Assembly: GCA_014801865.1 (NCBI GenBank)
Contig: JAAVDH010000035.1
Coordinates: 1 to 64,000, forward strand
Direction: 5' to 3'
Origin: Bacteroides sp.
GTDB lineage: Bacteria; Bacteroidota; Bacteroidia; Bacteroidales; Muribaculaceae
DNA length: 64,000 bases
Shown: piece by piece, positions 1 to 64,000 of the stretch
Position numbering within the stretch: position 1 is the stretch's first letter
Layout: the number at the start of each line of letters is the position of its first letter
Translations under genes and position numbers: made by a program
The notes under the pieces: model-generated
The model's input: the letters and a program-made list of their open reading frames with translations, nothing else
The model's database searches: none
What the model was told of the DNA's origin: nothing

Positions 1-571
1 CATACAATAGTGGTAGCAATTGATGCCATAATCTTTCGTCTCCACCCTCATTGCCTCTCAAATCAATGATTAAATTTTGATAATTGCTATTTGAGAGTAA
101 ATTTACAACACTGTCGACCCATTCAACTGTAACAATATCTTCGTCAAAGGCAGGTATTCTTATAAGATATGTCTTGACTGATACTTCTTTGGCAACTAAT
201 TCTGGAGCGTAAGTCTCAATTTCATCGTAAGGCTTATATAGTCGCTTGGGTGACAAATATTTGGCTTGTATATGATATGGTAAAACAAGCCCAAGGTGTC
301 CGTCGTCAAACCATGAATATAGTTGCAATACTGCCTCCCATCCTGGAGTTCCTTTTTCTATTTGGGAGCGGAGCTTCTGAACTAATTGGTTGTATTCTTG
401 TCTGGTAGAATCGTTTACAAAGTAATCAAAGCCTGCATAACTTGACTCAAGCTCGTTAATAGCAAACTCGAGGTCTTCTAAATTCTCAGTTTGGCTAAGC
501 GAGTTATTTTGACCATATAATTGTAAGGTAAATGTGGCCAGTATTATTAAAAGAACTTTTTGAATTTTCAT
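1..571 (-). CDS. Secreted S41-peptidase-like protein, C-terminal part outside window
   Basis: Open frame read on minus strand from ATG at 571: MKIQKVLLIILATFTLQLYGQNN... (signal peptide) ...LIIDLRGNEGGDERLWHQLLPLLY; the LIIDLRGNEGG motif resembles tail-specific (S41) proteases. Not in the ORF track because it runs off the edge. Confidence 0.6.
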   Translation of the reverse strand, partial: MKIQKVLLIILATFTLQLYGQNNSLSQTENLEDLEFAINELESSYAGFDYFVNDSTRQEYNQLVQKLRSQIEKGTPGWEAVLQLYSWFDDGHLGLVLPYHIQAKYLSPKRLYKPYDEIETYAPELVAKEVSVKTYLIRIPAFDEDIVTVEWVDSVVNLLSNSNYQNLIIDLRGNEGGDERLWHQLLPLLY

Positions 572-826
572 AAGAGACAAGGTGTCGGTTGTAGTTTTGA
601 TAACGTAAAGTTACGGATAATCCGCGAGAAATCAAAGGAATACTTCATTCTACATGGCTTCTGAAAAAGAGTAGGGCGGGGCGGAACATCATCGAAGCTA
701 TACATGAATCTCGGGACAGCTTCCGAGATACGAGACAGGTATGGATGCTTCGATGCAGAGGCATGGGTGTGACAGAAACTAAAACAGTCTCCTGTAATAG
801 CCGCTATGCGACACCCCAGTATTTTG

Positions 827-915
827 CGGAAGCAGAAAGATTCGAACTTTCGGAGCCTTTTGAGAGGCTCGGCCCCTTAGCAGAGGGCTGGTTTCGACCG
901 CTCGCCCATACTTCC
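827..915 (-). tRNA. tRNA-Ser(GCT)
   Basis: Minus strand GGAAGTATGGGCGAGCGGTCGAAACCAGCCCTCTGCTAAGGGGCCGAGCCTCTCAAAAGGCTCCGAAAGTTCGAATCTTTCTGCTTCCG: 7-bp acceptor stem, long variable arm, GTTCGAATC T-loop, anticodon GCT. Confidence 0.95.
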
Positions 916-1316
916 TTTTGTTTGACACTGCAAAGTTAGATAGCTCTTATGCAGCCTATCTGCGTAGCAAGAAAAACTTCCTAAAATTTTTTATTTGATA
1001 GGTTCGGCACAGTATTGGCGATGGCCGCCGTGGGTGCAGTGTTCTCTACGCCATACGCTGTCAAACTGCTCACAGACGGCCTCTATCAGAGTGGCTTCAT
1101 CGATTAGTATTCCAAGATAGAGTTCCAGATTTCTTATTCTGCGAGGAACAAATGCCGACCCACGACTTATTCCCATTACGCCCCTCAGCCTTCTCCCTCC
1201 ACTTCGAAGGGGTGTCGCTTGAATGGGTATTTAGCTGAGACATAATTTCTTCTCGTGTCCTCATTTCAGTCTCCTTTCTTATCTGATTTATATAAGATAA
1301 TCATTAAAACGTACCT

Positions 1317-1567
1317 TTATTGAATTTCAGAAATTTTCATTGGAGCCATTTCAGCACCAAATAGAACAAGAACTTGGTTAATCTCATCCATTTACTGATT
1401 TCAGACTCTTTCTTACCAAGCATATTGGCAAGGTCCTTTTGTTTAAGGCCCCGTTCTTCCAATATGGCGTGTATTCTGTCCACAATAAGGAATGACAGGT
1501 TGACGCTTCTACGGACTTCAGGCGAAACTTTAGCCCGACGAGCTTCGATTATGCTACTTCTTTTCAT
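1317..1567 (-). pseudogene. XRE/HTH_3 antitoxin-like regulator, disrupted
   Basis: MKRSSIIEARRAKVSPEVRRSVNLSFLIVDRIHAILEERGLKQKDLANMLGKKESEISKWM is a good HTH; it then loses the usual GTHNFT-type continuation. A plausible tail (GAEMAPMKISEIQ*) continues in another frame. Confidence 0.5.
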
Positions 1568-1638
1568 ATTGGTTAAATCTCAATCAAATATATCGATTAT
1601 TTCAGCGTCTTACTTAACTTAAAATTATGGTTGTAAAG

Positions 1639-1788
1639 TTAGCAATTTATTACCAATAAAACTCCGAGAAGCACAACGGCCATAGCATATTTATCGCAAG
1701 CGAACATTACGAACAAGGCCAATGCCGTCACCGACATTCCGCAGGTTGCAATACACAGCCTCGTCTTTCCGGAACTGAACTGTACCAT
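1639..1788 (-). CDS. Small hydrophobic (membrane) protein, 49 aa
   Basis: Read by eye: MVQFSSGKTRLCIATCGMSVTALALFVMFACDKYAMAVVLLGVLLVINC*; two hydrophobic segments, directly downstream of the 1792-2382 gene. Confidence 0.35.
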   Translation of the reverse strand: MVQFSSGKTRLCIATCGMSVTALALFVMFACDKYAMAVVLLGVLLVINC

Positions 1789-1791
1789 TTT

Positions 1792-2382
1792 TTAGGGAAT
1801 CCAGTAATACATCGGTTTCTTTCTGTGGTCAGTAACCCATTCATCAAATTCTATCATATTTGATATTCCATCAGCAATCACTGCCTCATAATATTCTACG
1901 CCATGATAGTCTTTATCAGCAGGGGTCTCAAATTTCAGTCTAAGGATTGTCTCTTTCTGAGCAGGTGTCATTACTTCTACAATCCTGTCAGCCATCCGTT
2001 CAAAATAGCCATCATACTCAGTTCCCTCCTCTATATGAATCACATCAAACTGCCATATCTCGTCCTCATATCTATAGAATATGTGCCAAGCCATGCAGTG
2101 TTCTTCAGTGTGGAGTCCGTTAATACATTTAATCTCGGTAACATCCGGCAGTTTAGCTATTTGAGCCATAATAGCAAAACTGTTTTCTTCTGTAATGCCT
2201 TTTGAATAGACATGTAAGTCTATATCTCTATGAGAAGCCAATAATCCCATACGCAGGGAGCCTACGAGATTAACGCGGCATCCATTCTGTTCCCAGACTA
2301 TGGCTATTCCGGATTTATCCAGAACCCTTTTCGCCTTTTCCTGATTGGCTAATGCCAAATCGAATGTTTCCTGTTGATTCAT
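1792..2382 (-). CDS. Nucleotidyltransferase-fold-like protein
   Basis: Probable start MNQQETFDLAL at 2382 rather than 2550; GSLRMGLLASHRDIDLHVY resembles the GS...DxD motif of minimal nucleotidyltransferases. Confidence 0.5.
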   Translation of the reverse strand: MNQQETFDLALANQEKAKRVLDKSGIAIVWEQNGCRVNLVGSLRMGLLASHRDIDLHVYSKGITEENSFAIMAQIAKLPDVTEIKCINGLHTEEHCMAWHIFYRYEDEIWQFDVIHIEEGTEYDGYFERMADRIVEVMTPAQKETILRLKFETPADKDYHGVEYYEAVIADGISNMIEFDEWVTDHRKKPMYYWIP

Positions 2383-2558
2383 CTTGATAGTATTTGACAA
2401 ATACAATATAACGCGACAGCCTGATAAATATTTTAATGAGGTAGAATTATTGTCTCCTTTGATTTTCAAAGCATAAATAAAAACATCCGATTTGTGCCCC
2501 ACCAAAAGGAAGAAATCGGATGAAAAAATAGTAAAATACTTGATTATCAAGCATTATA

Positions 2559-2576
2559 GTGGAGCTGGAGGGATTC
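2559..2576. repeat. 18-bp direct repeat (GTGGAGCTGGAGGGATTC), copy of tmRNA 3' end
   Basis: Identical to 2666-2683 inside the tmRNA 3' terminus. Confidence 0.85.
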
Positions 2577-2636
2577 TTGCTTCGCAAGCGCTACGCGATA
2601 ACGAACCCGAGGGTTCTCATCCCTCATACCACAACA

Positions 2637-2660
2637 AAAGCCCGCTTGCGGCGAGCTTTG
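2637..2660 (-). terminator. Hairpin downstream of tmRNA
   Basis: Minus strand AAAGCTCGCCGCAAGCGGGCTTTTGTT: GC stem followed by T-rich run just 3' of ssrA. Confidence 0.55.
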
Positions 2661-2667
2661 ATGTTGT

Positions 2668-3066
2668 GGAGCTGGAGGGATTCGAACCCTCGTCCAAACG
2701 TGGAACTAATAAGCTTTCTACATGCTTAGCTTCAACTTGGTTGTAGGGCCACGGCAGGCATGAAGCGACCAACCTTGGCCTTAGCCTCTAAAAATTTCGG
2801 ACGCCTCGCGAGGCACTTGGTGTCCTATTTCCGATCTATCTGCACCGCCTGATCGAGGAGTCTCGGAACGGGTAAACCCTCGGGCGATGTCTCGTCTGCG
2901 TCCCTGGGACGCGGATTAGGCTTAATTTACTGTACTTCGATTAAGCAGCGAGAGCGTAGTTGTTTTCGCCATTTAAAATTTTGATGTCCCATATTATAGA
3001 GCGTAGCCATCATTGCTCTGCATGCTTACTTACCACCTCTACACGCTGTCAAAACCGGTCAGCCCC
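2668..3066 (-). ncRNA. ssrA: tmRNA (transfer-messenger RNA)
   Basis: Minus strand GGGGCTGACCGGTTTTGACAGC...; tag reading frame GGC GAA AAC AAC TAC GCT CTC GCT GCT TAA = GENNYALAA*; 3' end GGTTCGAATCCCTCCAGCTCC pairs with the 5' end. Confidence 0.96.
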
Positions 3067-3082
3067 GGATGATAAGAGTTTG

Positions 3083-3090
3083 CAAAGTTA
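3083..3090 (-). promoter_or_regulatory. Bacteroidetes -7 box (TAACTTTG) for ssrA
   Basis: Matches TAnnTTTG, 17 bp upstream of the tmRNA 5' end on minus strand. Confidence 0.5.
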
Positions 3091-3102
3091 GGGTTCTTTT
3101 TA

Positions 3103-3110
3103 TACTTTTG
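3103..3110 (+). promoter_or_regulatory. Bacteroidetes -7 box (TACTTTTG) for patatin gene
   Basis: Matches TAnnTTTG upstream of the 3190 ORF; divergent with the ssrA promoter. Confidence 0.5.
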
Positions 3111-3189
3111 CAATAGTGAAGATGTTAATCTTCGTTGCATTATTCTTCGTTGTATTCTTCGTTGTGTACATTCACATTTGTCCGTACTC

Positions 3190-5559
3190 ATGAATCGTCT
3201 ACTTGCCTGCCTCACGATAGCTCTTGTTATGGCTGTCGGTAATATCTGTCCTGCTCATTGCTCCGCCTCAGAAATTGCTGACACTGTCACTGTTCATAAC
3301 TCTGATAAGGCTTCATGCCCTCAGTCAGTTGGATTGGTACTCAGTGGCGGTGGTGCCAAAGGCATAGCCCATATCGGGGTTATACAGGCGCTGGAAGACC
3401 ATAATATACCTATCGACTATATCGCCGGCACCTCTATGGGTGCTATCGTCGGAGGTCTGTATGCTTCGGGGTATACTCCGGCCGAGATGATGGAGCTGAT
3501 ACTGTCCAAGGGATTCGGCTATTGGTCAACGGGCACTATCGACCCCAAGCTCACCTACTTTTATTCCGAACCTGAAAAGACTCCGGCTTTCGTTACCATA
3601 CCCATAGGCAGACGCGACTCTACGGGAAATGCTGCTTCAATACTCCCCACGAGCCTCATCAATCCCCTGCCTATGAACTTTGCTTTCATGGAGCTGTTCT
3701 CGGCTATATCCGCACAGTGCGGTAATGATTTCAACAATCTCTTCGTGCCCTTCCGCTGCGTGACTTCCAACGTATATGCCAAGCATAAGATAGTGTGCCG
3801 CAACGGTGCGCTGGGTGATGCTATACGTGCGTCAATGAGTTTTCCACTGGTTTTCCATCCTATTGAGATGGATGGGGTGCTGGTCTACGACGGCGGCATA
3901 TACGACAATTTCCCTGTCGACGTAATGCGCGAAGATTTCGCACCGTCCATTATGATCGGTGTAGATGTGTCGGCTCCCGATAAGAAGCCCATGCGCAACG
4001 ACCTCATACAGCAGCTTGAGGACATGATAATACAGAACAATGACTACTCTCTGCCCGACGACGAGGGAATACGCATCAAGATTAACCTTCAGGAGTTCTC
4101 GCTGCTTGACTTTCCCAAGGCCAAGGCCATATATGACATAGGCTACAGGCGCGCTATGGAGATGATGGACTCGATAACTACGCGTGTCACTGCCCGTATC
4201 CCCTCCGAGGCTCGCTCTCTGCGCCGCGAGGTGTTCAAGTCACGCACCCCCTATCTGCGGTTCGACTCCGTGCATGTCACCGGTGGCACACCTTCGCAGG
4301 ACCGCTACCTGGCCCACATCTTTGAGTCGCACAATCATAGCGACACATTCGGCATCACTCATGCCCGCGACGCATATTACCGAGCCATCACCCCGGGTAC
4401 GTTGCGCAACTTCGTGCCCAACACCGTATATAATCCGCGTACAGGTCTCTTCGATCTCAACCTCCGCGCCTATGTGCGCGAGCCCTTCAGAGCCGGATTC
4501 GGAGGCTATATCTCATCATCCACATCAAGTATGCTCTTTGCATCGCTCAGCTACAACACCCTGAGTTTTCATTCCTTCGGCGCATCAATTAACGGTTGGC
4601 TGGGTCAAAGCTACATGGCCGCCACGGTCAATGCACGTATCAATTTCAATACCCACGTGCCCTCATATCTGCGTCTTGAGGGAGTTGTAAAGCGCAAGAA
4701 ATACTCTGAGAATGACCACCTGTTCTACGACTTCAATCAGCCAGCCTTCATCACCAATTCAGAAGTTTTCGCACGCCTCTTAGGCGGATGCGCCGTGGGC
4801 ACACGCGGCAAATTCGAGGCCGGGGCGGGTGTGGGTCACCTCACAGACCGCTTCTACCAGACCAATATCAAAGACTTCGTAAACACCGCGCGCGACCGCG
4901 ACATACGCGACCTCGGACAAGTAATAGCCCGCTACCACTACGAGACTCTCAACGACAAGGTATATCCCTCTGCCGGAGCCTCATATAAGCTCACTGCCAT
5001 GGGGGTATACGGCAACTCATCATACACATTCGCCCAACACACGGACACCGAGAGTGAAACCGATCACACCTACTGGGGACAAGTAGAAGCCGAGACGCGC
5101 AACTATTTCACCCTCGGTCGCCACTTCTCCTTGGGCCTCGAATGGTCAGCGCTCGTATCTACCCGCAAACTCTACGACAGCTACGTGCGCTCGCTCGTCG
5201 AAGCGCCGACTTTCAACCCCACTTCATCATCGTACAATTCATTCAACTCTGCATTCCGCGCCAACTCATTCACCACCCTCGGAGTTGTGCCCGTGGTAAG
5301 AGTCACCGACAACTTTCAGCTCCGTACCAATCTCCATCTTTTCCTCCCCCTGCGGGCTATAGAGGAGGCGCCAGACTTCTCGGCATGCTACGGACGTTGG
5401 CTCTACGACCCGGAATTCTTCGGCGAAGTGGCCGGCGTAGTCCATCTGCCCTCGGTAGCTATCACGGCCTATGCCAACTACATGACCGTCCAAGGCCGAA
5501 AATGGAACTTCGGACTCTCCCTCGGCTACTTCTTCACCGCCCCCCGCTTCCTACGCTAA
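3190..5559 (+). CDS. Patatin-like phospholipase with C-terminal BamA/outer-membrane-barrel-like region
   Basis: GLVLSGGGAKGIAHIGVIQAL, GTSMGAIVGGLYASG (GxSxG), DGGIYDNFPVDV; aromatic beta-rich C-terminal half ending ...FNFGLSLGYFFTAPRFLR-type. Confidence 0.9.
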   Translation: MNRLLACLTIALVMAVGNICPAHCSASEIADTVTVHNSDKASCPQSVGLVLSGGGAKGIAHIGVIQALEDHNIPIDYIAGTSMGAIVGGLYASGYTPAEMMELILSKGFGYWSTGTIDPKLTYFYSEPEKTPAFVTIPIGRRDSTGNAASILPTSLINPLPMNFAFMELFSAISAQCGNDFNNLFVPFRCVTSNVYAKHKIVCRNGALGDAIRASMSFPLVFHPIEMDGVLVYDGGIYDNFPVDVMREDFAPSIMIGVDVSAPDKKPMRNDLIQQLEDMIIQNNDYSLPDDEGIRIKINLQEFSLLDFPKAKAIYDIGYRRAMEMMDSITTRVTARIPSEARSLRREVFKSRTPYLRFDSVHVTGGTPSQDRYLAHIFESHNHSDTFGITHARDAYYRAITPGTLRNFVPNTVYNPRTGLFDLNLRAYVREPFRAGFGGYISSSTSSMLFASLSYNTLSFHSFGASINGWLGQSYMAATVNARINFNTHVPSYLRLEGVVKRKKYSENDHLFYDFNQPAFITNSEVFARLLGGCAVGTRGKFEAGAGVGHLTDRFYQTNIKDFVNTARDRDIRDLGQVIARYHYETLNDKVYPSAGASYKLTAMGVYGNSSYTFAQHTDTESETDHTYWGQVEAETRNYFTLGRHFSLGLEWSALVSTRKLYDSYVRSLVEAPTFNPTSSSYNSFNSAFRANSFTTLGVVPVVRVTDNFQLRTNLHLFLPLRAIEEAPDFSACYGRWLYDPEFFGEVAGVVHLPSVAITAYANYMTVQGRKWNFGLSLGYFFTAPRFLR

Positions 5560-5706
5560 TCCCGTCCATCACCACCTCCCAGTCGGGCGTATTTCTCGCA
5601 CAGTGCTAACACATTGATTTACAGCGCTTACCCCCCCCCCCATTTTAACATGGTTAAAATACTTTAAAAGAAGCATCCGCAATAATTTCTTCTAAACATT
5701 TTAAAC

Positions 5707-5714
5707 TACTTTTG
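5707..5714 (+). promoter_or_regulatory. -7 box TACTTTTG upstream of 5755
   Basis: TAnnTTTG match 41 bp before the ATG. Confidence 0.5.
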
Positions 5715-5754
5715 CGTTTGACAATATATATTCATTTTTTATTTTTGTCTAATT

Positions 5755-8352
5755 ATGGCTACTCCATCATTTGCTACTGATATTGTCATTACTGATGCCT
5801 ATGTTTATCCATCCTCTTTCCCAGTTGGCTCACGCATCTTTGTTAAAGAGAATGTTAAAACCACCCTTCCTTCCGGTTTAGTTTTCAACCAAAACTGTAC
5901 GTTTATCTTAGGGAGCAATAGTGATGTAACCATTGAGACTGCATCATCCGTAACATTCCGTGATAATTGCGGCTTCATCATGCAACCTGGCAGCCAATTT
6001 ACCACAGGTGATGGTTCAACTCTCTCATTCGGAGCCGGATGCAAAGTTGATTTAAGTCAAGGCCTTGTATATTTAGGTTCCTACTATATCCCAGAGAACA
6101 GAGCCATTTTAAAACTTGGAAAAGATACATTGCTGAAAGCGGGATACCAAATACCTATCACCGGTACCGGTATAATTCAGGCACCCGAATTCAATCCCAA
6201 AGCCACCGTACAAGAGTACGCTATTTTTGAAGCGCCAGCCATACAAATCTTTGACGAAGAGATACAGATTACAGGAAACTGGCACATGGACCGTGCATAC
6301 CCTCAGTGGTTTGCACCGGAGAACTGTACAAACTGGGCAACTCCTATTCATAAAGCAATAGCTATGAAACGTACCGGGGAAGTCTTTCTTCAGAGAGGTC
6401 TTTATAAAATAAAAAGATCCATTCATATACCATATGGTATTCAGCTTGTAGGTGAAACCGGAAGAAGAGGATTCGACTATACAAATTGGCAATATAAGGA
6501 CACTCATGGTACCATCATAGCAGCATCACTTATGAGTGACCTTCCTGATCAGTATTCATGGAGGTATTTTGATTTTGGGTCTATGATATTGATAAACTTT
6601 AATCAGGATAAAATTCCTAGTTTTTCAAATAATAAACAGCCCTCAAACATGAAAAATGAAGGCAACCTGTGGGATAGAGCATTTCCTGTGGCAACGTGTA
6701 CGGCTTTACGACACATAGCTTTAGCGAATGGTTCTAAACTGGTAACCGATGAGGGACTTGATAAGAACAATGAAGTAGTACCGGAACTTACAGCTGTTTT
6801 CGTTGCAGGAGGTTGCGTGTTTGAAGACCTGACTTTCGGCGCTTTTAAGCAAGCTATTGTTAAGACTGCTGACTATGCTGACAATATGCAAATTTTTGAT
6901 TGTGCATTCTCAAAAAGCTACGAATTCAATAATTATCCGGCCTTATCAAATGGCTATAAAGAATCCGAAGAAGAAAATGATAGCCAAAATGCCCTCTATA
7001 TGGTGCAACTCAATGGAAGCGGCGATAATCTTATTTTCAGAGGGAATGCTTTTCACTCCGGAAATGAGTATAACTATGCGCTATCTATCGTTAGCTGTAA
7101 GGGTGGCACCATTTCAGACAATATAATTAACGAGCGAGTTCGTATTTCGAATTGCCGTGCTATAACATTTGCAAACAATCACATGGAGTCTGATGATAAT
7201 GACCTCTATGGTCCACAACTCCGTATTATAAATTCTCAAATTACAGTTTCATCTAATTTTTTCTATAAAAGTGATAAAAATAACATAGTGGTAAGAGGAT
7301 CTACTTCCGGTGAGGTATGTTCAGCAATATTAGAGAACAATACATTCTCTTGCCGCTTTTTTGAAATCCCCAAAAAGTATGTAACCGGAGTTGGAGAAAA
7401 TGATCAACATCTTGAAACTGACGAGGAATACACTCTTAGATACAATGGTATAGTTGAGAACTGGAAAAGAAGATCCAATTCTGCCGAGATTTGTATTAAT
7501 CCTGGGGCAGACGTACAACTAATAAAACAATTTCGTCAAATAAATGGGGTTAACTATATGACTTGGCCCACTCAAGTAGGCGTCTCATTTCGGATGATAG
7601 GAGCTACGGGTGGAGACTTAGATCCTGAATCAGTTGTCGATATACCATGGTTTACAATTCTGAAAAGGCTAACCACACTTTCGCCCTATCTTTCCTATCA
7701 AGGTTGCATTAAAACTGGTTTTAGGGTCGAGAATCTACTTAATACTCAGGCCATAACCAATATACAGATGAAATCATCTGATTCTAGTGGAAACGTACGA
7801 TGGTATGCTGAATCGGGTTACTATGATTACTATGCCCAAATTGTATTTGACCTTGAGAGAAAAATCATCGGGACAATTGATGGAAATAAAGTCAAACACT
7901 TGATGGCATCGCCTGAAGAACGGAAATCCTACTGTGAGTGTGTCATCGATGGAAAGATATCCAACTCAAGAGGGACTATTCTCAAACTTTACAATGAAAC
8001 TCTATCCATTGGATGGGATGCTACTCTACACGTATATCGTTCATATCGAAAATCAGCAGAAGGTAGTATTGAACGTTGGGATAAAGTTGCAATCCCCATA
8101 TGTGGCGCTGAGATTCTATATGATAATGGAATAACTTTGTCCGGATACCTTTGGGAAAAGCATACTGACAATAACATTCCCACAATTACCGATATTACGG
8201 ATGGGATTACTGCGGTAACCTTCCGTAATTCCAATGTGGAATGCCTGTCAACAGCTAATCCATCAACATTGCTTAAAGGAACGTGGCAAAATGGTGACAT
8301 TATCTATAATGTTGGCACTGATGAATCATGGAATATTTATATCAAGAAATAA
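5755..8352 (+). CDS. Right-handed parallel beta-helix (pectate-lyase_3-like) protein
   Basis: RAYPQWFAPENCTNWATPIHKAIAMKRTGEVFLQRGLYKIKRSIHIPYGIQLVGE resembles the ..EWFGA..DDT.AIQ..I.....V.LP.G.Y.I...I.....I.L.G motif; Asn-rich repeats GGTISDNIINERVRISNCRAITFANNHMES. Confidence 0.6.
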   Translation: MATPSFATDIVITDAYVYPSSFPVGSRIFVKENVKTTLPSGLVFNQNCTFILGSNSDVTIETASSVTFRDNCGFIMQPGSQFTTGDGSTLSFGAGCKVDLSQGLVYLGSYYIPENRAILKLGKDTLLKAGYQIPITGTGIIQAPEFNPKATVQEYAIFEAPAIQIFDEEIQITGNWHMDRAYPQWFAPENCTNWATPIHKAIAMKRTGEVFLQRGLYKIKRSIHIPYGIQLVGETGRRGFDYTNWQYKDTHGTIIAASLMSDLPDQYSWRYFDFGSMILINFNQDKIPSFSNNKQPSNMKNEGNLWDRAFPVATCTALRHIALANGSKLVTDEGLDKNNEVVPELTAVFVAGGCVFEDLTFGAFKQAIVKTADYADNMQIFDCAFSKSYEFNNYPALSNGYKESEEENDSQNALYMVQLNGSGDNLIFRGNAFHSGNEYNYALSIVSCKGGTISDNIINERVRISNCRAITFANNHMESDDNDLYGPQLRIINSQITVSSNFFYKSDKNNIVVRGSTSGEVCSAILENNTFSCRFFEIPKKYVTGVGENDQHLETDEEYTLRYNGIVENWKRRSNSAEICINPGADVQLIKQFRQINGVNYMTWPTQVGVSFRMIGATGGDLDPESVVDIPWFTILKRLTTLSPYLSYQGCIKTGFRVENLLNTQAITNIQMKSSDSSGNVRWYAESGYYDYYAQIVFDLERKIIGTIDGNKVKHLMASPEERKSYCECVIDGKISNSRGTILKLYNETLSIGWDATLHVYRSYRKSAEGSIERWDKVAIPICGAEILYDNGITLSGYLWEKHTDNNIPTITDITDGITAVTFRNSNVECLSTANPSTLLKGTWQNGDIIYNVGTDESWNIYIKK

Positions 8353-8370
8353 TAAATCACATCTACACAA

Positions 8371-9372
8371 ATGAAACAAATTAAGATCAGGGTTAACTAC
8401 CTAAAGAACCTCTTTAACTTTATAGTCGCAGCTCTTTATGGAGCAGCGCTGTCTCAAGCGCAAGCGCCTGAGACAACCATAGCCGGTATAAAGTATATTC
8501 GTACAGGTGACGGAACTTGTAGGGCTTCGATGGTAAAGACTGATAACCCATTAAGTAATTATACTGTAAAATCTACCGTTACGATAGACGGAGAAGAATG
8601 TACAGTGACCTCCATAAGCGACATGGGCATTAATGCAGTCCTTGATAACGATGGAAGTGCATATGAACATTATTCCATCAAATACAAGATTTCCTTCCCT
8701 GAATTTGTCGATACCATCTGTTCTTACTGCTTCAAAGGTCCTGAAAAAATTTCGTATCATTTTACCAGATGGAAAGATTTTAGTTTCCCCAATGCAAGAG
8801 TCATAGAGTCATATGCTTTCGCTAATTGTGTAGGAGATATCATTATTCCAGAGGGTGTGGAAGAGATAGGATATAAGATTAACGGAGATTATCAATTCGG
8901 ACCTACAATAATAAGTCTCCCATCTACGCTTAAGCGAATGTCGGCACTTGCAGTTTCACACACTGATTTAACGGCAGCTCCAACTTTTTGGTCCACTACT
9001 CCTCCGGTAATAATACCTCTACCTGACGGAAATAGTTTTCCGCTAAATTTTGAAAACAATTTATACGCGTGTATTTATGTGCTTCCAGCCTCCTTGGATG
9101 TATATAAGAATGCCGTAGGATGGTGTAATGTCCCATATATTGAGCCTATAAGTGGATTGGATGCTATAGATAAAGTGGCGACTGGCGAAGATATCGCATT
9201 CGAGGTGAGTGACAGCGCTATTAGTGCGGTGAATTGCTTACAGCCCGTGGAGGTTTACACCACTGACGGACGATGTGTGGCTGTTGGAACTGACGGTACT
9301 GTATCAGGTCTTAATGCAGGGCTTTACATAGTGCGCTGCGGAGCGACAGTAAGCAAAGTCTACGTAAGATAA
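8371..9372 (+). CDS. BspA-like leucine-rich-repeat surface protein with T9SS-type-A-like C-terminus
   Basis: Signal peptide; LRR_5-like segments (ARVIESYAFANCVGDIIIPEGVEEIG); C-term PVEVYTTDGRCVAV...GLNAGLYIVRCGATVSKVYVR. Confidence 0.65.
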   Translation: MKQIKIRVNYLKNLFNFIVAALYGAALSQAQAPETTIAGIKYIRTGDGTCRASMVKTDNPLSNYTVKSTVTIDGEECTVTSISDMGINAVLDNDGSAYEHYSIKYKISFPEFVDTICSYCFKGPEKISYHFTRWKDFSFPNARVIESYAFANCVGDIIIPEGVEEIGYKINGDYQFGPTIISLPSTLKRMSALAVSHTDLTAAPTFWSTTPPVIIPLPDGNSFPLNFENNLYACIYVLPASLDVYKNAVGWCNVPYIEPISGLDAIDKVATGEDIAFEVSDSAISAVNCLQPVEVYTTDGRCVAVGTDGTVSGLNAGLYIVRCGATVSKVYVR

Positions 9373-9453
9373 GACGCTTACGACAGAGACCTACGTGTTT
9401 ATCACCGTGGATAATCGCATGGTGTGCACGGTTGATAAAGCTACATACACAAC

Positions 9454-9535
9454 ATGAGTCGCGGAGCGACGATATTGTCTGTAAGTCTTCGTTTTAAGAA
9501 TGACTGCACCACAATACCGTCGCTCCGCGACTCAT
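9454..9535. repeat. Extragenic inverted repeat (25-bp arms, 1 mismatch)
   Basis: ATGAGTCGCGGAGCGACGATATTGT ... ACAATACCGTCGCTCCGCGACTCAT, 32-nt spacer. Confidence 0.85.
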
Positions 9536-9826
9536 TGTTTAGAGAGTGTTTGAATTCAAACTATTGCTGTCGTACAATAAACTGTTTTGGACATCCGCAA
9601 ATTCTTAGTCGTTGCCTTAACGGTATCCATACAACATCGGCGGCCTCCGGGCGCCGTGCTCTCGGCTCCACAATATACCCCGAGCACCTCCCTGCGGTCG
9701 GTGATCGGGGCTACGTAAAAATCCGCGACCTTCGGGCGCGAATGCCGCATTATCTACGTGTAATCTATCAAATAACCATATCATTGGATGTATCTGCGTA
9801 ACATATGCAGTTACATCCAATGATGG

Positions 9827-10585
9827 TCAATAGAGTGAGGGGGCGCAGAGGTCGCGGAGGAGGTCGGCGTAGCGGGCTACGACAGCTTCGGCAAAGCGGC
9901 GGCCTTTTTCGGGGGTGGCGAGAGCGGGATTGCCGACACCGGTATCGTCGCTGATGCTGTTCCAGTTGCGGGGCACCCATGCCACTCCGTCGCGGAGTGT
10001 TTCAGCGGCAAAAGTACGCGAATGTCCGTCACCGGCCTCTTCGAGTCGCACGAGTTCGGGATGATAATACATCATCACCGAGGTCTCGAGTTCATCGGCG
10101 TGATCACCTGGATCGTCAAAATAGTCTTTGCCGCGACACACTTTGAACCACTCGGAGGAGGCGATGAGCATATCGGGGAGTGTCACACAGAGATCGCGTA
10201 TCATTGACTTGAATGTGTTGCCTCCATGGCCATTGATAATCACAAGGCGGCGAATGCCCTGATGGTACAGGCTCTCGGCTATGTCAGTCAAGATGGCTTT
10301 CTGAGTTTCATAGCGGGTGTGCACACAGAAAGGTTGCTCCCTCTGACCGGGATTCTGCTGACCCATGGTGACAGGGGGCATCACCATGGACATAATTCCA
10401 TACTTCTCTTTTGCAAGACGGGCTGCATCGACGGCAATGTCGTGAGAGAGGATGCAGTCGGTCAGATAAGGTAGATGGAGATTATGGGGCTCGGTAGCTC
10501 CCCAGGGCAGAAGAGCGATATCGTAGTCGTGGCGGCGCGTTGTGCCGAGGTTTGATATGGAAAGGTCAAATGCTTTATTGTCCAT
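9827..10585 (-). CDS. Creatininase-family amidohydrolase
   Basis: LLPWGATEPHNLHLPYLTD, VIINGHGGNTFKSMIRDL, GDHADELETSVMMYYHPELV are creatininase-fold metal-site motifs. Confidence 0.85.
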   Translation of the reverse strand: MDNKAFDLSISNLGTTRRHDYDIALLPWGATEPHNLHLPYLTDCILSHDIAVDAARLAKEKYGIMSMVMPPVTMGQQNPGQREQPFCVHTRYETQKAILTDIAESLYHQGIRRLVIINGHGGNTFKSMIRDLCVTLPDMLIASSEWFKVCRGKDYFDDPGDHADELETSVMMYYHPELVRLEEAGDGHSRTFAAETLRDGVAWVPRNWNSISDDTGVGNPALATPEKGRRFAEAVVARYADLLRDLCAPSLY

Positions 10586-10627
10586 AGGATATTGTATAGA
10601 GCAATAGAACTATTGGAATGTGGGGGA

Positions 10628-13600
10628 TCAAAGCGACTGAATGAGTGTGGTCTGATTGGAGCGGATACGGGGCTTTAGTTCGCCGCCATACACCACCATA
10701 GAGCCATCGGGAAGGGCGAGGAATGTAGCTCCGGCGCGCGCCAGTTCTGCATCTTCGGGGCCTTTGGTCCACTCCCCTGTCGCGGGATTGAAGATGTAGA
10801 GCGCGGGATTAAAGCGATACCATTCGTTGGGGTGTTGCAGATAGTCGGGAGCCTGATTGCGCAGAGCTTCGAGGAACACATCTTTATTAACACCTCCTAT
10901 GACGGCAAATCGTCCGTCGGGGAGCACTGTCATAGCGCCACCGCCGAGTGATACGGCCTCACCTGCGGCATTACGGGGTCCGGCTACGGTGGTCCACTTG
11001 CCGCTCTTGGGCGAATACTTCAGTCCCTCGGTATCAAGTGAAGCCTCGCGCTTTTCGCCCTTACCGGCAAATCCGCCCCACAGGTACACGTCACCCTCGC
11101 TGTCGGCTGCCATCACGGGTTGCACACGAGGATTGCCGGGGAAGTCGCGGAGCTTCTTCCAACCGCCGTCAACCGCGTCAAGATCGAGCACATACATCGA
11201 ACGCGAAGGAACGCCGGCTACATTGCCGCCGGCTACATACACTTTGCTTCCGGCACGGCATGCGGCCATATTGTCGATAGCCACGGGGAGTGAGGGCAGC
11301 TTCTCGAAACGCACGGGATTGAGACGCAGCAGTTCGACATCGCTCAAAGGAGCGCCGTCACTGCCGGTGCCTCCGATAAAGAGCACAGCCGACGAGGCAT
11401 TGCCGCCTACTCCGGCAGGCACACTTACAGCAGCGCCGTAAGCCTTAGCCTCGTCCATGGCGCCAACAAGTTCCCACTTGAACCCGTCGCCATCGGGACA
11501 TCCGGTATACACGCCCTTGTAAAAGCGCTTTGAAGCACCCGGGCCAAGCGGGTCAAGAGTGGGGAAATTACATCCTCCGGCCACAACGGCGAGCCCGTCA
11601 ATTACTCCTCCGTAGGCCGCCGACACACCATATTCGATGCCGTCCTCGGGCTTGAACATTTCGAGATTACCTGCTTCCATCTTGAAGGTCGAAGCAGGAA
11701 GATTGTCACCATTAACCAGATTGGCCTCGGTGTAGGGTTGCCATCCGTAACGTACGTAGCGGGGTGAGGGAATATCCATAGAATAAACTTTTATACGATT
11801 GTCAGGTAAGATTTCTGCCGTAGCCGGACGATAGAGGCCGTCCGTCGAAGCCACCTCAAAGGTGGTAAGCGCATCGCCCGAATAGGGATGCAGCCCTGCG
11901 GCATTATTGAAAGTAATATAGATGGCTCCGTCAGCCGACACAGCCGCCACGGGTTCGGGTCCGGCGGGAGTAAGGTCGGTGAAACCGTAGAGACGGTTGA
12001 GAGCCTGACGCGCAAGACGCTCACCTACGGGGCGTTTATTGCGCGGATGTACGTCCCAAGGGTCGCCATGATCAGAGGTTACAGCCATGGCCGTGTTAGG
12101 TATGCGCTCGGCGAGCAGACGCTGACGATTGCGGAATTCCGGCCATGAGGGGCGGTTGATGCTACTGAGTTGTGCGAAGTAGAAAGGCATCTCAGGGTCG
12201 GCAAACTCACGTCGCCAACTATCCACGAGGCTCTCGAAGAGCTGATCGTGAATCATAGGATTGTGGGCATTTGACTCACCCTGATACCATATAACACCCT
12301 TAAGAGGATAACTTCCGAGAGGACGGATACCGGCGCCGAACAGATAGCCGGGTTCAAATGAGTGACGATGAGAGTAATCATCGGCTCCCATATTGACGAT
12401 GGCTCGTCCCTGAGCCCACGGCTGAATATAGTCGTTGGTAAGCCAATTGACCGTAGCCTCAGGTATATCGCGTTCGAGAGTAGCCATATCTATCCATGAG
12501 CATGTCGTGGAGCCTCCCACAGCATTGCTGATAATACCCACAGGCACATCAAGACTGTCGCGAAGCATCTTACCGAAGAAATAGCCTACGGCCGACATAT
12601 TGTCGACTGTTGCCGGATACGAGGTAGTCCAGTGTGTGGGACGATAGTAGTGGAGAGAGTCAACCTGAGCTTTCTCCTCTTCGCTCCACTCACTATTATT
12701 GCTGGTCAGCACGACTCTCTTCATGTCGAAGAATCGCAACTTCGGGTCAGCAAGTACCTTCTTCAGTTCCTCTGCCTCAATGCCTTCATTGATCATGAAA
12801 GCCATATTGCTCTGTCCGCTTGCCAGCCACACCTCGCCGGCCAGTATGTCGCGGATGGTGATAGTTGAGTCACCATCGCTTACCGTCATCTCATAAGGTC
12901 CTACGGCCGTAAGCGGAGCCGTGGTAACAGCCCATTGTCCACGGTTATCGGCCTGCGTACGATAAGTGTGCGAGTCAAGAGTCAGAGCTACCCGTGATCC
13001 GGCATTGGCCGTACCGGCTATCTTCAGCGGGCGATTGCGCTGTATCACCATCGAGTCAGTGTATATTATCGGCAGTTTCAGACCACCATATTCGCCCGTA
13101 AGACCACTGTAGACGGTCGACGCGAGTATCTTGGCACCATTCACATCGGGATGTACGGCATCACGGAAATAGTTGGGATAGTCGCGCAGGGGTGCCTCAA
13201 GATCTATCAGTTCTACTCCTGTAGCCTCGGCCACATTCTCGATAGCCTTCTGAATTTCAATGCGCCAATCGCGTGTGCCGCTGCGGAAACGTCGGTGACG
13301 TGCTGTCACCGGAGTAACGCGGGCTATGATTACTCTCACCTGCGGATTAATCTCACGATAAGAGTTTATCAGGTCAATGTAATCGCTCACAAACTCGTCA
13401 CCATAGTTGGGCCAGTTGAGCGGATCGGTATCATTGATTCCGAGAAGTATCACCACTATATCAGGAGCAAACTCCTTTGAAGCGGCATACTCAGGAGTCT
13501 TTACGTAGGGGTTGTGGCCTTTTTTCAGCAATGTAGCTCCGGAATGACCGAAGTTACCGACTTCATATGCATCGCCGAGAGTTTTCTGCAGCAACGAGGG

Positions 13601-13789
13601 ATATGACCGTGTCGCCCGGTCGGGCAGGCCGTAGCCAAACGTGATACTGTTGCCCACACACGCCACCTTTACAGGACGCGAGGGCGTGCCGTCAGAAGCT
13701 GCTACAGCAGTCAGAGCCGCTGAAAAAACAAAGGCGCTGAAGATACCCCGCAGCGCCTTTCCTATAGGTTTACTTTTTAAGTATCTCAT
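10628..13789 (-). CDS. SGNH/GDSL hydrolase + sialate O-acetylesterase + cyclically permuted mutarotase (NanM-like Kelch) fusion
   Basis: N-term VACVGNSITFGYGLPD...VVILLGINDTD (SGNH); middle EVWLASGQSNMAF...VIWYQGESNAHN (SASA); C-term Kelch repeats VVAGGCNFP, VYVAGGNVAG, VYLWGGFAG, FAVIGGVNKDVF, VVYGGE. Confidence 0.88.
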   Translation of the reverse strand: MRYLKSKPIGKALRGIFSAFVFSAALTAVAASDGTPSRPVKVACVGNSITFGYGLPDRATRSYPSLLQKTLGDAYEVGNFGHSGATLLKKGHNPYVKTPEYAASKEFAPDIVVILLGINDTDPLNWPNYGDEFVSDYIDLINSYREINPQVRVIIARVTPVTARHRRFRSGTRDWRIEIQKAIENVAEATGVELIDLEAPLRDYPNYFRDAVHPDVNGAKILASTVYSGLTGEYGGLKLPIIYTDSMVIQRNRPLKIAGTANAGSRVALTLDSHTYRTQADNRGQWAVTTAPLTAVGPYEMTVSDGDSTITIRDILAGEVWLASGQSNMAFMINEGIEAEELKKVLADPKLRFFDMKRVVLTSNNSEWSEEEKAQVDSLHYYRPTHWTTSYPATVDNMSAVGYFFGKMLRDSLDVPVGIISNAVGGSTTCSWIDMATLERDIPEATVNWLTNDYIQPWAQGRAIVNMGADDYSHRHSFEPGYLFGAGIRPLGSYPLKGVIWYQGESNAHNPMIHDQLFESLVDSWRREFADPEMPFYFAQLSSINRPSWPEFRNRQRLLAERIPNTAMAVTSDHGDPWDVHPRNKRPVGERLARQALNRLYGFTDLTPAGPEPVAAVSADGAIYITFNNAAGLHPYSGDALTTFEVASTDGLYRPATAEILPDNRIKVYSMDIPSPRYVRYGWQPYTEANLVNGDNLPASTFKMEAGNLEMFKPEDGIEYGVSAAYGGVIDGLAVVAGGCNFPTLDPLGPGASKRFYKGVYTGCPDGDGFKWELVGAMDEAKAYGAAVSVPAGVGGNASSAVLFIGGTGSDGAPLSDVELLRLNPVRFEKLPSLPVAIDNMAACRAGSKVYVAGGNVAGVPSRSMYVLDLDAVDGGWKKLRDFPGNPRVQPVMAADSEGDVYLWGGFAGKGEKREASLDTEGLKYSPKSGKWTTVAGPRNAAGEAVSLGGGAMTVLPDGRFAVIGGVNKDVFLEALRNQAPDYLQHPNEWYRFNPALYIFNPATGEWTKGPEDAELARAGATFLALPDGSMVVYGGELKPRIRSNQTTLIQSL

Positions 13790-14966
13790 TGATAAGCATG
13801 GATGACTTAATCATCATTCGTGGTATATGGAAGGGGCCCTTGAATAGGTTGCCCTTTGCAGGCTGAGCCACAGAGCCGTCGCGATGGAGATAGCCGAACC
13901 ACTCACCATAGACAGGATCGGGCAGATACTCGTAGGCCCAGTCGTTGGCCAGACGGTGCATCTCCATGTAGCGGTTGTCGCCGGTAGCGAGATAAGCATA
14001 AAGTGTGGCGATGACAGCCTCGGTCTGGGGCCACCAGAACTTCATGTCCTGTGAATAGTCCTGTGCGGGGAATCCCTTGCAGTCCTTGAAATTGATGATG
14101 CCTCCGAACTCCTCGTCCCAGCCCCATTCCCAACTCCAGTCGAGAATCTGAAGAGCCATGTCGGTGAGTTCCTTGTCCCAGCCGCGATAACAGCTCTCTT
14201 CGAGCAGGAACCATGCGGTCTCTATGCAGTGACCGGGATTGATAGTACGTCCTGCTATGGTATCTATGAGTTTACCGTCGGGAGTCACCATCTCCAGAAG
14301 AGCCTTATATTCGGGGTGGAGGAAGTAGCGGCGGATAGCGTCGATCGACTTCTCTATCTGCTCGTCGAGACAGGGGTCGGCGATAGCTTCGCGGATACGT
14401 GAGGCCGTGTTGATGAGAATCATGGTCACCGAGTGGCCTATGGCCTGCAGTGACGGCTCATACTTGGGCTGAAGTATGCCGGGAGTCGCGATAAAGCGCT
14501 GTATCTCCTTGAAGAGAGCGAGAGCCTTGCGGGCATATTCCTTGTCTCCGGTAGCCAGCGAGTATTCGCTCATAGCTATGGCAGCGAAACACTCGGAGAA
14601 CACATAGCGACGCTTACGCAGAGGGGTTCCGTCGGCCGTCACCTCAAAGTACATGCGTCCGTCCTCGGGGTCAAAGCAGTGGGCTTCGATAAAGTCGAGA
14701 CAGCTCTTGGCCATTTCGAGATATTCGGGACGCTTCTCCACATTATTGTATGCAAAGCTGTATGTAAAGGCGCAGCGACCCTGAAACCACACTGACTTGG
14801 TGGTATCCATCAGACGGCCCTCGCGGTCAACGCAGGTATACACACCTCCGTTCACGCGGTCAAGACCATGCTTGAGCCAGAAGGGAAGAATGTTGTCAAC
14901 GAGGTCTTTACGATATTTTTCACCCCACTCCTGAAGGTAGGGCACGATTAATTCATTCTTTGACAT
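13770..14966 (-). CDS. nanE: AGE family epimerase (N-acylglucosamine 2-epimerase)
   Basis: GGVYTCVDREGRLMDTTKSVWFQGRCAFTYS, GRTINPGHCIETAWFLLEE, KFWWPQTEAVIATLYAY are characteristic of AGE/RnBP enzymes; located in the neuraminate operon. Confidence 0.9.
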   Translation of the reverse strand: MSKNELIVPYLQEWGEKYRKDLVDNILPFWLKHGLDRVNGGVYTCVDREGRLMDTTKSVWFQGRCAFTYSFAYNNVEKRPEYLEMAKSCLDFIEAHCFDPEDGRMYFEVTADGTPLRKRRYVFSECFAAIAMSEYSLATGDKEYARKALALFKEIQRFIATPGILQPKYEPSLQAIGHSVTMILINTASRIREAIADPCLDEQIEKSIDAIRRYFLHPEYKALLEMVTPDGKLIDTIAGRTINPGHCIETAWFLLEESCYRGWDKELTDMALQILDWSWEWGWDEEFGGIINFKDCKGFPAQDYSQDMKFWWPQTEAVIATLYAYLATGDNRYMEMHRLANDWAYEYLPDPVYGEWFGYLHRDGSVAQPAKGNLFKGPFHIPRMMIKSSMLINEILKK

Positions 14967-15015
14967 TGTAGTAATGAGTTATTAGGGGGGGGGAGTTAGA
15001 GAAGAGCGATCAGAA

Positions 15016-15933
15016 TCAGAGCTTGTTGCAGCGGTCGAAGAAGGTGATTGCTTCGAGTTCGGCCTTCATAGCTGCCTCTTCCTCATCAGTAAGGTTCTGG
15101 AAGGGTACGCGGTTGGGGCCCAGATCAAGACCTATGAGCTTCATGATGCGCTTGCCGCCCACGATATTGCCACGATAGCGGCAGATGACGTTGATAACCT
15201 CCTGCGAGAAGTTCTGCTTTTCACGTGCAGTCTCGATGTCTCCCTTTTCCCAAGCCTCGATAATGCCGGTAAGCTCGCGGCCATTGTAGTTTGTGGTACC
15301 ACCGATACCACCCTGAGCACCGCCCTGAGCCAGTGAGGGAAGAATAGTCTCGTCCTGACCGTGGAGCATGTCGTACTTACCGTCCTTATAGAGGCGACAC
15401 TGATTGTATTCATACAGGCTCTCGAAGGTATACTTGATACCGGCGAAGTTGGGTATGCGTCCGTCAACAGCCTCAAGAAGCTTCACCATGGGAAGGAATG
15501 CGCCGTTGAAAGCGGGAATATGATAGTAGTAGAAGGGCAGTGAGGGAGCTGCGGCAGCTATTTCCTCGCAGTACTTCACGAGCTCTTCAATACGTCCGAT
15601 TTTGGGGAAGGGAGGAGCCATAGAGCCGATACCCCAGGCACCGATCTTTTCGGCATGTGCGGCCAGCTTCACGCTATCGCGCAGGCAGCAGCTGCCTACA
15701 TGTACGATCACTTTGAATCCTTCGGGCACTGAAGCCACCCATTTTTCAGCCACAGCCATGCGTTCTTCGGGAGTAAGCATGTAGCCCTCGCCTGACGAAC
15801 CGTTGATAAACACGCCCTTGAGGCCGTTTTTCACCAGCATATCGGCGTATGCGGGTATGATGTCAAGATTAATGTCTCCATTGGGATGCATCGGGGTGAA
15901 GGGTGCATCTATAAGTCCTTTGATTTTTTCCAT
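15016..15933 (-). CDS. nanL: N-acetylneuraminate lyase (DHDPS family)
   Basis: GLIDAPFTPMHPNGDINLD, GVFINGSSGEGYMLTPEERM, FYYYHIPAFNG, FAGIKYTFESLYEY. Confidence 0.9.
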   Translation of the reverse strand: MEKIKGLIDAPFTPMHPNGDINLDIIPAYADMLVKNGLKGVFINGSSGEGYMLTPEERMAVAEKWVASVPEGFKVIVHVGSCCLRDSVKLAAHAEKIGAWGIGSMAPPFPKIGRIEELVKYCEEIAAAAPSLPFYYYHIPAFNGAFLPMVKLLEAVDGRIPNFAGIKYTFESLYEYNQCRLYKDGKYDMLHGQDETILPSLAQGGAQGGIGGTTNYNGRELTGIIEAWEKGDIETAREKQNFSQEVINVICRYRGNIVGGKRIMKLIGLDLGPNRVPFQNLTDEEEAAMKAELEAITFFDRCNKL

Positions 15934-15982
15934 TGTAGTAGGTATGATAGATGTTAGTTATCGAAAGATATATAATAGGAAA

Positions 15983-17293
15983 TCAGGCGGCGGTGCCTAA
16001 CTCGCGTTCGCTGAATGCGTCCTCCATGTTGAGCGTAGTCGGACGGAGAACTGTCAGCTGCAGTATCACGGCCAGAACCAGGGCAGCGGCCATCATGGCG
16101 AATCCGAGACCCATATTACCCTCGGCGGCAAGCGAACCGAGGAAGTCGGTGGCAAGCGCTCCGATAAAGAGGCCCGACATATTCATGATACCATAGGCGG
16201 TGCCACGGTTACGGGCTGAGACAAACTGACAGAGGATAGGCATATTGTTGGCATCAAACAGTCCGTAGCCGAGTCCGAACAACAGTCCGGCTCCTACAGC
16301 GGCCACGATGGTAGTGCCGAAGCCCATGAGCACCAGCGCGGGCACCATCATGGTGAGACCTATGGCTGAGGTGTAGATTCGTCCCTTGAGGTTGCGGCGA
16401 GCCCAGTTGTCGGCCATCGGTCCACCCACCATCACACCTATAAATGATGACACGGCTATGGTTATCGTAGCCACGGGGCCGGCCTCGACCATGGATATGC
16501 CCAGCGAAGAGGCAAAGAGTTCGGGGAGCCAGTTCTTGGTAGACCATCCGGGGATGGAGCATGAGGCAAAGAAGAAGAGTATGGTCCAGAAGGCCACGTT
16601 ACCTAAGAGCATACCGAGTGACTTGACAATGCCGCGACAGCCCTGACGAAGAGTCTCTCCGAGGGGCAGACGCTCGCTGAGGAGTTCTTTGGCGGGTTCA
16701 AGCACACGCTTCTCACGCAGGAACACGGCCAGTACGACTGCATATACAATACCCACGATTCCGAACCAATGGAATGCAGACTGCCACGAGAGTTCCTGAG
16801 CGACAAATGCACCGAAACCACCTACGGCCTGGCCCATATAGAGACCTGTCATGTGTATGCCTATGGCGAGACTGAGCTGTTTGCCGGTAAAGTAGTCTGC
16901 TATAAGCGAGAGTGCCGCAGGAATATATAATGCCTCGCTTACACCCATCACGGCGCGCAGCCAGTAAACTTCTGTAAATGTAGTGGCATAACCGAGGAGC
17001 AGGGTCACGGTTGACCACACGATGAGTGACACGACGATGAGCCACTTGCGGTTCACACGGTCAGCCACGATACCGGATATCGGACTCATGATGCCGTATA
17101 TCCACATGAAGGCAGCCATGACCTTACCGAACATGATGGTGCTCTCGAGTTCGGTTATGTCAGCCGCCATGGAGTCACGCATGGTCGACAGCATCTGACG
17201 GTCCATATAATTCAGGAGAGCTACTACCCAGAGCAGCGCTACCACCACCCAGGGATAAATGTTGCGCTTCGCAGGCGCGGTGTCTGTTTTCAT
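15983..17293 (-). CDS. nanT: MFS transporter, probable sialic acid permease
   Basis: 12-TM-like; ALLNYMDRQMLSTM, GIVADRVNRKWLIV; first gene of the neuraminate operon. Confidence 0.8.
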   Translation of the reverse strand: MKTDTAPAKRNIYPWVVVALLWVVALLNYMDRQMLSTMRDSMAADITELESTIMFGKVMAAFMWIYGIMSPISGIVADRVNRKWLIVVSLIVWSTVTLLLGYATTFTEVYWLRAVMGVSEALYIPAALSLIADYFTGKQLSLAIGIHMTGLYMGQAVGGFGAFVAQELSWQSAFHWFGIVGIVYAVVLAVFLREKRVLEPAKELLSERLPLGETLRQGCRGIVKSLGMLLGNVAFWTILFFFASCSIPGWSTKNWLPELFASSLGISMVEAGPVATITIAVSSFIGVMVGGPMADNWARRNLKGRIYTSAIGLTMMVPALVLMGFGTTIVAAVGAGLLFGLGYGLFDANNMPILCQFVSARNRGTAYGIMNMSGLFIGALATDFLGSLAAEGNMGLGFAMMAAALVLAVILQLTVLRPTTLNMEDAFSERELGTAA

Positions 17294-17452
17294 GATAGGG
17301 TTACGAGATAATTATTGGTAATAAATGATTGATTTTTGACGTATCTCAACGAGGCGCCATTGATAATGCAAAGATAGTCGTTTTTTGTCAGTGGCCGCAT
17401 ATCCATTAGTATTTTATGTTAACTTTGCATCAAAGATTTTTTTTGACTTGAC

Positions 17453-18619
17453 ATGGAAAATTTCACCTACCATACCCCGACCAAGTATGTATTTGGACGC
17501 GGGGCCGAAGAAAAAGCCGGCGAAGAAGCTCTTGCAGCAGGAATGACCGACGTGCTCCTCTGCTACGGCGGCGGATCGGCTATACGCAGCGGAGTGCTCG
17601 GCCGTGTGGCTCACGCCCTTGACAGCGCAGGCGTCAACTACGTGGAATTCGGCGGAATACAACCCAACCCTACCGATGACAAAGTATATGAAGGTATCGA
17701 GATATGCCGTCGCGAGAGGCTGACGGCTCTCATTGCCGTAGGCGGCGGATCGGTAATAGATACAGCCAAGGCCATAGCGGCAGGAGTGCCTTACGAGGGT
17801 GACTTCTGGGATTTCTTTACAGGCAGGAAAGTGGAGAAAGCACTCCCGGTAGGAGTGGTGCTCACCATTCCGGCTGCCGGAAGCGAGGGTAGCGGAAATG
17901 CTGTCATAACAAAGCTTGACGGACTGCACAAAATCAGTATACGCACCGACTACGCTCTGCGCCCCAAGTTTGCGCTGATGAATCCGGAGCTCACCTTTAC
18001 CCTTCCGCCCTATCAGACCGCCAGCGGTATAGCCGACATGATGGCCCACATCATGGAACGCTACTTCTCTCCCTCCGAGGGAGTGGAGATAACCGACCGT
18101 GTGGCCGAAGGCGTGCTCAAAGCCATTATAGAGGAAGCGCCCAAGGTAATGGCCCGTCCCGACGACTATGATGCCCGCGCCAATATAATGTGGAGCGGCA
18201 CACTGGCTCACAACGGCATCTGCGGCACAGGCCGTAAGGAGGACTGGACCTCACACGCCATGGAGCATGAAATCAGTGCCGTGTACGGTGTGACCCACGG
18301 TGCCGGACTTGCGGTAGTATTTCCGGCCTGGATGACATATATGGCCGACCGTCAGCCGGCTAAGATTGCGCAGTTTGCCCGCAGAGTGTTCGGCGTGGAG
18401 AATCACGACGACCGCTCGGCAGCCATGGAAGGCATCATGATGCTCCGTGCTTTTTATGGCAGTATCGGTCTGCCCGTGACTTTCGCAGAACTTGGTGTGG
18501 CCAGCCCCGACATAGACCTGCTCGTAAAGAAGCTGCATGAAAACAAAGGTGAACGTATCGGAGGATACCGCACGCTCACAGCCGAAGATACAGCCGAGAT
18601 TTACCGCCTGATGCTCTGA
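17453..18619 (+). CDS. Iron-containing alcohol dehydrogenase
   Basis: TPTKYVFGRGAEEKAG, VGGGSVIDTAKAIAAG, TIPAAGSEGSGNAVIT, HAMEHEISAVYGVTHGAGLAVVFPAWM. Confidence 0.93.
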   Translation: MENFTYHTPTKYVFGRGAEEKAGEEALAAGMTDVLLCYGGGSAIRSGVLGRVAHALDSAGVNYVEFGGIQPNPTDDKVYEGIEICRRERLTALIAVGGGSVIDTAKAIAAGVPYEGDFWDFFTGRKVEKALPVGVVLTIPAAGSEGSGNAVITKLDGLHKISIRTDYALRPKFALMNPELTFTLPPYQTASGIADMMAHIMERYFSPSEGVEITDRVAEGVLKAIIEEAPKVMARPDDYDARANIMWSGTLAHNGICGTGRKEDWTSHAMEHEISAVYGVTHGAGLAVVFPAWMTYMADRQPAKIAQFARRVFGVENHDDRSAAMEGIMMLRAFYGSIGLPVTFAELGVASPDIDLLVKKLHENKGERIGGYRTLTAEDTAEIYRLML

Positions 18620-18624
18620 TATTC

Positions 18625-19620
18625 ATGCGCCTCATACGCTATACCCCCGATAAAGCCGTTGTGTGGGACAGTTTCGTGACTGCCTCACGCAACGGCACAT
18701 TCCTTTTCAAACGGGGGTATATGGACTATCATTCCGACCGGTTTACCGATCACTCGCTCATGGCGTATGACGGTCGCGGTCGACTCATAGCACTGCTACC
18801 GGCATCGGCCGACGACAATACGCTTTCTTCTCATGCCGGACTGACTTACGGAGGATGGGTAACTTCTACGGAGCATTGCGGCCAGGCCGTGATGCTCGAT
18901 ATCTTCGATGCGCTCAGGAACTATATGTCAGCAAACGGCTTCAAGGAGCTCATCTACAAACCCGTGCCGCCGATATATCACCGATATCCCGCCGAGGACG
19001 ATATCTACGCGCTATTTCGCCAGGGAGCCGTGATGGACGGCTGTATGACATCGGCCACCATACCGCTTGACTCCCCTCTGCTCATCTCAGGCAACAATCG
19101 CCGCGATGCCGCCAAAGCCCGTCGCGAGGGATTTACGGTGGATGCCACGACCTCTGACGCCACCCTCGAAGAATTCTGGACGATACTCACCCTACGTCTG
19201 CGCGAGGCCCACGATGCAAGTCCCGTACACTCGCTTGATGAGATACGCCTGCTCCACTCGCGCTTTCCCGACAATATACGCCTCGTAGCGGCCCGCACAC
19301 CCGACGGAGAGATGGCAGGAGGCATGCTGCTGTATATCGCTCCACCGGTAGTACACACTCAGTATATAGCCACCACAGAAGAGGGTCGCCGCAATAGCTG
19401 CAACGCCCTCATACTCACCGACATCTACGACGCGCTGACCACCGGTCGGCACAGCCCGGACAATACCCTCAACATTGCCACCGACACTCCCCTGCGCTAC
19501 ATCGACTTCGGCACATCGTGCCAAGAGTGGGGACGCATACTCAACGCCCCTCTTGCCTCACAGAAAGAGCGTCTCGGAGGCCGCACAACCCTCTACACCC
19601 GCTATCGCCTAAGCCTCTGA
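18625..19620 (+). CDS. GNAT/FemAB-like acetyltransferase
   Basis: WDSFVTASRNGTFLFKRGYMDYHSDRFTDHSLMAYD and downstream GNAT-like fold; starts 5 bp after the ADH stop. Confidence 0.6.
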   Translation: MRLIRYTPDKAVVWDSFVTASRNGTFLFKRGYMDYHSDRFTDHSLMAYDGRGRLIALLPASADDNTLSSHAGLTYGGWVTSTEHCGQAVMLDIFDALRNYMSANGFKELIYKPVPPIYHRYPAEDDIYALFRQGAVMDGCMTSATIPLDSPLLISGNNRRDAAKARREGFTVDATTSDATLEEFWTILTLRLREAHDASPVHSLDEIRLLHSRFPDNIRLVAARTPDGEMAGGMLLYIAPPVVHTQYIATTEEGRRNSCNALILTDIYDALTTGRHSPDNTLNIATDTPLRYIDFGTSCQEWGRILNAPLASQKERLGGRTTLYTRYRLSL

Positions 19621-19699
19621 TTAAATAGGCTTCATTACGTATGTTATTCTTGTGATGTGTTTTTCAGGCAGGATTTTTGGAAGGACGGTTAAAAAGAAT

Positions 19700-19707
19700 T
19701 AATTTTG
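19700..19707 (+). promoter_or_regulatory. Promoter of fumarate reductase operon (-33 TTTG at 19676-19679, -7 TAATTTTG)
   Basis: Consensus Bacteroidetes TTTG-N20-TAnnTTTG. Confidence 0.65.
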
Positions 19708-19782
19708 CCGTAGGAAATAATAGCGCCTAAAATTAAGTATAATTATCAACAATAATCAAATTCAAACCAATCCTCAACTACT

Positions 19783-20688
19783 ATGTGGTTAACCAACTCA
19801 TCCGTGGGTAGGAAGGTGGTGATGTCAATCACAGGCCTTTGCCTTATCCTCTTTGTCACGTTTCATGCGGTGATGAACGGTGTGGCCATCTTCTGGCCGG
19901 CCGGCTATAACATGGTATGCGCATTTCTCGGTGCCAACTGGTATGCTCTCATAGCATCCATGGGCCTTGCAGCGCTCTTCATCATCCACATTATCTATGC
20001 CCTGTGGCTTACCGTACAGAATCGCAAAGCCCGTGGTAACGACCGCTACGCTGTAGTGCGCAAGCCCGAACAGGTAGAATGGTCTTCACAGAACATGCTC
20101 GTACTTGGCATCGTGGTACTCGCCTTCCTGTGTGTACACATGATTCAGTTCTGGGCAAAGATGCAGCTCGCCGAAATCATCGAGTGCAACTATGTTTACG
20201 AAGGTGTTCCCGTTCCTCCCCAGGCAGGCACATGGTTTATCCAGATTGCCTTCAGCCAGATCTGGACCCCCATCGTATACATCATCGGCTTCGTAGCCCT
20301 GTGGTTCCACATGACTCACGGCTTCTGGTCAATGTTCCAGTCAGCCGGTTGGAATAACGACACATGGCTTCCCCGCCTGAAGTGCATCGGCAACTGGTGG
20401 TGCACCATCGTTGTAGGTCTCTTCCTCGTTGAAGCTATCGTGTTTACCGTGCAGGCCAACAACGACGCTTACCTTACCAACCCCGCGCTCATCGAGCAGT
20501 ATGAAGAGTTTGCCATGGAGCAGGCTCACTGCAACGGCCCTGTTGCCGAAAGCGCTGAGGTAGTAATCGTAAACTGCGAAGAAAACTGCGCTCCCTGCAA
20601 CAACAACTGCGAGAGCAACTGCAACCCCTGCAGCAGCGACTGCAACGAATGTCAGTCAGAGTGTCAGGCAACTAATGTTAACGAATAA
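19783..20688 (+). CDS. frdC: Succinate dehydrogenase/fumarate reductase cytochrome b subunit with Cys-rich C-terminal tail
   Basis: [44 protein letters not shown]; tail [31 protein letters not shown]. Confidence 0.92.
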
Positions 20689-20708
20689 AAAAGTCACACA
20701 CTATAGAT

Positions 20709-22736
20709 ATGGCAGACGTTAAGAATCTCGAGGGTATGATTGACTCTACCCCCATCATGAAGGATTTTGCCGACATCGAATCGTCAAAGCTCCCCGAATA
20801 TCAGATTGACTCTAAAATACCCGAAGGCCCCCTGGCTGAAAAGTGGACCAACTATAAGGCTCACCAGAAGCTCGTGAACCCCGCCAACAAGCGCCACCTC
20901 GACATCATCGTGGTAGGTACCGGTCTGGCAGGTGCTTCAGCAGCATCAACCCTTGCCGAACTGGGCTTCAACGTGTGGAACTTCTGCATCCAGGACTCAC
21001 CCCGCCGCGCTCACTCTATCGCAGCTCAGGGTGGTATCAATGCAGCCAAGGACTATCAGAACGACGGTGACTCCGTATATCGCCTGTTCTACGACACCAT
21101 CAAGGGCGGTGACTTCCGTTCACGCGAAGCCAACGTATATCGCCTTGCCGAAGTGTCAAACAATATCATCGACCAGTGCGTTGCTCAGGGCGTTCCCTTC
21201 GCCCGCGAATACGGCGGTCTGCTTGCCAACCGCTCATTCGGTGGTGCTCAGGTAAGCCGTACATTCTATGCCAAGGGCCAGACCGGCCAGCAGCTCCTGC
21301 TCGGTGCATACGCCTCACTCAACCGTCAGATCAAGAAGGGTCAGGTTCGCTCGTTCAACCGTCGCGAAATGCTCGACCTCGTTATCATCGACGGACGTTG
21401 CCGCGGTATCATCGTGCGCAACCTCATCACCGGCGAACTCGAACGCTACGCTGCTCACGCCGTAGTACTCGCTACCGGTGGTTATGGCCGCACATTCTTC
21501 CTTTCTACCAACGCCATGGGCTGCAACGGCTCTGCCGCCATCCAGGCCTTCAAGAAGGGTGCATACCTCAGTAACCTCGCTTTCACTCAGATTCACCCCA
21601 CATGTATCCCCGTTCACGGCGAAGACCAGAGCAAGCTCACCCTCATGAGCGAATCGCTGCGTAACGACGGTCGTATCTGGGTGCCCAAGAAGAAAGAAGA
21701 TGCCGAAGCCATCCGCGCCGGTAAGAAGCGTCCTACCGACATTCCCGACGAAGATCGCGACTTCTACCTCGAACGCCGCTATCCCGCCTTCGGTAACCTC
21801 TGCCCCCGTGACATCGCCTCACGTGCCGCTAAGGAACGTTGCGACGCAGGCTACGGTGTAGGTACCGGCAACGCCGTATATCTCGACTTCAAATATGCCA
21901 TCGAGCGTCTGGGTGCCGACGTGGTTCGCGACCGTTACGGCAACCTCTTCGACATGTATCAGATGATCTCTGATGACAACCCCTACGAGACCCCCATGAT
22001 GATCTTCCCCGCTAGCCACTACACCATGGGCGGCATCTGGGTTGACTACGAGCTCCAGACCTCTATCAAGGGTCTCTTCGCTATCGGCGAATGTAACTTC
22101 TCTGACCACGGCGCTAACCGCCTCGGTGCTTCCGCCCTCATGCAGGGTCTTGCCGACGGTTACTTCGTGCTCCCCTACACCATGCAGAACTACCTCAGCG
22201 ATCAGATCAAGGTGAAGCACCCCGGTACCGACCACCCCGAATTTGACAAGGTCGAGAAAGAGGTTAAGAACCGCATCGACCGCCTCATGGCCATCAAGGG
22301 TACACAGAGCCCCGATCAGCTCCACAAGAAACTGGGTCACGTTATGTGGGACCTCGTGGGCATGGGACGCACACTCCAGAGCCTCGTAAAGGCCGTGGAA
22401 GAAGTAGAGAAGGTACGCAAGGAATTCTACAGCGACCTGCGCATCGTAGGCAGCGCCAACGACCTCAACACCGAGCTCGAAAAGGCTCTACGTCTTGAAG
22501 ACTTCCTCGTTATGGCCAAGATGATGGCTATCGACGCCCTCCACCGCAACGAATCTTGCGGCGCACACTTCCGCGAGGAATATCAGACTGCCGACGGCGA
22601 GGCTGCACGTAACGACAAGGATTACATGTACGTAAGCTGCTGGAAGTATACCGGTGACAACGAAAAGCCCATCCTGCTCAAGGAGCCCCTCCACTACGAA
22701 GCCATCCAGGTGCAGACACGTAACTACAAGTCGTAA
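20709..22736 (+). CDS. frdA: Fumarate reductase/succinate dehydrogenase flavoprotein subunit
   Basis: [79 protein letters not shown]. Confidence 0.96.
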
Positions 22737-22778
22737 ACCGATTCACAAACCGCCTATTAAAACAGAAGATCATCCAAA

Positions 22779-23534
22779 ATGGAACATACTATAAGCGTTA
22801 ATCTCAAGATCTGGCGTCAGCGCGGTCCCAAGGAACCGGGCCAGTTCGTCAACTATCGCGTTGAAAATGTGTCCACCGGCAGCAGCTTCCTCGAAATGCT
22901 TGACATGCTCAATCAGCAGCTGGTCGATAAAAACGAAGAACCCGTAGTGTTTGACTCAGACTGCCGCGAAGGTATCTGCGGTATGTGCTCACTGTACATC
23001 AACGGACATCCCCACGGTCCCGTGCAGGGCATCACCACCTGTCAGCTCCACATGCGTAAGTTCAACGACGGCGACACCATCACCATCGAACCCTGGCGTT
23101 CAGCCGCCTTCCCCGTGGTTCGCGACCTGATGGTAAACCGTAACGCCTTCGACCAGATACAGCAGGCCGGCGGCTACGTATCATTCAACTGCGGTGGCGC
23201 ACAGGATGCCAACAACCTCCCCATCTCTAAGGAAGTTGCCGACACCGCCATGGACTCAGCCACATGTATCGGCTGCGGCGCATGCGTAGCAGCTTGTAAG
23301 AACGGCTCTGCCATGCTCTTCGTGTCAGCCAAGGTAAGCCAGTTTGCACTCCTGCCCCAGGGCCAGGTAGAACGCAAGCGTCGTGCCCGCGCCATGGTGG
23401 CCAAGATGGACGAACTCGGCTTCGGTAACTGCACCAACACCGGTGCCTGCGCCGCTGAGTGCCCCAAGAATGTGCCCCTGAGCAACATCGCTCGCCTCAA
23501 CCGCGAGTTCATCAAGGCCAAGTGCTCTGACTAA
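22779..23534 (+). CDS. frdB: Fumarate reductase/succinate dehydrogenase iron-sulfur subunit
   Basis: [60 protein letters not shown] cluster ligands. Confidence 0.96.
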
Positions 23535-23648
23535 TCCCACTCACACATGTGCGATGGTCACGTGACAACCGCCACTGACCATCCGCACCAATAACCCTAC
23601 TGAGGGCTGTGTCGCCAATCCGCGCGACACAGCCCTCAGCCTTTTTAT
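23448..23648 (+). repeat. 201-bp direct repeat, copy 1 (authentic 3' end of frdB plus terminator)
   Basis: Aligned by eye to 31797-31997: same length, no gaps, 6 mismatches. Confidence 0.95.
23600..23647 (+). terminator. Rho-independent terminator of frd operon
   Basis: CTGAGGGCTGTGTCGC-CAATCCGC-GCGACACAGCCCTCAG followed by CCTTTTTAT. Confidence 0.93.
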
Positions 23649-23721
23649 CCCTCCACGCCTCACATTTCCCATACGAAAAAAACTTTCAATCTAATACATT
23701 GTACTTTGCTCAATAAATACT

Positions 23722-23729
23722 TATATTTG
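23722..23729 (+). promoter_or_regulatory. Promoter of Rhs island (-33 TTG at 23699-23701, -7 TATATTTG)
   Basis: Consensus spacing of 20 bp, 24 bp upstream of the 23753 ORF. Confidence 0.55.
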
Positions 23730-23752
23730 CAGACCAATCATCACACCCACCA

Positions 23753-24805
23753 ATGAAAACTTGCACACTACTGCTTATATGTATTCTGTCGGCACTTAAT
23801 CTCTATGGATTAGAGCGACATCTGACACTTGAAGTCGAACCCGTCGATACATCTGACATTATGAATCTCCGTGTTTGGGATTTCTCCAAAGGTAAGATTC
23901 ATGGAAACTATAAGGGTGCAGAAATAATTCTACATGGTGACACGCTACTGAGTGAATCAATGGGACGTTTCAGACAATGGTACTTCATCAAGGACACATC
24001 TATATTTTATGCCGGAGAAGAGACTCCTGAACGCATTGTGACACCGTTATATCCAACACGTTGGTTCTCATTTCCTTTACAAAGCGGAGAACATAGTACA
24101 ACAACCTTACAAAACCACGGCAGAATATACTCTCGCTTTGACCTTGCCGAGGATGGCATGTATAGTATAGAAACAGGCACCAAAGGCATCGTGATATTAC
24201 CTCCCGGTGATACAATATATAATGTCATAATAACTAAAGAGTTCCGTAACGTCAAAGAAGGGATTGACAATCAGACTTCTTTCCCTTTGTCGGAATATGA
24301 CAGCCTCCCTGAAATCCATCATACGGTTTTTCGATGGTATTTGCCGAGTGATACTCTTCCCATAGCATTACAAATTGCCCGAGAGGTAAGGTCATTTGAA
24401 GGAACAGTTTTATCTAATGCCACAGCTGCCTATATACCTGATTTACTTGAAAATAATATGGATTTGTCCTACCTGTCACCCGGTATTGACGTAGAACATA
24501 ATATAAAGTCTATTCTTTCGACATTGACTGTAGAGTACCACGATGGTAACTTTGTAATTCTATTTCCCGGCATTCAGTCTTACAGTGATAAATCCATTAT
24601 ACAAAATAGATTTAATGTACAGACTCTGAATATCGACGTCATGGATATTCCCGGCAATCTCTATAAACATGCCGTCACCCTTCTCCCGGAAGAAGGGACG
24701 ATAAATATTCCCGTTTCCAGTCTACCGGCAGGAAAATATGTGGTAGGGATAAGAAGTGAAGCATACCCTGAATTTACCGAAAAGCGCTTTATAAATATCT
24801 TTTGA
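23753..24805 (+). CDS. Secreted protein with T9SS-type-A-like C-terminus, accessory to Rhs gene
   Basis: Signal peptide MKTCTLLLICILSALNLYG; C-term INIPVSSLPAGKYVVGIRSEAYPEFTEKRFINIF; stop overlaps/abuts the Rhs start. Confidence 0.5.
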   Translation: MKTCTLLLICILSALNLYGLERHLTLEVEPVDTSDIMNLRVWDFSKGKIHGNYKGAEIILHGDTLLSESMGRFRQWYFIKDTSIFYAGEETPERIVTPLYPTRWFSFPLQSGEHSTTTLQNHGRIYSRFDLAEDGMYSIETGTKGIVILPPGDTIYNVIITKEFRNVKEGIDNQTSFPLSEYDSLPEIHHTVFRWYLPSDTLPIALQIAREVRSFEGTVLSNATAAYIPDLLENNMDLSYLSPGIDVEHNIKSILSTLTVEYHDGNFVILFPGIQSYSDKSIIQNRFNVQTLNIDVMDIPGNLYKHAVTLLPEEGTINIPVSSLPAGKYVVGIRSEAYPEFTEKRFINIF

Positions 24806-24807
24806 CC

Positions 24808-27800
24808 ATGAACCGACTAATAGTTATATTCATTACCCTATTGGCGACTCTTGGAATACAAGGTTATGCACAATCGGAAAATACACCGGTAGCACCTCTC
24901 AACAGCAACTATGTTCCTGAGACACCGAGTATCTGGAAACACCATCAGGCTAATTTACCGACTCCTGCACTTCTTACAGGTGCTGCTACTTTCGAGGTAC
25001 CTCTGTACACTCTGAAATTCCATGATATTACGTTACCGTTTACACTGAGTTATCGTTCTAACGGCATACGACTCAATGATGATCCATATCCATGCGGCTA
25101 TGGATGGACTTTACTCCCATCTCTACGTATAACCCGCACTATTAAGGGACGTCCTGATGAGATTTATCCCAGATATAATTATGGTGGAGACATTGACAAC
25201 GAAACATTTTTCAATTGTATGATTGAAGACAAGTCAGGAAGTTCTCACAAGGATTACTGGGACTCACAACATGATATTTTTACCATTATTCTTCCGGACA
25301 AAACCATACCTATGCTATATGACGACGGTCATTTTTATGGGGTTGACTGTGATGAATACCTTGTAGAGTTCAAATATTTAGGAGATGATGTGCCTGATGG
25401 GATTGTCGTAAAAGATCCGCAAGGATATACATATTACTTTCAGGCTGAAGGAGGGGAATACTATATCAATGAAAAGAATCGCACCGAATGGCTTCTACAT
25501 TCAATCACAGCTCCATCCGGTGATGAACTTACGTTCGCATGGACGCAGTGGAACTATACAACGGGCCATAAGCATCTACGACAGAGAGCGCTCAATCCGG
25601 CTCAAGTACGTTGTACCAGCGAATGGAGAAATGGACAGGCTGCCACTCCTGATTTTTCAAATCCCATCGGTACTCTTTCTGCCCAAAACTACGGTGGATC
25701 AAATCTAGTAGAAGTCAGTGGTGCAGGTGTCACTCTGACATTTTCCTATAACACCGATATGTTAACCGGAATGAAAGTATCATTCTATAATCCGTTCGAT
25801 GACAGTCGCTCCGAAGACAACATTAATATCACATTTTCTTATAATAAAAATTCTAAATTTCTTCTTGATCAGGTAAACCACGATACAGACGGAGTATATC
25901 GATTTGACTACCATACTCCTAACAATTGTACTAATCGTTTTGATGCTGAAATCACCAATTCATTTGAAGTTTCTCCTTATCAGGATTGGTGGGGATACTA
26001 TAATTATAATCCCAACGAAGATTCAAATCCTACATTGAACACATCTAATCCTCAGCCGATAGTCAAGTTCAAAAATCTCGAAGGGCACACTTTTAAGAAA
26101 GGTTACTACGAAACTCCTGGTTCTCCAAGAGAACCCTACGAACCCTCTATGTTGGCGTATACACTTAAAAGCGCAACGATTCCTACCGGAGGAAAAATTG
26201 AATGGAAGTATGAAATGCATAGATTTCCCAAAACGACTACCTTAAACTATATTTCCGGATCCTTATATAAAGAACCGGAACTTAGTGAGGGTGGTGGCCT
26301 ACGCGTGAAGGAGATTCTTATGTACTCCCCAACAGACATACAACGCAGTACCAAAAGAACTTACAAATATGGTATAAACGGTGATGGAAACGCAGTATGT
26401 AAGATTGTGCCATCTCTATCAACATTCATAACACAGCAGACGTCTGTAAACTTCTATGAGGACAACTTTCCACTTATTGGTCTTCCAGAGACCTACGTAG
26501 AGAAAATGCCTGTTTATAACATCAGTGTAAATTCTGATTACTTGTCATATCTTGGTGGCACGATGCCGATTTGGTATCAGGAGGTAACAGAAATCTATGA
26601 TGAAGGTAAGACTGTCACTTCATACGACTACCAAATAACTGATAATGAGGTACAAAACGACACATATTACACTTACCTTAAAAAATCGAGTAGACTACTC
26701 TCTAAAGGTCCACAGATAACAAAACGCGTTACATACAAGAATGATGATTCAAATCAATATGTACCAGTTACGACTGAAATATATGAATATGATGTAACTT
26801 CCGGTAATACTCTTCCGGACTTGTCTATTACACGAGATTATTATCAGATTCAATGTCCCACGACGGCTCCTGATTTAAGTGCAACCAGCCCATTCGTATT
26901 TGATACCCATACCGTTCCTTATGAGGGATGTCCCGCAGAGGGAGAGAAAGGTAAATCATTCTACTTCGATAAATATTTCTTTTTATACAAATACGGTGAG
27001 ACCTATGTCATTCCTTGTCGCGAACGTCTTTCAAAAAAGACAGTGACTTTACACACCGACAATGGTGACTACACAACGTGGGAGAAATACGGCTACGTCA
27101 ATGGCACATCACTCATAAGCAAAATCGAACGCTCTATGAGTGACACTACAGCACAATACTCACAGGCAATTAGCTACACACCTGATGACGTTACTGTTGC
27201 CACCGCAATGAAGAAACTGAACATGACGGGTATACCTGTAAAGACTACCACAAATTACGGTAATGCGGTAACCTCTGAATCCTATACCATGCACAATCCT
27301 TTCGAGGGCATAATTGTACCACGGGCATTCACTCTTACACGTGGAGGAACATCATATACCCCGGCTACATATCGCCATGACCTAAACGGCAACCTCATCG
27401 AGACTCTGCGAGAAGACCAAACTGTCACTTCGTGCATATGGGGATATGCAGGTCTTTATCCTGTCCATCAGGTTGAGGGGTTGAATATAGCATCACTTAC
27501 TTCCCAACTTCGTACTTCCGGCGTTGACACTGACCCCATCCTATTCGGCGAAGGTGAGTTGCTCAATCTTGACGGGATTAAGAATCAGGCACTCATCACA
27601 TCAATGAAGTGGTTGCCAGGAGAAGGAGTTACATCCATCCGGTATCCGACAGGAATAACCCATGGCTTTGGATACGATACCCAGGGGCGACTTAACCGGA
27701 CATGGATCAACAGTGATACATTGACGACCACGGCCTATAATATCGGTTTGAAAAATGGTTCATGGTATGACCAACGCAAGTGGCTTGACCGCAGCGGAAC

Positions 27801-30800
27801 AAACAATATCATCACCATAGAGAATCTTGATGCCCTCGGACGCTCCTCCACTACTGTTACGCAAGCCAATGGTGAGTATATAGCCACTCTAAAGACCTAC
27901 GACCGTATGGGGCGTCAGGTTCAGGATTGGAATGCCACACCGGTCGGCTCATTGCATCCTTCGGAAAACGAGGTGTATGCTTCCGCTACTGAGTTTTATG
28001 GAGATAACGCACCGTATATGACCACTCTCTACGAGAAGTCATCAAGGGAACAGGCTGTCGGTTATATCAAACAGGGGGCCGAGTGGGCTACACATCCTTC
28101 AACTGTAAGACAGTTGACAAATACAGGTTCCGAGGTCAGAAACACAGATTATCGTGCACCGCGATATACAGTTACATCTGATGGTATAACCTATGCAAAA
28201 CCCTATCCGACAGGCACACTTTTGGTAAAGGAAGAAATTGACGAAGATGGAGTTACCCTCCAGACCTATACCGACATGCGTGGTCTCAAAGTTCTTGAGC
28301 GACGTGGCAAAAAAGGCAGTTGGCTTGATACACGTTATATCTATAACGATTACGGTGAACTATGCTACATTCTTCCTCCGGCAGTGAGCGCCAACAAAAG
28401 TCTCAAGCGCACTGACTCCGAGATGAGAGATTACGCATACTGGTACGACTACGATACCCGTGGCAATGTCACACTTCGCAAATTACCCGGTCGTGATGCA
28501 ATTAAGTACACTTACGACCCGGCAGGTCGCCTTGTATTCATGCAGGATGGTAATATGAGCGCCAAAGGAGAGCGAATCGTTTATCTCTACGACCGTTATG
28601 GCCGTAAGGTTGTTACCGCGCGTGTCGGCTGGACCGAAAGTCAGATAAAAACTTTCCTTGAGAAAGTTCGTACAGCCACATGGTCTGGGAACCGCTATAT
28701 CGGTCAGGGTTATACTATTCCGGATTTTAAGGAAACACTCGAGATGGTCTCATACAACGACGCCGGACAGGTAAATTCCCGTACAAACGGTGTTGTTACA
28801 ACCCAGTATACATATGACTCCCGCGGTCGGGTAAGTAAGACTTACGAAATCAATAATACCGTCGGTTTTAGCATCACTCGTGAGTATGCCTACTCTTATA
28901 CTGACAAGCCACTTACATGCCTGACGACATACGATGCATCTTCATTTAGTATACGTCCGACCCTTACGGAATTCATATATGACAGCGCTGACCGTTTGAT
29001 TACCACACGAGTGCGCCAGGGGACATCATTCAAGCCATTCCCTGCGGCACCATCATCGCCCGGAGATACCGTAAGTATTATTAACAATACATACGATGCT
29101 ATCGGACGTCTTACTGATATCCGGCTCGGCTCCTCTATAAACCGTAAACAATCTTACGATGTTCATGGTTGGCAAACTTCATTGCTGACCAAATGCGGTT
29201 CAACAGACATTGCTGCATTTGATGAATCACTAACTATTCCATTCCGAAGCGAGATATCGGAGATTGACACTACGGAGAAGAAAATCGAAGATACGGCTGA
29301 TAATAACGGCGTCGTTATAGGTCCTGTTGATTTCCTGTCACCCTTTAGCATCAATGAAACACTTGAATATGCTTCAGGCTCAGAGCCTCGTTACAACGGT
29401 AATATATCGTCGCGCACTCTCTCCGAGGGTTCATATAACTACACGTACGACATTCATAACCGACTGCAGCGTGCCACTTTCAAGGCATCTGGAAACAACA
29501 CTGCGAACTATTCTACCTCATACTCCTACGACTCAAATTCTAACCTCACTTCGCTGACTCGCAGCGGTGTTACCGACATAACCGGTACAGTCCGCACCTA
29601 CGGGTCTCACGAAGAACTATATTACATGCGTTCAGGCAACCAACTGACAGCCATAGGAGCAAGTGTTGCAGGCGCAGCCTATGAAGGTCGTACAGGTATA
29701 GGTGAAGATGGCACATGGGATATATCATATGATGCAAACGGCAATGTCAGTGTAGATGGCACACGCGACATCGCCTCAATAACTTATAATCATCTTGACC
29801 AACCGGAAACCATTTCTTTCGGTAACGGCACAAAACTGATAAACTCCTATGACGGAGCAGGACGTAAATTCCGCACTATTCTAACCGACGCAACAGGACG
29901 CACGGTACTGACACGCGATTATGTCGGCGATGCTATAGTTGATAACGGACGTGTAGTGATGACCCGTTTTTCCGGAGGTTATTTTGACAGCTCCGGTAAG
30001 GTCAACTATTACATAACAGACTATCAGAACAATATCATACGTACTGTAAGGCCCAACGGCATAATAGTACAGGATGCGGACTATTACCCCGACGGAGAAC
30101 TGTGGGAAGAACCCTCGGCGGAAAATCCATATCTATTCGGCGGAAAAGAGCGTGTAACACTTGGGGGACTTCGCATGGATGATTTCGGTGCACGCATCTA
30201 CCACTCGGCCATCGCCACATGGATGCAACCAGACCCCATGTGTGAACACACACCCCACATCTCACCCTATACCTACTGCAACGGTAACCCTATAATGCTT
30301 ATCGACCCAACAGGACGTCTCGTTGAAGCCGCCAACGACAGCGTAAACATGACTACTACAAAAAAAGGCGTTGAATACCATCACCTAAACACAATTACTA
30401 CTAAAAGGATTCCAATTATATCTGATATTCACGATTTTATTTTCCCTGATCATAATGATAATCATGCTGAGGACATAAAAGATGCCGGAACAGTTGCAGG
30501 AGCTGCTTCAGGACAGGCATCAATGAGAGAAAGTATGATGAATCGGACTTCACAAAAATCGACAGGCGCAACTATATCGAATAGTAATAGCGAAGGAGAG
30601 ATAGTAAATTCATATGGAAGAGGGAAAATTAAGGCTATTAATTATATAGGAAAAGTTGCCAATGGTGTAGCGCTAGTGTCTTCTCTTGACAGATTGTATC
30701 ATGATATTACAGACAGAGATCAGATTATAGTTCCAATAATCAGAACAAGCACTGATATTGTTATGATGCTAATTCCAGTAGCAGGGCCGTATGGAATTGC

Positions 30801-30891
30801 AATAAGTGTTGGATATCAGATTTTCGATATTAAATATGGAGATAAGGTATGGCATAGTTTAGAGAAGCCTACCAACACTCCAAACTATTGA
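24808..30891 (+). CDS. Rhs/YD-repeat polymorphic toxin with Sec signal peptide and variable C-terminal tip
   Basis: Many YD repeats (YDRYGRKV, YDSRGRVSKTYE, YDIHNRLQRATF, YDANGNVSVDG, YDGAGRKFR); Rhs core LFGGKERVTLGGLRMDDFGARIYHSAIATWMQPDPM...YTYCNGNPIMLIDPTGR, then a ~188-aa unique tip. Confidence 0.92.
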   Translation: MNRLIVIFITLLATLGIQGYAQSENTPVAPLNSNYVPETPSIWKHHQANLPTPALLTGAATFEVPLYTLKFHDITLPFTLSYRSNGIRLNDDPYPCGYGWTLLPSLRITRTIKGRPDEIYPRYNYGGDIDNETFFNCMIEDKSGSSHKDYWDSQHDIFTIILPDKTIPMLYDDGHFYGVDCDEYLVEFKYLGDDVPDGIVVKDPQGYTYYFQAEGGEYYINEKNRTEWLLHSITAPSGDELTFAWTQWNYTTGHKHLRQRALNPAQVRCTSEWRNGQAATPDFSNPIGTLSAQNYGGSNLVEVSGAGVTLTFSYNTDMLTGMKVSFYNPFDDSRSEDNINITFSYNKNSKFLLDQVNHDTDGVYRFDYHTPNNCTNRFDAEITNSFEVSPYQDWWGYYNYNPNEDSNPTLNTSNPQPIVKFKNLEGHTFKKGYYETPGSPREPYEPSMLAYTLKSATIPTGGKIEWKYEMHRFPKTTTLNYISGSLYKEPELSEGGGLRVKEILMYSPTDIQRSTKRTYKYGINGDGNAVCKIVPSLSTFITQQTSVNFYEDNFPLIGLPETYVEKMPVYNISVNSDYLSYLGGTMPIWYQEVTEIYDEGKTVTSYDYQITDNEVQNDTYYTYLKKSSRLLSKGPQITKRVTYKNDDSNQYVPVTTEIYEYDVTSGNTLPDLSITRDYYQIQCPTTAPDLSATSPFVFDTHTVPYEGCPAEGEKGKSFYFDKYFFLYKYGETYVIPCRERLSKKTVTLHTDNGDYTTWEKYGYVNGTSLISKIERSMSDTTAQYSQAISYTPDDVTVATAMKKLNMTGIPVKTTTNYGNAVTSESYTMHNPFEGIIVPRAFTLTRGGTSYTPATYRHDLNGNLIETLREDQTVTSCIWGYAGLYPVHQVEGLNIASLTSQLRTSGVDTDPILFGEGELLNLDGIKNQALITSMKWLPGEGVTSIRYPTGITHGFGYDTQGRLNRTWINSDTLTTTAYNIGLKNGSWYDQRKWLDRSGTNNIITIENLDALGRSSTTVTQANGEYIATLKTYDRMGRQVQDWNATPVGSLHPSENEVYASATEFYGDNAPYMTTLYEKSSREQAVGYIKQGAEWATHPSTVRQLTNTGSEVRNTDYRAPRYTVTSDGITYAKPYPTGTLLVKEEIDEDGVTLQTYTDMRGLKVLERRGKKGSWLDTRYIYNDYGELCYILPPAVSANKSLKRTDSEMRDYAYWYDYDTRGNVTLRKLPGRDAIKYTYDPAGRLVFMQDGNMSAKGERIVYLYDRYGRKVVTARVGWTESQIKTFLEKVRTATWSGNRYIGQGYTIPDFKETLEMVSYNDAGQVNSRTNGVVTTQYTYDSRGRVSKTYEINNTVGFSITREYAYSYTDKPLTCLTTYDASSFSIRPTLTEFIYDSADRLITTRVRQGTSFKPFPAAPSSPGDTVSIINNTYDAIGRLTDIRLGSSINRKQSYDVHGWQTSLLTKCGSTDIAAFDESLTIPFRSEISEIDTTEKKIEDTADNNGVVIGPVDFLSPFSINETLEYASGSEPRYNGNISSRTLSEGSYNYTYDIHNRLQRATFKASGNNTANYSTSYSYDSNSNLTSLTRSGVTDITGTVRTYGSHEELYYMRSGNQLTAIGASVAGAAYEGRTGIGEDGTWDISYDANGNVSVDGTRDIASITYNHLDQPETISFGNGTKLINSYDGAGRKFRTILTDATGRTVLTRDYVGDAIVDNGRVVMTRFSGGYFDSSGKVNYYITDYQNNIIRTVRPNGIIVQDADYYPDGELWEEPSAENPYLFGGKERVTLGGLRMDDFGARIYHSAIATWMQPDPMCEHTPHISPYTYCNGNPIMLIDPTGRLVEAANDSVNMTTTKKGVEYHHLNTITTKRIPIISDIHDFIFPDHNDNHAEDIKDAGTVAGAASGQASMRESMMNRTSQKSTGATISNSNSEGEIVNSYGRGKIKAINYIGKVANGVALVSSLDRLYHDITDRDQIIVPIIRTSTDIVMMLIPVAGPYGIAISVGYQIFDIKYGDKVWHSLEKPTNTPNY

Positions 30892-30903
30892 TAACCTTAG
30901 AAC

Positions 30904-31314
30904 ATGTTTATATTAAAATTGCTAAAATACTATTTCTGCTGCATTTACTGCTATAGGTCTAAATACCGTCCTTTCGAAGATGCCTTAGATACTTTAATGT
31001 ATGGAGGATTTGTATTTTTCTTATCAACTGTACCATTTGCGGTTGGGTTAGCTGTAATATTGCCTGAACAGTTTGAGACCACAGTCGGTATCTTCTATGG
31101 ATGTTTTTTCTTATTTGTTTTAATTTATTGGTTAATCTCTATGGTATTCAAGAAAGGATGCCTTAATTTAATTTCAGATCCATCCTTTAACCGAAGAAAA
31201 GCTGCACTTATAGGTGTTGTTCTATATAATTTCCCATTCTTCTCAATTATTGGGAGCATTCTTATCGATGATTTTATTAACTGGTATTCGTATTCTTTTA
31301 ATCAATTACGATAA
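30904..31314 (+). CDS. Small multi-pass membrane protein, putative immunity protein 1
   Basis: 12 bp after the Rhs stop; hydrophobic segments; FKKGCLNLISDPSFNRRKAALIGVVL aligns with 32258 product. Confidence 0.65.
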   Translation: MFILKLLKYYFCCIYCYRSKYRPFEDALDTLMYGGFVFFLSTVPFAVGLAVILPEQFETTVGIFYGCFFLFVLIYWLISMVFKKGCLNLISDPSFNRRKAALIGVVLYNFPFFSIIGSILIDDFINWYSYSFNQLR

Positions 31315-31347
31315 CCCCTATATTTTCATAAGTAAGTTTCTTGTAAG

Positions 31348-31782
31348 ATGAAAGTGCTTGAATATATTTTTGGTAAAATGTGGTGCTACCAATCAACTAC
31401 TTGTTGGAAAAGCGAACCACTATATACCTGTTATAAAATGTATTGGACAATACTTCTATATTTCTCATATCCGATAATGATGACAATATATACTTGGGGA
31501 ATAAAGTATTCTCAAGGCATGATTTTACCCACATGGCTTGCGGGTGGTCTAACCCTATTAATTCCAATACCATTTTCACTTATAACATATTATAAGTTAG
31601 TCAAGAATGGACGATACAAAGAAGTAATATCTCATCCTGATAGCGCACCCAAGTGGTCAAAATTTGTCGGGTGGTGCTTTTATTGGGGAGGAGTAATTAA
31701 TGTGATTATCTGGATAGTACTTCCTGCATGGAGTTTCCAGTTCTTTGAACCATTTATACATATAATCTTCCAAAAAATATGA
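31348..31782 (+). CDS. Small multi-pass membrane protein, putative immunity protein 2
   Basis: N-term IFGKMWCYQS and LVKNGRYKEVISHPDSAPKWSKFVGW resemble 32258/32681 products. Confidence 0.6.
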   Translation: MKVLEYIFGKMWCYQSTTCWKSEPLYTCYKMYWTILLYFSYPIMMTIYTWGIKYSQGMILPTWLAGGLTLLIPIPFSLITYYKLVKNGRYKEVISHPDSAPKWSKFVGWCFYWGGVINVIIWIVLPAWSFQFFEPFIHIIFQKI

Positions 31783-31796
31783 TGGTAAGCTGGGAC

Positions 31797-31997
31797 TGCG
31801 CCGCTGAGTGCCCCAAGAATGTGCCCCTGAGCAACATCGCCCTTCTCAAGCGCGAGTTCATCAAAGCCAAGTGCTCTGACTAATCCCACTCACACATGTG
31901 CGATGGTCACGTGACAACCGCCACTAACCATCCGCACCAATAACCCTACTGAGGGCTGTGTCGCCAATCCGCGCGACACAGCCCTCAGCCTTTTTAT
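31797..31997 (+). repeat. 201-bp direct repeat, copy 2 (orphan frdB 3' end plus terminator)
   Basis: Would encode ...[28 protein letters not shown] but lacks any upstream frdB; 6 mismatches to copy 1. Confidence 0.95.
31949..31996 (+). terminator. Duplicated rho-independent terminator
   Basis: Identical hairpin to 23600-23647. Confidence 0.9.
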
Positions 31998-32257
31998 ACA
32001 TCTGCCCGGATATTAAATTCCCGACACCCATCTGACATCGGTAGCCGCCGTGCTCCCCTACGGCCATTGAGAATGTGTCAGTATTATGTATCACACTATC
32101 CAAGAAGAGATTCCGTAGGGGATGTGCTGGAGGGTGGAGCAATTACGTTAACACATGTTAGGAAATCTTTATGCTTAAACAATTGTTTTAGATATATAAA
32201 TGTAAAACAGAGGCCTATAACAAAATTCATAATCGAGGTTATTAAAAAACGTGTTCT

Positions 32258-32671
32258 ATGAGAATCATTGATGATTTGTTTGGTTATTTATATTGTTATA
32301 TGAGCGTAATGAATATTGATCGTGGATTAAGCTATATTTACACAGCTCTCATACCTACGACATTATTGTTCTTTCTTCTCCCTCTTTTGATGCCGCTACA
32401 TTTCCTTTATCCTGAGAGGATAACAACAGACAATCTATTAGCTGGAGTAGTGATATTTTCATATTTGATTGGAATAATAGCTTGGATTAGTCTGGGTCGT
32501 AACGATAGATATGAGCAGGTAATATCCCAACCTAAATTTAAGAGAAGACGTGCTATCTTTATCGGAGCATTAATCCGACTTGGTAGCGCTGTGTTCTTTG
32601 TACTGTATGTAAATAATGGTGTTTGGATAATGAAGACAGTGTTTAATCTTGACATTCAAAGTGTTTTTTAA
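32258..32671 (+). CDS. Small multi-pass membrane protein, putative orphan immunity protein 3
   Basis: LFGYLYCYMS..., GRNDRYEQVISQPKFKRRRAIFIGALIR; same family as 30904/31348/32681. Confidence 0.6.
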   Translation: MRIIDDLFGYLYCYMSVMNIDRGLSYIYTALIPTTLLFFLLPLLMPLHFLYPERITTDNLLAGVVIFSYLIGIIAWISLGRNDRYEQVISQPKFKRRRAIFIGALIRLGSAVFFVLYVNNGVWIMKTVFNLDIQSVF

Positions 32672-32680
32672 GAATCAATC

Positions 32681-33064
32681 ATGATAAAGTATATATTTGC
32701 AGTCATTTACAACTGTCAAAAAAATCCTCCAAGTGAGGGAAACGAGAATATCACACTTAGGGTACTGTTCTTTTCTACCGTATGTACTATTCTCATAGGA
32801 TTAATTTTATGGGGTTATATTTTTGATATCACACCCACTGATCGAGTGTATAATCTGGCCATACTGGCCATGGGCGTAATTGGGTTTGCAGTTGATTATT
32901 GGGCATATTTAACATGTGTCCGCAATAATCAGTATAAGTCCTTTGTAAAGGAGAGTATATACAACACAAAAACAACAAAAGTAGTTGGTCAGATAATACG
33001 TAAGGTTCCGTTTGGGCTACTGATTATATATGTATTTTACTTCCGATTCTTTGTTTGCGAATGA
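32681..33064 (+). CDS. Small multi-pass membrane protein, putative orphan immunity protein 4
   Basis: IFAVIYNCQK..., VRNNQYKSFVKESIYNTKTTKVVGQIIRKVP. Confidence 0.6.
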   Translation: MIKYIFAVIYNCQKNPPSEGNENITLRVLFFSTVCTILIGLILWGYIFDITPTDRVYNLAILAMGVIGFAVDYWAYLTCVRNNQYKSFVKESIYNTKTTKVVGQIIRKVPFGLLIIYVFYFRFFVCE

Positions 33065-33105
33065 TCAATTAAGGGAGGTGATAAGGCAGCGGTAGTACTA
33101 TTAGA

Positions 33106-33137
33106 TTTGTCAGAGACGCGGGTTTTGTGTAGTTTTG
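33106..33137 (+). promoter_or_regulatory. Consensus Bacteroidetes promoter TTTG-N20-TAGTTTTG
   Basis: -33 TTTG 33106-33109, -7 TAGTTTTG 33130-33137, only 7 bp before the ATG at 33145. Confidence 0.75.
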
Positions 33138-33144
33138 CATTATT

Positions 33145-34773
33145 ATGGCTATACAGGATAAGATACAGAGATTTGCGTCCGACCTTCAGCAGACGCTACT
33201 GAGTTGCGTGAAGATACCCCTCATGTCGCGCCGCGCCACAAAACTGCCGTCGGAGTTTTCGAACGCCGATGAGCTGGTGATACTGGCCAACGGACCGTCG
33301 CTAAACAAGACTGTGAAGGAGCATGGCGAGTTTCTGCGCACACGTACGCTGCTGGCCGTAAACTTCTGCGCGGTATCAGACATGTTCACTCAGCTACGCC
33401 CCGAACTTTATCTGATAGCAGACCCCCTGTTCTGGATAGTTGACGAGAAGCGCGAGTCGCTCTTCGGCGCACTCGCCGAGAAGACTACCTGGCGGCTGCA
33501 TCTTATGATACCGGTCAGAGCCATGGTCGATAAGAAGTGGAGCAAAATCATTGCCGGAAATCCCAACATCAAGGTGCATCTCTACAATACCACTCCCCTC
33601 GAAGGATTCCGCGGGTTTACCAACTTCGTCTATCGCCGCGGCCTGGGTATGCCACGCCCCCACAATGTGCTGATACCCTCCATAGCCACCGCCCTGCGCC
33701 TCCCCTTCAAGAAGATATATCTCGCCGGGGCCGACCACTCATGGCTTCCTGAAATCTCGGTGACCGACTCCAACGAAGTGCTCATGCATCAGAAGCACTT
33801 CTACGACCGCGGCACCTCAAAAGCCGACACCGTAAAGCAGGAGAACCTCAACACGGCCCGACTGCACACCATACTCTACCACATGTACGTGGCGTTTAAG
33901 TCATATTTCACGCTGCGCGACTACGCCTCCACCCTCGGGAAGGAGATTATCAACATTACCCCCGGAAGTTTTATAGACGCATTTGACCGCATGACCCTGC
34001 CCAACGAGAAGCAGACCGGAAAGCGCGACGGCATAGTGATACAGGCGCGCTCCGGCTCAACACGTATGCCCGCCAAGATATTGCGCCCCTTTGACGGCGA
34101 CACACGCATAATCGACATCATACTGGAGCGCATAAAGAAGTCGTGTTCCGACACCCCTATCGTACTCGCCACCACCACCTCTGAAGCCGATGACACGTTG
34201 GAAGAGGTGGCACGAAAGTATGGTGTGCTCTGCTGGCGCGGTAGCGAAAACGATGTGCTCGACCGATTCATCGGCGCCGCCGAACACTTCGGCTTTGACC
34301 GCATAGTGCGTGTATGCTCTGACAATCCCTTCCTCCAGACCGACACTTTCACCACACTCTTTGACCGTCAGACCGAGACCGGAGCCGACTACGTAGGATT
34401 CGGATTCCCCGACGGACGCCCCACAATAAAGTCACATCTCGGACTGTATGCCGAACTGGCCACCGTCGATGCCCTGCGTCGTGCCGCAAAGGCCACCTCC
34501 GAACCGCTTTTCCACGAGCATGTGACGAATTACCTCTACTCCCACCCAGAGGACTTTTCGGTAAGCCTCATAGACCTTCCCGACTTCCTCAGAGAGCGTA
34601 CCGACCTGCGCCTAACCCTCGACACACCCGAAGACTTCGCCCTACTGAGCGAGCTTTACCGCCGCCACCGCGATGAGACCGACGGCACTGTCCGCTCGCT
34701 CGTGCAGTTGGTTGACAGCAATCCGGCATACGGAACCATCATGAAACAGAATATCGAAAAAAACGAAAAATAA
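33145..34773 (+). CDS. Fusion: glycosyltransferase-like (DUF115/GT42-like) N-terminus + SpsF/NeuA-like cytidylyltransferase C-terminus
   Basis: N-term ELVILANGPSLNKTV...IYLAGADHSW; C-term DGIVIQARSGSTRMPAKILRPFDGDTRIIDIILERIKKS...RVCSDNPFLQTD. Confidence 0.75.
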   Translation: MAIQDKIQRFASDLQQTLLSCVKIPLMSRRATKLPSEFSNADELVILANGPSLNKTVKEHGEFLRTRTLLAVNFCAVSDMFTQLRPELYLIADPLFWIVDEKRESLFGALAEKTTWRLHLMIPVRAMVDKKWSKIIAGNPNIKVHLYNTTPLEGFRGFTNFVYRRGLGMPRPHNVLIPSIATALRLPFKKIYLAGADHSWLPEISVTDSNEVLMHQKHFYDRGTSKADTVKQENLNTARLHTILYHMYVAFKSYFTLRDYASTLGKEIINITPGSFIDAFDRMTLPNEKQTGKRDGIVIQARSGSTRMPAKILRPFDGDTRIIDIILERIKKSCSDTPIVLATTTSEADDTLEEVARKYGVLCWRGSENDVLDRFIGAAEHFGFDRIVRVCSDNPFLQTDTFTTLFDRQTETGADYVGFGFPDGRPTIKSHLGLYAELATVDALRRAAKATSEPLFHEHVTNYLYSHPEDFSVSLIDLPDFLRERTDLRLTLDTPEDFALLSELYRRHRDETDGTVRSLVQLVDSNPAYGTIMKQNIEKNEK

Positions 34774-34816
34774 AAACTCTCACTCACTTTATAAACTCTC
34801 ACTCACTACCTGCATA

Positions 34817-35857
34817 ATGAATCATACATATATCATAGGCGAGATAGGCCAGAACCATAATGGATCGGTAGATATAGCGAAACTCATAGTCGACCTCGTG
34901 GCACGTCCTGTTCGCGACGAAGCCAGCGACCTTGACCTCGAACCGATGGACGCCGTGAAGCTCACCAAGCGTGACCTCTCGGAAGAACTCGCCGCCTCGC
35001 AGATGAATCGTCCTTATGATTCGCCACACTCCTTCGGACGTACCTACGGCGAGCACCGCGCCTTTCTGGAGCTGACCGACGAACAGCACTTCGAGATATA
35101 CCGCCACGCCAAGAGCCTGGGGCTTGACTTCGTGGAGACCCTCTGCTCCGAAGGATGCCTGTCGCTGCTGCGCCTCTTCACCCCCGACCGCCTTAAGGTG
35201 GCCAGCCGCGACCTCACCAACCTGCCTCTGCTTCAGGCCATGGCCGAGACCAAGATACCTATCATACTCTCGACAGGCATGGGAGGCAAAGAGGAACTTG
35301 ACGCCGCCCTCGACGTAATCACGCGCTACCACTCCGACATAGCCATACTCCACTGTGTGAGCCAGTATCCTACGCGCCCAGACAATCTCAACCTGCGCAC
35401 ACTGACATATCTCCAGCGTCATTATCCGCAGTATACCATAGGCTTCTCCGACCATACCATAGGCATAGCTGCCCCGGCCGTAGCCGTAGGTATGGGCGCA
35501 CGTATCATCGAAAAGCATATCACCATTGACCGACGCATGAAGGGCACAGACCAGCAAGGCTCACTCGGTCCCGACGGCGTGAACCGTATGGTGCGCGACA
35601 TACGTGTGGCCGAGCGATGGATGGGCCGCGACGACCTCTTCATCGACTCCTCGGTGAGCAGTGCCAAAGTAAAACTCGAACGCTCCATAGCCACCCGCCG
35701 CGACATGCAGGCCGGCGAAGTCGTGACCGAGAATGATATACATCTCCTCAGTCCCGGCGACGGATTCCGCTGGGTACAGCGCGACCAAGTGATAGGCCAT
35801 CGCCTCACCGCACCCTTGGGAGCCAACGAGATTATCTACCCCTCATCCCTATCCTAA
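34817..35857 (+). CDS. N-acetylneuraminate/nonulosonate synthase (NeuB/SpsE family, SAF domain)
   Basis: YIIGEIGQNHNGSVDIAKLIVD, KVASRDLTNLPLLQAMAETKIPIILSTGMG, LHCVSQYPTRPDNLNL, GFSDHTIGIAAP, EKHITIDRRMKGTD, C-term SAF-like RSIATRRDMQAGEVVTENDI. Confidence 0.92.
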   Translation: MNHTYIIGEIGQNHNGSVDIAKLIVDLVARPVRDEASDLDLEPMDAVKLTKRDLSEELAASQMNRPYDSPHSFGRTYGEHRAFLELTDEQHFEIYRHAKSLGLDFVETLCSEGCLSLLRLFTPDRLKVASRDLTNLPLLQAMAETKIPIILSTGMGGKEELDAALDVITRYHSDIAILHCVSQYPTRPDNLNLRTLTYLQRHYPQYTIGFSDHTIGIAAPAVAVGMGARIIEKHITIDRRMKGTDQQGSLGPDGVNRMVRDIRVAERWMGRDDLFIDSSVSSAKVKLERSIATRRDMQAGEVVTENDIHLLSPGDGFRWVQRDQVIGHRLTAPLGANEIIYPSSLS

Positions 35858-35870
35858 TCCTTACCAAACT

Positions 35871-36374
35871 ATGTTACCCAAACTGTTTATTACCGATATT
35901 GACGGAGTGTGGACCGACGGAGGCATGTATTACACCGCCGAGGGCGATGTGATGAAGCGTTTCTGCGTCAAAGACGGATGGGGAGTCATCTTCCTGCGCC
36001 ATTTAGGAGTGCCTGTGGCCATAATGACGGGTGAAAACACTCAGATAGTGGCCCGACGCGCCGCCAAACTGAAAATCGAGGAGTGCCACCTCGGGGTAAA
36101 AGACAAACTCACTCTTGCCCGTGAGGTCTGTGACCGTATGGGCATCACACTTGACGACGTGGCCTTCATAGGCGACGACATCAATGACCTGCCACTGCTC
36201 AAAGCCGTGGGATGCAGCGGATGTCCCTCAAACACCCCCGACTACGTCAAGGCACAAGTAGACTACGTTGGCACCGTCCATGGCGGCGAGGGAGCCTTCC
36301 GGGAGTTTGTGGAGACAATACTCAAGCGCGAAAATCTGCTATTTTCAACCATCGAAGCCTGCGCAACTAAGTAG
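35871..36374 (+). CDS. KdsC-like HAD phosphatase (KDO-8-P / nonulosonate-9-P phosphatase family)
   Basis: LFITDIDGVWTDGGMYYTAEGDVMKRFCVKDGWG, IMTGENTQIVARRAAKLKI, VAFIGDDINDLPLLKAVGCSGCP. Confidence 0.9.
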   Translation: MLPKLFITDIDGVWTDGGMYYTAEGDVMKRFCVKDGWGVIFLRHLGVPVAIMTGENTQIVARRAAKLKIEECHLGVKDKLTLAREVCDRMGITLDDVAFIGDDINDLPLLKAVGCSGCPSNTPDYVKAQVDYVGTVHGGEGAFREFVETILKRENLLFSTIEACATK

Positions 36375-36413
36375 TTTTCAATTTATCAACCCTTTCACCA
36401 TATAAATACATAC

Positions 36414-36449
36414 ACTTAGAGAGTGTTTGAATTTAAATACTCTCTAAGT
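36414..36449 (+). terminator. Hairpin downstream of the nonulosonate cluster
   Basis: ACTTAGAGAGT-GTTTGAATTTAAAT-ACTCTCTAAGT, perfect 11-bp arms, followed by CACTCTTTCTTTGTTTTC. Confidence 0.6.
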
Positions 36450-36559
36450 CACTCTTTCTTTGTTTTCATTACGTCAATCCAAAAATTGGTGGAATTGTTA
36501 ACTGATGGATTAGGTGTAGTTGTCCGAACGCTTCTTTTAACGTGTTTTAACAGTGTTTT

Positions 36560-36592
36560 TTTGTCGTTAACTCTACAAATATCGTAATTTTG
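36560..36592 (+). promoter_or_regulatory. Promoter of fimbrial locus (TTTG 36560-36563, TAATTTTG 36585-36592)
   Basis: TAnnTTTG with upstream TTTG at 21-bp spacing, ~310 bp before the first ORF. Confidence 0.5.
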
Positions 36593-36901
36593 TAGACGTT
36601 TAGGAGTAAACCACCGCTTATCACTGGTGCATTTTGCTATTTTATATTTTTTTAATCTCTAAAAATAAACGATAGTGATTTAGCAGCAAGTTTGTCATAT
36701 AATTTTCGTATATCTATAAATACACTACTATTAACTTTATGAAAATAAATGACTGACGACCTCTTATTCGTTGTTATTTATATTTAGAGATAAATACCTT
36801 AATAAACACATGTCGAAGTCATATGACCGCCAATATATCACATCATTTACCCCCCCGATTCGGATGGTAAATGTCATTATATCAGCCTTTTAGCAAGACT
36901 G

Positions 36902-38275
36902 GTGTGTTTTGTGGCGTTTCTTCAGACGGCCTTCGCTTCTGTAGCTATTCAGAACGATAACTCCGTCCGGGGCGACCGCGTCATCATGACAGATTCTGCG
37001 GAGATTCACTTTAGCATATCAAGTTCCGGGTTGGATATCGTTAGGGATGTTAACGGAGTCAAGCTTGAGAAACTCAAGCAACAGCTCCACGATATGCCTG
37101 CTACAGACACTCTGATAATTATCAATTCACTGAAGATTATCGGTTCATCATCGCCCGAAGGTTCGGTAGAGTACAACCGTTCGTTGTCCAAAAAGCGTGC
37201 CGATGCTGTATATGATTACCTGACAGAATTTGTCTCTATTCCTGATTCTATAACAACTATCGAGTATCTCGGACGAAACTGGAAAGGACTGTATAATCTT
37301 GTAGCTTCAGACCCGGCTGTTCCGTCACATCCGGAGGTACTTGCCCTGCTGCGTAAGGCTGTGACAAGCTCCGGACTGTCACCCGCCGAGAGTAACAACC
37401 TGCTCTACCAGCTCAAAAAGCTTAAGAACGGCGAGCCCTATTTCTATATGTATCGCCGGCTGTTCCCTGCGTTAAGAGCTTCGTATGTTTATGTAGAGTA
37501 TGAGAAACGTTCCAATCTCGAATTAGACTGCAAGATAATTGAAATAACCGACACTGCAACCCCGCAGCCTGTCGACCCCGTTGTAACAGATTCTGAAGAA
37601 ATAGAGTCTTCTTTCTGCCCAACGACAGACTTAGACACAGTGGTTCCCCCCACGCCTGTCATAGATAAAAGTACGTATATCGAGGCCACGGATGATATCA
37701 GAAGACCTCTGTATATGGATCTCCGCACCAACATGCTCTATGACATTGCGGCCGTGCCCAATATCGGAGCTGAATTTTACGTCGGTAAAAACATTTCAGT
37801 CTATGGAAACTGGATGTACGGATGGTGGGACAAAGATGACCGTCATCGCTACTGGCGCATATACGGCGGAGAACTCGGCGCACGATGGTGGTTCGGCAGA
37901 AAGGCGCATGCAAAGCCTCTTACAGGTCATCATATAGGCCTTTACGGCGGATTGCTCACCTTCGACTTTGAATGGGGAGAGACAGGATATATGGGCGGAC
38001 GTCCGGGAGGCACCCTTTGGGACCGCTCACTTGTCAATGCCGGAATCGAGTATGGCTACTCACTGCCTGTCAGCCGCCGTCTTAATATCGACTTCTCGAT
38101 CGGATTTGGTTATCTTGGTGGTAATTACATCAAGTATTTCCCCTTCGACAACGAATACTATCGTGAGAAAGAGTATAAAATGCACTTTTTTGGTCCTACA
38201 AAGTTAGAAGTGTCACTCGTATGGCTTATAGGAAGCTGCAACTACAATAGTCGGAAAGGAGGTGATGCACGATGA
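36902..38275 (+). CDS. DUF3575-type fimbrial-locus protein with OmpA-like periplasmic region
   Basis: IINSLKIIGSSSPEGSVEYNRSLSKKRADAVYDYL (OmpA-C-like), C-term MDLRTNMLYDIAAVPNIGAEFYVGKNISVYGNWMYGWW...WRIYGGELGARWWFG. Initiation (GTG 36902) uncertain. Confidence 0.75.
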   Translation: MCFVAFLQTAFASVAIQNDNSVRGDRVIMTDSAEIHFSISSSGLDIVRDVNGVKLEKLKQQLHDMPATDTLIIINSLKIIGSSSPEGSVEYNRSLSKKRADAVYDYLTEFVSIPDSITTIEYLGRNWKGLYNLVASDPAVPSHPEVLALLRKAVTSSGLSPAESNNLLYQLKKLKNGEPYFYMYRRLFPALRASYVYVEYEKRSNLELDCKIIEITDTATPQPVDPVVTDSEEIESSFCPTTDLDTVVPPTPVIDKSTYIEATDDIRRPLYMDLRTNMLYDIAAVPNIGAEFYVGKNISVYGNWMYGWWDKDDRHRYWRIYGGELGARWWFGRKAHAKPLTGHHIGLYGGLLTFDFEWGETGYMGGRPGGTLWDRSLVNAGIEYGYSLPVSRRLNIDFSIGFGYLGGNYIKYFPFDNEYYREKEYKMHFFGPTKLEVSLVWLIGSCNYNSRKGGDAR

Positions 38276-39246
38276 AACCATCATTATTTTCGATCATATC
38301 GCTGACCCTTACCATGCTTTTATCGGGCAGTTGCACTCATAAGGACCTCAACGAAGATGCGCCTAAAATTATCGCCGACAATGTAGATGTGGTTTTCGAC
38401 TGGAGCAAAGTTCCTGACGCAAAAGCCTCGTCCATGATACTCTATCTCTACCCTGAAAGTCACGACGTGATGAACTACTGGTTCAACAATAGCAAGGGCG
38501 GCATCATCAGAACATACAGCGGAAAGCATACCGCGGTGTGTCACAGCAATGATGACCCCTATATCCACTGTCTGCGCAATCAGGATTCGCACGATGAGAT
38601 AGAGATCTATACCGATGAAACGGCTCTGCTTGTCGGACAAGGCATCTCGACTAAAGGTATCCCCCGTGCCGAAGGCACGGAAGACGAACCGCTGCGCGTG
38701 ACTCCGTCGATGATCTACGGCGATCAGAGGAGAGACATCTCCTTTAAGGCCACGAGCGATCGCCAGACACTGACGTTCTACCCCGAAGAACTTGTGTGTC
38801 ACTACACGGTTGAATTCGTCAATGTAGAGAATATTCAGAGTGCCGACCTGAGAATCGACGCGACCATATCGTCGCTTGCCGGAGGTTACTACCCGGGCCT
38901 GATGAAGCCAAACTCTGAGGTCGTGTCACACACGTTCACTCTTACACCCGATATCGAACAGAGCTCCATGCATTCGGAGTTCCTGACGTTCGGCGTACCT
39001 GACGGAGAAAGCAGGCCGCATAAAATCAGCCTGTATATCGCACTGAGAAACAGAACCGGTAATTTCTACACCTTCGATGTTTCCGACCAAGTCAACACGG
39101 CTCCCGATCCGAGAAATGTCAACATCAGGATATACGGTCTGAAGTTGCCTGAACTTCCTCCCGATCCACCCACTCCACCGGAGCAAGGCGGACTTAGTGT
39201 GGAAGTAGACACATGGGACACCATCCATTTGGATATAAAAGTATAA
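38272..39246 (+). CDS. DUF5119-like fimbrial lipoprotein
   Basis: Lipobox LLSGSCTHKD; WSKVPDAKASSMILYLYPES; overlaps the 36902 stop by 4 bp. Confidence 0.7.
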   Translation: MKPSLFSIISLTLTMLLSGSCTHKDLNEDAPKIIADNVDVVFDWSKVPDAKASSMILYLYPESHDVMNYWFNNSKGGIIRTYSGKHTAVCHSNDDPYIHCLRNQDSHDEIEIYTDETALLVGQGISTKGIPRAEGTEDEPLRVTPSMIYGDQRRDISFKATSDRQTLTFYPEELVCHYTVEFVNVENIQSADLRIDATISSLAGGYYPGLMKPNSEVVSHTFTLTPDIEQSSMHSEFLTFGVPDGESRPHKISLYIALRNRTGNFYTFDVSDQVNTAPDPRNVNIRIYGLKLPELPPDPPTPPEQGGLSVEVDTWDTIHLDIKV

Positions 39247-39376
39247 TCTCTATCACTTAATCATTTTACCAATCAATTAATCAGCTTACCTTCAATCAAT
39301 TAATCAATCAGCACATCATTCCAACCAAAAAAATCAACAAATCAACAATCATAATCACTTTAATGCTCTTAAATTT

Positions 39377-40882
39377 ATGAACAAGCTATTTTTAACTGCA
39401 GTTGCAGGGGGTATGTTAGCATTCTCTTCCTGCACACAAGAAGATGTGACTCCTGTAAAGCCAATAGGAGACCGCACCATCTCATTTCGCGCAGGTGTAG
39501 CGAGCCGTGTCAATCCCGAGCTCGATTACACGGGCAATCCTTCGACATTCTATGTGTCAGCTTACGCCAACAGCCACAAAGCTGTCGACGGTGTGAAGCC
39601 TGACTCGCTCTTCTGGGACGAACCCTTCTACCTGATGGGTGCCGGTATCTATGCCAGCACAAGCAACAAGAAGTGGCCCACTCGCGAACAGGCCGACTCG
39701 GTAGAATTCTTTGCCTATGCACCCTCGCTTAAAGAAATTCGAGATGCAGCTTTGACCCAGCTTGATCCAACCGACGTCAACAACTACGACACTCAAAGAG
39801 ACAACTACCTCTACGGTATGCAGTTCTTTAATCTGTGCCAGGACGGAGTGTCTCTCGACCCGTTAAACATGGAAACAACTATGTTCGGTGGCGTTCAGCT
39901 CTACAAGGGTTTCAAACTCGGCCGATTCTATGTAGCCACTGACATCTCTAAGCAGGTTGACTTCATCACCGCCCACATAGCCGCAGAAACCCCCGAAAGT
40001 GAGGACGAGGCAAACTTAGGCGTCGAACTCAAATTCAAGCACCAGCTTTCAAACATCGAGCTTCGTGGCTTCGCTAACAATAAGGACTTCAACATCGAAA
40101 TCGCAGGTGTGAGAATCGGTCGCCCCTATACCGGCAGCGCTATCTTCAACTTCTGTGATGCAGAAGGCCATCTCAGCAACAAAGACGGCGGTCAATGGGG
40201 TATCGCCAAAGATCCTCAGCGTCTCGCGGTAGAGTATATCTATGGCAATGGCGATGATATTTACCGAATGGGACAGTTCTACAACCTTAACGGCATCGCG
40301 AATAATGATCACCTTGACGCAGGCCAGGCTAAATCCATTATGGGTAAGGGCGGCAACGCTATGGTGCTCCCCACTAAGAATGGTGCATGGTCCGGCGAGG
40401 GCAACCCCTGGATTGCGCCCAAATATAAGGGCATCAAAGAGCTAAAGAGCTGGAGCGCAGATAGTGAAGAAGGCGATATGTACTTCAGTATCCTTCTCCG
40501 CGTGACTCTCAAACCTACGAACAAGGAGACATCCACTGCCCAGATCTATCCTTACGGCAACAACACCACAATGAACGTGGTACTTTTTGAAAAGGAGAAG
40601 AATAGCACTAAGATCGTCGGTAGAGTAGCCTCCAAGGATGCAAGCATCGGTAGAGACAACGAGATCGTAGAGTTCGGTTGGGCAGCTGTGCCTGTCGGTG
40701 TAAACTGGGAGCGTGGCAAGAAGTACATCTATACTCTCGACTTCTCTAATGGCGTAGGTATCCAGGATCCCGAAGATCCCAAACCCGGCACCCCGATCAT
40801 CGGCGGCGGCATCAAATTCTCGGTATCAGTTGAAGACTGGACTGAAAACCCGAGCAACGTCGACGTGCCTAAGGAACTTTAA
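39377..40882 (+). CDS. Fimbrillin family protein 1 (probable major subunit)
   Basis: Lipobox AFSSCTQED; KFKHQLSNIELRG, EIAGVRIGRPYTGSAIF, FGWAAVPVGVNWERGKKYIYTLDFSNGVG. Confidence 0.85.
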   Translation: MNKLFLTAVAGGMLAFSSCTQEDVTPVKPIGDRTISFRAGVASRVNPELDYTGNPSTFYVSAYANSHKAVDGVKPDSLFWDEPFYLMGAGIYASTSNKKWPTREQADSVEFFAYAPSLKEIRDAALTQLDPTDVNNYDTQRDNYLYGMQFFNLCQDGVSLDPLNMETTMFGGVQLYKGFKLGRFYVATDISKQVDFITAHIAAETPESEDEANLGVELKFKHQLSNIELRGFANNKDFNIEIAGVRIGRPYTGSAIFNFCDAEGHLSNKDGGQWGIAKDPQRLAVEYIYGNGDDIYRMGQFYNLNGIANNDHLDAGQAKSIMGKGGNAMVLPTKNGAWSGEGNPWIAPKYKGIKELKSWSADSEEGDMYFSILLRVTLKPTNKETSTAQIYPYGNNTTMNVVLFEKEKNSTKIVGRVASKDASIGRDNEIVEFGWAAVPVGVNWERGKKYIYTLDFSNGVGIQDPEDPKPGTPIIGGGIKFSVSVEDWTENPSNVDVPKEL

Positions 40883-40894
40883 AGAATCTCTCCC

Positions 40895-40922
40895 GGAGGG
40901 GGATGTACCTCATCACCCCTCC
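40895..40922 (+). terminator. Possible intra-operon attenuator hairpin
   Basis: GGAGGGGGATG-TACCT-CATCACCCCTCC between fimbrillin 1 and 2. Confidence 0.45.
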
Positions 40923-40949
40923 CCCCCCTATCAACTGTATTAAAAGTAT

Positions 40950-42383
40950 ATGAATATAATAAGAGTGACATGTTTTGCTCTTGGAGCGTTTGTCTTCGCC
41001 GCCACCTCATGTTCGGAGGAGGCGGCGAAGCCGGACGTTTACGATTGGGAGTACGGTCAGATATATTTCAAGTCCTCTCTATCTTCCATTGCATCGTCAA
41101 GAGCTGACGATATGACGCTTGAACACCTTGAATCCTTCCAGGTGACATGCTTTAATACCGGTGATATAAAGAGAGATACCCTCGGCTTCGTATCTCCATA
41201 TTTTGAGGACGCCACATTTATCAGAAGTGTCAGCCCATCGGCAGGACAGGTCTACATTTCGTCTCCTGAAGAGGAGCCGCGCGATTGGCCCGATAATGGC
41301 GGACAACTCAAATTCTTCGCCTTCTCTCCATCCCGCACTGAAATGGCAGCCGACAACAAGGCTGTTGAAAATCAGAGCGGCGTAATATTCTACAATCTTA
41401 TCAACAACACTACCGACCTCACCACTCTGTCTGATATCGAGTACGGTCTGTGTCGGGTACGTGTCAATCCGGATATATCACGACAATTTGACTTCGTGAC
41501 AGCTGAGGCCGCAGGTGAAAGATGGAAAGATTTCATCAACGGTATCGATCTCGCTTTTCGTCATCAGATGGCGCAAGTGGAGCTTCGAGCCTGGGGCGCG
41601 TCGGACAGCTACGATTACGAAATAGCCGGTGTACGCATAGGCAATCCGGTAGTTGACGGTACCTTTGTTTTCTCCGGCGCTCAGACTTCCACAAATCACT
41701 GGCAGACGGAGACACATACGGTTAAAGATAAGGTTGAATACCTTTATGGTAATTCACAAGATATGCTCGATGATATTACCACCGGTGACAAAATCTACCA
41801 CATCAATCATGACGAGCATAACACATATAATGATGCCGGGTCTATAATGGGGCTCGGAGGCTGTGCGATGGTAATCCCCACTGTCAACAGTGCGTGGGAA
41901 GGCCTCGCCGACAGCAATATCTCCTCTATCCCATATACTACAGACAAGATGTACTTCAGTGTACTGATAAGAGTATCTGAGTCTGATTCGGGTGAACAGG
42001 TCTATCCATATACAGGCAATCCCTATGGTATGACTGTCGTACCCTACGCCGTAGATAAGTCAGGCACTATATTAGCCCGTCTTTATCCCGGAGAAAAAGA
42101 AAACGAATACTACAGCGACGCAGCCCTGACCAAGCCTTATATAGCAGGCGAAGAGACTACGGTCAAAGAATTTGGCTGGGCCGCAATACCTGTCGATGCA
42201 GACTGGAAAGCAGGGAAGCGCTATGTCTACACCCTGAATTATACAGAAGGTATCGGATTGCATGATCCTCAGGATCCCCTGCCGGGAAAGCCAATCAGAG
42301 GTAAAGCCACCATATCATGGGGCGTTACCGTAAGTGATTGGGGAGCCGGCTCAAATACCGATGTCTCCGTTCCAAGAAAATAA
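40950..42383 (+). CDS. Fimbrillin family protein 2
   Basis: Lipobox AATSCSEE; FRHQMAQVELRAWG, EIAGVRIGNPVVDGTFVF, FGWAAIPVDADWKAGKRYVYTLNYTEGIG. Confidence 0.85.
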   Translation: MNIIRVTCFALGAFVFAATSCSEEAAKPDVYDWEYGQIYFKSSLSSIASSRADDMTLEHLESFQVTCFNTGDIKRDTLGFVSPYFEDATFIRSVSPSAGQVYISSPEEEPRDWPDNGGQLKFFAFSPSRTEMAADNKAVENQSGVIFYNLINNTTDLTTLSDIEYGLCRVRVNPDISRQFDFVTAEAAGERWKDFINGIDLAFRHQMAQVELRAWGASDSYDYEIAGVRIGNPVVDGTFVFSGAQTSTNHWQTETHTVKDKVEYLYGNSQDMLDDITTGDKIYHINHDEHNTYNDAGSIMGLGGCAMVIPTVNSAWEGLADSNISSIPYTTDKMYFSVLIRVSESDSGEQVYPYTGNPYGMTVVPYAVDKSGTILARLYPGEKENEYYSDAALTKPYIAGEETTVKEFGWAAIPVDADWKAGKRYVYTLNYTEGIGLHDPQDPLPGKPIRGKATISWGVTVSDWGAGSNTDVSVPRK

Positions 42384-42408
42384 AGAATACAACTGAGCAT
42401 ATATCTAT

Positions 42409-43770
42409 ATGAACACCAAGATAAAATATCCACTCTACCTACTCGGTGCCGGGCTGCTTTTAGCTGCCTGTTCTGAAGAGGATATTGTCCATATCAGCGA
42501 TGGCGGTAATACTCCCATAAAATTCCGCACATCGCTCCCTTCTCTCTCAAGCCGAGCTCAGATTGTCACAAAAGGTAATCTTCCTCACTTTTATGTCACA
42601 GCATTCAATCCTGCCGACCACGACCTTGTGACTCCAGCGGGCGTGATGAAGGAGCATATCTGCAATGTACGCATAACTAATGACGCCGGTCAGGAATTAC
42701 TGACCTCAGAGGATTGTCTGTGGCCCGCTCCCGGCAAAGACGGTGAAAATCTGACCTTCTTCGCATACTATCCCGAAGTGAGCGGCGCCAAGCTGGTTAA
42801 TGCGACAACTCTCGGCGGTAATGAACTCGCTATTGACTACAAACTGACCGATTTCCGCGTGGCTGACGATATAGCCGACCAGCAGGACTTCATCACCGCA
42901 TACGCCACCGGGTCTATTGAAGAGAACCTGTTCACGGGCATTACTTTCAACTTCGAGCATCAACTCAGCCGTATCGAATTGCAAGCCCGGGGTGAGAACA
43001 AAAGTTGCGACATAGAGATAGCCGGCGTACGTATGGGCGGAGTCGGTGTCAACGGCACATTTGACTTCCGTCCCACCGAAGGCGGCGGCAGCTGGGTAGG
43101 CGATGTTGACAAAGGCATAGTCGAATATATTTATCGCAAAGGCGACCAGATAGTTTCGCTCGGCAAAACAGCCGGCTCAGCCCTCACTGCCAAGGATGCC
43201 GTATCTATCATGGGCAGCAAGATAGGCGATGACAACAACTGCGCGATGCTTCTGCCCGCGACGTATACCGCATGGGACTATTCCGGCGATGGTAAGAATG
43301 AAAGAAATCAGATGTACATCAGTGTGCTTCTCAGAGTAATCGATGCTACACCCACAGACGGTTACGGTCAGCAGCGATATCCCTATACGCAAAATACCGG
43401 CGGCGCTGACGCGTCAGATATTTCGAGAGTATACTTAGCTGTCGACAAGGCGACAGGAAGAAACGTCAGCTCACGCCTGTATAAAAATAATAACAACTAC
43501 TTCACTGACGCAGCCTTCACTTCGGCCTACACATTGTCTGACAATGAGGAGGTAAAAGAATTCGGCTGGGCCGCGCTCCCCGTAACGGGCCAATGGGAGC
43601 CGGGCTGTATCTATACCTACACGCTCGATTATACCTCCGGCGTCGGCCTTCATGACCCCGAGAATCCTGACGCCGGCAAGCCCATCATAAGTGACAAGGT
43701 CGGTGTATCAGTCACCGTGAAAGAATGGCAGACGAAAACGCCTTCGGACGTTGTCGTTCCCGGTTCATAA
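42409..43770 (+). CDS. Fimbrillin family protein 3
   Basis: Lipobox LLAACSEED; FEHQLSRIELQARGE, EIAGVRMGGVGVNGTFDF, FGWAALPVTGQWEPGCIYTYTLDYTSGVG. Confidence 0.85.
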   Translation: MNTKIKYPLYLLGAGLLLAACSEEDIVHISDGGNTPIKFRTSLPSLSSRAQIVTKGNLPHFYVTAFNPADHDLVTPAGVMKEHICNVRITNDAGQELLTSEDCLWPAPGKDGENLTFFAYYPEVSGAKLVNATTLGGNELAIDYKLTDFRVADDIADQQDFITAYATGSIEENLFTGITFNFEHQLSRIELQARGENKSCDIEIAGVRMGGVGVNGTFDFRPTEGGGSWVGDVDKGIVEYIYRKGDQIVSLGKTAGSALTAKDAVSIMGSKIGDDNNCAMLLPATYTAWDYSGDGKNERNQMYISVLLRVIDATPTDGYGQQRYPYTQNTGGADASDISRVYLAVDKATGRNVSSRLYKNNNNYFTDAAFTSAYTLSDNEEVKEFGWAALPVTGQWEPGCIYTYTLDYTSGVGLHDPENPDAGKPIISDKVGVSVTVKEWQTKTPSDVVVPGS

Positions 43771-43787
43771 TATATATCCCACTCCTC

Positions 43788-45236
43788 GTGAATAAGAAAA
43801 CACTTATATATCTTGCAATTCTGTCTCTGCACGCTGTAGTGATGTCATCATGCAGCCAGGATGATATGCCCGGCCGTCAGTCAGCAGCAGATGACATCAT
43901 ATCCTTTCAGGTATCGCTGCCCGGCGTCAATAGTCGCTCGGCGGATAAGGATATCCTCGGCGCTCTCGCCTCAGGATTTGACGTCACGGCTTTCTGCACT
44001 GAAGATGAATCATACATCTCTGACGCCGGAACTCTTGACGAATACTTCAGCGAGCAAAGAGTGACACGCTACGGTGACGGCAAATTTCGCTCTGAATCAT
44101 GTCGTTGGCCCGGTAATAAAGATGATAAAGAGGGACGCCTGAAGTTCTATGCATTCTATCCCTCGCGCGTAGATCTCCGACAGAGTGTCGATGAAGATGA
44201 ATCATCCACACGCTTCGTGCTCGCCAATCATTCGTCGGTATCCACGTCGGCAATTACCTACGACTACCGACTTGAGAATTTCAAAATCAATAAAGACATC
44301 TCCCGCCACGTTGATTTCGTAGCAGCCTCAGCCGACGGCACTAAGAGCGATAATATCTATTCAGGCGTTAACCTCGACTTTCAGCATCAGATGACTCGTG
44401 TGGCTCTGCGCGCATGGGGAACCAACGCCTCCTACAACGTAGAAATCGCCGGTGTGAGAATCGGGTGTCCCGTTATAGAGGGCACTTTCAGCTTCTCTGC
44501 CGTGCCTGATGCTTCGGAGGAAGGCGATAACAGTGTCGGCGGTTGGATTCTCGGTGAATCACCCGAGAGAAACTGCGTTGAATATATTTTCCGTGAGTCA
44601 GGCGATGTAGTTATCCCGATCGACGGACACAGTAACAACTCTGAGAATACAGCTTCATCGATAATGGGCAATGGCGGATGGTCCATGGTGATTCCTTACA
44701 ATCATAAGGCATGGAATCATCACGACGACGCACCCAATACTCTGAAGGGCATGTATTTCAGCGTACTGCTGCGCATCACCGATAAATCCGGTATCCGGCT
44801 CTATCCTTATCCCGGATATTCCGCTCTCGATGATTCTGACGAACAGAAGATGACCGTGATATATCTGGCGGTGGAGAAAGCATCAGGTCGCGTCATGAAA
44901 CGTCTTTATAAGAGCGGCAACCGCTATTATACTGACACTGATTTTATCGCCGGCTCTGGATATGTACTTCCCGCGACACAGGAAATCCGAGAGTATGGCT
45001 GGGCGGCTCTTCCTATCGCAACCGATTGGAAAGCAGGATATGAATACACTTACCTGCTTGACTATTCCAAGGGCGTAGGAGTCCATGACCCGGACGATCC
45101 TAATCCCGGAACACCGATTTTGAATGAAGTCACAGTCTCTACAACAACAAAAGATCTGTGGAAAGATCCTGTCGGCGAACATAAAGTCATAGAACTGACC
45201 GTAATTGACAACTCCACTATAATTATCGGTAAGTAA
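43788..45236 (+). CDS. Fimbrillin family protein 4
   Basis: Likely start GTG 43788 (VNKKTLIYLAILSLHAVVMSSCSQDD) rather than 43725; FQHQMTRVALRAWG, EIAGVRIGCPVIEGTFSF, YGWAALPIATDWKAGYEYTYLLDYSKGVG. Confidence 0.82.
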   Translation: MNKKTLIYLAILSLHAVVMSSCSQDDMPGRQSAADDIISFQVSLPGVNSRSADKDILGALASGFDVTAFCTEDESYISDAGTLDEYFSEQRVTRYGDGKFRSESCRWPGNKDDKEGRLKFYAFYPSRVDLRQSVDEDESSTRFVLANHSSVSTSAITYDYRLENFKINKDISRHVDFVAASADGTKSDNIYSGVNLDFQHQMTRVALRAWGTNASYNVEIAGVRIGCPVIEGTFSFSAVPDASEEGDNSVGGWILGESPERNCVEYIFRESGDVVIPIDGHSNNSENTASSIMGNGGWSMVIPYNHKAWNHHDDAPNTLKGMYFSVLLRITDKSGIRLYPYPGYSALDDSDEQKMTVIYLAVEKASGRVMKRLYKSGNRYYTDTDFIAGSGYVLPATQEIREYGWAALPIATDWKAGYEYTYLLDYSKGVGVHDPDDPNPGTPILNEVTVSTTTKDLWKDPVGEHKVIELTVIDNSTIIIGK

Positions 45237-45272
45237 GAGAGTGTTTGAGACTTACTTAAATAATCAATCGCA

Positions 45273-46460
45273 ATGATTAATAACCCCAATATAATAATTG
45301 GCAATCTGAGGTATTTGATATTATGCTGCGCATACGCCCTTACCGGGCTGATGGTATCATGCTCGTCGGAGGATTCTGAGCCACTGTGTGACGGATACGA
45401 TGAGCTGGTATTTGTCACCGGCAAACAGTCGCGCGCGGCAGAGTCAACTACTGCCAATCTCACCTCAAAGCCTTTCGCGCTATATGGCAACGTATGCCTC
45501 GCAAACGACGAAAGCGATATCACCGAGCTTATGAACGGGCGCCAGGCCACATACTCCTCCGGCAAGTGGAATTATGGCACGACGATTTACTGGTTTCCTA
45601 ATCATATCCACACCTTTCTGGCTCTTCATCCGATTGAAGCTGTAAATAATACCCGTACGGTTACAGATGTCAAATACGATAATAGCCGGCTGAGCTTCAA
45701 ATATACCCATCCCGCCAATTACAAAAATGCCTCCGATCTTCTGATAGCCACCCACCGTCGCCGATATGACCAGGTAATGGGTAAGATTGAAGATCCTGTA
45801 TCATTTACTTTCGAACATATCCTTTCGGTGCTTGATATCCGCGTCAAATATAACGAGGAGTTAGCGTATAACAACTGGAACAACCGTATCGTAATCACTG
45901 AAATTGTTCTTGACACAATCAACGTGTCAGGCACATACAGTGTGCATCCCGATAATCTCACTGAGGCCAACGCCCGCGTCGGTACCGATGCCCACAGTGA
46001 AAGCGGCTGGAGCAACCTTACATCCGGAAGCCGTAGCTTCAAGGGAGATGCTTACACCACTCATAACACAGGACACATGAATCAGTACGGTGTGCAACCC
46101 GGTGAATTTAAACCGGTGTTCCAGAATGCGGATGCCATCACAGTCTTACCTAAGGCTCCGGGCAATGTGAAACTCACCATGAAGTTCATGCTATACGTTA
46201 ACGGAACTTATGCGGCTGACCACACTCTCTCCACTGTGCTTGAAAACGTAGAATGGAAAGCCGGACAGAAGATTACTTACAATCTGCAGGTAAGTATCGG
46301 AGAACTCTTGCAAGGCGAATGCACGGTCGAGAAATGGAACGACATCTCCGGGGAGAACGTTACAGAAACTATCACCGATACGTCCAGCGACCATGATGCC
46401 GGAAAAGGCGACCTCAACTTAGGAGAAGGTTGGTCAAATATTAAACATGACTGGCAATAA
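45273..46460 (+). CDS. Fimbrillin family protein 5
   Basis: Lipobox LMVSCSSED; FTFEHILSVLDIRVKYN, NVEWKAGQKITYNLQVSIGE. Confidence 0.75.
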   Translation: MINNPNIIIGNLRYLILCCAYALTGLMVSCSSEDSEPLCDGYDELVFVTGKQSRAAESTTANLTSKPFALYGNVCLANDESDITELMNGRQATYSSGKWNYGTTIYWFPNHIHTFLALHPIEAVNNTRTVTDVKYDNSRLSFKYTHPANYKNASDLLIATHRRRYDQVMGKIEDPVSFTFEHILSVLDIRVKYNEELAYNNWNNRIVITEIVLDTINVSGTYSVHPDNLTEANARVGTDAHSESGWSNLTSGSRSFKGDAYTTHNTGHMNQYGVQPGEFKPVFQNADAITVLPKAPGNVKLTMKFMLYVNGTYAADHTLSTVLENVEWKAGQKITYNLQVSIGELLQGECTVEKWNDISGENVTETITDTSSDHDAGKGDLNLGEGWSNIKHDWQ

Positions 46461-46496
46461 GTAATTTCGGAAACACGTTTTACTGCAATAATCATT

Positions 46497-48950
46497 ATGT
46501 TTTCAATAAACAACCAATATATCACAGGCATTCGTCATACGTTCATTCCGTTGATACTCGCGTTGCTGACAATCTCATGTAACGACGAGATTGTGTTATC
46601 ACCGGTGGATGGGTGCGAAGGTATCGAACGCACCGTATCGCTCAATCTCCGTTCCGAAGGATTCAGCGGTGACGCCTCCGGCTCCTCGCGTTCATTCGCT
46701 GATGGATTCGTTGAAGAGAACACTATCAAGGACTACTGGCTGATAGAATACGATCAAGACGGCAACCGAATAGGCTTCCCCCGCTATTACGAATATAACG
46801 AGGCAAACAATAACGTGCGTATTATCGTGCCGACAGATGCCTCCCACATTTTCAAAGGGGTGATTCTTGTCAACACCCATAATAAGGATCTCTTCGATCA
46901 GGAAAACGATATGTCAATGTCGGAAGATCGCCTGAAAACCATGTATACCGAAATCCGTCAGGAGGAAGAGATATATACCACTTGGGTTGACGATGATGGC
47001 AAGGAACATCACTATCTTCCCATGAGCTGTGTGTTTGACATACCGGCATCAAAAAACGGAGAAATCCCGGACTTTAATTGTGTACTGCGCCGCAACGTGG
47101 CGAAAGTAATCATGCGCCTTAAAACCAAGAGCGTAAAGATTGACAAAGTGATTTGGCGTAATGTACCCGAAAAAAGTTACACAGCCGAACAACTTTACAC
47201 TGTTCACGGACTGGACGCTACCTCGTTTGAAGAAGCTTATCGCAACGCTATGGAGCCGTCAGTCAAAGTCCTTGACTGGGATCAGGAAGCGATCACCGAC
47301 GCGCAGAACAAGCTTGCCGCCGGACCCGATGACAGCTATCTTGAACTGGTCTATTATCTTCCGCGCAGTTGCTGGGGCAAGGCCGGCGATGCTACTCTGG
47401 CCAAGGATAAGAACCGTGCCGCGCCGGAGAAAGCCACTTATTACGAGATTGATGCGACGAATACAAAGACTGCCGGCTCAGGAGCACTTCGCTATCGCAT
47501 CTATCCCGGAACTGATGTCACCCGCGATTTCAATCTTATTGCCAACTGCTGTTATACGGTGCCGGTTGTTTTAGACGCAAACGCTATTACGAATGACAGC
47601 CGCGTGGAGGATATGAACAGAATCCGTCTTGCTGAATCAAATTCTTACATCATTGACCACCTGAATCCCGTCACATACGAGATTCCGATATCACGTATCA
47701 ACAGATACTGGTCAAACGAGAATGCAGCCAATGTTCTCGCAGATAAAGACGAATGGATCGCAGAAGTAATCTGGCAGGATCAGGCTACACCGATGATTCA
47801 GTTCTCTTCGGCCGACTCTGACACCGGTATGAGTTCCTATACCGGCACAGGATCTACATCATTCTATATCCGACCTGTTAACAAGATAGCCGGCAACGTC
47901 GTTATCGGTGTGAGAAAAAAGCCCGCAGCCGGCACGACCGACCCATCGCCCAAGAATCGTTTATATCTGTGGAGTTGGCATCTATGGCTTACAGACTATA
48001 ACCCTGATGAGTGGAGCCATGCATGGGTGGATGGTCAATATGCCTATCCGGTTACCGGCGGTGAAGTACATCGCTATGAATCAAGTTATTGGCAGACGAC
48101 GTTCCATAATAAGTACATGATGGACCGCAACCTGGGTGCATCGACCTATGATCCGGGGCCAAATAACGAGAATCTGGTGAATACTTTCGGCATGTATTAT
48201 CAGTACGGTCGTCATGCACCGTTGCCATATCCCTTGCTTAAGAACGTCTACGACGTGAACGGTACGGTCATAAGTGATTTTACTTTGAATAGTTCAAATG
48301 TCAATATGGTGCGCCAGCAGTATGCCACTTCGCATGCCGAAGCTGTCACAAAACCGCACACTTACTTCTATTGTCTGAGTAATAAGGTGCCCCCTCTGAA
48401 CTACACTATTCGCCGTTGGATCTCCGATAAATATACCAATCCCTACGAAAGAAATGTGTGGGATAACCCCGACTGGTACTCTGATACGAAGAGCCTTTTC
48501 GACCCGTGTCCTCCGGGATGGGAAGTGCCTGATTATGGCGTTTATGAGGGCTTCGCATCCTATGAGGTGAGTTATAGAAATAACACAAATCTCGTAAAGA
48601 GTTATTTCAAGACAAATTCGGTAGAAAAGAACAACACCGGGTCAAAAAGTATCGCCGGAAACGATGCTTCTGTAAAGGGCTATCACTTATATCTTAACCC
48701 TGAGGATACAAGTAAAGGTGTTGCGTGGTTTCCACTTGAAGGATGTAAAAGCTCTACCGCCGGAAATTTCTACGTAGGTCCCACAGAGTCACATAACAGT
48801 GGTCCGGAAGGAATGTACTGGATGAGTGTACCCATCAATTCTGACTACTGCAACCGCATGGATATGACACGAGCCGGCATACAGCTCACCCCAAGTTTTG
48901 ACCGTGGCAGCCGCAGTGCAGCTTGCGCGGTACGTTGCATACGTCAGTAG
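46497..48950 (+). CDS. Fimbrial tip/adhesin-like lipoprotein A (DUF4906-like with FISUMP-like C-terminus)
   Basis: Lipobox LTISCNDE; HRYESSYWQTTFHNKYMMDRNLGAS, FGMYYQYGRHAPLPYP, LFDPCPPGWEVPDYGVYEGF, RSAACAVRCIRQ. Confidence 0.75.
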   Translation: MFSINNQYITGIRHTFIPLILALLTISCNDEIVLSPVDGCEGIERTVSLNLRSEGFSGDASGSSRSFADGFVEENTIKDYWLIEYDQDGNRIGFPRYYEYNEANNNVRIIVPTDASHIFKGVILVNTHNKDLFDQENDMSMSEDRLKTMYTEIRQEEEIYTTWVDDDGKEHHYLPMSCVFDIPASKNGEIPDFNCVLRRNVAKVIMRLKTKSVKIDKVIWRNVPEKSYTAEQLYTVHGLDATSFEEAYRNAMEPSVKVLDWDQEAITDAQNKLAAGPDDSYLELVYYLPRSCWGKAGDATLAKDKNRAAPEKATYYEIDATNTKTAGSGALRYRIYPGTDVTRDFNLIANCCYTVPVVLDANAITNDSRVEDMNRIRLAESNSYIIDHLNPVTYEIPISRINRYWSNENAANVLADKDEWIAEVIWQDQATPMIQFSSADSDTGMSSYTGTGSTSFYIRPVNKIAGNVVIGVRKKPAAGTTDPSPKNRLYLWSWHLWLTDYNPDEWSHAWVDGQYAYPVTGGEVHRYESSYWQTTFHNKYMMDRNLGASTYDPGPNNENLVNTFGMYYQYGRHAPLPYPLLKNVYDVNGTVISDFTLNSSNVNMVRQQYATSHAEAVTKPHTYFYCLSNKVPPLNYTIRRWISDKYTNPYERNVWDNPDWYSDTKSLFDPCPPGWEVPDYGVYEGFASYEVSYRNNTNLVKSYFKTNSVEKNNTGSKSIAGNDASVKGYHLYLNPEDTSKGVAWFPLEGCKSSTAGNFYVGPTESHNSGPEGMYWMSVPINSDYCNRMDMTRAGIQLTPSFDRGSRSAACAVRCIRQ

Positions 48951-48969
48951 TTATTCAAATAGACTGATC

Positions 48970-51363
48970 ATGAATATATATAAACGGTTAAAAATATTAC
49001 TCCTGCCTCTGACACTAATCGTTGCTTCATGCAGCGATATAATGACAGATGAAGGTGATTTATCGATTGACAATCCCGAGGCAGGCACTGAGTGTACTAT
49101 CTCGCTGCGACTTTCTGTCAGCGATGGTTTTGAAGGCGATAAGGCCGGCAGCCGTGCATTTGGCGTCGGGGACGTTGATGAAAATACCGTCAAAGACATC
49201 TGGTTCATAGAGTATAACGAGCAAGGCCGGCGTATAGGTTGGCCCCAATATTATGCACTCGAAAGTCAGGACGAGCTGAAAGATCTTCAAGTGATTGTGC
49301 CTAACCGCCCGGGGGTATATTTCAGCGGTCTGATTATCGCCAATACCCATGACCCGGATTTGCTTGACAGGAAAAATCAAGTAAACCTTGATATATGTAA
49401 TTACATCAAGGACTTCAGCACAGCATTCTATAAGGACATAGACGGGCCAAACAGCTGTATAACAACCGGACCCGACAGCATACATTACCTGCCGATGAGC
49501 GGATCGTTTGAGATTCACAAAAATGCAGGGGATGTGAACAATCAGGTCAGCTGCCGGCTCCGGCGCAACGTAGTAAAGATGGTGTTGCAGATTGAAGTTC
49601 CATCGGCCGAGGTCAAGCTGATCAACGGTCTTTGGCGCAATGTGCCTGACAGAGTGTGTTTTCTCGAACACTTTAATCACCCTGATTACGACATTACAAA
49701 AGTCAACGACGCTGCATATAAGTCAGTCTACTCCACTTATGAGAGTTTTTACAGTAAAGCAATGGGGGTGACTGATAATATTCCTGAGATAACAGTAAAG
49801 AACTGGACTGAAGATAAATTAGACCATATAGGAGCCAACCCTGAAAGTCTGGTGTATTACCTTCCGCGCAATGTGAGCGGTATACACGGTAACGCCGATG
49901 ACGAGCGAGACAAAAATCTTGCGGCCACGGATCTTAAAGCTACCTTTTTTGAGATTAATGCCAATGCCGGCAACTATCAGCTCCGTTACCGACTGTATCC
50001 GGGCAAAGACAAATTCTCTGACTTCAATCTGCTGCCTAATTACTGCTACACGATGCCGATTATAGTCAGAGCGCCGGGTGATCCGAACTCCGACTCGCGA
50101 GTGACAAATATGAATAAAATGAGACTCGATGAATCAAACTCATACATGATCAATCCGAGAATCAGAAATACATACGCCATACCTATTTCGCGAATCAATT
50201 ACTTCTGGCAAAACGAAGAGGGTACGAGCTCACCTAATGTCATCAATGAGTCAGACGAATGGATAGCGGAGGTTATCTGGCAGGATCAGCCGAGACCTCT
50301 CATAAGCTTCTATTCTTATGACAACGACCCCCTTTCAGGAAATTATGAGGGTAAGGGTGATGCGGCTTTCTATTTCCGACCTTTGGAAAATGCTGTGGGT
50401 AATGTTGTAATCGGTGTACGCAAAAAAACATCTCCCACTCCAGCCAGAGGCGAAAGAGAATATCTGTGGAGCTGGCATATCTGGCTCACAGACTATGAGC
50501 CGGATGATAATATATCCTCATGGGAGGATGGTAAATATATCTATCCCGTAACCGGGGGAGAGATCCATCGTTACGAGTCAAGCTTCTGGGATAAATCTTA
50601 TCTCAATAAGTATATCATGGATCGCAATCTTGGGGCCTCCGTAGCCAAACCGTCAACCGATCCGGCGGAGAACGCGCGTTCTTTCGGACTATACTATCAA
50701 TTCGGACGTTTCGCACCTATGCCTTACGCCAATGCAGAAGTCTATGATATGTCAGGAAAGGTCATATCTGAATTCAGCAACGGTGACATCAATATGATAG
50801 TTGTGCCACCTGCCGAAAACATCAGATATGCCGTCAAAAGGCCATACATGTTTTTTAAGCGTTCGGCCACAAATACCGATGAAAAAAGATGGCTGGCAAA
50901 CAATAGCTATGACAAGAACTCCTGGAACAATCCCGGCTGGCATACCTCAGGCACAAAAAGCCTTTTTGATCCGTGTCCTCCCGGGTGGTGTATCCCCGGA
51001 GATGCAGTGTGGGAAAGCTTCCGATCGTTTACAGTATCGGATGGTGTGAATGCGACTACACGATTCGAGGCATTATCTGATCCGGAGTATCCTTTCGGGA
51101 CTTATAACGGATATTATTTCTACCTTGATCCGAACACCCATGCCGTCGGTAAGACATGGTATCCCGCAGCCGGTGAAAGAGCCGGATCAAACGGCGCTAT
51201 GGCTGAGGTAAATAATAAGGGTGTATACTGGATGACTCTGCCGGCAAGTGCTAATTTCGGACAATGTATGGATATGAATTCAAAAGGTGTCCAGCTTACA
51301 GCAAACTATACTGACCACGGCGAACGAAGCGCGGCATCCTCAGTAAGATGTATCCGTCAATAA
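48970..51363 (+). CDS. Fimbrial tip/adhesin-like lipoprotein B, paralog of A
   Basis: Start MNIYKRLKILLLPLTLIVASCSD; HRYESSFWDKSYLNKYIMDRNLGAS, FGLYYQFGRFAPMPYA, LFDPCPPGWCIPGDAVWESF, RSAASSVRCIRQ. Confidence 0.75.
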   Translation: MNIYKRLKILLLPLTLIVASCSDIMTDEGDLSIDNPEAGTECTISLRLSVSDGFEGDKAGSRAFGVGDVDENTVKDIWFIEYNEQGRRIGWPQYYALESQDELKDLQVIVPNRPGVYFSGLIIANTHDPDLLDRKNQVNLDICNYIKDFSTAFYKDIDGPNSCITTGPDSIHYLPMSGSFEIHKNAGDVNNQVSCRLRRNVVKMVLQIEVPSAEVKLINGLWRNVPDRVCFLEHFNHPDYDITKVNDAAYKSVYSTYESFYSKAMGVTDNIPEITVKNWTEDKLDHIGANPESLVYYLPRNVSGIHGNADDERDKNLAATDLKATFFEINANAGNYQLRYRLYPGKDKFSDFNLLPNYCYTMPIIVRAPGDPNSDSRVTNMNKMRLDESNSYMINPRIRNTYAIPISRINYFWQNEEGTSSPNVINESDEWIAEVIWQDQPRPLISFYSYDNDPLSGNYEGKGDAAFYFRPLENAVGNVVIGVRKKTSPTPARGEREYLWSWHIWLTDYEPDDNISSWEDGKYIYPVTGGEIHRYESSFWDKSYLNKYIMDRNLGASVAKPSTDPAENARSFGLYYQFGRFAPMPYANAEVYDMSGKVISEFSNGDINMIVVPPAENIRYAVKRPYMFFKRSATNTDEKRWLANNSYDKNSWNNPGWHTSGTKSLFDPCPPGWCIPGDAVWESFRSFTVSDGVNATTRFEALSDPEYPFGTYNGYYFYLDPNTHAVGKTWYPAAGERAGSNGAMAEVNNKGVYWMTLPASANFGQCMDMNSKGVQLTANYTDHGERSAASSVRCIRQ

Positions 51364-51377
51364 AATTTGCATATTGG

Positions 51378-52244
51378 ATGAAATCAGGCTTAGGAGTCGT
51401 TTTGGCTGCATCAATGATTATGTCGGCCTCATGCTCAAGCACAAACAACAATGCTGATACACAAAGCGAGGCAAGCGAAGAACTATCTCCGCTCGCCTCG
51501 CTTTGCCGTAGCATAGATTATTCCGACACGGTATCGCTGAGCGACGAAGGTGTCATGACTCGTCGAATGATTGACATTGTGAAACTTATGCCTTACACTG
51601 ACAGTCTGACTACGAGCCAGGAACTGACAGCGTTTTTCAACAACATAAGCTCCGTACCCCGAAGTGTAGCTATCGTTGATAGTCTGGGAGACCTTTACCT
51701 CAATAATCCTGCTTCGCCGGTGAGGAACAATGAGCTTTATATCCGCTTCCTCCAAGCCATGCTTTCTGCCGATTCTATCGCAGACTACATGAGGCTGAGG
51801 AGTGAAGAGAATCTTCGCATTGCAAACCTCAATCGGACGGGAATTACAGCCAATAATTTTTCAATTCTTGACAGCAACGGCCTCACCCTGGAATTATTCT
51901 CAATCAAAGCACCTCATATCCTTCTTATCTTCTACGATCCGGAATGTTCGCATTGCACCGCCCAGTTGTCTGAGATTGCAGACTGCGAAAAGATAAACGA
52001 GTTAATCCAAAAAGACGAGCTTGTGATTGTCGCTGTTTATGCCGAAGGCAAGCGCTTAGTCTGGGAAAAGTCAAAAGCCGATATGCCCGGCAATTGGATA
52101 GTAGGCTATGACATGAGCGGGGTGCTGGACAACGACCTCTACAGCCTCCCCGCAATGCCTGTAATGTACCTCCTCGACAGCGACCATCGCGTAATGCTTA
52201 AAGACCCCGAATTCTCCTCTGTAGTCCAATGGCTCAGCAGATAA
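51378..52244 (+). CDS. Thioredoxin-fold lipoprotein with N-terminal DUF5106-like region
   Basis: MKSGLGVVLAASMIMSASCSSTN lipobox; HILLIFYDPECSHCTAQLSEI (CxxC), SLPAMPVMYLLDSDHRVMLKD. Confidence 0.75.
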   Translation: MKSGLGVVLAASMIMSASCSSTNNNADTQSEASEELSPLASLCRSIDYSDTVSLSDEGVMTRRMIDIVKLMPYTDSLTTSQELTAFFNNISSVPRSVAIVDSLGDLYLNNPASPVRNNELYIRFLQAMLSADSIADYMRLRSEENLRIANLNRTGITANNFSILDSNGLTLELFSIKAPHILLIFYDPECSHCTAQLSEIADCEKINELIQKDELVIVAVYAEGKRLVWEKSKADMPGNWIVGYDMSGVLDNDLYSLPAMPVMYLLDSDHRVMLKDPEFSSVVQWLSR

Positions 52245-52413
52245 TCGCTTATCTAATGCGCTCTCCTACCCTCTCTACAGTCATCGTCTTTGCAACTGAG
52301 AAACACCGCTATAGGTCTCTTGGGGCTTGGTTTATGTGAAAAAATTAAGATGTACGGTCGGCCATATTATCAAATGAATTGTTGTATCTTTGTAAGATTG
52401 TAAGATACAAAAT

Positions 52414-54192
52414 ATGAAGACATTTGAAGAACTTGGCGTAATCCCCGAGCTGCGCCGTGCCATAGAAGAGCTTGGATTTGAATCCCCGATGCCTGTGCAG
52501 GAGAAGGTTATACCCCATCTACTCTCAGAGCCGGGCGATGTGGTAGCCCTTGCTCAGACAGGTACAGGCAAAACTGCAGCTTTCGGTTTGCCTATTCTGC
52601 AACGTGTTGATCCCGCACTCCATAAGCCTCAGGCACTGATTATATCTCCCACGCGTGAACTGTGTCTGCAAATAGGCAGTGACCTGGCCGACTTTTCAAA
52701 ATATCTGCCCGAGATAAGGGTGCTTCCCGTATATGGCGGTTCAAGCATAGAAAGCCAGATACGCAGCCTGCGCAAGGGTGTGCAGATTATCGTGGCCACC
52801 CCTGGACGTCTGATAGACCTCATCAACCGTGGAGTCGTAGATATGAGCAATGTCCACACCGTGGTGCTTGACGAGGCTGATGAAATGCTCAACATGGGCT
52901 TCCTTGATTCGATTGATGCCATCCTCAGCCACGTTCCCGATGAGCGTAAGATGCTCATGTTCTCAGCTACTATGCCTAATGAGATAGCGCGTATAGCCAA
53001 GAAGTATATGAAGAATGCTCAGGAATTCGTGGTAGGCAACCGCAATGAAGGTTCCAAAAACGTGAAGCATGTATACTACATGGTACACGCCAAGGATAAA
53101 TACCTTGCACTCAAACGTATTGCCGACGATTCTCCATCGATATACGCTATTATCTTCTGTCGCACACGCCGCGACACTCAGGAGATAGCCGACAAACTGA
53201 TTCAGGACGGATATAACGCCGACGCACTGCATGGCGACCTGTCGCAGCAGCAGCGTGACCTCGTGATGAAGAAATTCCGCGACAAAGTGATAACCATGCT
53301 CGTGGCTACCGACGTGGCCGCTCGTGGACTTGACGTGGATGATCTCACCCACGTAATCAATTACGGACTACCCGATGATACCGCAGTATATACCCACCGC
53401 TCAGGTCGTACAGGCCGCGCCGGAAAGACCGGTGTATCTGTAGCCATCATCCACTCGCGCGAGCGTAATAAACTGCGTGAGATCGAACGAGCCATAGGCA
53501 AAACATTCGAGCGTAAGGACGTGCCTACTCCTCAGCATATTATTGAAAAGCAGATTTACAATCTGGCCGACAAACTTGAACGTGTAGAGGTTGACGAGAC
53601 CGAAATTGCAAAATATCTACCCGGCGTAAGCCGTAAGCTCAGCTGGCTGTCAGACGAAGACCTGCTGAAGCGAGTTGTATCACTTGAGTTCAATCGTCTG
53701 CTTGACTACTATAAGGATGCGCCCACTATCGACTATATCGACGAGAAACCACGTAAGGAGCGTAAGGACCGTCCGGAACGCGACGACCGCCCCCGCACCG
53801 AAGCCGAGAAAGACCGCCGCACGGCTGCCAGAGGTATGGCCCGACTGTATGTCAATGTAGGCAAGAGCGACGGATTCTTCGCAGGCAACCTCATAGACCT
53901 GCTCAACAACGTAGTCAATGGTCCACGAGTAGATGTGGGCCGCATAGACCTCATGCCCGGATACTCACTCTTCGATGTGTCAAAGAAAGACGCACGCCGC
54001 GTGATAGAAGGCATCACGGGTAGCGAATTTGCCGGTAAGCGCCTCTACAGCGAGGTAGCCGACCCCGACAAGAACTATGCCCGCGCCTCAGCACGCAAAA
54101 ATAAGCATAGCGATGACACCCAGACCACTGCCGACTACTTCAAGGCCAAACACTCAAAGAAGAGCGGCAAGAAATCCTACCACAGAAAGTAA
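52414..54192 (+). CDS. deaD: DEAD-box RNA helicase with C-terminal DbpA-like RNA-binding domain
   Basis: ALAQTGTGKTAAFGLPIL, VLDEADEMLNMGF, FSATMP, ARGLDVDDLTHVINYGLP, HRSGRTGRAGKTG; C-term LYVNVGKSDGFFAGNLIDLL. Confidence 0.95.
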   Translation: MKTFEELGVIPELRRAIEELGFESPMPVQEKVIPHLLSEPGDVVALAQTGTGKTAAFGLPILQRVDPALHKPQALIISPTRELCLQIGSDLADFSKYLPEIRVLPVYGGSSIESQIRSLRKGVQIIVATPGRLIDLINRGVVDMSNVHTVVLDEADEMLNMGFLDSIDAILSHVPDERKMLMFSATMPNEIARIAKKYMKNAQEFVVGNRNEGSKNVKHVYYMVHAKDKYLALKRIADDSPSIYAIIFCRTRRDTQEIADKLIQDGYNADALHGDLSQQQRDLVMKKFRDKVITMLVATDVAARGLDVDDLTHVINYGLPDDTAVYTHRSGRTGRAGKTGVSVAIIHSRERNKLREIERAIGKTFERKDVPTPQHIIEKQIYNLADKLERVEVDETEIAKYLPGVSRKLSWLSDEDLLKRVVSLEFNRLLDYYKDAPTIDYIDEKPRKERKDRPERDDRPRTEAEKDRRTAARGMARLYVNVGKSDGFFAGNLIDLLNNVVNGPRVDVGRIDLMPGYSLFDVSKKDARRVIEGITGSEFAGKRLYSEVADPDKNYARASARKNKHSDDTQTTADYFKAKHSKKSGKKSYHRK

Positions 54193-54206
54193 TCCCGCTC
54201 TTATAT

Positions 54207-54253
54207 AATAATCAGGCCGTATTATCCATTTTGGATAATACGGCCTGATTATT
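54207..54253. terminator. Bidirectional hairpin terminator between convergent genes
   Basis: AATAATCAGGCCGTATTATCCA-TTT-TGGATAATACGGCCTGATTATT, perfect 22-bp stem. Confidence 0.9.
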
Positions 54254-54273
54254 ATCAGATAGGTTTCTTTAGA

Positions 54274-56169
54274 TCAATTGATGGCAATCTTAACTACATT
54301 ACTACCCTGACGCACAATGTACAGTCCGGTAGGAAGATTATCAATAGAGTTGCTCACCCTCATACCGGAGATACTGTAAACCTCCATTGGAGCAGCCTGA
54401 TCAATAATAGGCCGTGAATCGACTATCGGACTATCAATACCTGAAAAATCTTCCTTGACGATATTTGAGAACAGCATCCACGGCATCATAGAATCGTAGA
54501 GCTCGTACGATTCGGCAGGAACATGAAGTATCACATTTCTATATTGCTCTTGCGAAAAAGTAGACTCGGATGTTTCGGGACTGTGTACTGCCTTAGGAGG
54601 TCTTGCTGCCATCACATATAGTTCTTTTAACCCACTTCCAGTAAAGACATTGGACGCTATATTATTAATATTCGGAGGAAGGATAAGTGACTCAAGACTC
54701 TCACAATTATAGAACATCTTCTTCGGCAAAGTCATGACTCCGGATGTCAGAGTAACATCCTTAAGGGAGCTACATCCCGAGAATGTCTCGGGCTCCAAAC
54801 TATTTATGTTTGGAGGTATAACAATTGATTGGATATACTCATTGCCGGCAAAATAATCCGGCAGAGATGTAAGAACAGGACCAATCTTTACCATTTCAAT
54901 AGGAGAAGTAGTGAAGAGTTCCAATGGTTGAGAAACATATCTTCCAAGGTACAAATATCTAACAGAATGAACTGGCGGATACCCTGACCAGTTACCCATT
55001 CTTTCAACAGTCAAGACATTGTCGCTATCTTCGAAAACAAGATGTTCTATATTTGAGTCCAGGAGGAAGAAAATGCTAACAGTCATTACATCACCAGGTA
55101 TGGAAAGTGACTTAAGACTATCGCAGTTCTTGAACACCTTGCTTTCTATAGTTCTCATTGAATGAGGTAATTGAATGGACGTAAGCGAAGTACAGTCACT
55201 GAAAGCCTCTGATTCAATTGTAGCGAATCCTTCAGGTATTTCAATAGATTCAATCTCTTTACAACTTATATACGCGTTATTGATTACCCCCATAGCCATA
55301 GGCCACTTTGGTTCGGAGACTTTGCTATCCTTAAATGCGGCTGCACCTATCTTTTTGAGATTGGGTCCAATCTCAACCTTAGCTACAGCTGTATAACTAA
55401 AAGCATAATCACCTATTTCTACCAAGGAGGCCGGAAAACCTCCCATAGAAAAATTATTACACCCGTAAAATGCCTCTTTTCCGATTGTTTCAAGCCCATC
55501 CGATGAGAATTTTACAGCCTTGAGTTTCTTACACATTTTGAAAATTCTGTCCGGAAGCTGCTTTACCATAGGGCCGATAGTCACATCATCCAGTTGTGAA
55601 TCATAAAACAACACTTGCTGGTCAGTTGACGATTGATTCTCAGCTTTCGTCGTCATGTTTCTTCCAAGATAAATCTTCTTAACATTGGAGTTAAAACGTG
55701 TAGGTACGTGAAGCGCTTCATCCCCGTCCTCAAATACAAATTCCTCTATATCAACATAGTCTTTATTATAAGTTCCGCCATTACTACAAAACGAACCACA
55801 TATAGATGTAACGGAAGGTGGAATTATCAACTTCTTTATTCCGACGCAACCTGAAATGGCATTTGCATTAAATGTCGTTAAAGTAGAAGGTAACTCTATG
55901 TTCTTAATTAACGTATCGCCTGCAAAGCACCCATTCTCAAGCTCGGTCACATTATAAGTGCGACTATAGTATTGGACTGTCGGGAGAATCTTTATATTAG
56001 CCCTCTCTTCAGCTGGCAATGTAACGCCTGCCACACTCGCATAACTGCTCGTTCCCATGTCATGAATAGTATATACTATCCCATCAATCTTTACTCCGTT
56101 CTGAGCACTTACAATCAAGGAGCCCCATAACGCTCCTAATAATACCAATAAGCTCTTCTTCATAATCAA
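54274..56169 (-). CDS. BspA-like LRR_5 surface protein with T9SS-type-A-like C-terminus
   Basis: IEIPEGFATIESEAFSDCTSLTSIQLPHSMRTIESKVFKNCDSLKSLSIP repeats; C-term PMEVYSISGMRVSNSIDNLPTGLYIVRQGSNVVKIAIN. Confidence 0.88.
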   Translation of the reverse strand: MIMKKSLLVLLGALWGSLIVSAQNGVKIDGIVYTIHDMGTSSYASVAGVTLPAEERANIKILPTVQYYSRTYNVTELENGCFAGDTLIKNIELPSTLTTFNANAISGCVGIKKLIIPPSVTSICGSFCSNGGTYNKDYVDIEEFVFEDGDEALHVPTRFNSNVKKIYLGRNMTTKAENQSSTDQQVLFYDSQLDDVTIGPMVKQLPDRIFKMCKKLKAVKFSSDGLETIGKEAFYGCNNFSMGGFPASLVEIGDYAFSYTAVAKVEIGPNLKKIGAAAFKDSKVSEPKWPMAMGVINNAYISCKEIESIEIPEGFATIESEAFSDCTSLTSIQLPHSMRTIESKVFKNCDSLKSLSIPGDVMTVSIFFLLDSNIEHLVFEDSDNVLTVERMGNWSGYPPVHSVRYLYLGRYVSQPLELFTTSPIEMVKIGPVLTSLPDYFAGNEYIQSIVIPPNINSLEPETFSGCSSLKDVTLTSGVMTLPKKMFYNCESLESLILPPNINNIASNVFTGSGLKELYVMAARPPKAVHSPETSESTFSQEQYRNVILHVPAESYELYDSMMPWMLFSNIVKEDFSGIDSPIVDSRPIIDQAAPMEVYSISGMRVSNSIDNLPTGLYIVRQGSNVVKIAIN

Positions 56170-56314
56170 TGCATATATTATTTCTCAAAGTTAGGATGAA
56201 ATTACAAGCAAATCAAACATAAATACATTATTATATTCTTTTAACAACATTTTAACAACTCAACCATGTGCACATATGTTATACTTGCATATTTTTCTAC
56301 TACATAACTTTTTT

Positions 56315-58738
56315 ATGTCAAAAATTACCATTCCCGCAGGTAGCACACTCGAATTCTCAGAAGAATTAAGCGCTATTACATCAAGTATTGAAGCAAAAGA
56401 AGGCAGTACTATAATCCTTAGGAGTGCTGACCTGTATCTTACCAGCATCAAAGCCGGTCCTAAATGTAGAATTTTAGGAAATGGCTCTATTAGAGTTACC
56501 GATACTTTTAGTTTCGGGAAGGATTCAGTTATTGATTTAAGTAGTATATCCCTTACATTAGATCTCAATTCACTCGACAAAGAAGAAAAGGTGATGATCG
56601 GTCACCATTCAACACTTGTATTGCGTGATTACCCTATTACAGGAATAGGAGACTTTGTTTATTTTACTTTTGAGGAAACCACGACAACCACAAACAACAA
56701 CAATACTACAGTTACTACACTAAATCCTGACGGAGTCAGTACAACATTGGTAGCGCCATGTCGCCAGATATTCAAAAATGTAAAGGTTAAAGGTAAAGTC
56801 GCCACAGAAGAGGCCTATCCTGAATGGTTTGTTGATGAAGCAGATTATTCCACTTCTGACACACAGGGCAAGTGTGATGATTGGGCTCCGGCTATTAATA
56901 AGGTCTTTGACTTGTCTGCTAATGGTATCGTAAGATTGCAAAGCCGCCGCTATATGGTAAAGTCTACTATATGGGTTCCAACTAAGGGGCAACTTCTCGG
57001 TACCGGCAGTGGTATATGGCGAACCGTTGAAACCTCTCAAAGCTCGGGAGAAAAGAACGTAGATGTACAAAAAGCCGGAACTACAATTGATATAGGAAAA
57101 GATCCTTCCTTTACCGCTGGCTGTGTAATACTCGTTAACTACGACAAGTCTAAAGTTAATGCTATATCATCGTCAACGAGTGATGATACAAGTCTATACA
57201 ACATATTACGTAACCCCAGTGATAGTACTGACGTATATCAGTGTCTATTTGTCTACCCAGGCGGTAAGATTGCAAACCTCAACTTTATAAATACAGCGTA
57301 TTCTACATCTAAAGATCCAAACACATTTAAAAGCGGAGACTACACGTGTATCTTAGTAACCGGATGTATGGAATTTGATCAACTTTGTTTCCAGCTTTTC
57401 CCAAGAGGAATAGTTTGGTCAAGGGCGTACGCTGACCAGAAAAAGGTTACACGTTGTAAGTTTATGTATGACCGAGCCCAATCCGATAGTGATTATCAAC
57501 TGGATTTTAACAATGTAGGGGATGCGCTGGTATGTACTGGAAATTCATTTGATAGTGATGCGAGCAATGAATCTACTCATATTCGTATCTGCCAATGTTT
57601 CGGAGGGACCATTGCCGATAATATTATTAATGGCCATATATTGATAACTGGATGCAAGGCGATAGATTTCACAGGAAATCACCTGGAGAATGGTGCATTG
57701 ATGACAATTCGTAATTCTGCAGTAAATATCAATAACAACTTCTTTCAGAAAGGTATAACACCGAATATCTTAATACAATCTGATATTAACTATGATGCAT
57801 CTGTTGTAAATCTCACAAATAATTCTTTTGTTTATGTAGGTAACGAGGATTTCAAGTTGCTTAAAGATGGTAAATGGCAGTCAGGCTTACTTCCTGAAAT
57901 CAGTGACTATGATATAGAGTTGAGAGGAGTTGCTGTGCAAGGTACCGACGGGAAATATTATCCTCACGGTCCTATGGCGACATTAAACATTTCTAATTCG
58001 TTTCGATTCTTTGTCACAAGAGAACAGGCAGCACACGTTTATCCTACAGGAATAAAAATTTGCAAGAGTTATACAAACTTGGAACAGGATGCCGAATCAT
58101 TAGAAGAATTTAACCAAAGGAGTCAATTATACTCAACGCAAAGTGCTCTTAATGTTAGTAACGGAGTAGTCATCACTTCTCCTTGCGTAACTCTTAAGAA
58201 CTTAAATTCTGCATCAATGTCTGTATTTGGAACGACATCAAATACTCAATGGTTCTTAAACTCAAAGACGGCTACTACCGAAAATGGACGTGCTCGTATT
58301 TATACTTACTATGCTCAATTTATTTGGGATTTAGAAAAAAAATTAGTGACACCTGCGCCAACCATCTACACTGTTTTAGCTAACATCGGAAAAGGAGAAC
58401 CTAAAAATTCTACTGTAGACAAAGATGGTAATTTTATTCCGTCTAAGGGGGTGTTACTTCAAATTGGTCAGAATCCAGGATTTGCTGCTACGGCAATGGT
58501 TAGAATCATCAGACAACCCTCAGCTATAAGAGCCTCCAGAAATGATAATGCGCCTAATGACGGTGTGGACTATGTTGATATTCCACTAGTAAATTGCCGC
58601 ATACTACTTGACAATGGATACACTCTTAACGGATTTAAGTGGGCTGAAGCTAATTTACTGAGCGATATTGTAATAAATAAAGGGACGTCTCCTTCAAAAA
58701 TGACGTTTATGGGAGAAACATCTATTCTTGAAGAGTAG
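56315..58738 (+). CDS. Right-handed beta-helix protein, distant paralog of the 5755 product
   Basis: Start MSKITIPAGSTLEF (ATG 56315) favoured over 56276; EAYPEWFVDEADYS...DDWAPAINKVFDLSANGIVRLQSRRYMVKSTIWVP; GGTIADNIINGHILITGCKAIDFTGNHLEN. Confidence 0.6.
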   Translation: MSKITIPAGSTLEFSEELSAITSSIEAKEGSTIILRSADLYLTSIKAGPKCRILGNGSIRVTDTFSFGKDSVIDLSSISLTLDLNSLDKEEKVMIGHHSTLVLRDYPITGIGDFVYFTFEETTTTTNNNNTTVTTLNPDGVSTTLVAPCRQIFKNVKVKGKVATEEAYPEWFVDEADYSTSDTQGKCDDWAPAINKVFDLSANGIVRLQSRRYMVKSTIWVPTKGQLLGTGSGIWRTVETSQSSGEKNVDVQKAGTTIDIGKDPSFTAGCVILVNYDKSKVNAISSSTSDDTSLYNILRNPSDSTDVYQCLFVYPGGKIANLNFINTAYSTSKDPNTFKSGDYTCILVTGCMEFDQLCFQLFPRGIVWSRAYADQKKVTRCKFMYDRAQSDSDYQLDFNNVGDALVCTGNSFDSDASNESTHIRICQCFGGTIADNIINGHILITGCKAIDFTGNHLENGALMTIRNSAVNINNNFFQKGITPNILIQSDINYDASVVNLTNNSFVYVGNEDFKLLKDGKWQSGLLPEISDYDIELRGVAVQGTDGKYYPHGPMATLNISNSFRFFVTREQAAHVYPTGIKICKSYTNLEQDAESLEEFNQRSQLYSTQSALNVSNGVVITSPCVTLKNLNSASMSVFGTTSNTQWFLNSKTATTENGRARIYTYYAQFIWDLEKKLVTPAPTIYTVLANIGKGEPKNSTVDKDGNFIPSKGVLLQIGQNPGFAATAMVRIIRQPSAIRASRNDNAPNDGVDYVDIPLVNCRILLDNGYTLNGFKWAEANLLSDIVINKGTSPSKMTFMGETSILEE

Positions 58739-58977
58739 TATTCCTATTGGAATATCATTACAATTTTACCACCTCTACCCATATCTATCGTAACAAGGTA
58801 ACATTATTGGACGGATTGACGTTGCGGAAAACGCGTGTCGATCCGTCTTCGAGATTTTATCAGACGGATTAAATTTGTTACTTTTGCATTTGACTATTTA
58901 GAATTAAAGATGTCTAAGATAAGTAAGGCTAAAACTATCAGACTTACTTATCTATTCAACAACCTCAAGTAACGATT

Positions 58978-59601
58978 ATGAGACTACTCAACTCCATAAT
59001 AGCACTGATGATAGCGTCGAAGGCCATGGCTTTTGACGCATCGGAGGCATTTGTCAATGCGCCGGCCAATGTGTTTCCCCTGCTGGACTATAACACCAGG
59101 CTCGATATGGTCGACTATTTCAACAGCGGCTCGTCAACAGCCTCTACAAATTCACTGTCGGGCAAGAGCCGCATCACAGCCCTCAGCCCCGATAAAGTAG
59201 ACATAGATATGTCTGACGCATCGGATTATTCCGTATTCCTACTTCCGGACGGTAAGGATGGTGCGATAGGAGTTATATCCACCGTGGCCACTCCAGTTGC
59301 TGACAGTAATCTGAGGATGTTCACGTCAGACTGGTCCAATGATATCACGTCCAAGTCATTCACCGCTCCTACGCTTACCGACTGGCTTACTCCGGCGGGC
59401 AAAAAAAACATTGATGAAGTAGAGGCGATAGTGCCATTCATGACCACATCATACGCCTATAATCCGTCGACAAAGACACTCACCGTCACCAACAATACAG
59501 AATCGTTCCTGACCTCGGATGTCTATGACACCGTGCGCGATTATCTGCTCAACACCCTAACCTATAAGTGGGACGGCAAACGATTCACTCTTAGCAAATG
59601 A
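58978..59601 (+). CDS. DUF3256 family protein
   Basis: APANVFPLLDYNTRLDMVDYFNSGS, placed immediately upstream of xseA as usual in Bacteroidales. Confidence 0.7.
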   Translation: MRLLNSIIALMIASKAMAFDASEAFVNAPANVFPLLDYNTRLDMVDYFNSGSSTASTNSLSGKSRITALSPDKVDIDMSDASDYSVFLLPDGKDGAIGVISTVATPVADSNLRMFTSDWSNDITSKSFTAPTLTDWLTPAGKKNIDEVEAIVPFMTTSYAYNPSTKTLTVTNNTESFLTSDVYDTVRDYLLNTLTYKWDGKRFTLSK

Positions 59602-60947
59602 ACCTCTCAGCCTACGCCGATGATGATTCCGTGAGCCGCCCGGTCGGTCTCACTGCCCTGACAGCCGCCATAACACGACGTCTCTCCGTGCCTGAGCTGC
59701 AAAACGTGTGGCTCACGGCCGAATTGAGCGACGTGAATGTGCGCGGAGGCCACTGCTACATGGAGCTGCTTGAAAAGAATCCGTCAAGCGGTCAGCCTGT
59801 GGCCAAAGCAAGAGCGGTAATCTGGGCCAATTACTTCACGCGCATCAATGCGGAATTCCGCGCTGCCACCGGTCAACCCTTCACAAGCGGCATGAAAGTC
59901 ATGCTACGCGGGTCTGTCAGCTTCCATTCGCTCTATGGGCTATCGATAGTGGTATCAGCTGTCAATCCGGCATACACCATGGGTGACCTCGAACAGCGTC
60001 GCCGCGAGATACTGATGCGCCTGAAACGTGAAGGCGTGCTTGAGCTCAACCGTTCACTAACGTGCCCGACCGTACCGCTACGTATAGCCGTTGTGTCAGC
60101 TCCTACGGCAGCCGGCTTCGGCGACTTTGCCAATCAGCTCTTCACCCACCCCTCGCATCTGCGCTTCACATGTCGCCTGTTTCCGGCCGTAATGCAGGGC
60201 GAGCAAGCCCCCGGAAGCATAATGGCCGCACTTGACGCCATAGCCGGCGAGTATGACCTCTGGGACTGCGCTGTAATCATACGCGGTGGTGGAGCATCAA
60301 GCGACCTCGCGGCATTTGACAACTATGATCTGGCATCGCATATAGCCCAGTTTCCCCTTCCCGTCATAGTGGGTATAGGTCACGAACGCGATGTGACAGT
60401 GCTTGACTACGTGGCCAATATGCGCGTCAAAACCCCGACGGCTGCCGCCGAATGGCTCATAGCACGCGGCACCGAGGCTCTCGGACGCCTGCAGTTCATA
60501 GCATCGTCCATGCTTCAGAGCCTTACTGACCGTATAGCGGGATGTCGCAGTCAGCTCGCCCACTATAGCGCAATGCTTCCCATGGCTCCGACCAACGCCA
60601 TAGCCCGCTGCGACTCACGCCTGCGCCAGGCAACAATGACGCTCGCCGGCATAGGAGGCAGGCGTATAGCCCCCGAACTGACACGACTCACCCATAAGGC
60701 AGAGGCCATAAAAGTGGCCGCCGACAATCTAATAGCGCGTCAGAAAGATCGCCTCAACAATCGCGAGGGGCTCATTGACGCTTACTCTCCGATGGCCACC
60801 CTGCGCCGAGGCTACTCCATAACCTCGGTTGACGGCCACGCTCTCACCTCTGTCAACGATCTCACCACCGGCAGAACCATAACGACCACTCTTGCCGACG
60901 GCACCATCACATCATCCATAACAAACATCCATGTCACAGAATCATAA
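59598..60947 (+). CDS. xseA: Exodeoxyribonuclease VII large subunit
   Basis: LQNVWLTAELSDVNVRGGHCYMELLEK, IAVVSAPTAAGFGDFANQL, VIIRGGGASSDLAAFDNYDLA, VIVGIGHERDVTVLDYVANMRVKTPTAAAEWL. Confidence 0.96.
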   Translation: MNLSAYADDDSVSRPVGLTALTAAITRRLSVPELQNVWLTAELSDVNVRGGHCYMELLEKNPSSGQPVAKARAVIWANYFTRINAEFRAATGQPFTSGMKVMLRGSVSFHSLYGLSIVVSAVNPAYTMGDLEQRRREILMRLKREGVLELNRSLTCPTVPLRIAVVSAPTAAGFGDFANQLFTHPSHLRFTCRLFPAVMQGEQAPGSIMAALDAIAGEYDLWDCAVIIRGGGASSDLAAFDNYDLASHIAQFPLPVIVGIGHERDVTVLDYVANMRVKTPTAAAEWLIARGTEALGRLQFIASSMLQSLTDRIAGCRSQLAHYSAMLPMAPTNAIARCDSRLRQATMTLAGIGGRRIAPELTRLTHKAEAIKVAADNLIARQKDRLNNREGLIDAYSPMATLRRGYSITSVDGHALTSVNDLTTGRTITTTLADGTITSSITNIHVTES

Positions 60948-61161
60948 AGACTTCACACCGGTAAGCGAACTTACCTATAATCAGGCCGTAAGCGAACTTG
61001 ACTCAATACTGCGCATGATGCAGAGCGACCAGTGCGACATAGACCGCCTCACGGCCTACACACGCCGCGCCTCCGAACTGCTTCGCGAATGCCGCAGTCG
61101 ACTCACCGCCACCGACGAAGAACTGCGCGGCATATTGGCAGACCTCACCGAAAACGTCTGA
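60931..61161 (+). CDS. xseB: Exodeoxyribonuclease VII small subunit
   Basis: LTYNQAVSELDSILRMMQSDQCDIDRLTAYTRRASELLRECRSRL, overlaps xseA. Confidence 0.9.
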   Translation: MSQNHKDFTPVSELTYNQAVSELDSILRMMQSDQCDIDRLTAYTRRASELLRECRSRLTATDEELRGILADLTENV

Positions 61162-61880
61162 TGTCGCACAGCCCCACATACCGCCCTCTTCTATATCATT
61201 TGCTCAATGGAGCCATTCTGGCGTGGCTAATGCTGTCATGCACCCACTCAAAGCCGGCTCCTACAGTAGAATATCCCGTAACGGGCGTCGACATATCGGC
61301 TCATAACGGAGATATCGACTTTGATGCGATGAGCCGGGAGGGAGTGGAATTTGTGCTGATAAAAGCCACCGAAGGGGTGAGTCATAAAGATGCCAACTTT
61401 CACACCAACTATCTTAAGGCCCGACGCGCGGGCATGAAAATTGGAGCATATCACTTCTTCCGCTTCGACTGCACGGGATATATGCAGGCTCTCAACATCC
61501 TGCACTCCATACGCGGCAAACATCTCGACCTGCCGGTAGTGATCGATGTTGAGGAGTGGACCAACTCCGTGACACAACCTACGGAAGGTGTGGTAGACGG
61601 ACTGAGACGCATGATAACGTGTCTCGAGGAACACGGTTACCGCGTGATGCTCTACAGCAATAAGAACGGATACGAGCGCTTCATCCGCTCACGCTTAGAG
61701 AGTTATCCAGTATGGTTATGTTCATTCTCGCCTCCTGACGATACTCATCGCTGGGTCATCTGGCAATACTCCCATCAGGGTCGGCTTGAGGGCACCCGCG
61801 GCCCCATTGACCTCAACGCATTCCGCGGCACCCGCGAAGAATGGGAAAAATGGGCTTCAGGAGCACGCCACGCACAATAA
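61161..61880 (+). CDS. GH25 family lysozyme/muramidase, lipoprotein
   Basis: ATG overlaps xseB stop (TGATG); GVDISAHNGDIDFDAMSREGVEFVLIKATEGVSHKDANFHTNYLKARRAGMKIGAYHFFRF. Confidence 0.93.
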   Translation: MSHSPTYRPLLYHLLNGAILAWLMLSCTHSKPAPTVEYPVTGVDISAHNGDIDFDAMSREGVEFVLIKATEGVSHKDANFHTNYLKARRAGMKIGAYHFFRFDCTGYMQALNILHSIRGKHLDLPVVIDVEEWTNSVTQPTEGVVDGLRRMITCLEEHGYRVMLYSNKNGYERFIRSRLESYPVWLCSFSPPDDTHRWVIWQYSHQGRLEGTRGPIDLNAFRGTREEWEKWASGARHAQ

Positions 61881-61988
61881 CCAATCATTGCAATCCGTTA
61901 TATAATAACCATTACTATACATAAGAGTAAGTTTTTTCTTGCGACTACTTATCATCATTTGCGATCTACTTATCATTATTTCAGCAAT

Positions 61989-64000
61989 ATGACTCTCTTC
62001 CACCGAGTGACAACATATCTCCTCAGACTGTGTGCCCTCTCCACGATTATATTTGCGGGCACATCCTCTCTGTATGCATTCCCCACTGATACCTACGCCT
62101 CCAAATCGGTGCTTGCCGAAGGACGATGGGTGAAAATCAGTGTCGATGAAACAGGAATGTACTGCATCAGCGATGCCGAACTGAAAAGAAGAGGTTTTGC
62201 CGACCCTTCGAAAGTAAAGGTTTATGGCTACGGAGGACAACGTATCAGCGATATTCTGTCACAGGAGAACTATATTGATGACCTGCCGCAGGTACAGAGC
62301 GAACACACATCAAAGGGACTCGTGTTCTATGGCGTAGGCCCCGCCTCATGGTCGCTCGTATCAAGCCGTTGGCACCATACGCTCAACCCCTTCTCGGAGT
62401 TGGGCTACTACTATTTGAGCGACAGAGAAATGGAGACCCGAGCCATACCTGAGGAAAACAGCGCGCGCAAGAGCGTAATGGCCGCCACCACCTTTATAGA
62501 TCGCATGTATCATGAAGTAGACCGTACTTCTCTGGGCTTCACAGGGCATCTGCTCCTTGGCGAAGATCTGCGTCGCAACCCCAATCTTACGCTATCGTTC
62601 AATCTGCCGGGAAGAGTTACAGGCACTCCAGTGTGGATGAAAACCACAATAGTAACCAAAGCTACATCTGCATCTACGGTAGTATTCACGGCCAACGGTA
62701 ATAATATCGAAGAGAACGTAAATACAATTGCCGCCGCCTCATCGAAGAATTACGGCCGCACAGCCACATTTACCAAGACCTTTACCATTGACAGCGACAA
62801 ACTTCAATTAGGTATAGCCCTTAACGCACCTGCCGCTGCTACGGCTGCATACCTTGACTATGTGACCATCAACTATACCCGAGAGATGCGCATGATTGAC
62901 AATCTGCTTCAATTTCGTCTCACCACTACCGGTGGACGTCTGACATCGGGCAATGCAAACACACGCGTGTGGGACGTGACCGACCCTCTTGACATACGCG
63001 CCATGGCCACTCTCAAAGAGAACGATAACCTCTACTGGATCAATCCTTACAGCGGTTCACGCTCGTATGTGGCATGGAGTGAGTCGGCGTCTTTCCTCAC
63101 CCCGAAATATGTAGAAACTGTAACCAACCAGAATCTGCACGACCTCTCTATATCGCCCGAGATGGTTATCTTCACCCATTCGGAATGGGCTGCACAGGCT
63201 CAGCGTCTGGCCGACTTCCACAGTCAGAATGACAAGATGGAGGTACTCGTAGTGACAATGGACAAAGTGTACAATGAATTCTCTTCAGGCACACGCGACG
63301 TAAACTCTATGCGTAAACTTCTGAAGATGTACTACGACCGTGGTCTTGAATCAGGCAAACCCCTGCGCTATGCCCTCATCATGGGGCGTCCGACATTTGA
63401 CAACCGTCGCCTTACCGATGAAATAAAGAATATCACTTATCCCCTTATGCCTACGTGGGAGAGTGACGAAGGTCTCGTCAGTACCGAATCATACACTACC
63501 GACGATGTATTCGCTTTCCTTGAGGATAACTCCGGCTCACGAATGGGCAGTGACCGTCTGTGTATAGCCGTAGGACGTGCTCCGGCACGCTCCGTAGGTG
63601 AAGCCCGCAACTTCGTTGACAAAGTGATAGCTTACTCCACCGAATCGCCCAAGACGGGATGGAAGAATCATGTGATGCTCATTGCCGACGATGGCGACCG
63701 TGGCGAACACATGAACCAGACCGAAAAGATGGTCAAGAATATGATGGCCGATCCTTCGGGAAGCAACATGACCTATAGCAAAATCTATGTGGATGCCTAC
63801 GACGAAATCGGTGGCATGTCGCAGGAGGGTTACAACCTCATGCACCGCTATCTTGACGAGGGCGTGATGCTGTGGACATACGTGGGCCACGCACACCAGA
63901 CTATGCTTGGCAGCGAGGGCCTGCTCAACTATGCCGACATCGACAAACTGTCACTCAGTCACTACCCCATATTCTACGGTGCCACCTGCCTGTACTTCGA
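61989..64000 (+). CDS. porU: Type IX secretion system sortase PorU (C25 gingipain-like), 3' end outside window
   Basis: Read by eye: MTLFHRVTTYLLRLCALSTIIFAG...SVLAEGRWVKISVDETGMYCISDAELKRRGFADPSKVKVYGYGGQ; later MLIADDGDRGEHM, MLWTYVGHAHQTMLGSEGLLNYADI, PIFYGATC. Missing from the ORF track because it is open at the window end. Confidence 0.88.
   Translation, partial: MTLFHRVTTYLLRLCALSTIIFAGTSSLYAFPTDTYASKSVLAEGRWVKISVDETGMYCISDAELKRRGFADPSKVKVYGYGGQRISDILSQENYIDDLPQVQSEHTSKGLVFYGVGPASWSLVSSRWHHTLNPFSELGYYYLSDREMETRAIPEENSARKSVMAATTFIDRMYHEVDRTSLGFTGHLLLGEDLRRNPNLTLSFNLPGRVTGTPVWMKTTIVTKATSASTVVFTANGNNIEENVNTIAAASSKNYGRTATFTKTFTIDSDKLQLGIALNAPAAATAAYLDYVTINYTREMRMIDNLLQFRLTTTGGRLTSGNANTRVWDVTDPLDIRAMATLKENDNLYWINPYSGSRSYVAWSESASFLTPKYVETVTNQNLHDLSISPEMVIFTHSEWAAQAQRLADFHSQNDKMEVLVVTMDKVYNEFSSGTRDVNSMRKLLKMYYDRGLESGKPLRYALIMGRPTFDNRRLTDEIKNITYPLMPTWESDEGLVSTESYTTDDVFAFLEDNSGSRMGSDRLCIAVGRAPARSVGEARNFVDKVIAYSTESPKTGWKNHVMLIADDGDRGEHMNQTEKMVKNMMADPSGSNMTYSKIYVDAYDEIGGMSQEGYNLMHRYLDEGVMLWTYVGHAHQTMLGSEGLLNYADIDKLSLSHYPIFYGATCLYF

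Follow-up and report, generated by a model that had tools for sequence, protein, structure and literature searches.

The question raised by this locus is what a cysteine-rich C-terminal tail is doing on the cytochrome b subunit of a fumarate reductase (FrdC), and whether it is a maintained part of the enzyme at all. In the window, i.e., the whole stretch of 64,000 nucleotides that was analysed, the frame encoding this subunit runs from an ATG start to a TAA stop (Table 1). The product is an ordinary type B FrdC with a recurrent, selected Cys-rich appendage, for which no description was found in the open-licence literature; nothing relevant was found there on Muribaculaceae FrdC, on Cys-rich complex II tails or on Bacteroidales Cys tails. 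The C-terminal sequence with ten cysteines given in the original prediction agrees exactly with the translated frame, and the position assigned to it is right to within two codons (H249-C250 are encoded at 20527-20532).

Table 1. Positions of the frdCAB genes and of the parts of the FrdC tail in the window
Feature	Position	Strand	Basis
frdC/sdhC, quinol:fumarate reductase (or succinate dehydrogenase) cytochrome b subunit, b558 family, 301 aa	19783..20688	+	TIGR02046, AF2/Foldseek, invariant His
Tail proximal stalk, residues 225-250, short helix common to Cys and non-Cys tail classes	20455..20532	+	AF2 helix 234-250; family consensus
Tail variable part, residues 251-301, predicted disordered, bears nine-Cys ladder	20533..20685	+	AF2 pLDDT about 40-55 from residue 251; sequence direct
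Two degenerate 33-nt (11-aa) tandem units inside the ladder	20575..20640	+	23/33 nt identical; TRF period 33, 2.2 copies
frdA/sdhA flavoprotein subunit	20709..22736	+	NF005749 / PRK07573, 1130 bits
frdB/sdhB iron-sulfur subunit	22779..23534	+	NF005746 / PRK07570, 417 bits

The body of the protein is that of a normal FrdC, as had been assumed. The TIGR02046 profile covers residues 6-224 with 187.1 bits against a curated cut-off of 96, and residues 225-301 are extra. The AF2 model has five membrane helices and the diheme fold, and its best Foldseek match is the Chloroflexus SDH subunit C, 9lay_C (E=3.7e-7), with 2bs3_C and 5xmj_C found at weaker E-values. The FrdC alignment shows no variation in the heme-ligand His columns (H28, H69, H119 and H176/H179); the first three are numbered identically to the assigned ligands of Prevotella bryantii FrdC, whose H172 is assumed to correspond to H176/H179 (PMC10739449). 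Since the genes for the flavoprotein and iron-sulfur subunits come next, the first of them after a gap of 20 nt, the frdCAB (sdhCAB) operon is intact and the tail does adjoin a respiratory complex. No metal-homeostasis gene was recognised among the ORFs flanking frdCAB, which were read without a profile search. Downstream of frdB lies a 2029-aa ORF (24802-30891) in which YD/Rhs-like repeats are seen by eye, preceded by a 350-aa ORF (23753-24805).

The tail of the window FrdC comprises 77 residues (225-301) beyond the fifth TM helix, and the helix at its base is modelled with a pLDDT of 91 over residues 241-250. Ten cysteines fall within the last 53 residues of the protein, from which Phe, Trp and Tyr are absent. 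Nine of the cysteines form the ladder C-X3-C-X2-C-X3-C-X3-C-X2-C-X3-C-X2-C-X3-C (spacings 3,2,3,3,2,3,2,3), in which CX2C and CX3C are present and CXC is absent. The nine-Cys ladder of the original prediction is thus real; its strict alternation is not, two consecutive CX3C occurring once. When the tail was used as a query against 41 genomes, only the tail itself and one weak match in a 42-aa open frame were returned. A mobile domain common to other genes was considered and rejected, no comparable Cys tail being found elsewhere in that search or in a 330-gene sample from a relative.

Within the family of the window, Muribaculaceae, FrdC was recovered in 368 of the 397 sampled genomes, and the best-matching named records are Muribaculaceae or are labelled Bacteroidales or Porphyromonadaceae. 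Two records titled Lachnospiraceae and Staphylococcus sp. (L056, L067) bear a Muribaculaceae-type frdCAB and look like mislabelled metagenome assemblies. Tail classes were counted on 130 distinct proteins whose frames were followed as far as the stop. Of these, 59 carry three or more tail cysteines (median nine), so that the comparison of orthologs proposed originally reveals a recurrent feature. In another 58 the tail measures 25 residues or more and includes zero to two cysteines; these tails are longer and mostly helical. The remaining 13 proteins stop at or near TM5, the core being followed by fewer than 25 residues. A frameshift or strain-specific artefact is ruled out by in-frame tails in dozens of independent genomes.

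The Cys tails have no repeat unit in common (VECDGT, CDGTVE, AGEQNC, GHNHGDACK, CEKACEKA, CPNGPCPDGAP, CASDNCASDNC, CCGKCAAEGQE and others), and some combine His with Cys, e.g., HHEGCTGNHEGC and the GHNHGDACK type. At locus L094, from the cultured Muribaculaceae strain Isolate-013 NCI, the tail has 17 cysteines. Most Cys-poor tails are about 100-160 aa long, and many retain just one Cys, flanked as C-P-D or C-K-D; structure prediction for one of these tails, made from its relatives, gave three confident helices with pLDDT above 90. At L057:3173-3601 and other non-Cys FrdC loci the tail takes the form of a roughly 100-aa domain, predicted with confidence to have three helices and often containing one Cys. 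Both Cys and Cys-poor tails open with the stalk consensus Y-x-x-x-P-x-L-x-x-Q-Y-x-E. On the tree of FrdC cores the Cys label changes at least 18 times, or 12 times when well-supported branches alone are counted, and in a quick tree rooted with related families the ancestral tail state is ambiguous between Cys and non-Cys. Gene order in the tailless operons is identical to that in the tailed ones. A tail hidden behind the stop of the tailless loci was looked for and rejected, the stop leading straight into the frdA leader.

Relatives outside the family were represented by 67 FrdCs from other Bacteroidales families, divided by similarity rank into the 27 closest and 40 more distant. None of the 67 has a long tail, with one clear exception, L236 (G448, family f53), whose own long tail contains CDKPCDKPCQGDKPC and CDKPCDKPC repeats; this tail, CCPKGKPEVHNQCQSGQHGDKPCDKPCDKPCQGDKPCQNEGK, is probably an independent long Cys tail outside Muribaculaceae. 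A Cys just past TM5 occurs in 16 of the 27 closest relatives. This compares with 2 of the 40 distant FrdCs (p = 1e-6) and with 8.6% of proteins generally (p = 4e-11); both p-values overstate independence, since the rows are related to one another and similarity rank was used to separate near from far. Short Cys-bearing ends such as SLCCGAAC, SLCCSGCCPA (LCCSGCCPA in L226), GLCGAC and FCSCCCTGCC (L241) are found among L217-L241. Read most simply, this suggests that a periplasmic C-terminus bearing Cys came before the long tails, which Muribaculaceae elaborated from it.

Selection was followed in pairs of FrdCs with at least 88% core identity. Pooled pN/pS is 0.34 in the tail and 0.08 in the core, with synonymous change (pS) of 0.52 in the tail vs. 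0.38 in the core. Among aligned tail positions, Cys is identical at 188 of 224 (84%) vs. 1263 of 1798 (70%) for other residues, a contrast that is moderate and alignment dependent, the close-pair comparisons sharing rows and not all being independent. Identity-only scoring was also applied because BLOSUM62 favours Cys, and in the 14 pairs aligned in this way Cys is kept at 116 of 133 positions (87%) vs. 768 of 999 (77%) for the others (Fisher p=0.007, to be read as a guide as the pairs share members). Silent switches between TGC and TGT are seen at 38 of these 116 kept cysteines. The tails are under purifying selection at the protein level, and Cys is kept better than other residues. Tail length shifts by in-frame tandem duplication: close relatives differ by in-frame steps, often of whole repeats, and TRF detects a tandem array in 28 of the 59 Cys tails, 27 of them with a period that is a multiple of three.

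Family-wide, Cys makes up 15.2% of the variable part of the tail vs. 1.1% of residues in the background sample (400 kb and 330 genes of the relative G201), where the C-terminus of FrdC is the most Cys-rich of all. Aromatic residues and Arg are almost absent from the Cys tails, and His clusters in some of them. The most favoured family-wide spacing is CX4C (162 observed, 41 expected), followed by CX5C (63 and 35, 1.8x) and CX3C (66 and 48, 1.4x); CXXC is not enriched (54 and 57.5), and CXC was observed 8 times where 68 were expected. With CX4C fourfold enriched and CXC nearly absent, these are not the motifs of classical metallothioneins or ferredoxins. A Pfam search with ten tails gave no metallothionein match, and a PDB search with the window tail gave none, so the label "metallothionein-like" does not survive as a motif claim. 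The window tail also lacks the ferredoxin CX2CX2CX3CP motif, any match to the Fer4 profile of Pfam, and the CXXCH heme-attachment motif of c-type cytochromes. Because the motif and profile tests for all three families failed, the tail is treated as an appendage of the quinol:fumarate reductase (QFR) and not as a member of any of them.

The side of the membrane on which the tail lies can be deduced from related enzymes. The FrdC of Desulfovibrio gigas has five TM helices, and the loop helix following the first of them is periplasmic (PMC6175931), which places the C-terminus in the periplasm as well. Wolinella-type enzymes oxidise menaquinol on the periplasmic side (PMC10739449; PMC8516057). By this analogy the tail is predicted to exit the membrane on the periplasmic, menaquinol side. 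Fe-S clusters are normally built in the cytoplasm, and a cluster in a tail so placed is therefore unlikely. The Fe-S binding that had been suggested loses ground on this account and for want of the ferredoxin motif, and a cytoplasmic Fe-S domain is disfavoured by the predicted topology together with the motif absence.

We propose, as plausible at somewhat less than an even chance, that the tail is a disordered thiolate segment beside the quinol site that binds soft metals or thiol-reactive compounds and thereby protects or buffers the enzyme. The accessory C-terminal extension of Muribaculaceae FrdC would leave the membrane on the menaquinol side. In the window and about half of the family it bears regularly spaced Cys, sometimes with His, in an acidic stretch that is poor in aromatics and predicted to be disordered, and the short helical stalk would hold it to the complex. 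Selection retains many thiols at short regular spacing, not the intervening residues, and the number of repeats varies through in-frame tandem duplication. Such a tethered thiolate brush could bind Zn, Cu or Fe, or capture thiol-reactive or oxidising species next to the site of quinol oxidation, and in this way might protect or buffer QFR. It is from composition alone that we infer metal or thiol chemistry in the tail and a part in protection. That the cysteines are retained and regularly spaced suggests that the thiols matter, and an accessory role fits better than a catalytic one because the tail is dispensable in some relatives. The 13 FrdCs without a tail and the many relatives with a helical Cys-poor domain instead count against the metal or thiol reading, as do the absence of a metallothionein match in profile or structure searches and of a recognised metal-homeostasis gene beside frdCAB. 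More doubtful is the wider proposal that QFR evolved a thiolate domain in the periplasm, hypervariable and probably derived from a short Cys-ended Bacteroidales C-terminus; this domain would bind metal or reactive sulfur or oxygen species and modulate quinol oxidation, its repeat number being tuned by tandem duplication.

Four other explanations were ranked by estimated chance, here taken in descending order. The cysteines may be joined in disulfides, whether inside the tail, between the halves of the QFR dimer or to a partner protein, and so act as a periplasmic structural staple or redox switch. This is unlikely, even with the predicted periplasmic location, the A2B2C2 dimers formed by QFRs of this type (PMC6175931) and a gene for a VKOR-like disulfide oxidase in the genome of the window itself (G000:C7:30626-30994) and in 23 of the 34 genomes of the genus. 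An even number of cysteines is not preferred (33 even, 26 odd among the 59 tails), the nearly complete Cys-tail genomes G018, G029 and G032 have neither a VKOR nor a DsbB match, and VKOR is present in G023 and G024, whose tails are Cys-poor; with neither an even-Cys preference nor a link between Cys tails and VKOR, intramolecular disulfides are not favoured. DsbB had no match in any of the 34 genomes, and DsbA-family matches were also obtained beside this survey. It is likewise improbable that replication slippage made the repeats in an existing extension, with Cys as a by-product of little function. The hypervariability of the tail, its frequent loss or replacement, the common tandem arrays and the fast evolution between cysteines would all be expected of such a near-neutral sequence, but a pN/pS of 0.34, the retention of Cys despite silent codon changes, an about 13-fold Cys enrichment in unrelated repeat units, the regular CX4C spacing across lineages and the C-terminal Cys already found in related families argue against it.

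An assembly role for the tail, whether Cys-rich or helical, ranks third and is also rather improbable. Here the tail would anchor QFR to a periplasmic or membrane partner, e.g., the NQR complex, and Cys would be secondary; an NQR-QFR supercomplex has been shown in P. bryantii (PMC8516057), the stalk is common to both tail classes and one relative has a confident helical tail domain. Against docking, the closest relatives outside Muribaculaceae mostly have no long tail, and the Cys tail is predicted to be disordered, is hypervariable and offers no constant contact surface. The position of the tail coding sequence directly upstream of frdA would suit an RNA-level element, in which the stretch of Cys codons works at the level of the mRNA, or by Cys-tRNA-dependent pausing ahead of frdA, and not as protein. 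This is very improbable indeed, as the predicted RNA structure is ordinary (z = -1.10, 29 of 200 shuffles as good), synonymous sites of the tail change at least as fast as those of the core, and tailless operons keep the same gene order.

The function of the tail is directly testable since natural tailless and helical-tail relatives exist. The frdCAB of B. thetaiotaomicron has already been expressed in a laboratory E. coli frd sdh mutant (PMC5210497). Muribaculaceae are abundant in the gut, and their succinate and propionate production has fumarate reductase at its centre. A Cys-loaded appendage of complex II points to some metal, redox or sulfur chemistry in the periplasm, on the quinol side; if the wider proposal is true, the thiolate domain would give complex II an accessory module of a new kind.

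Among known systems, the window FrdC shares its fold, five TM helices, heme-ligand His and frdCAB gene order with the type B (diheme) QFR FrdC / SdhC b558 subunits of Wolinella succinogenes (2BS3), D. gigas (5XMJ), Chloroflexus aurantiacus (9LAY) and P. bryantii. The solved type B chains, however, are 212-254 aa long and have no extension, whereas the window protein adds its 77 residues with ten cysteines after the last TM helix. Metallothioneins resemble the tail in being Cys-rich, repeat-like, aromatic-poor and disordered without ligand, the last of which is predicted for the tail; they differ from it in that CX4C dominates in the tail and CXC is nearly absent, and in that the tail is tethered to a membrane enzyme, predicted to be periplasmic and without a profile match. 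The short Cys-ended FrdC C-termini of other Bacteroidales have their Cys right after TM5 and are predicted to share the side of the membrane with the Muribaculaceae tails, but comprise only a few residues, whereas the Cys tails of Muribaculaceae extend over about 30-125.
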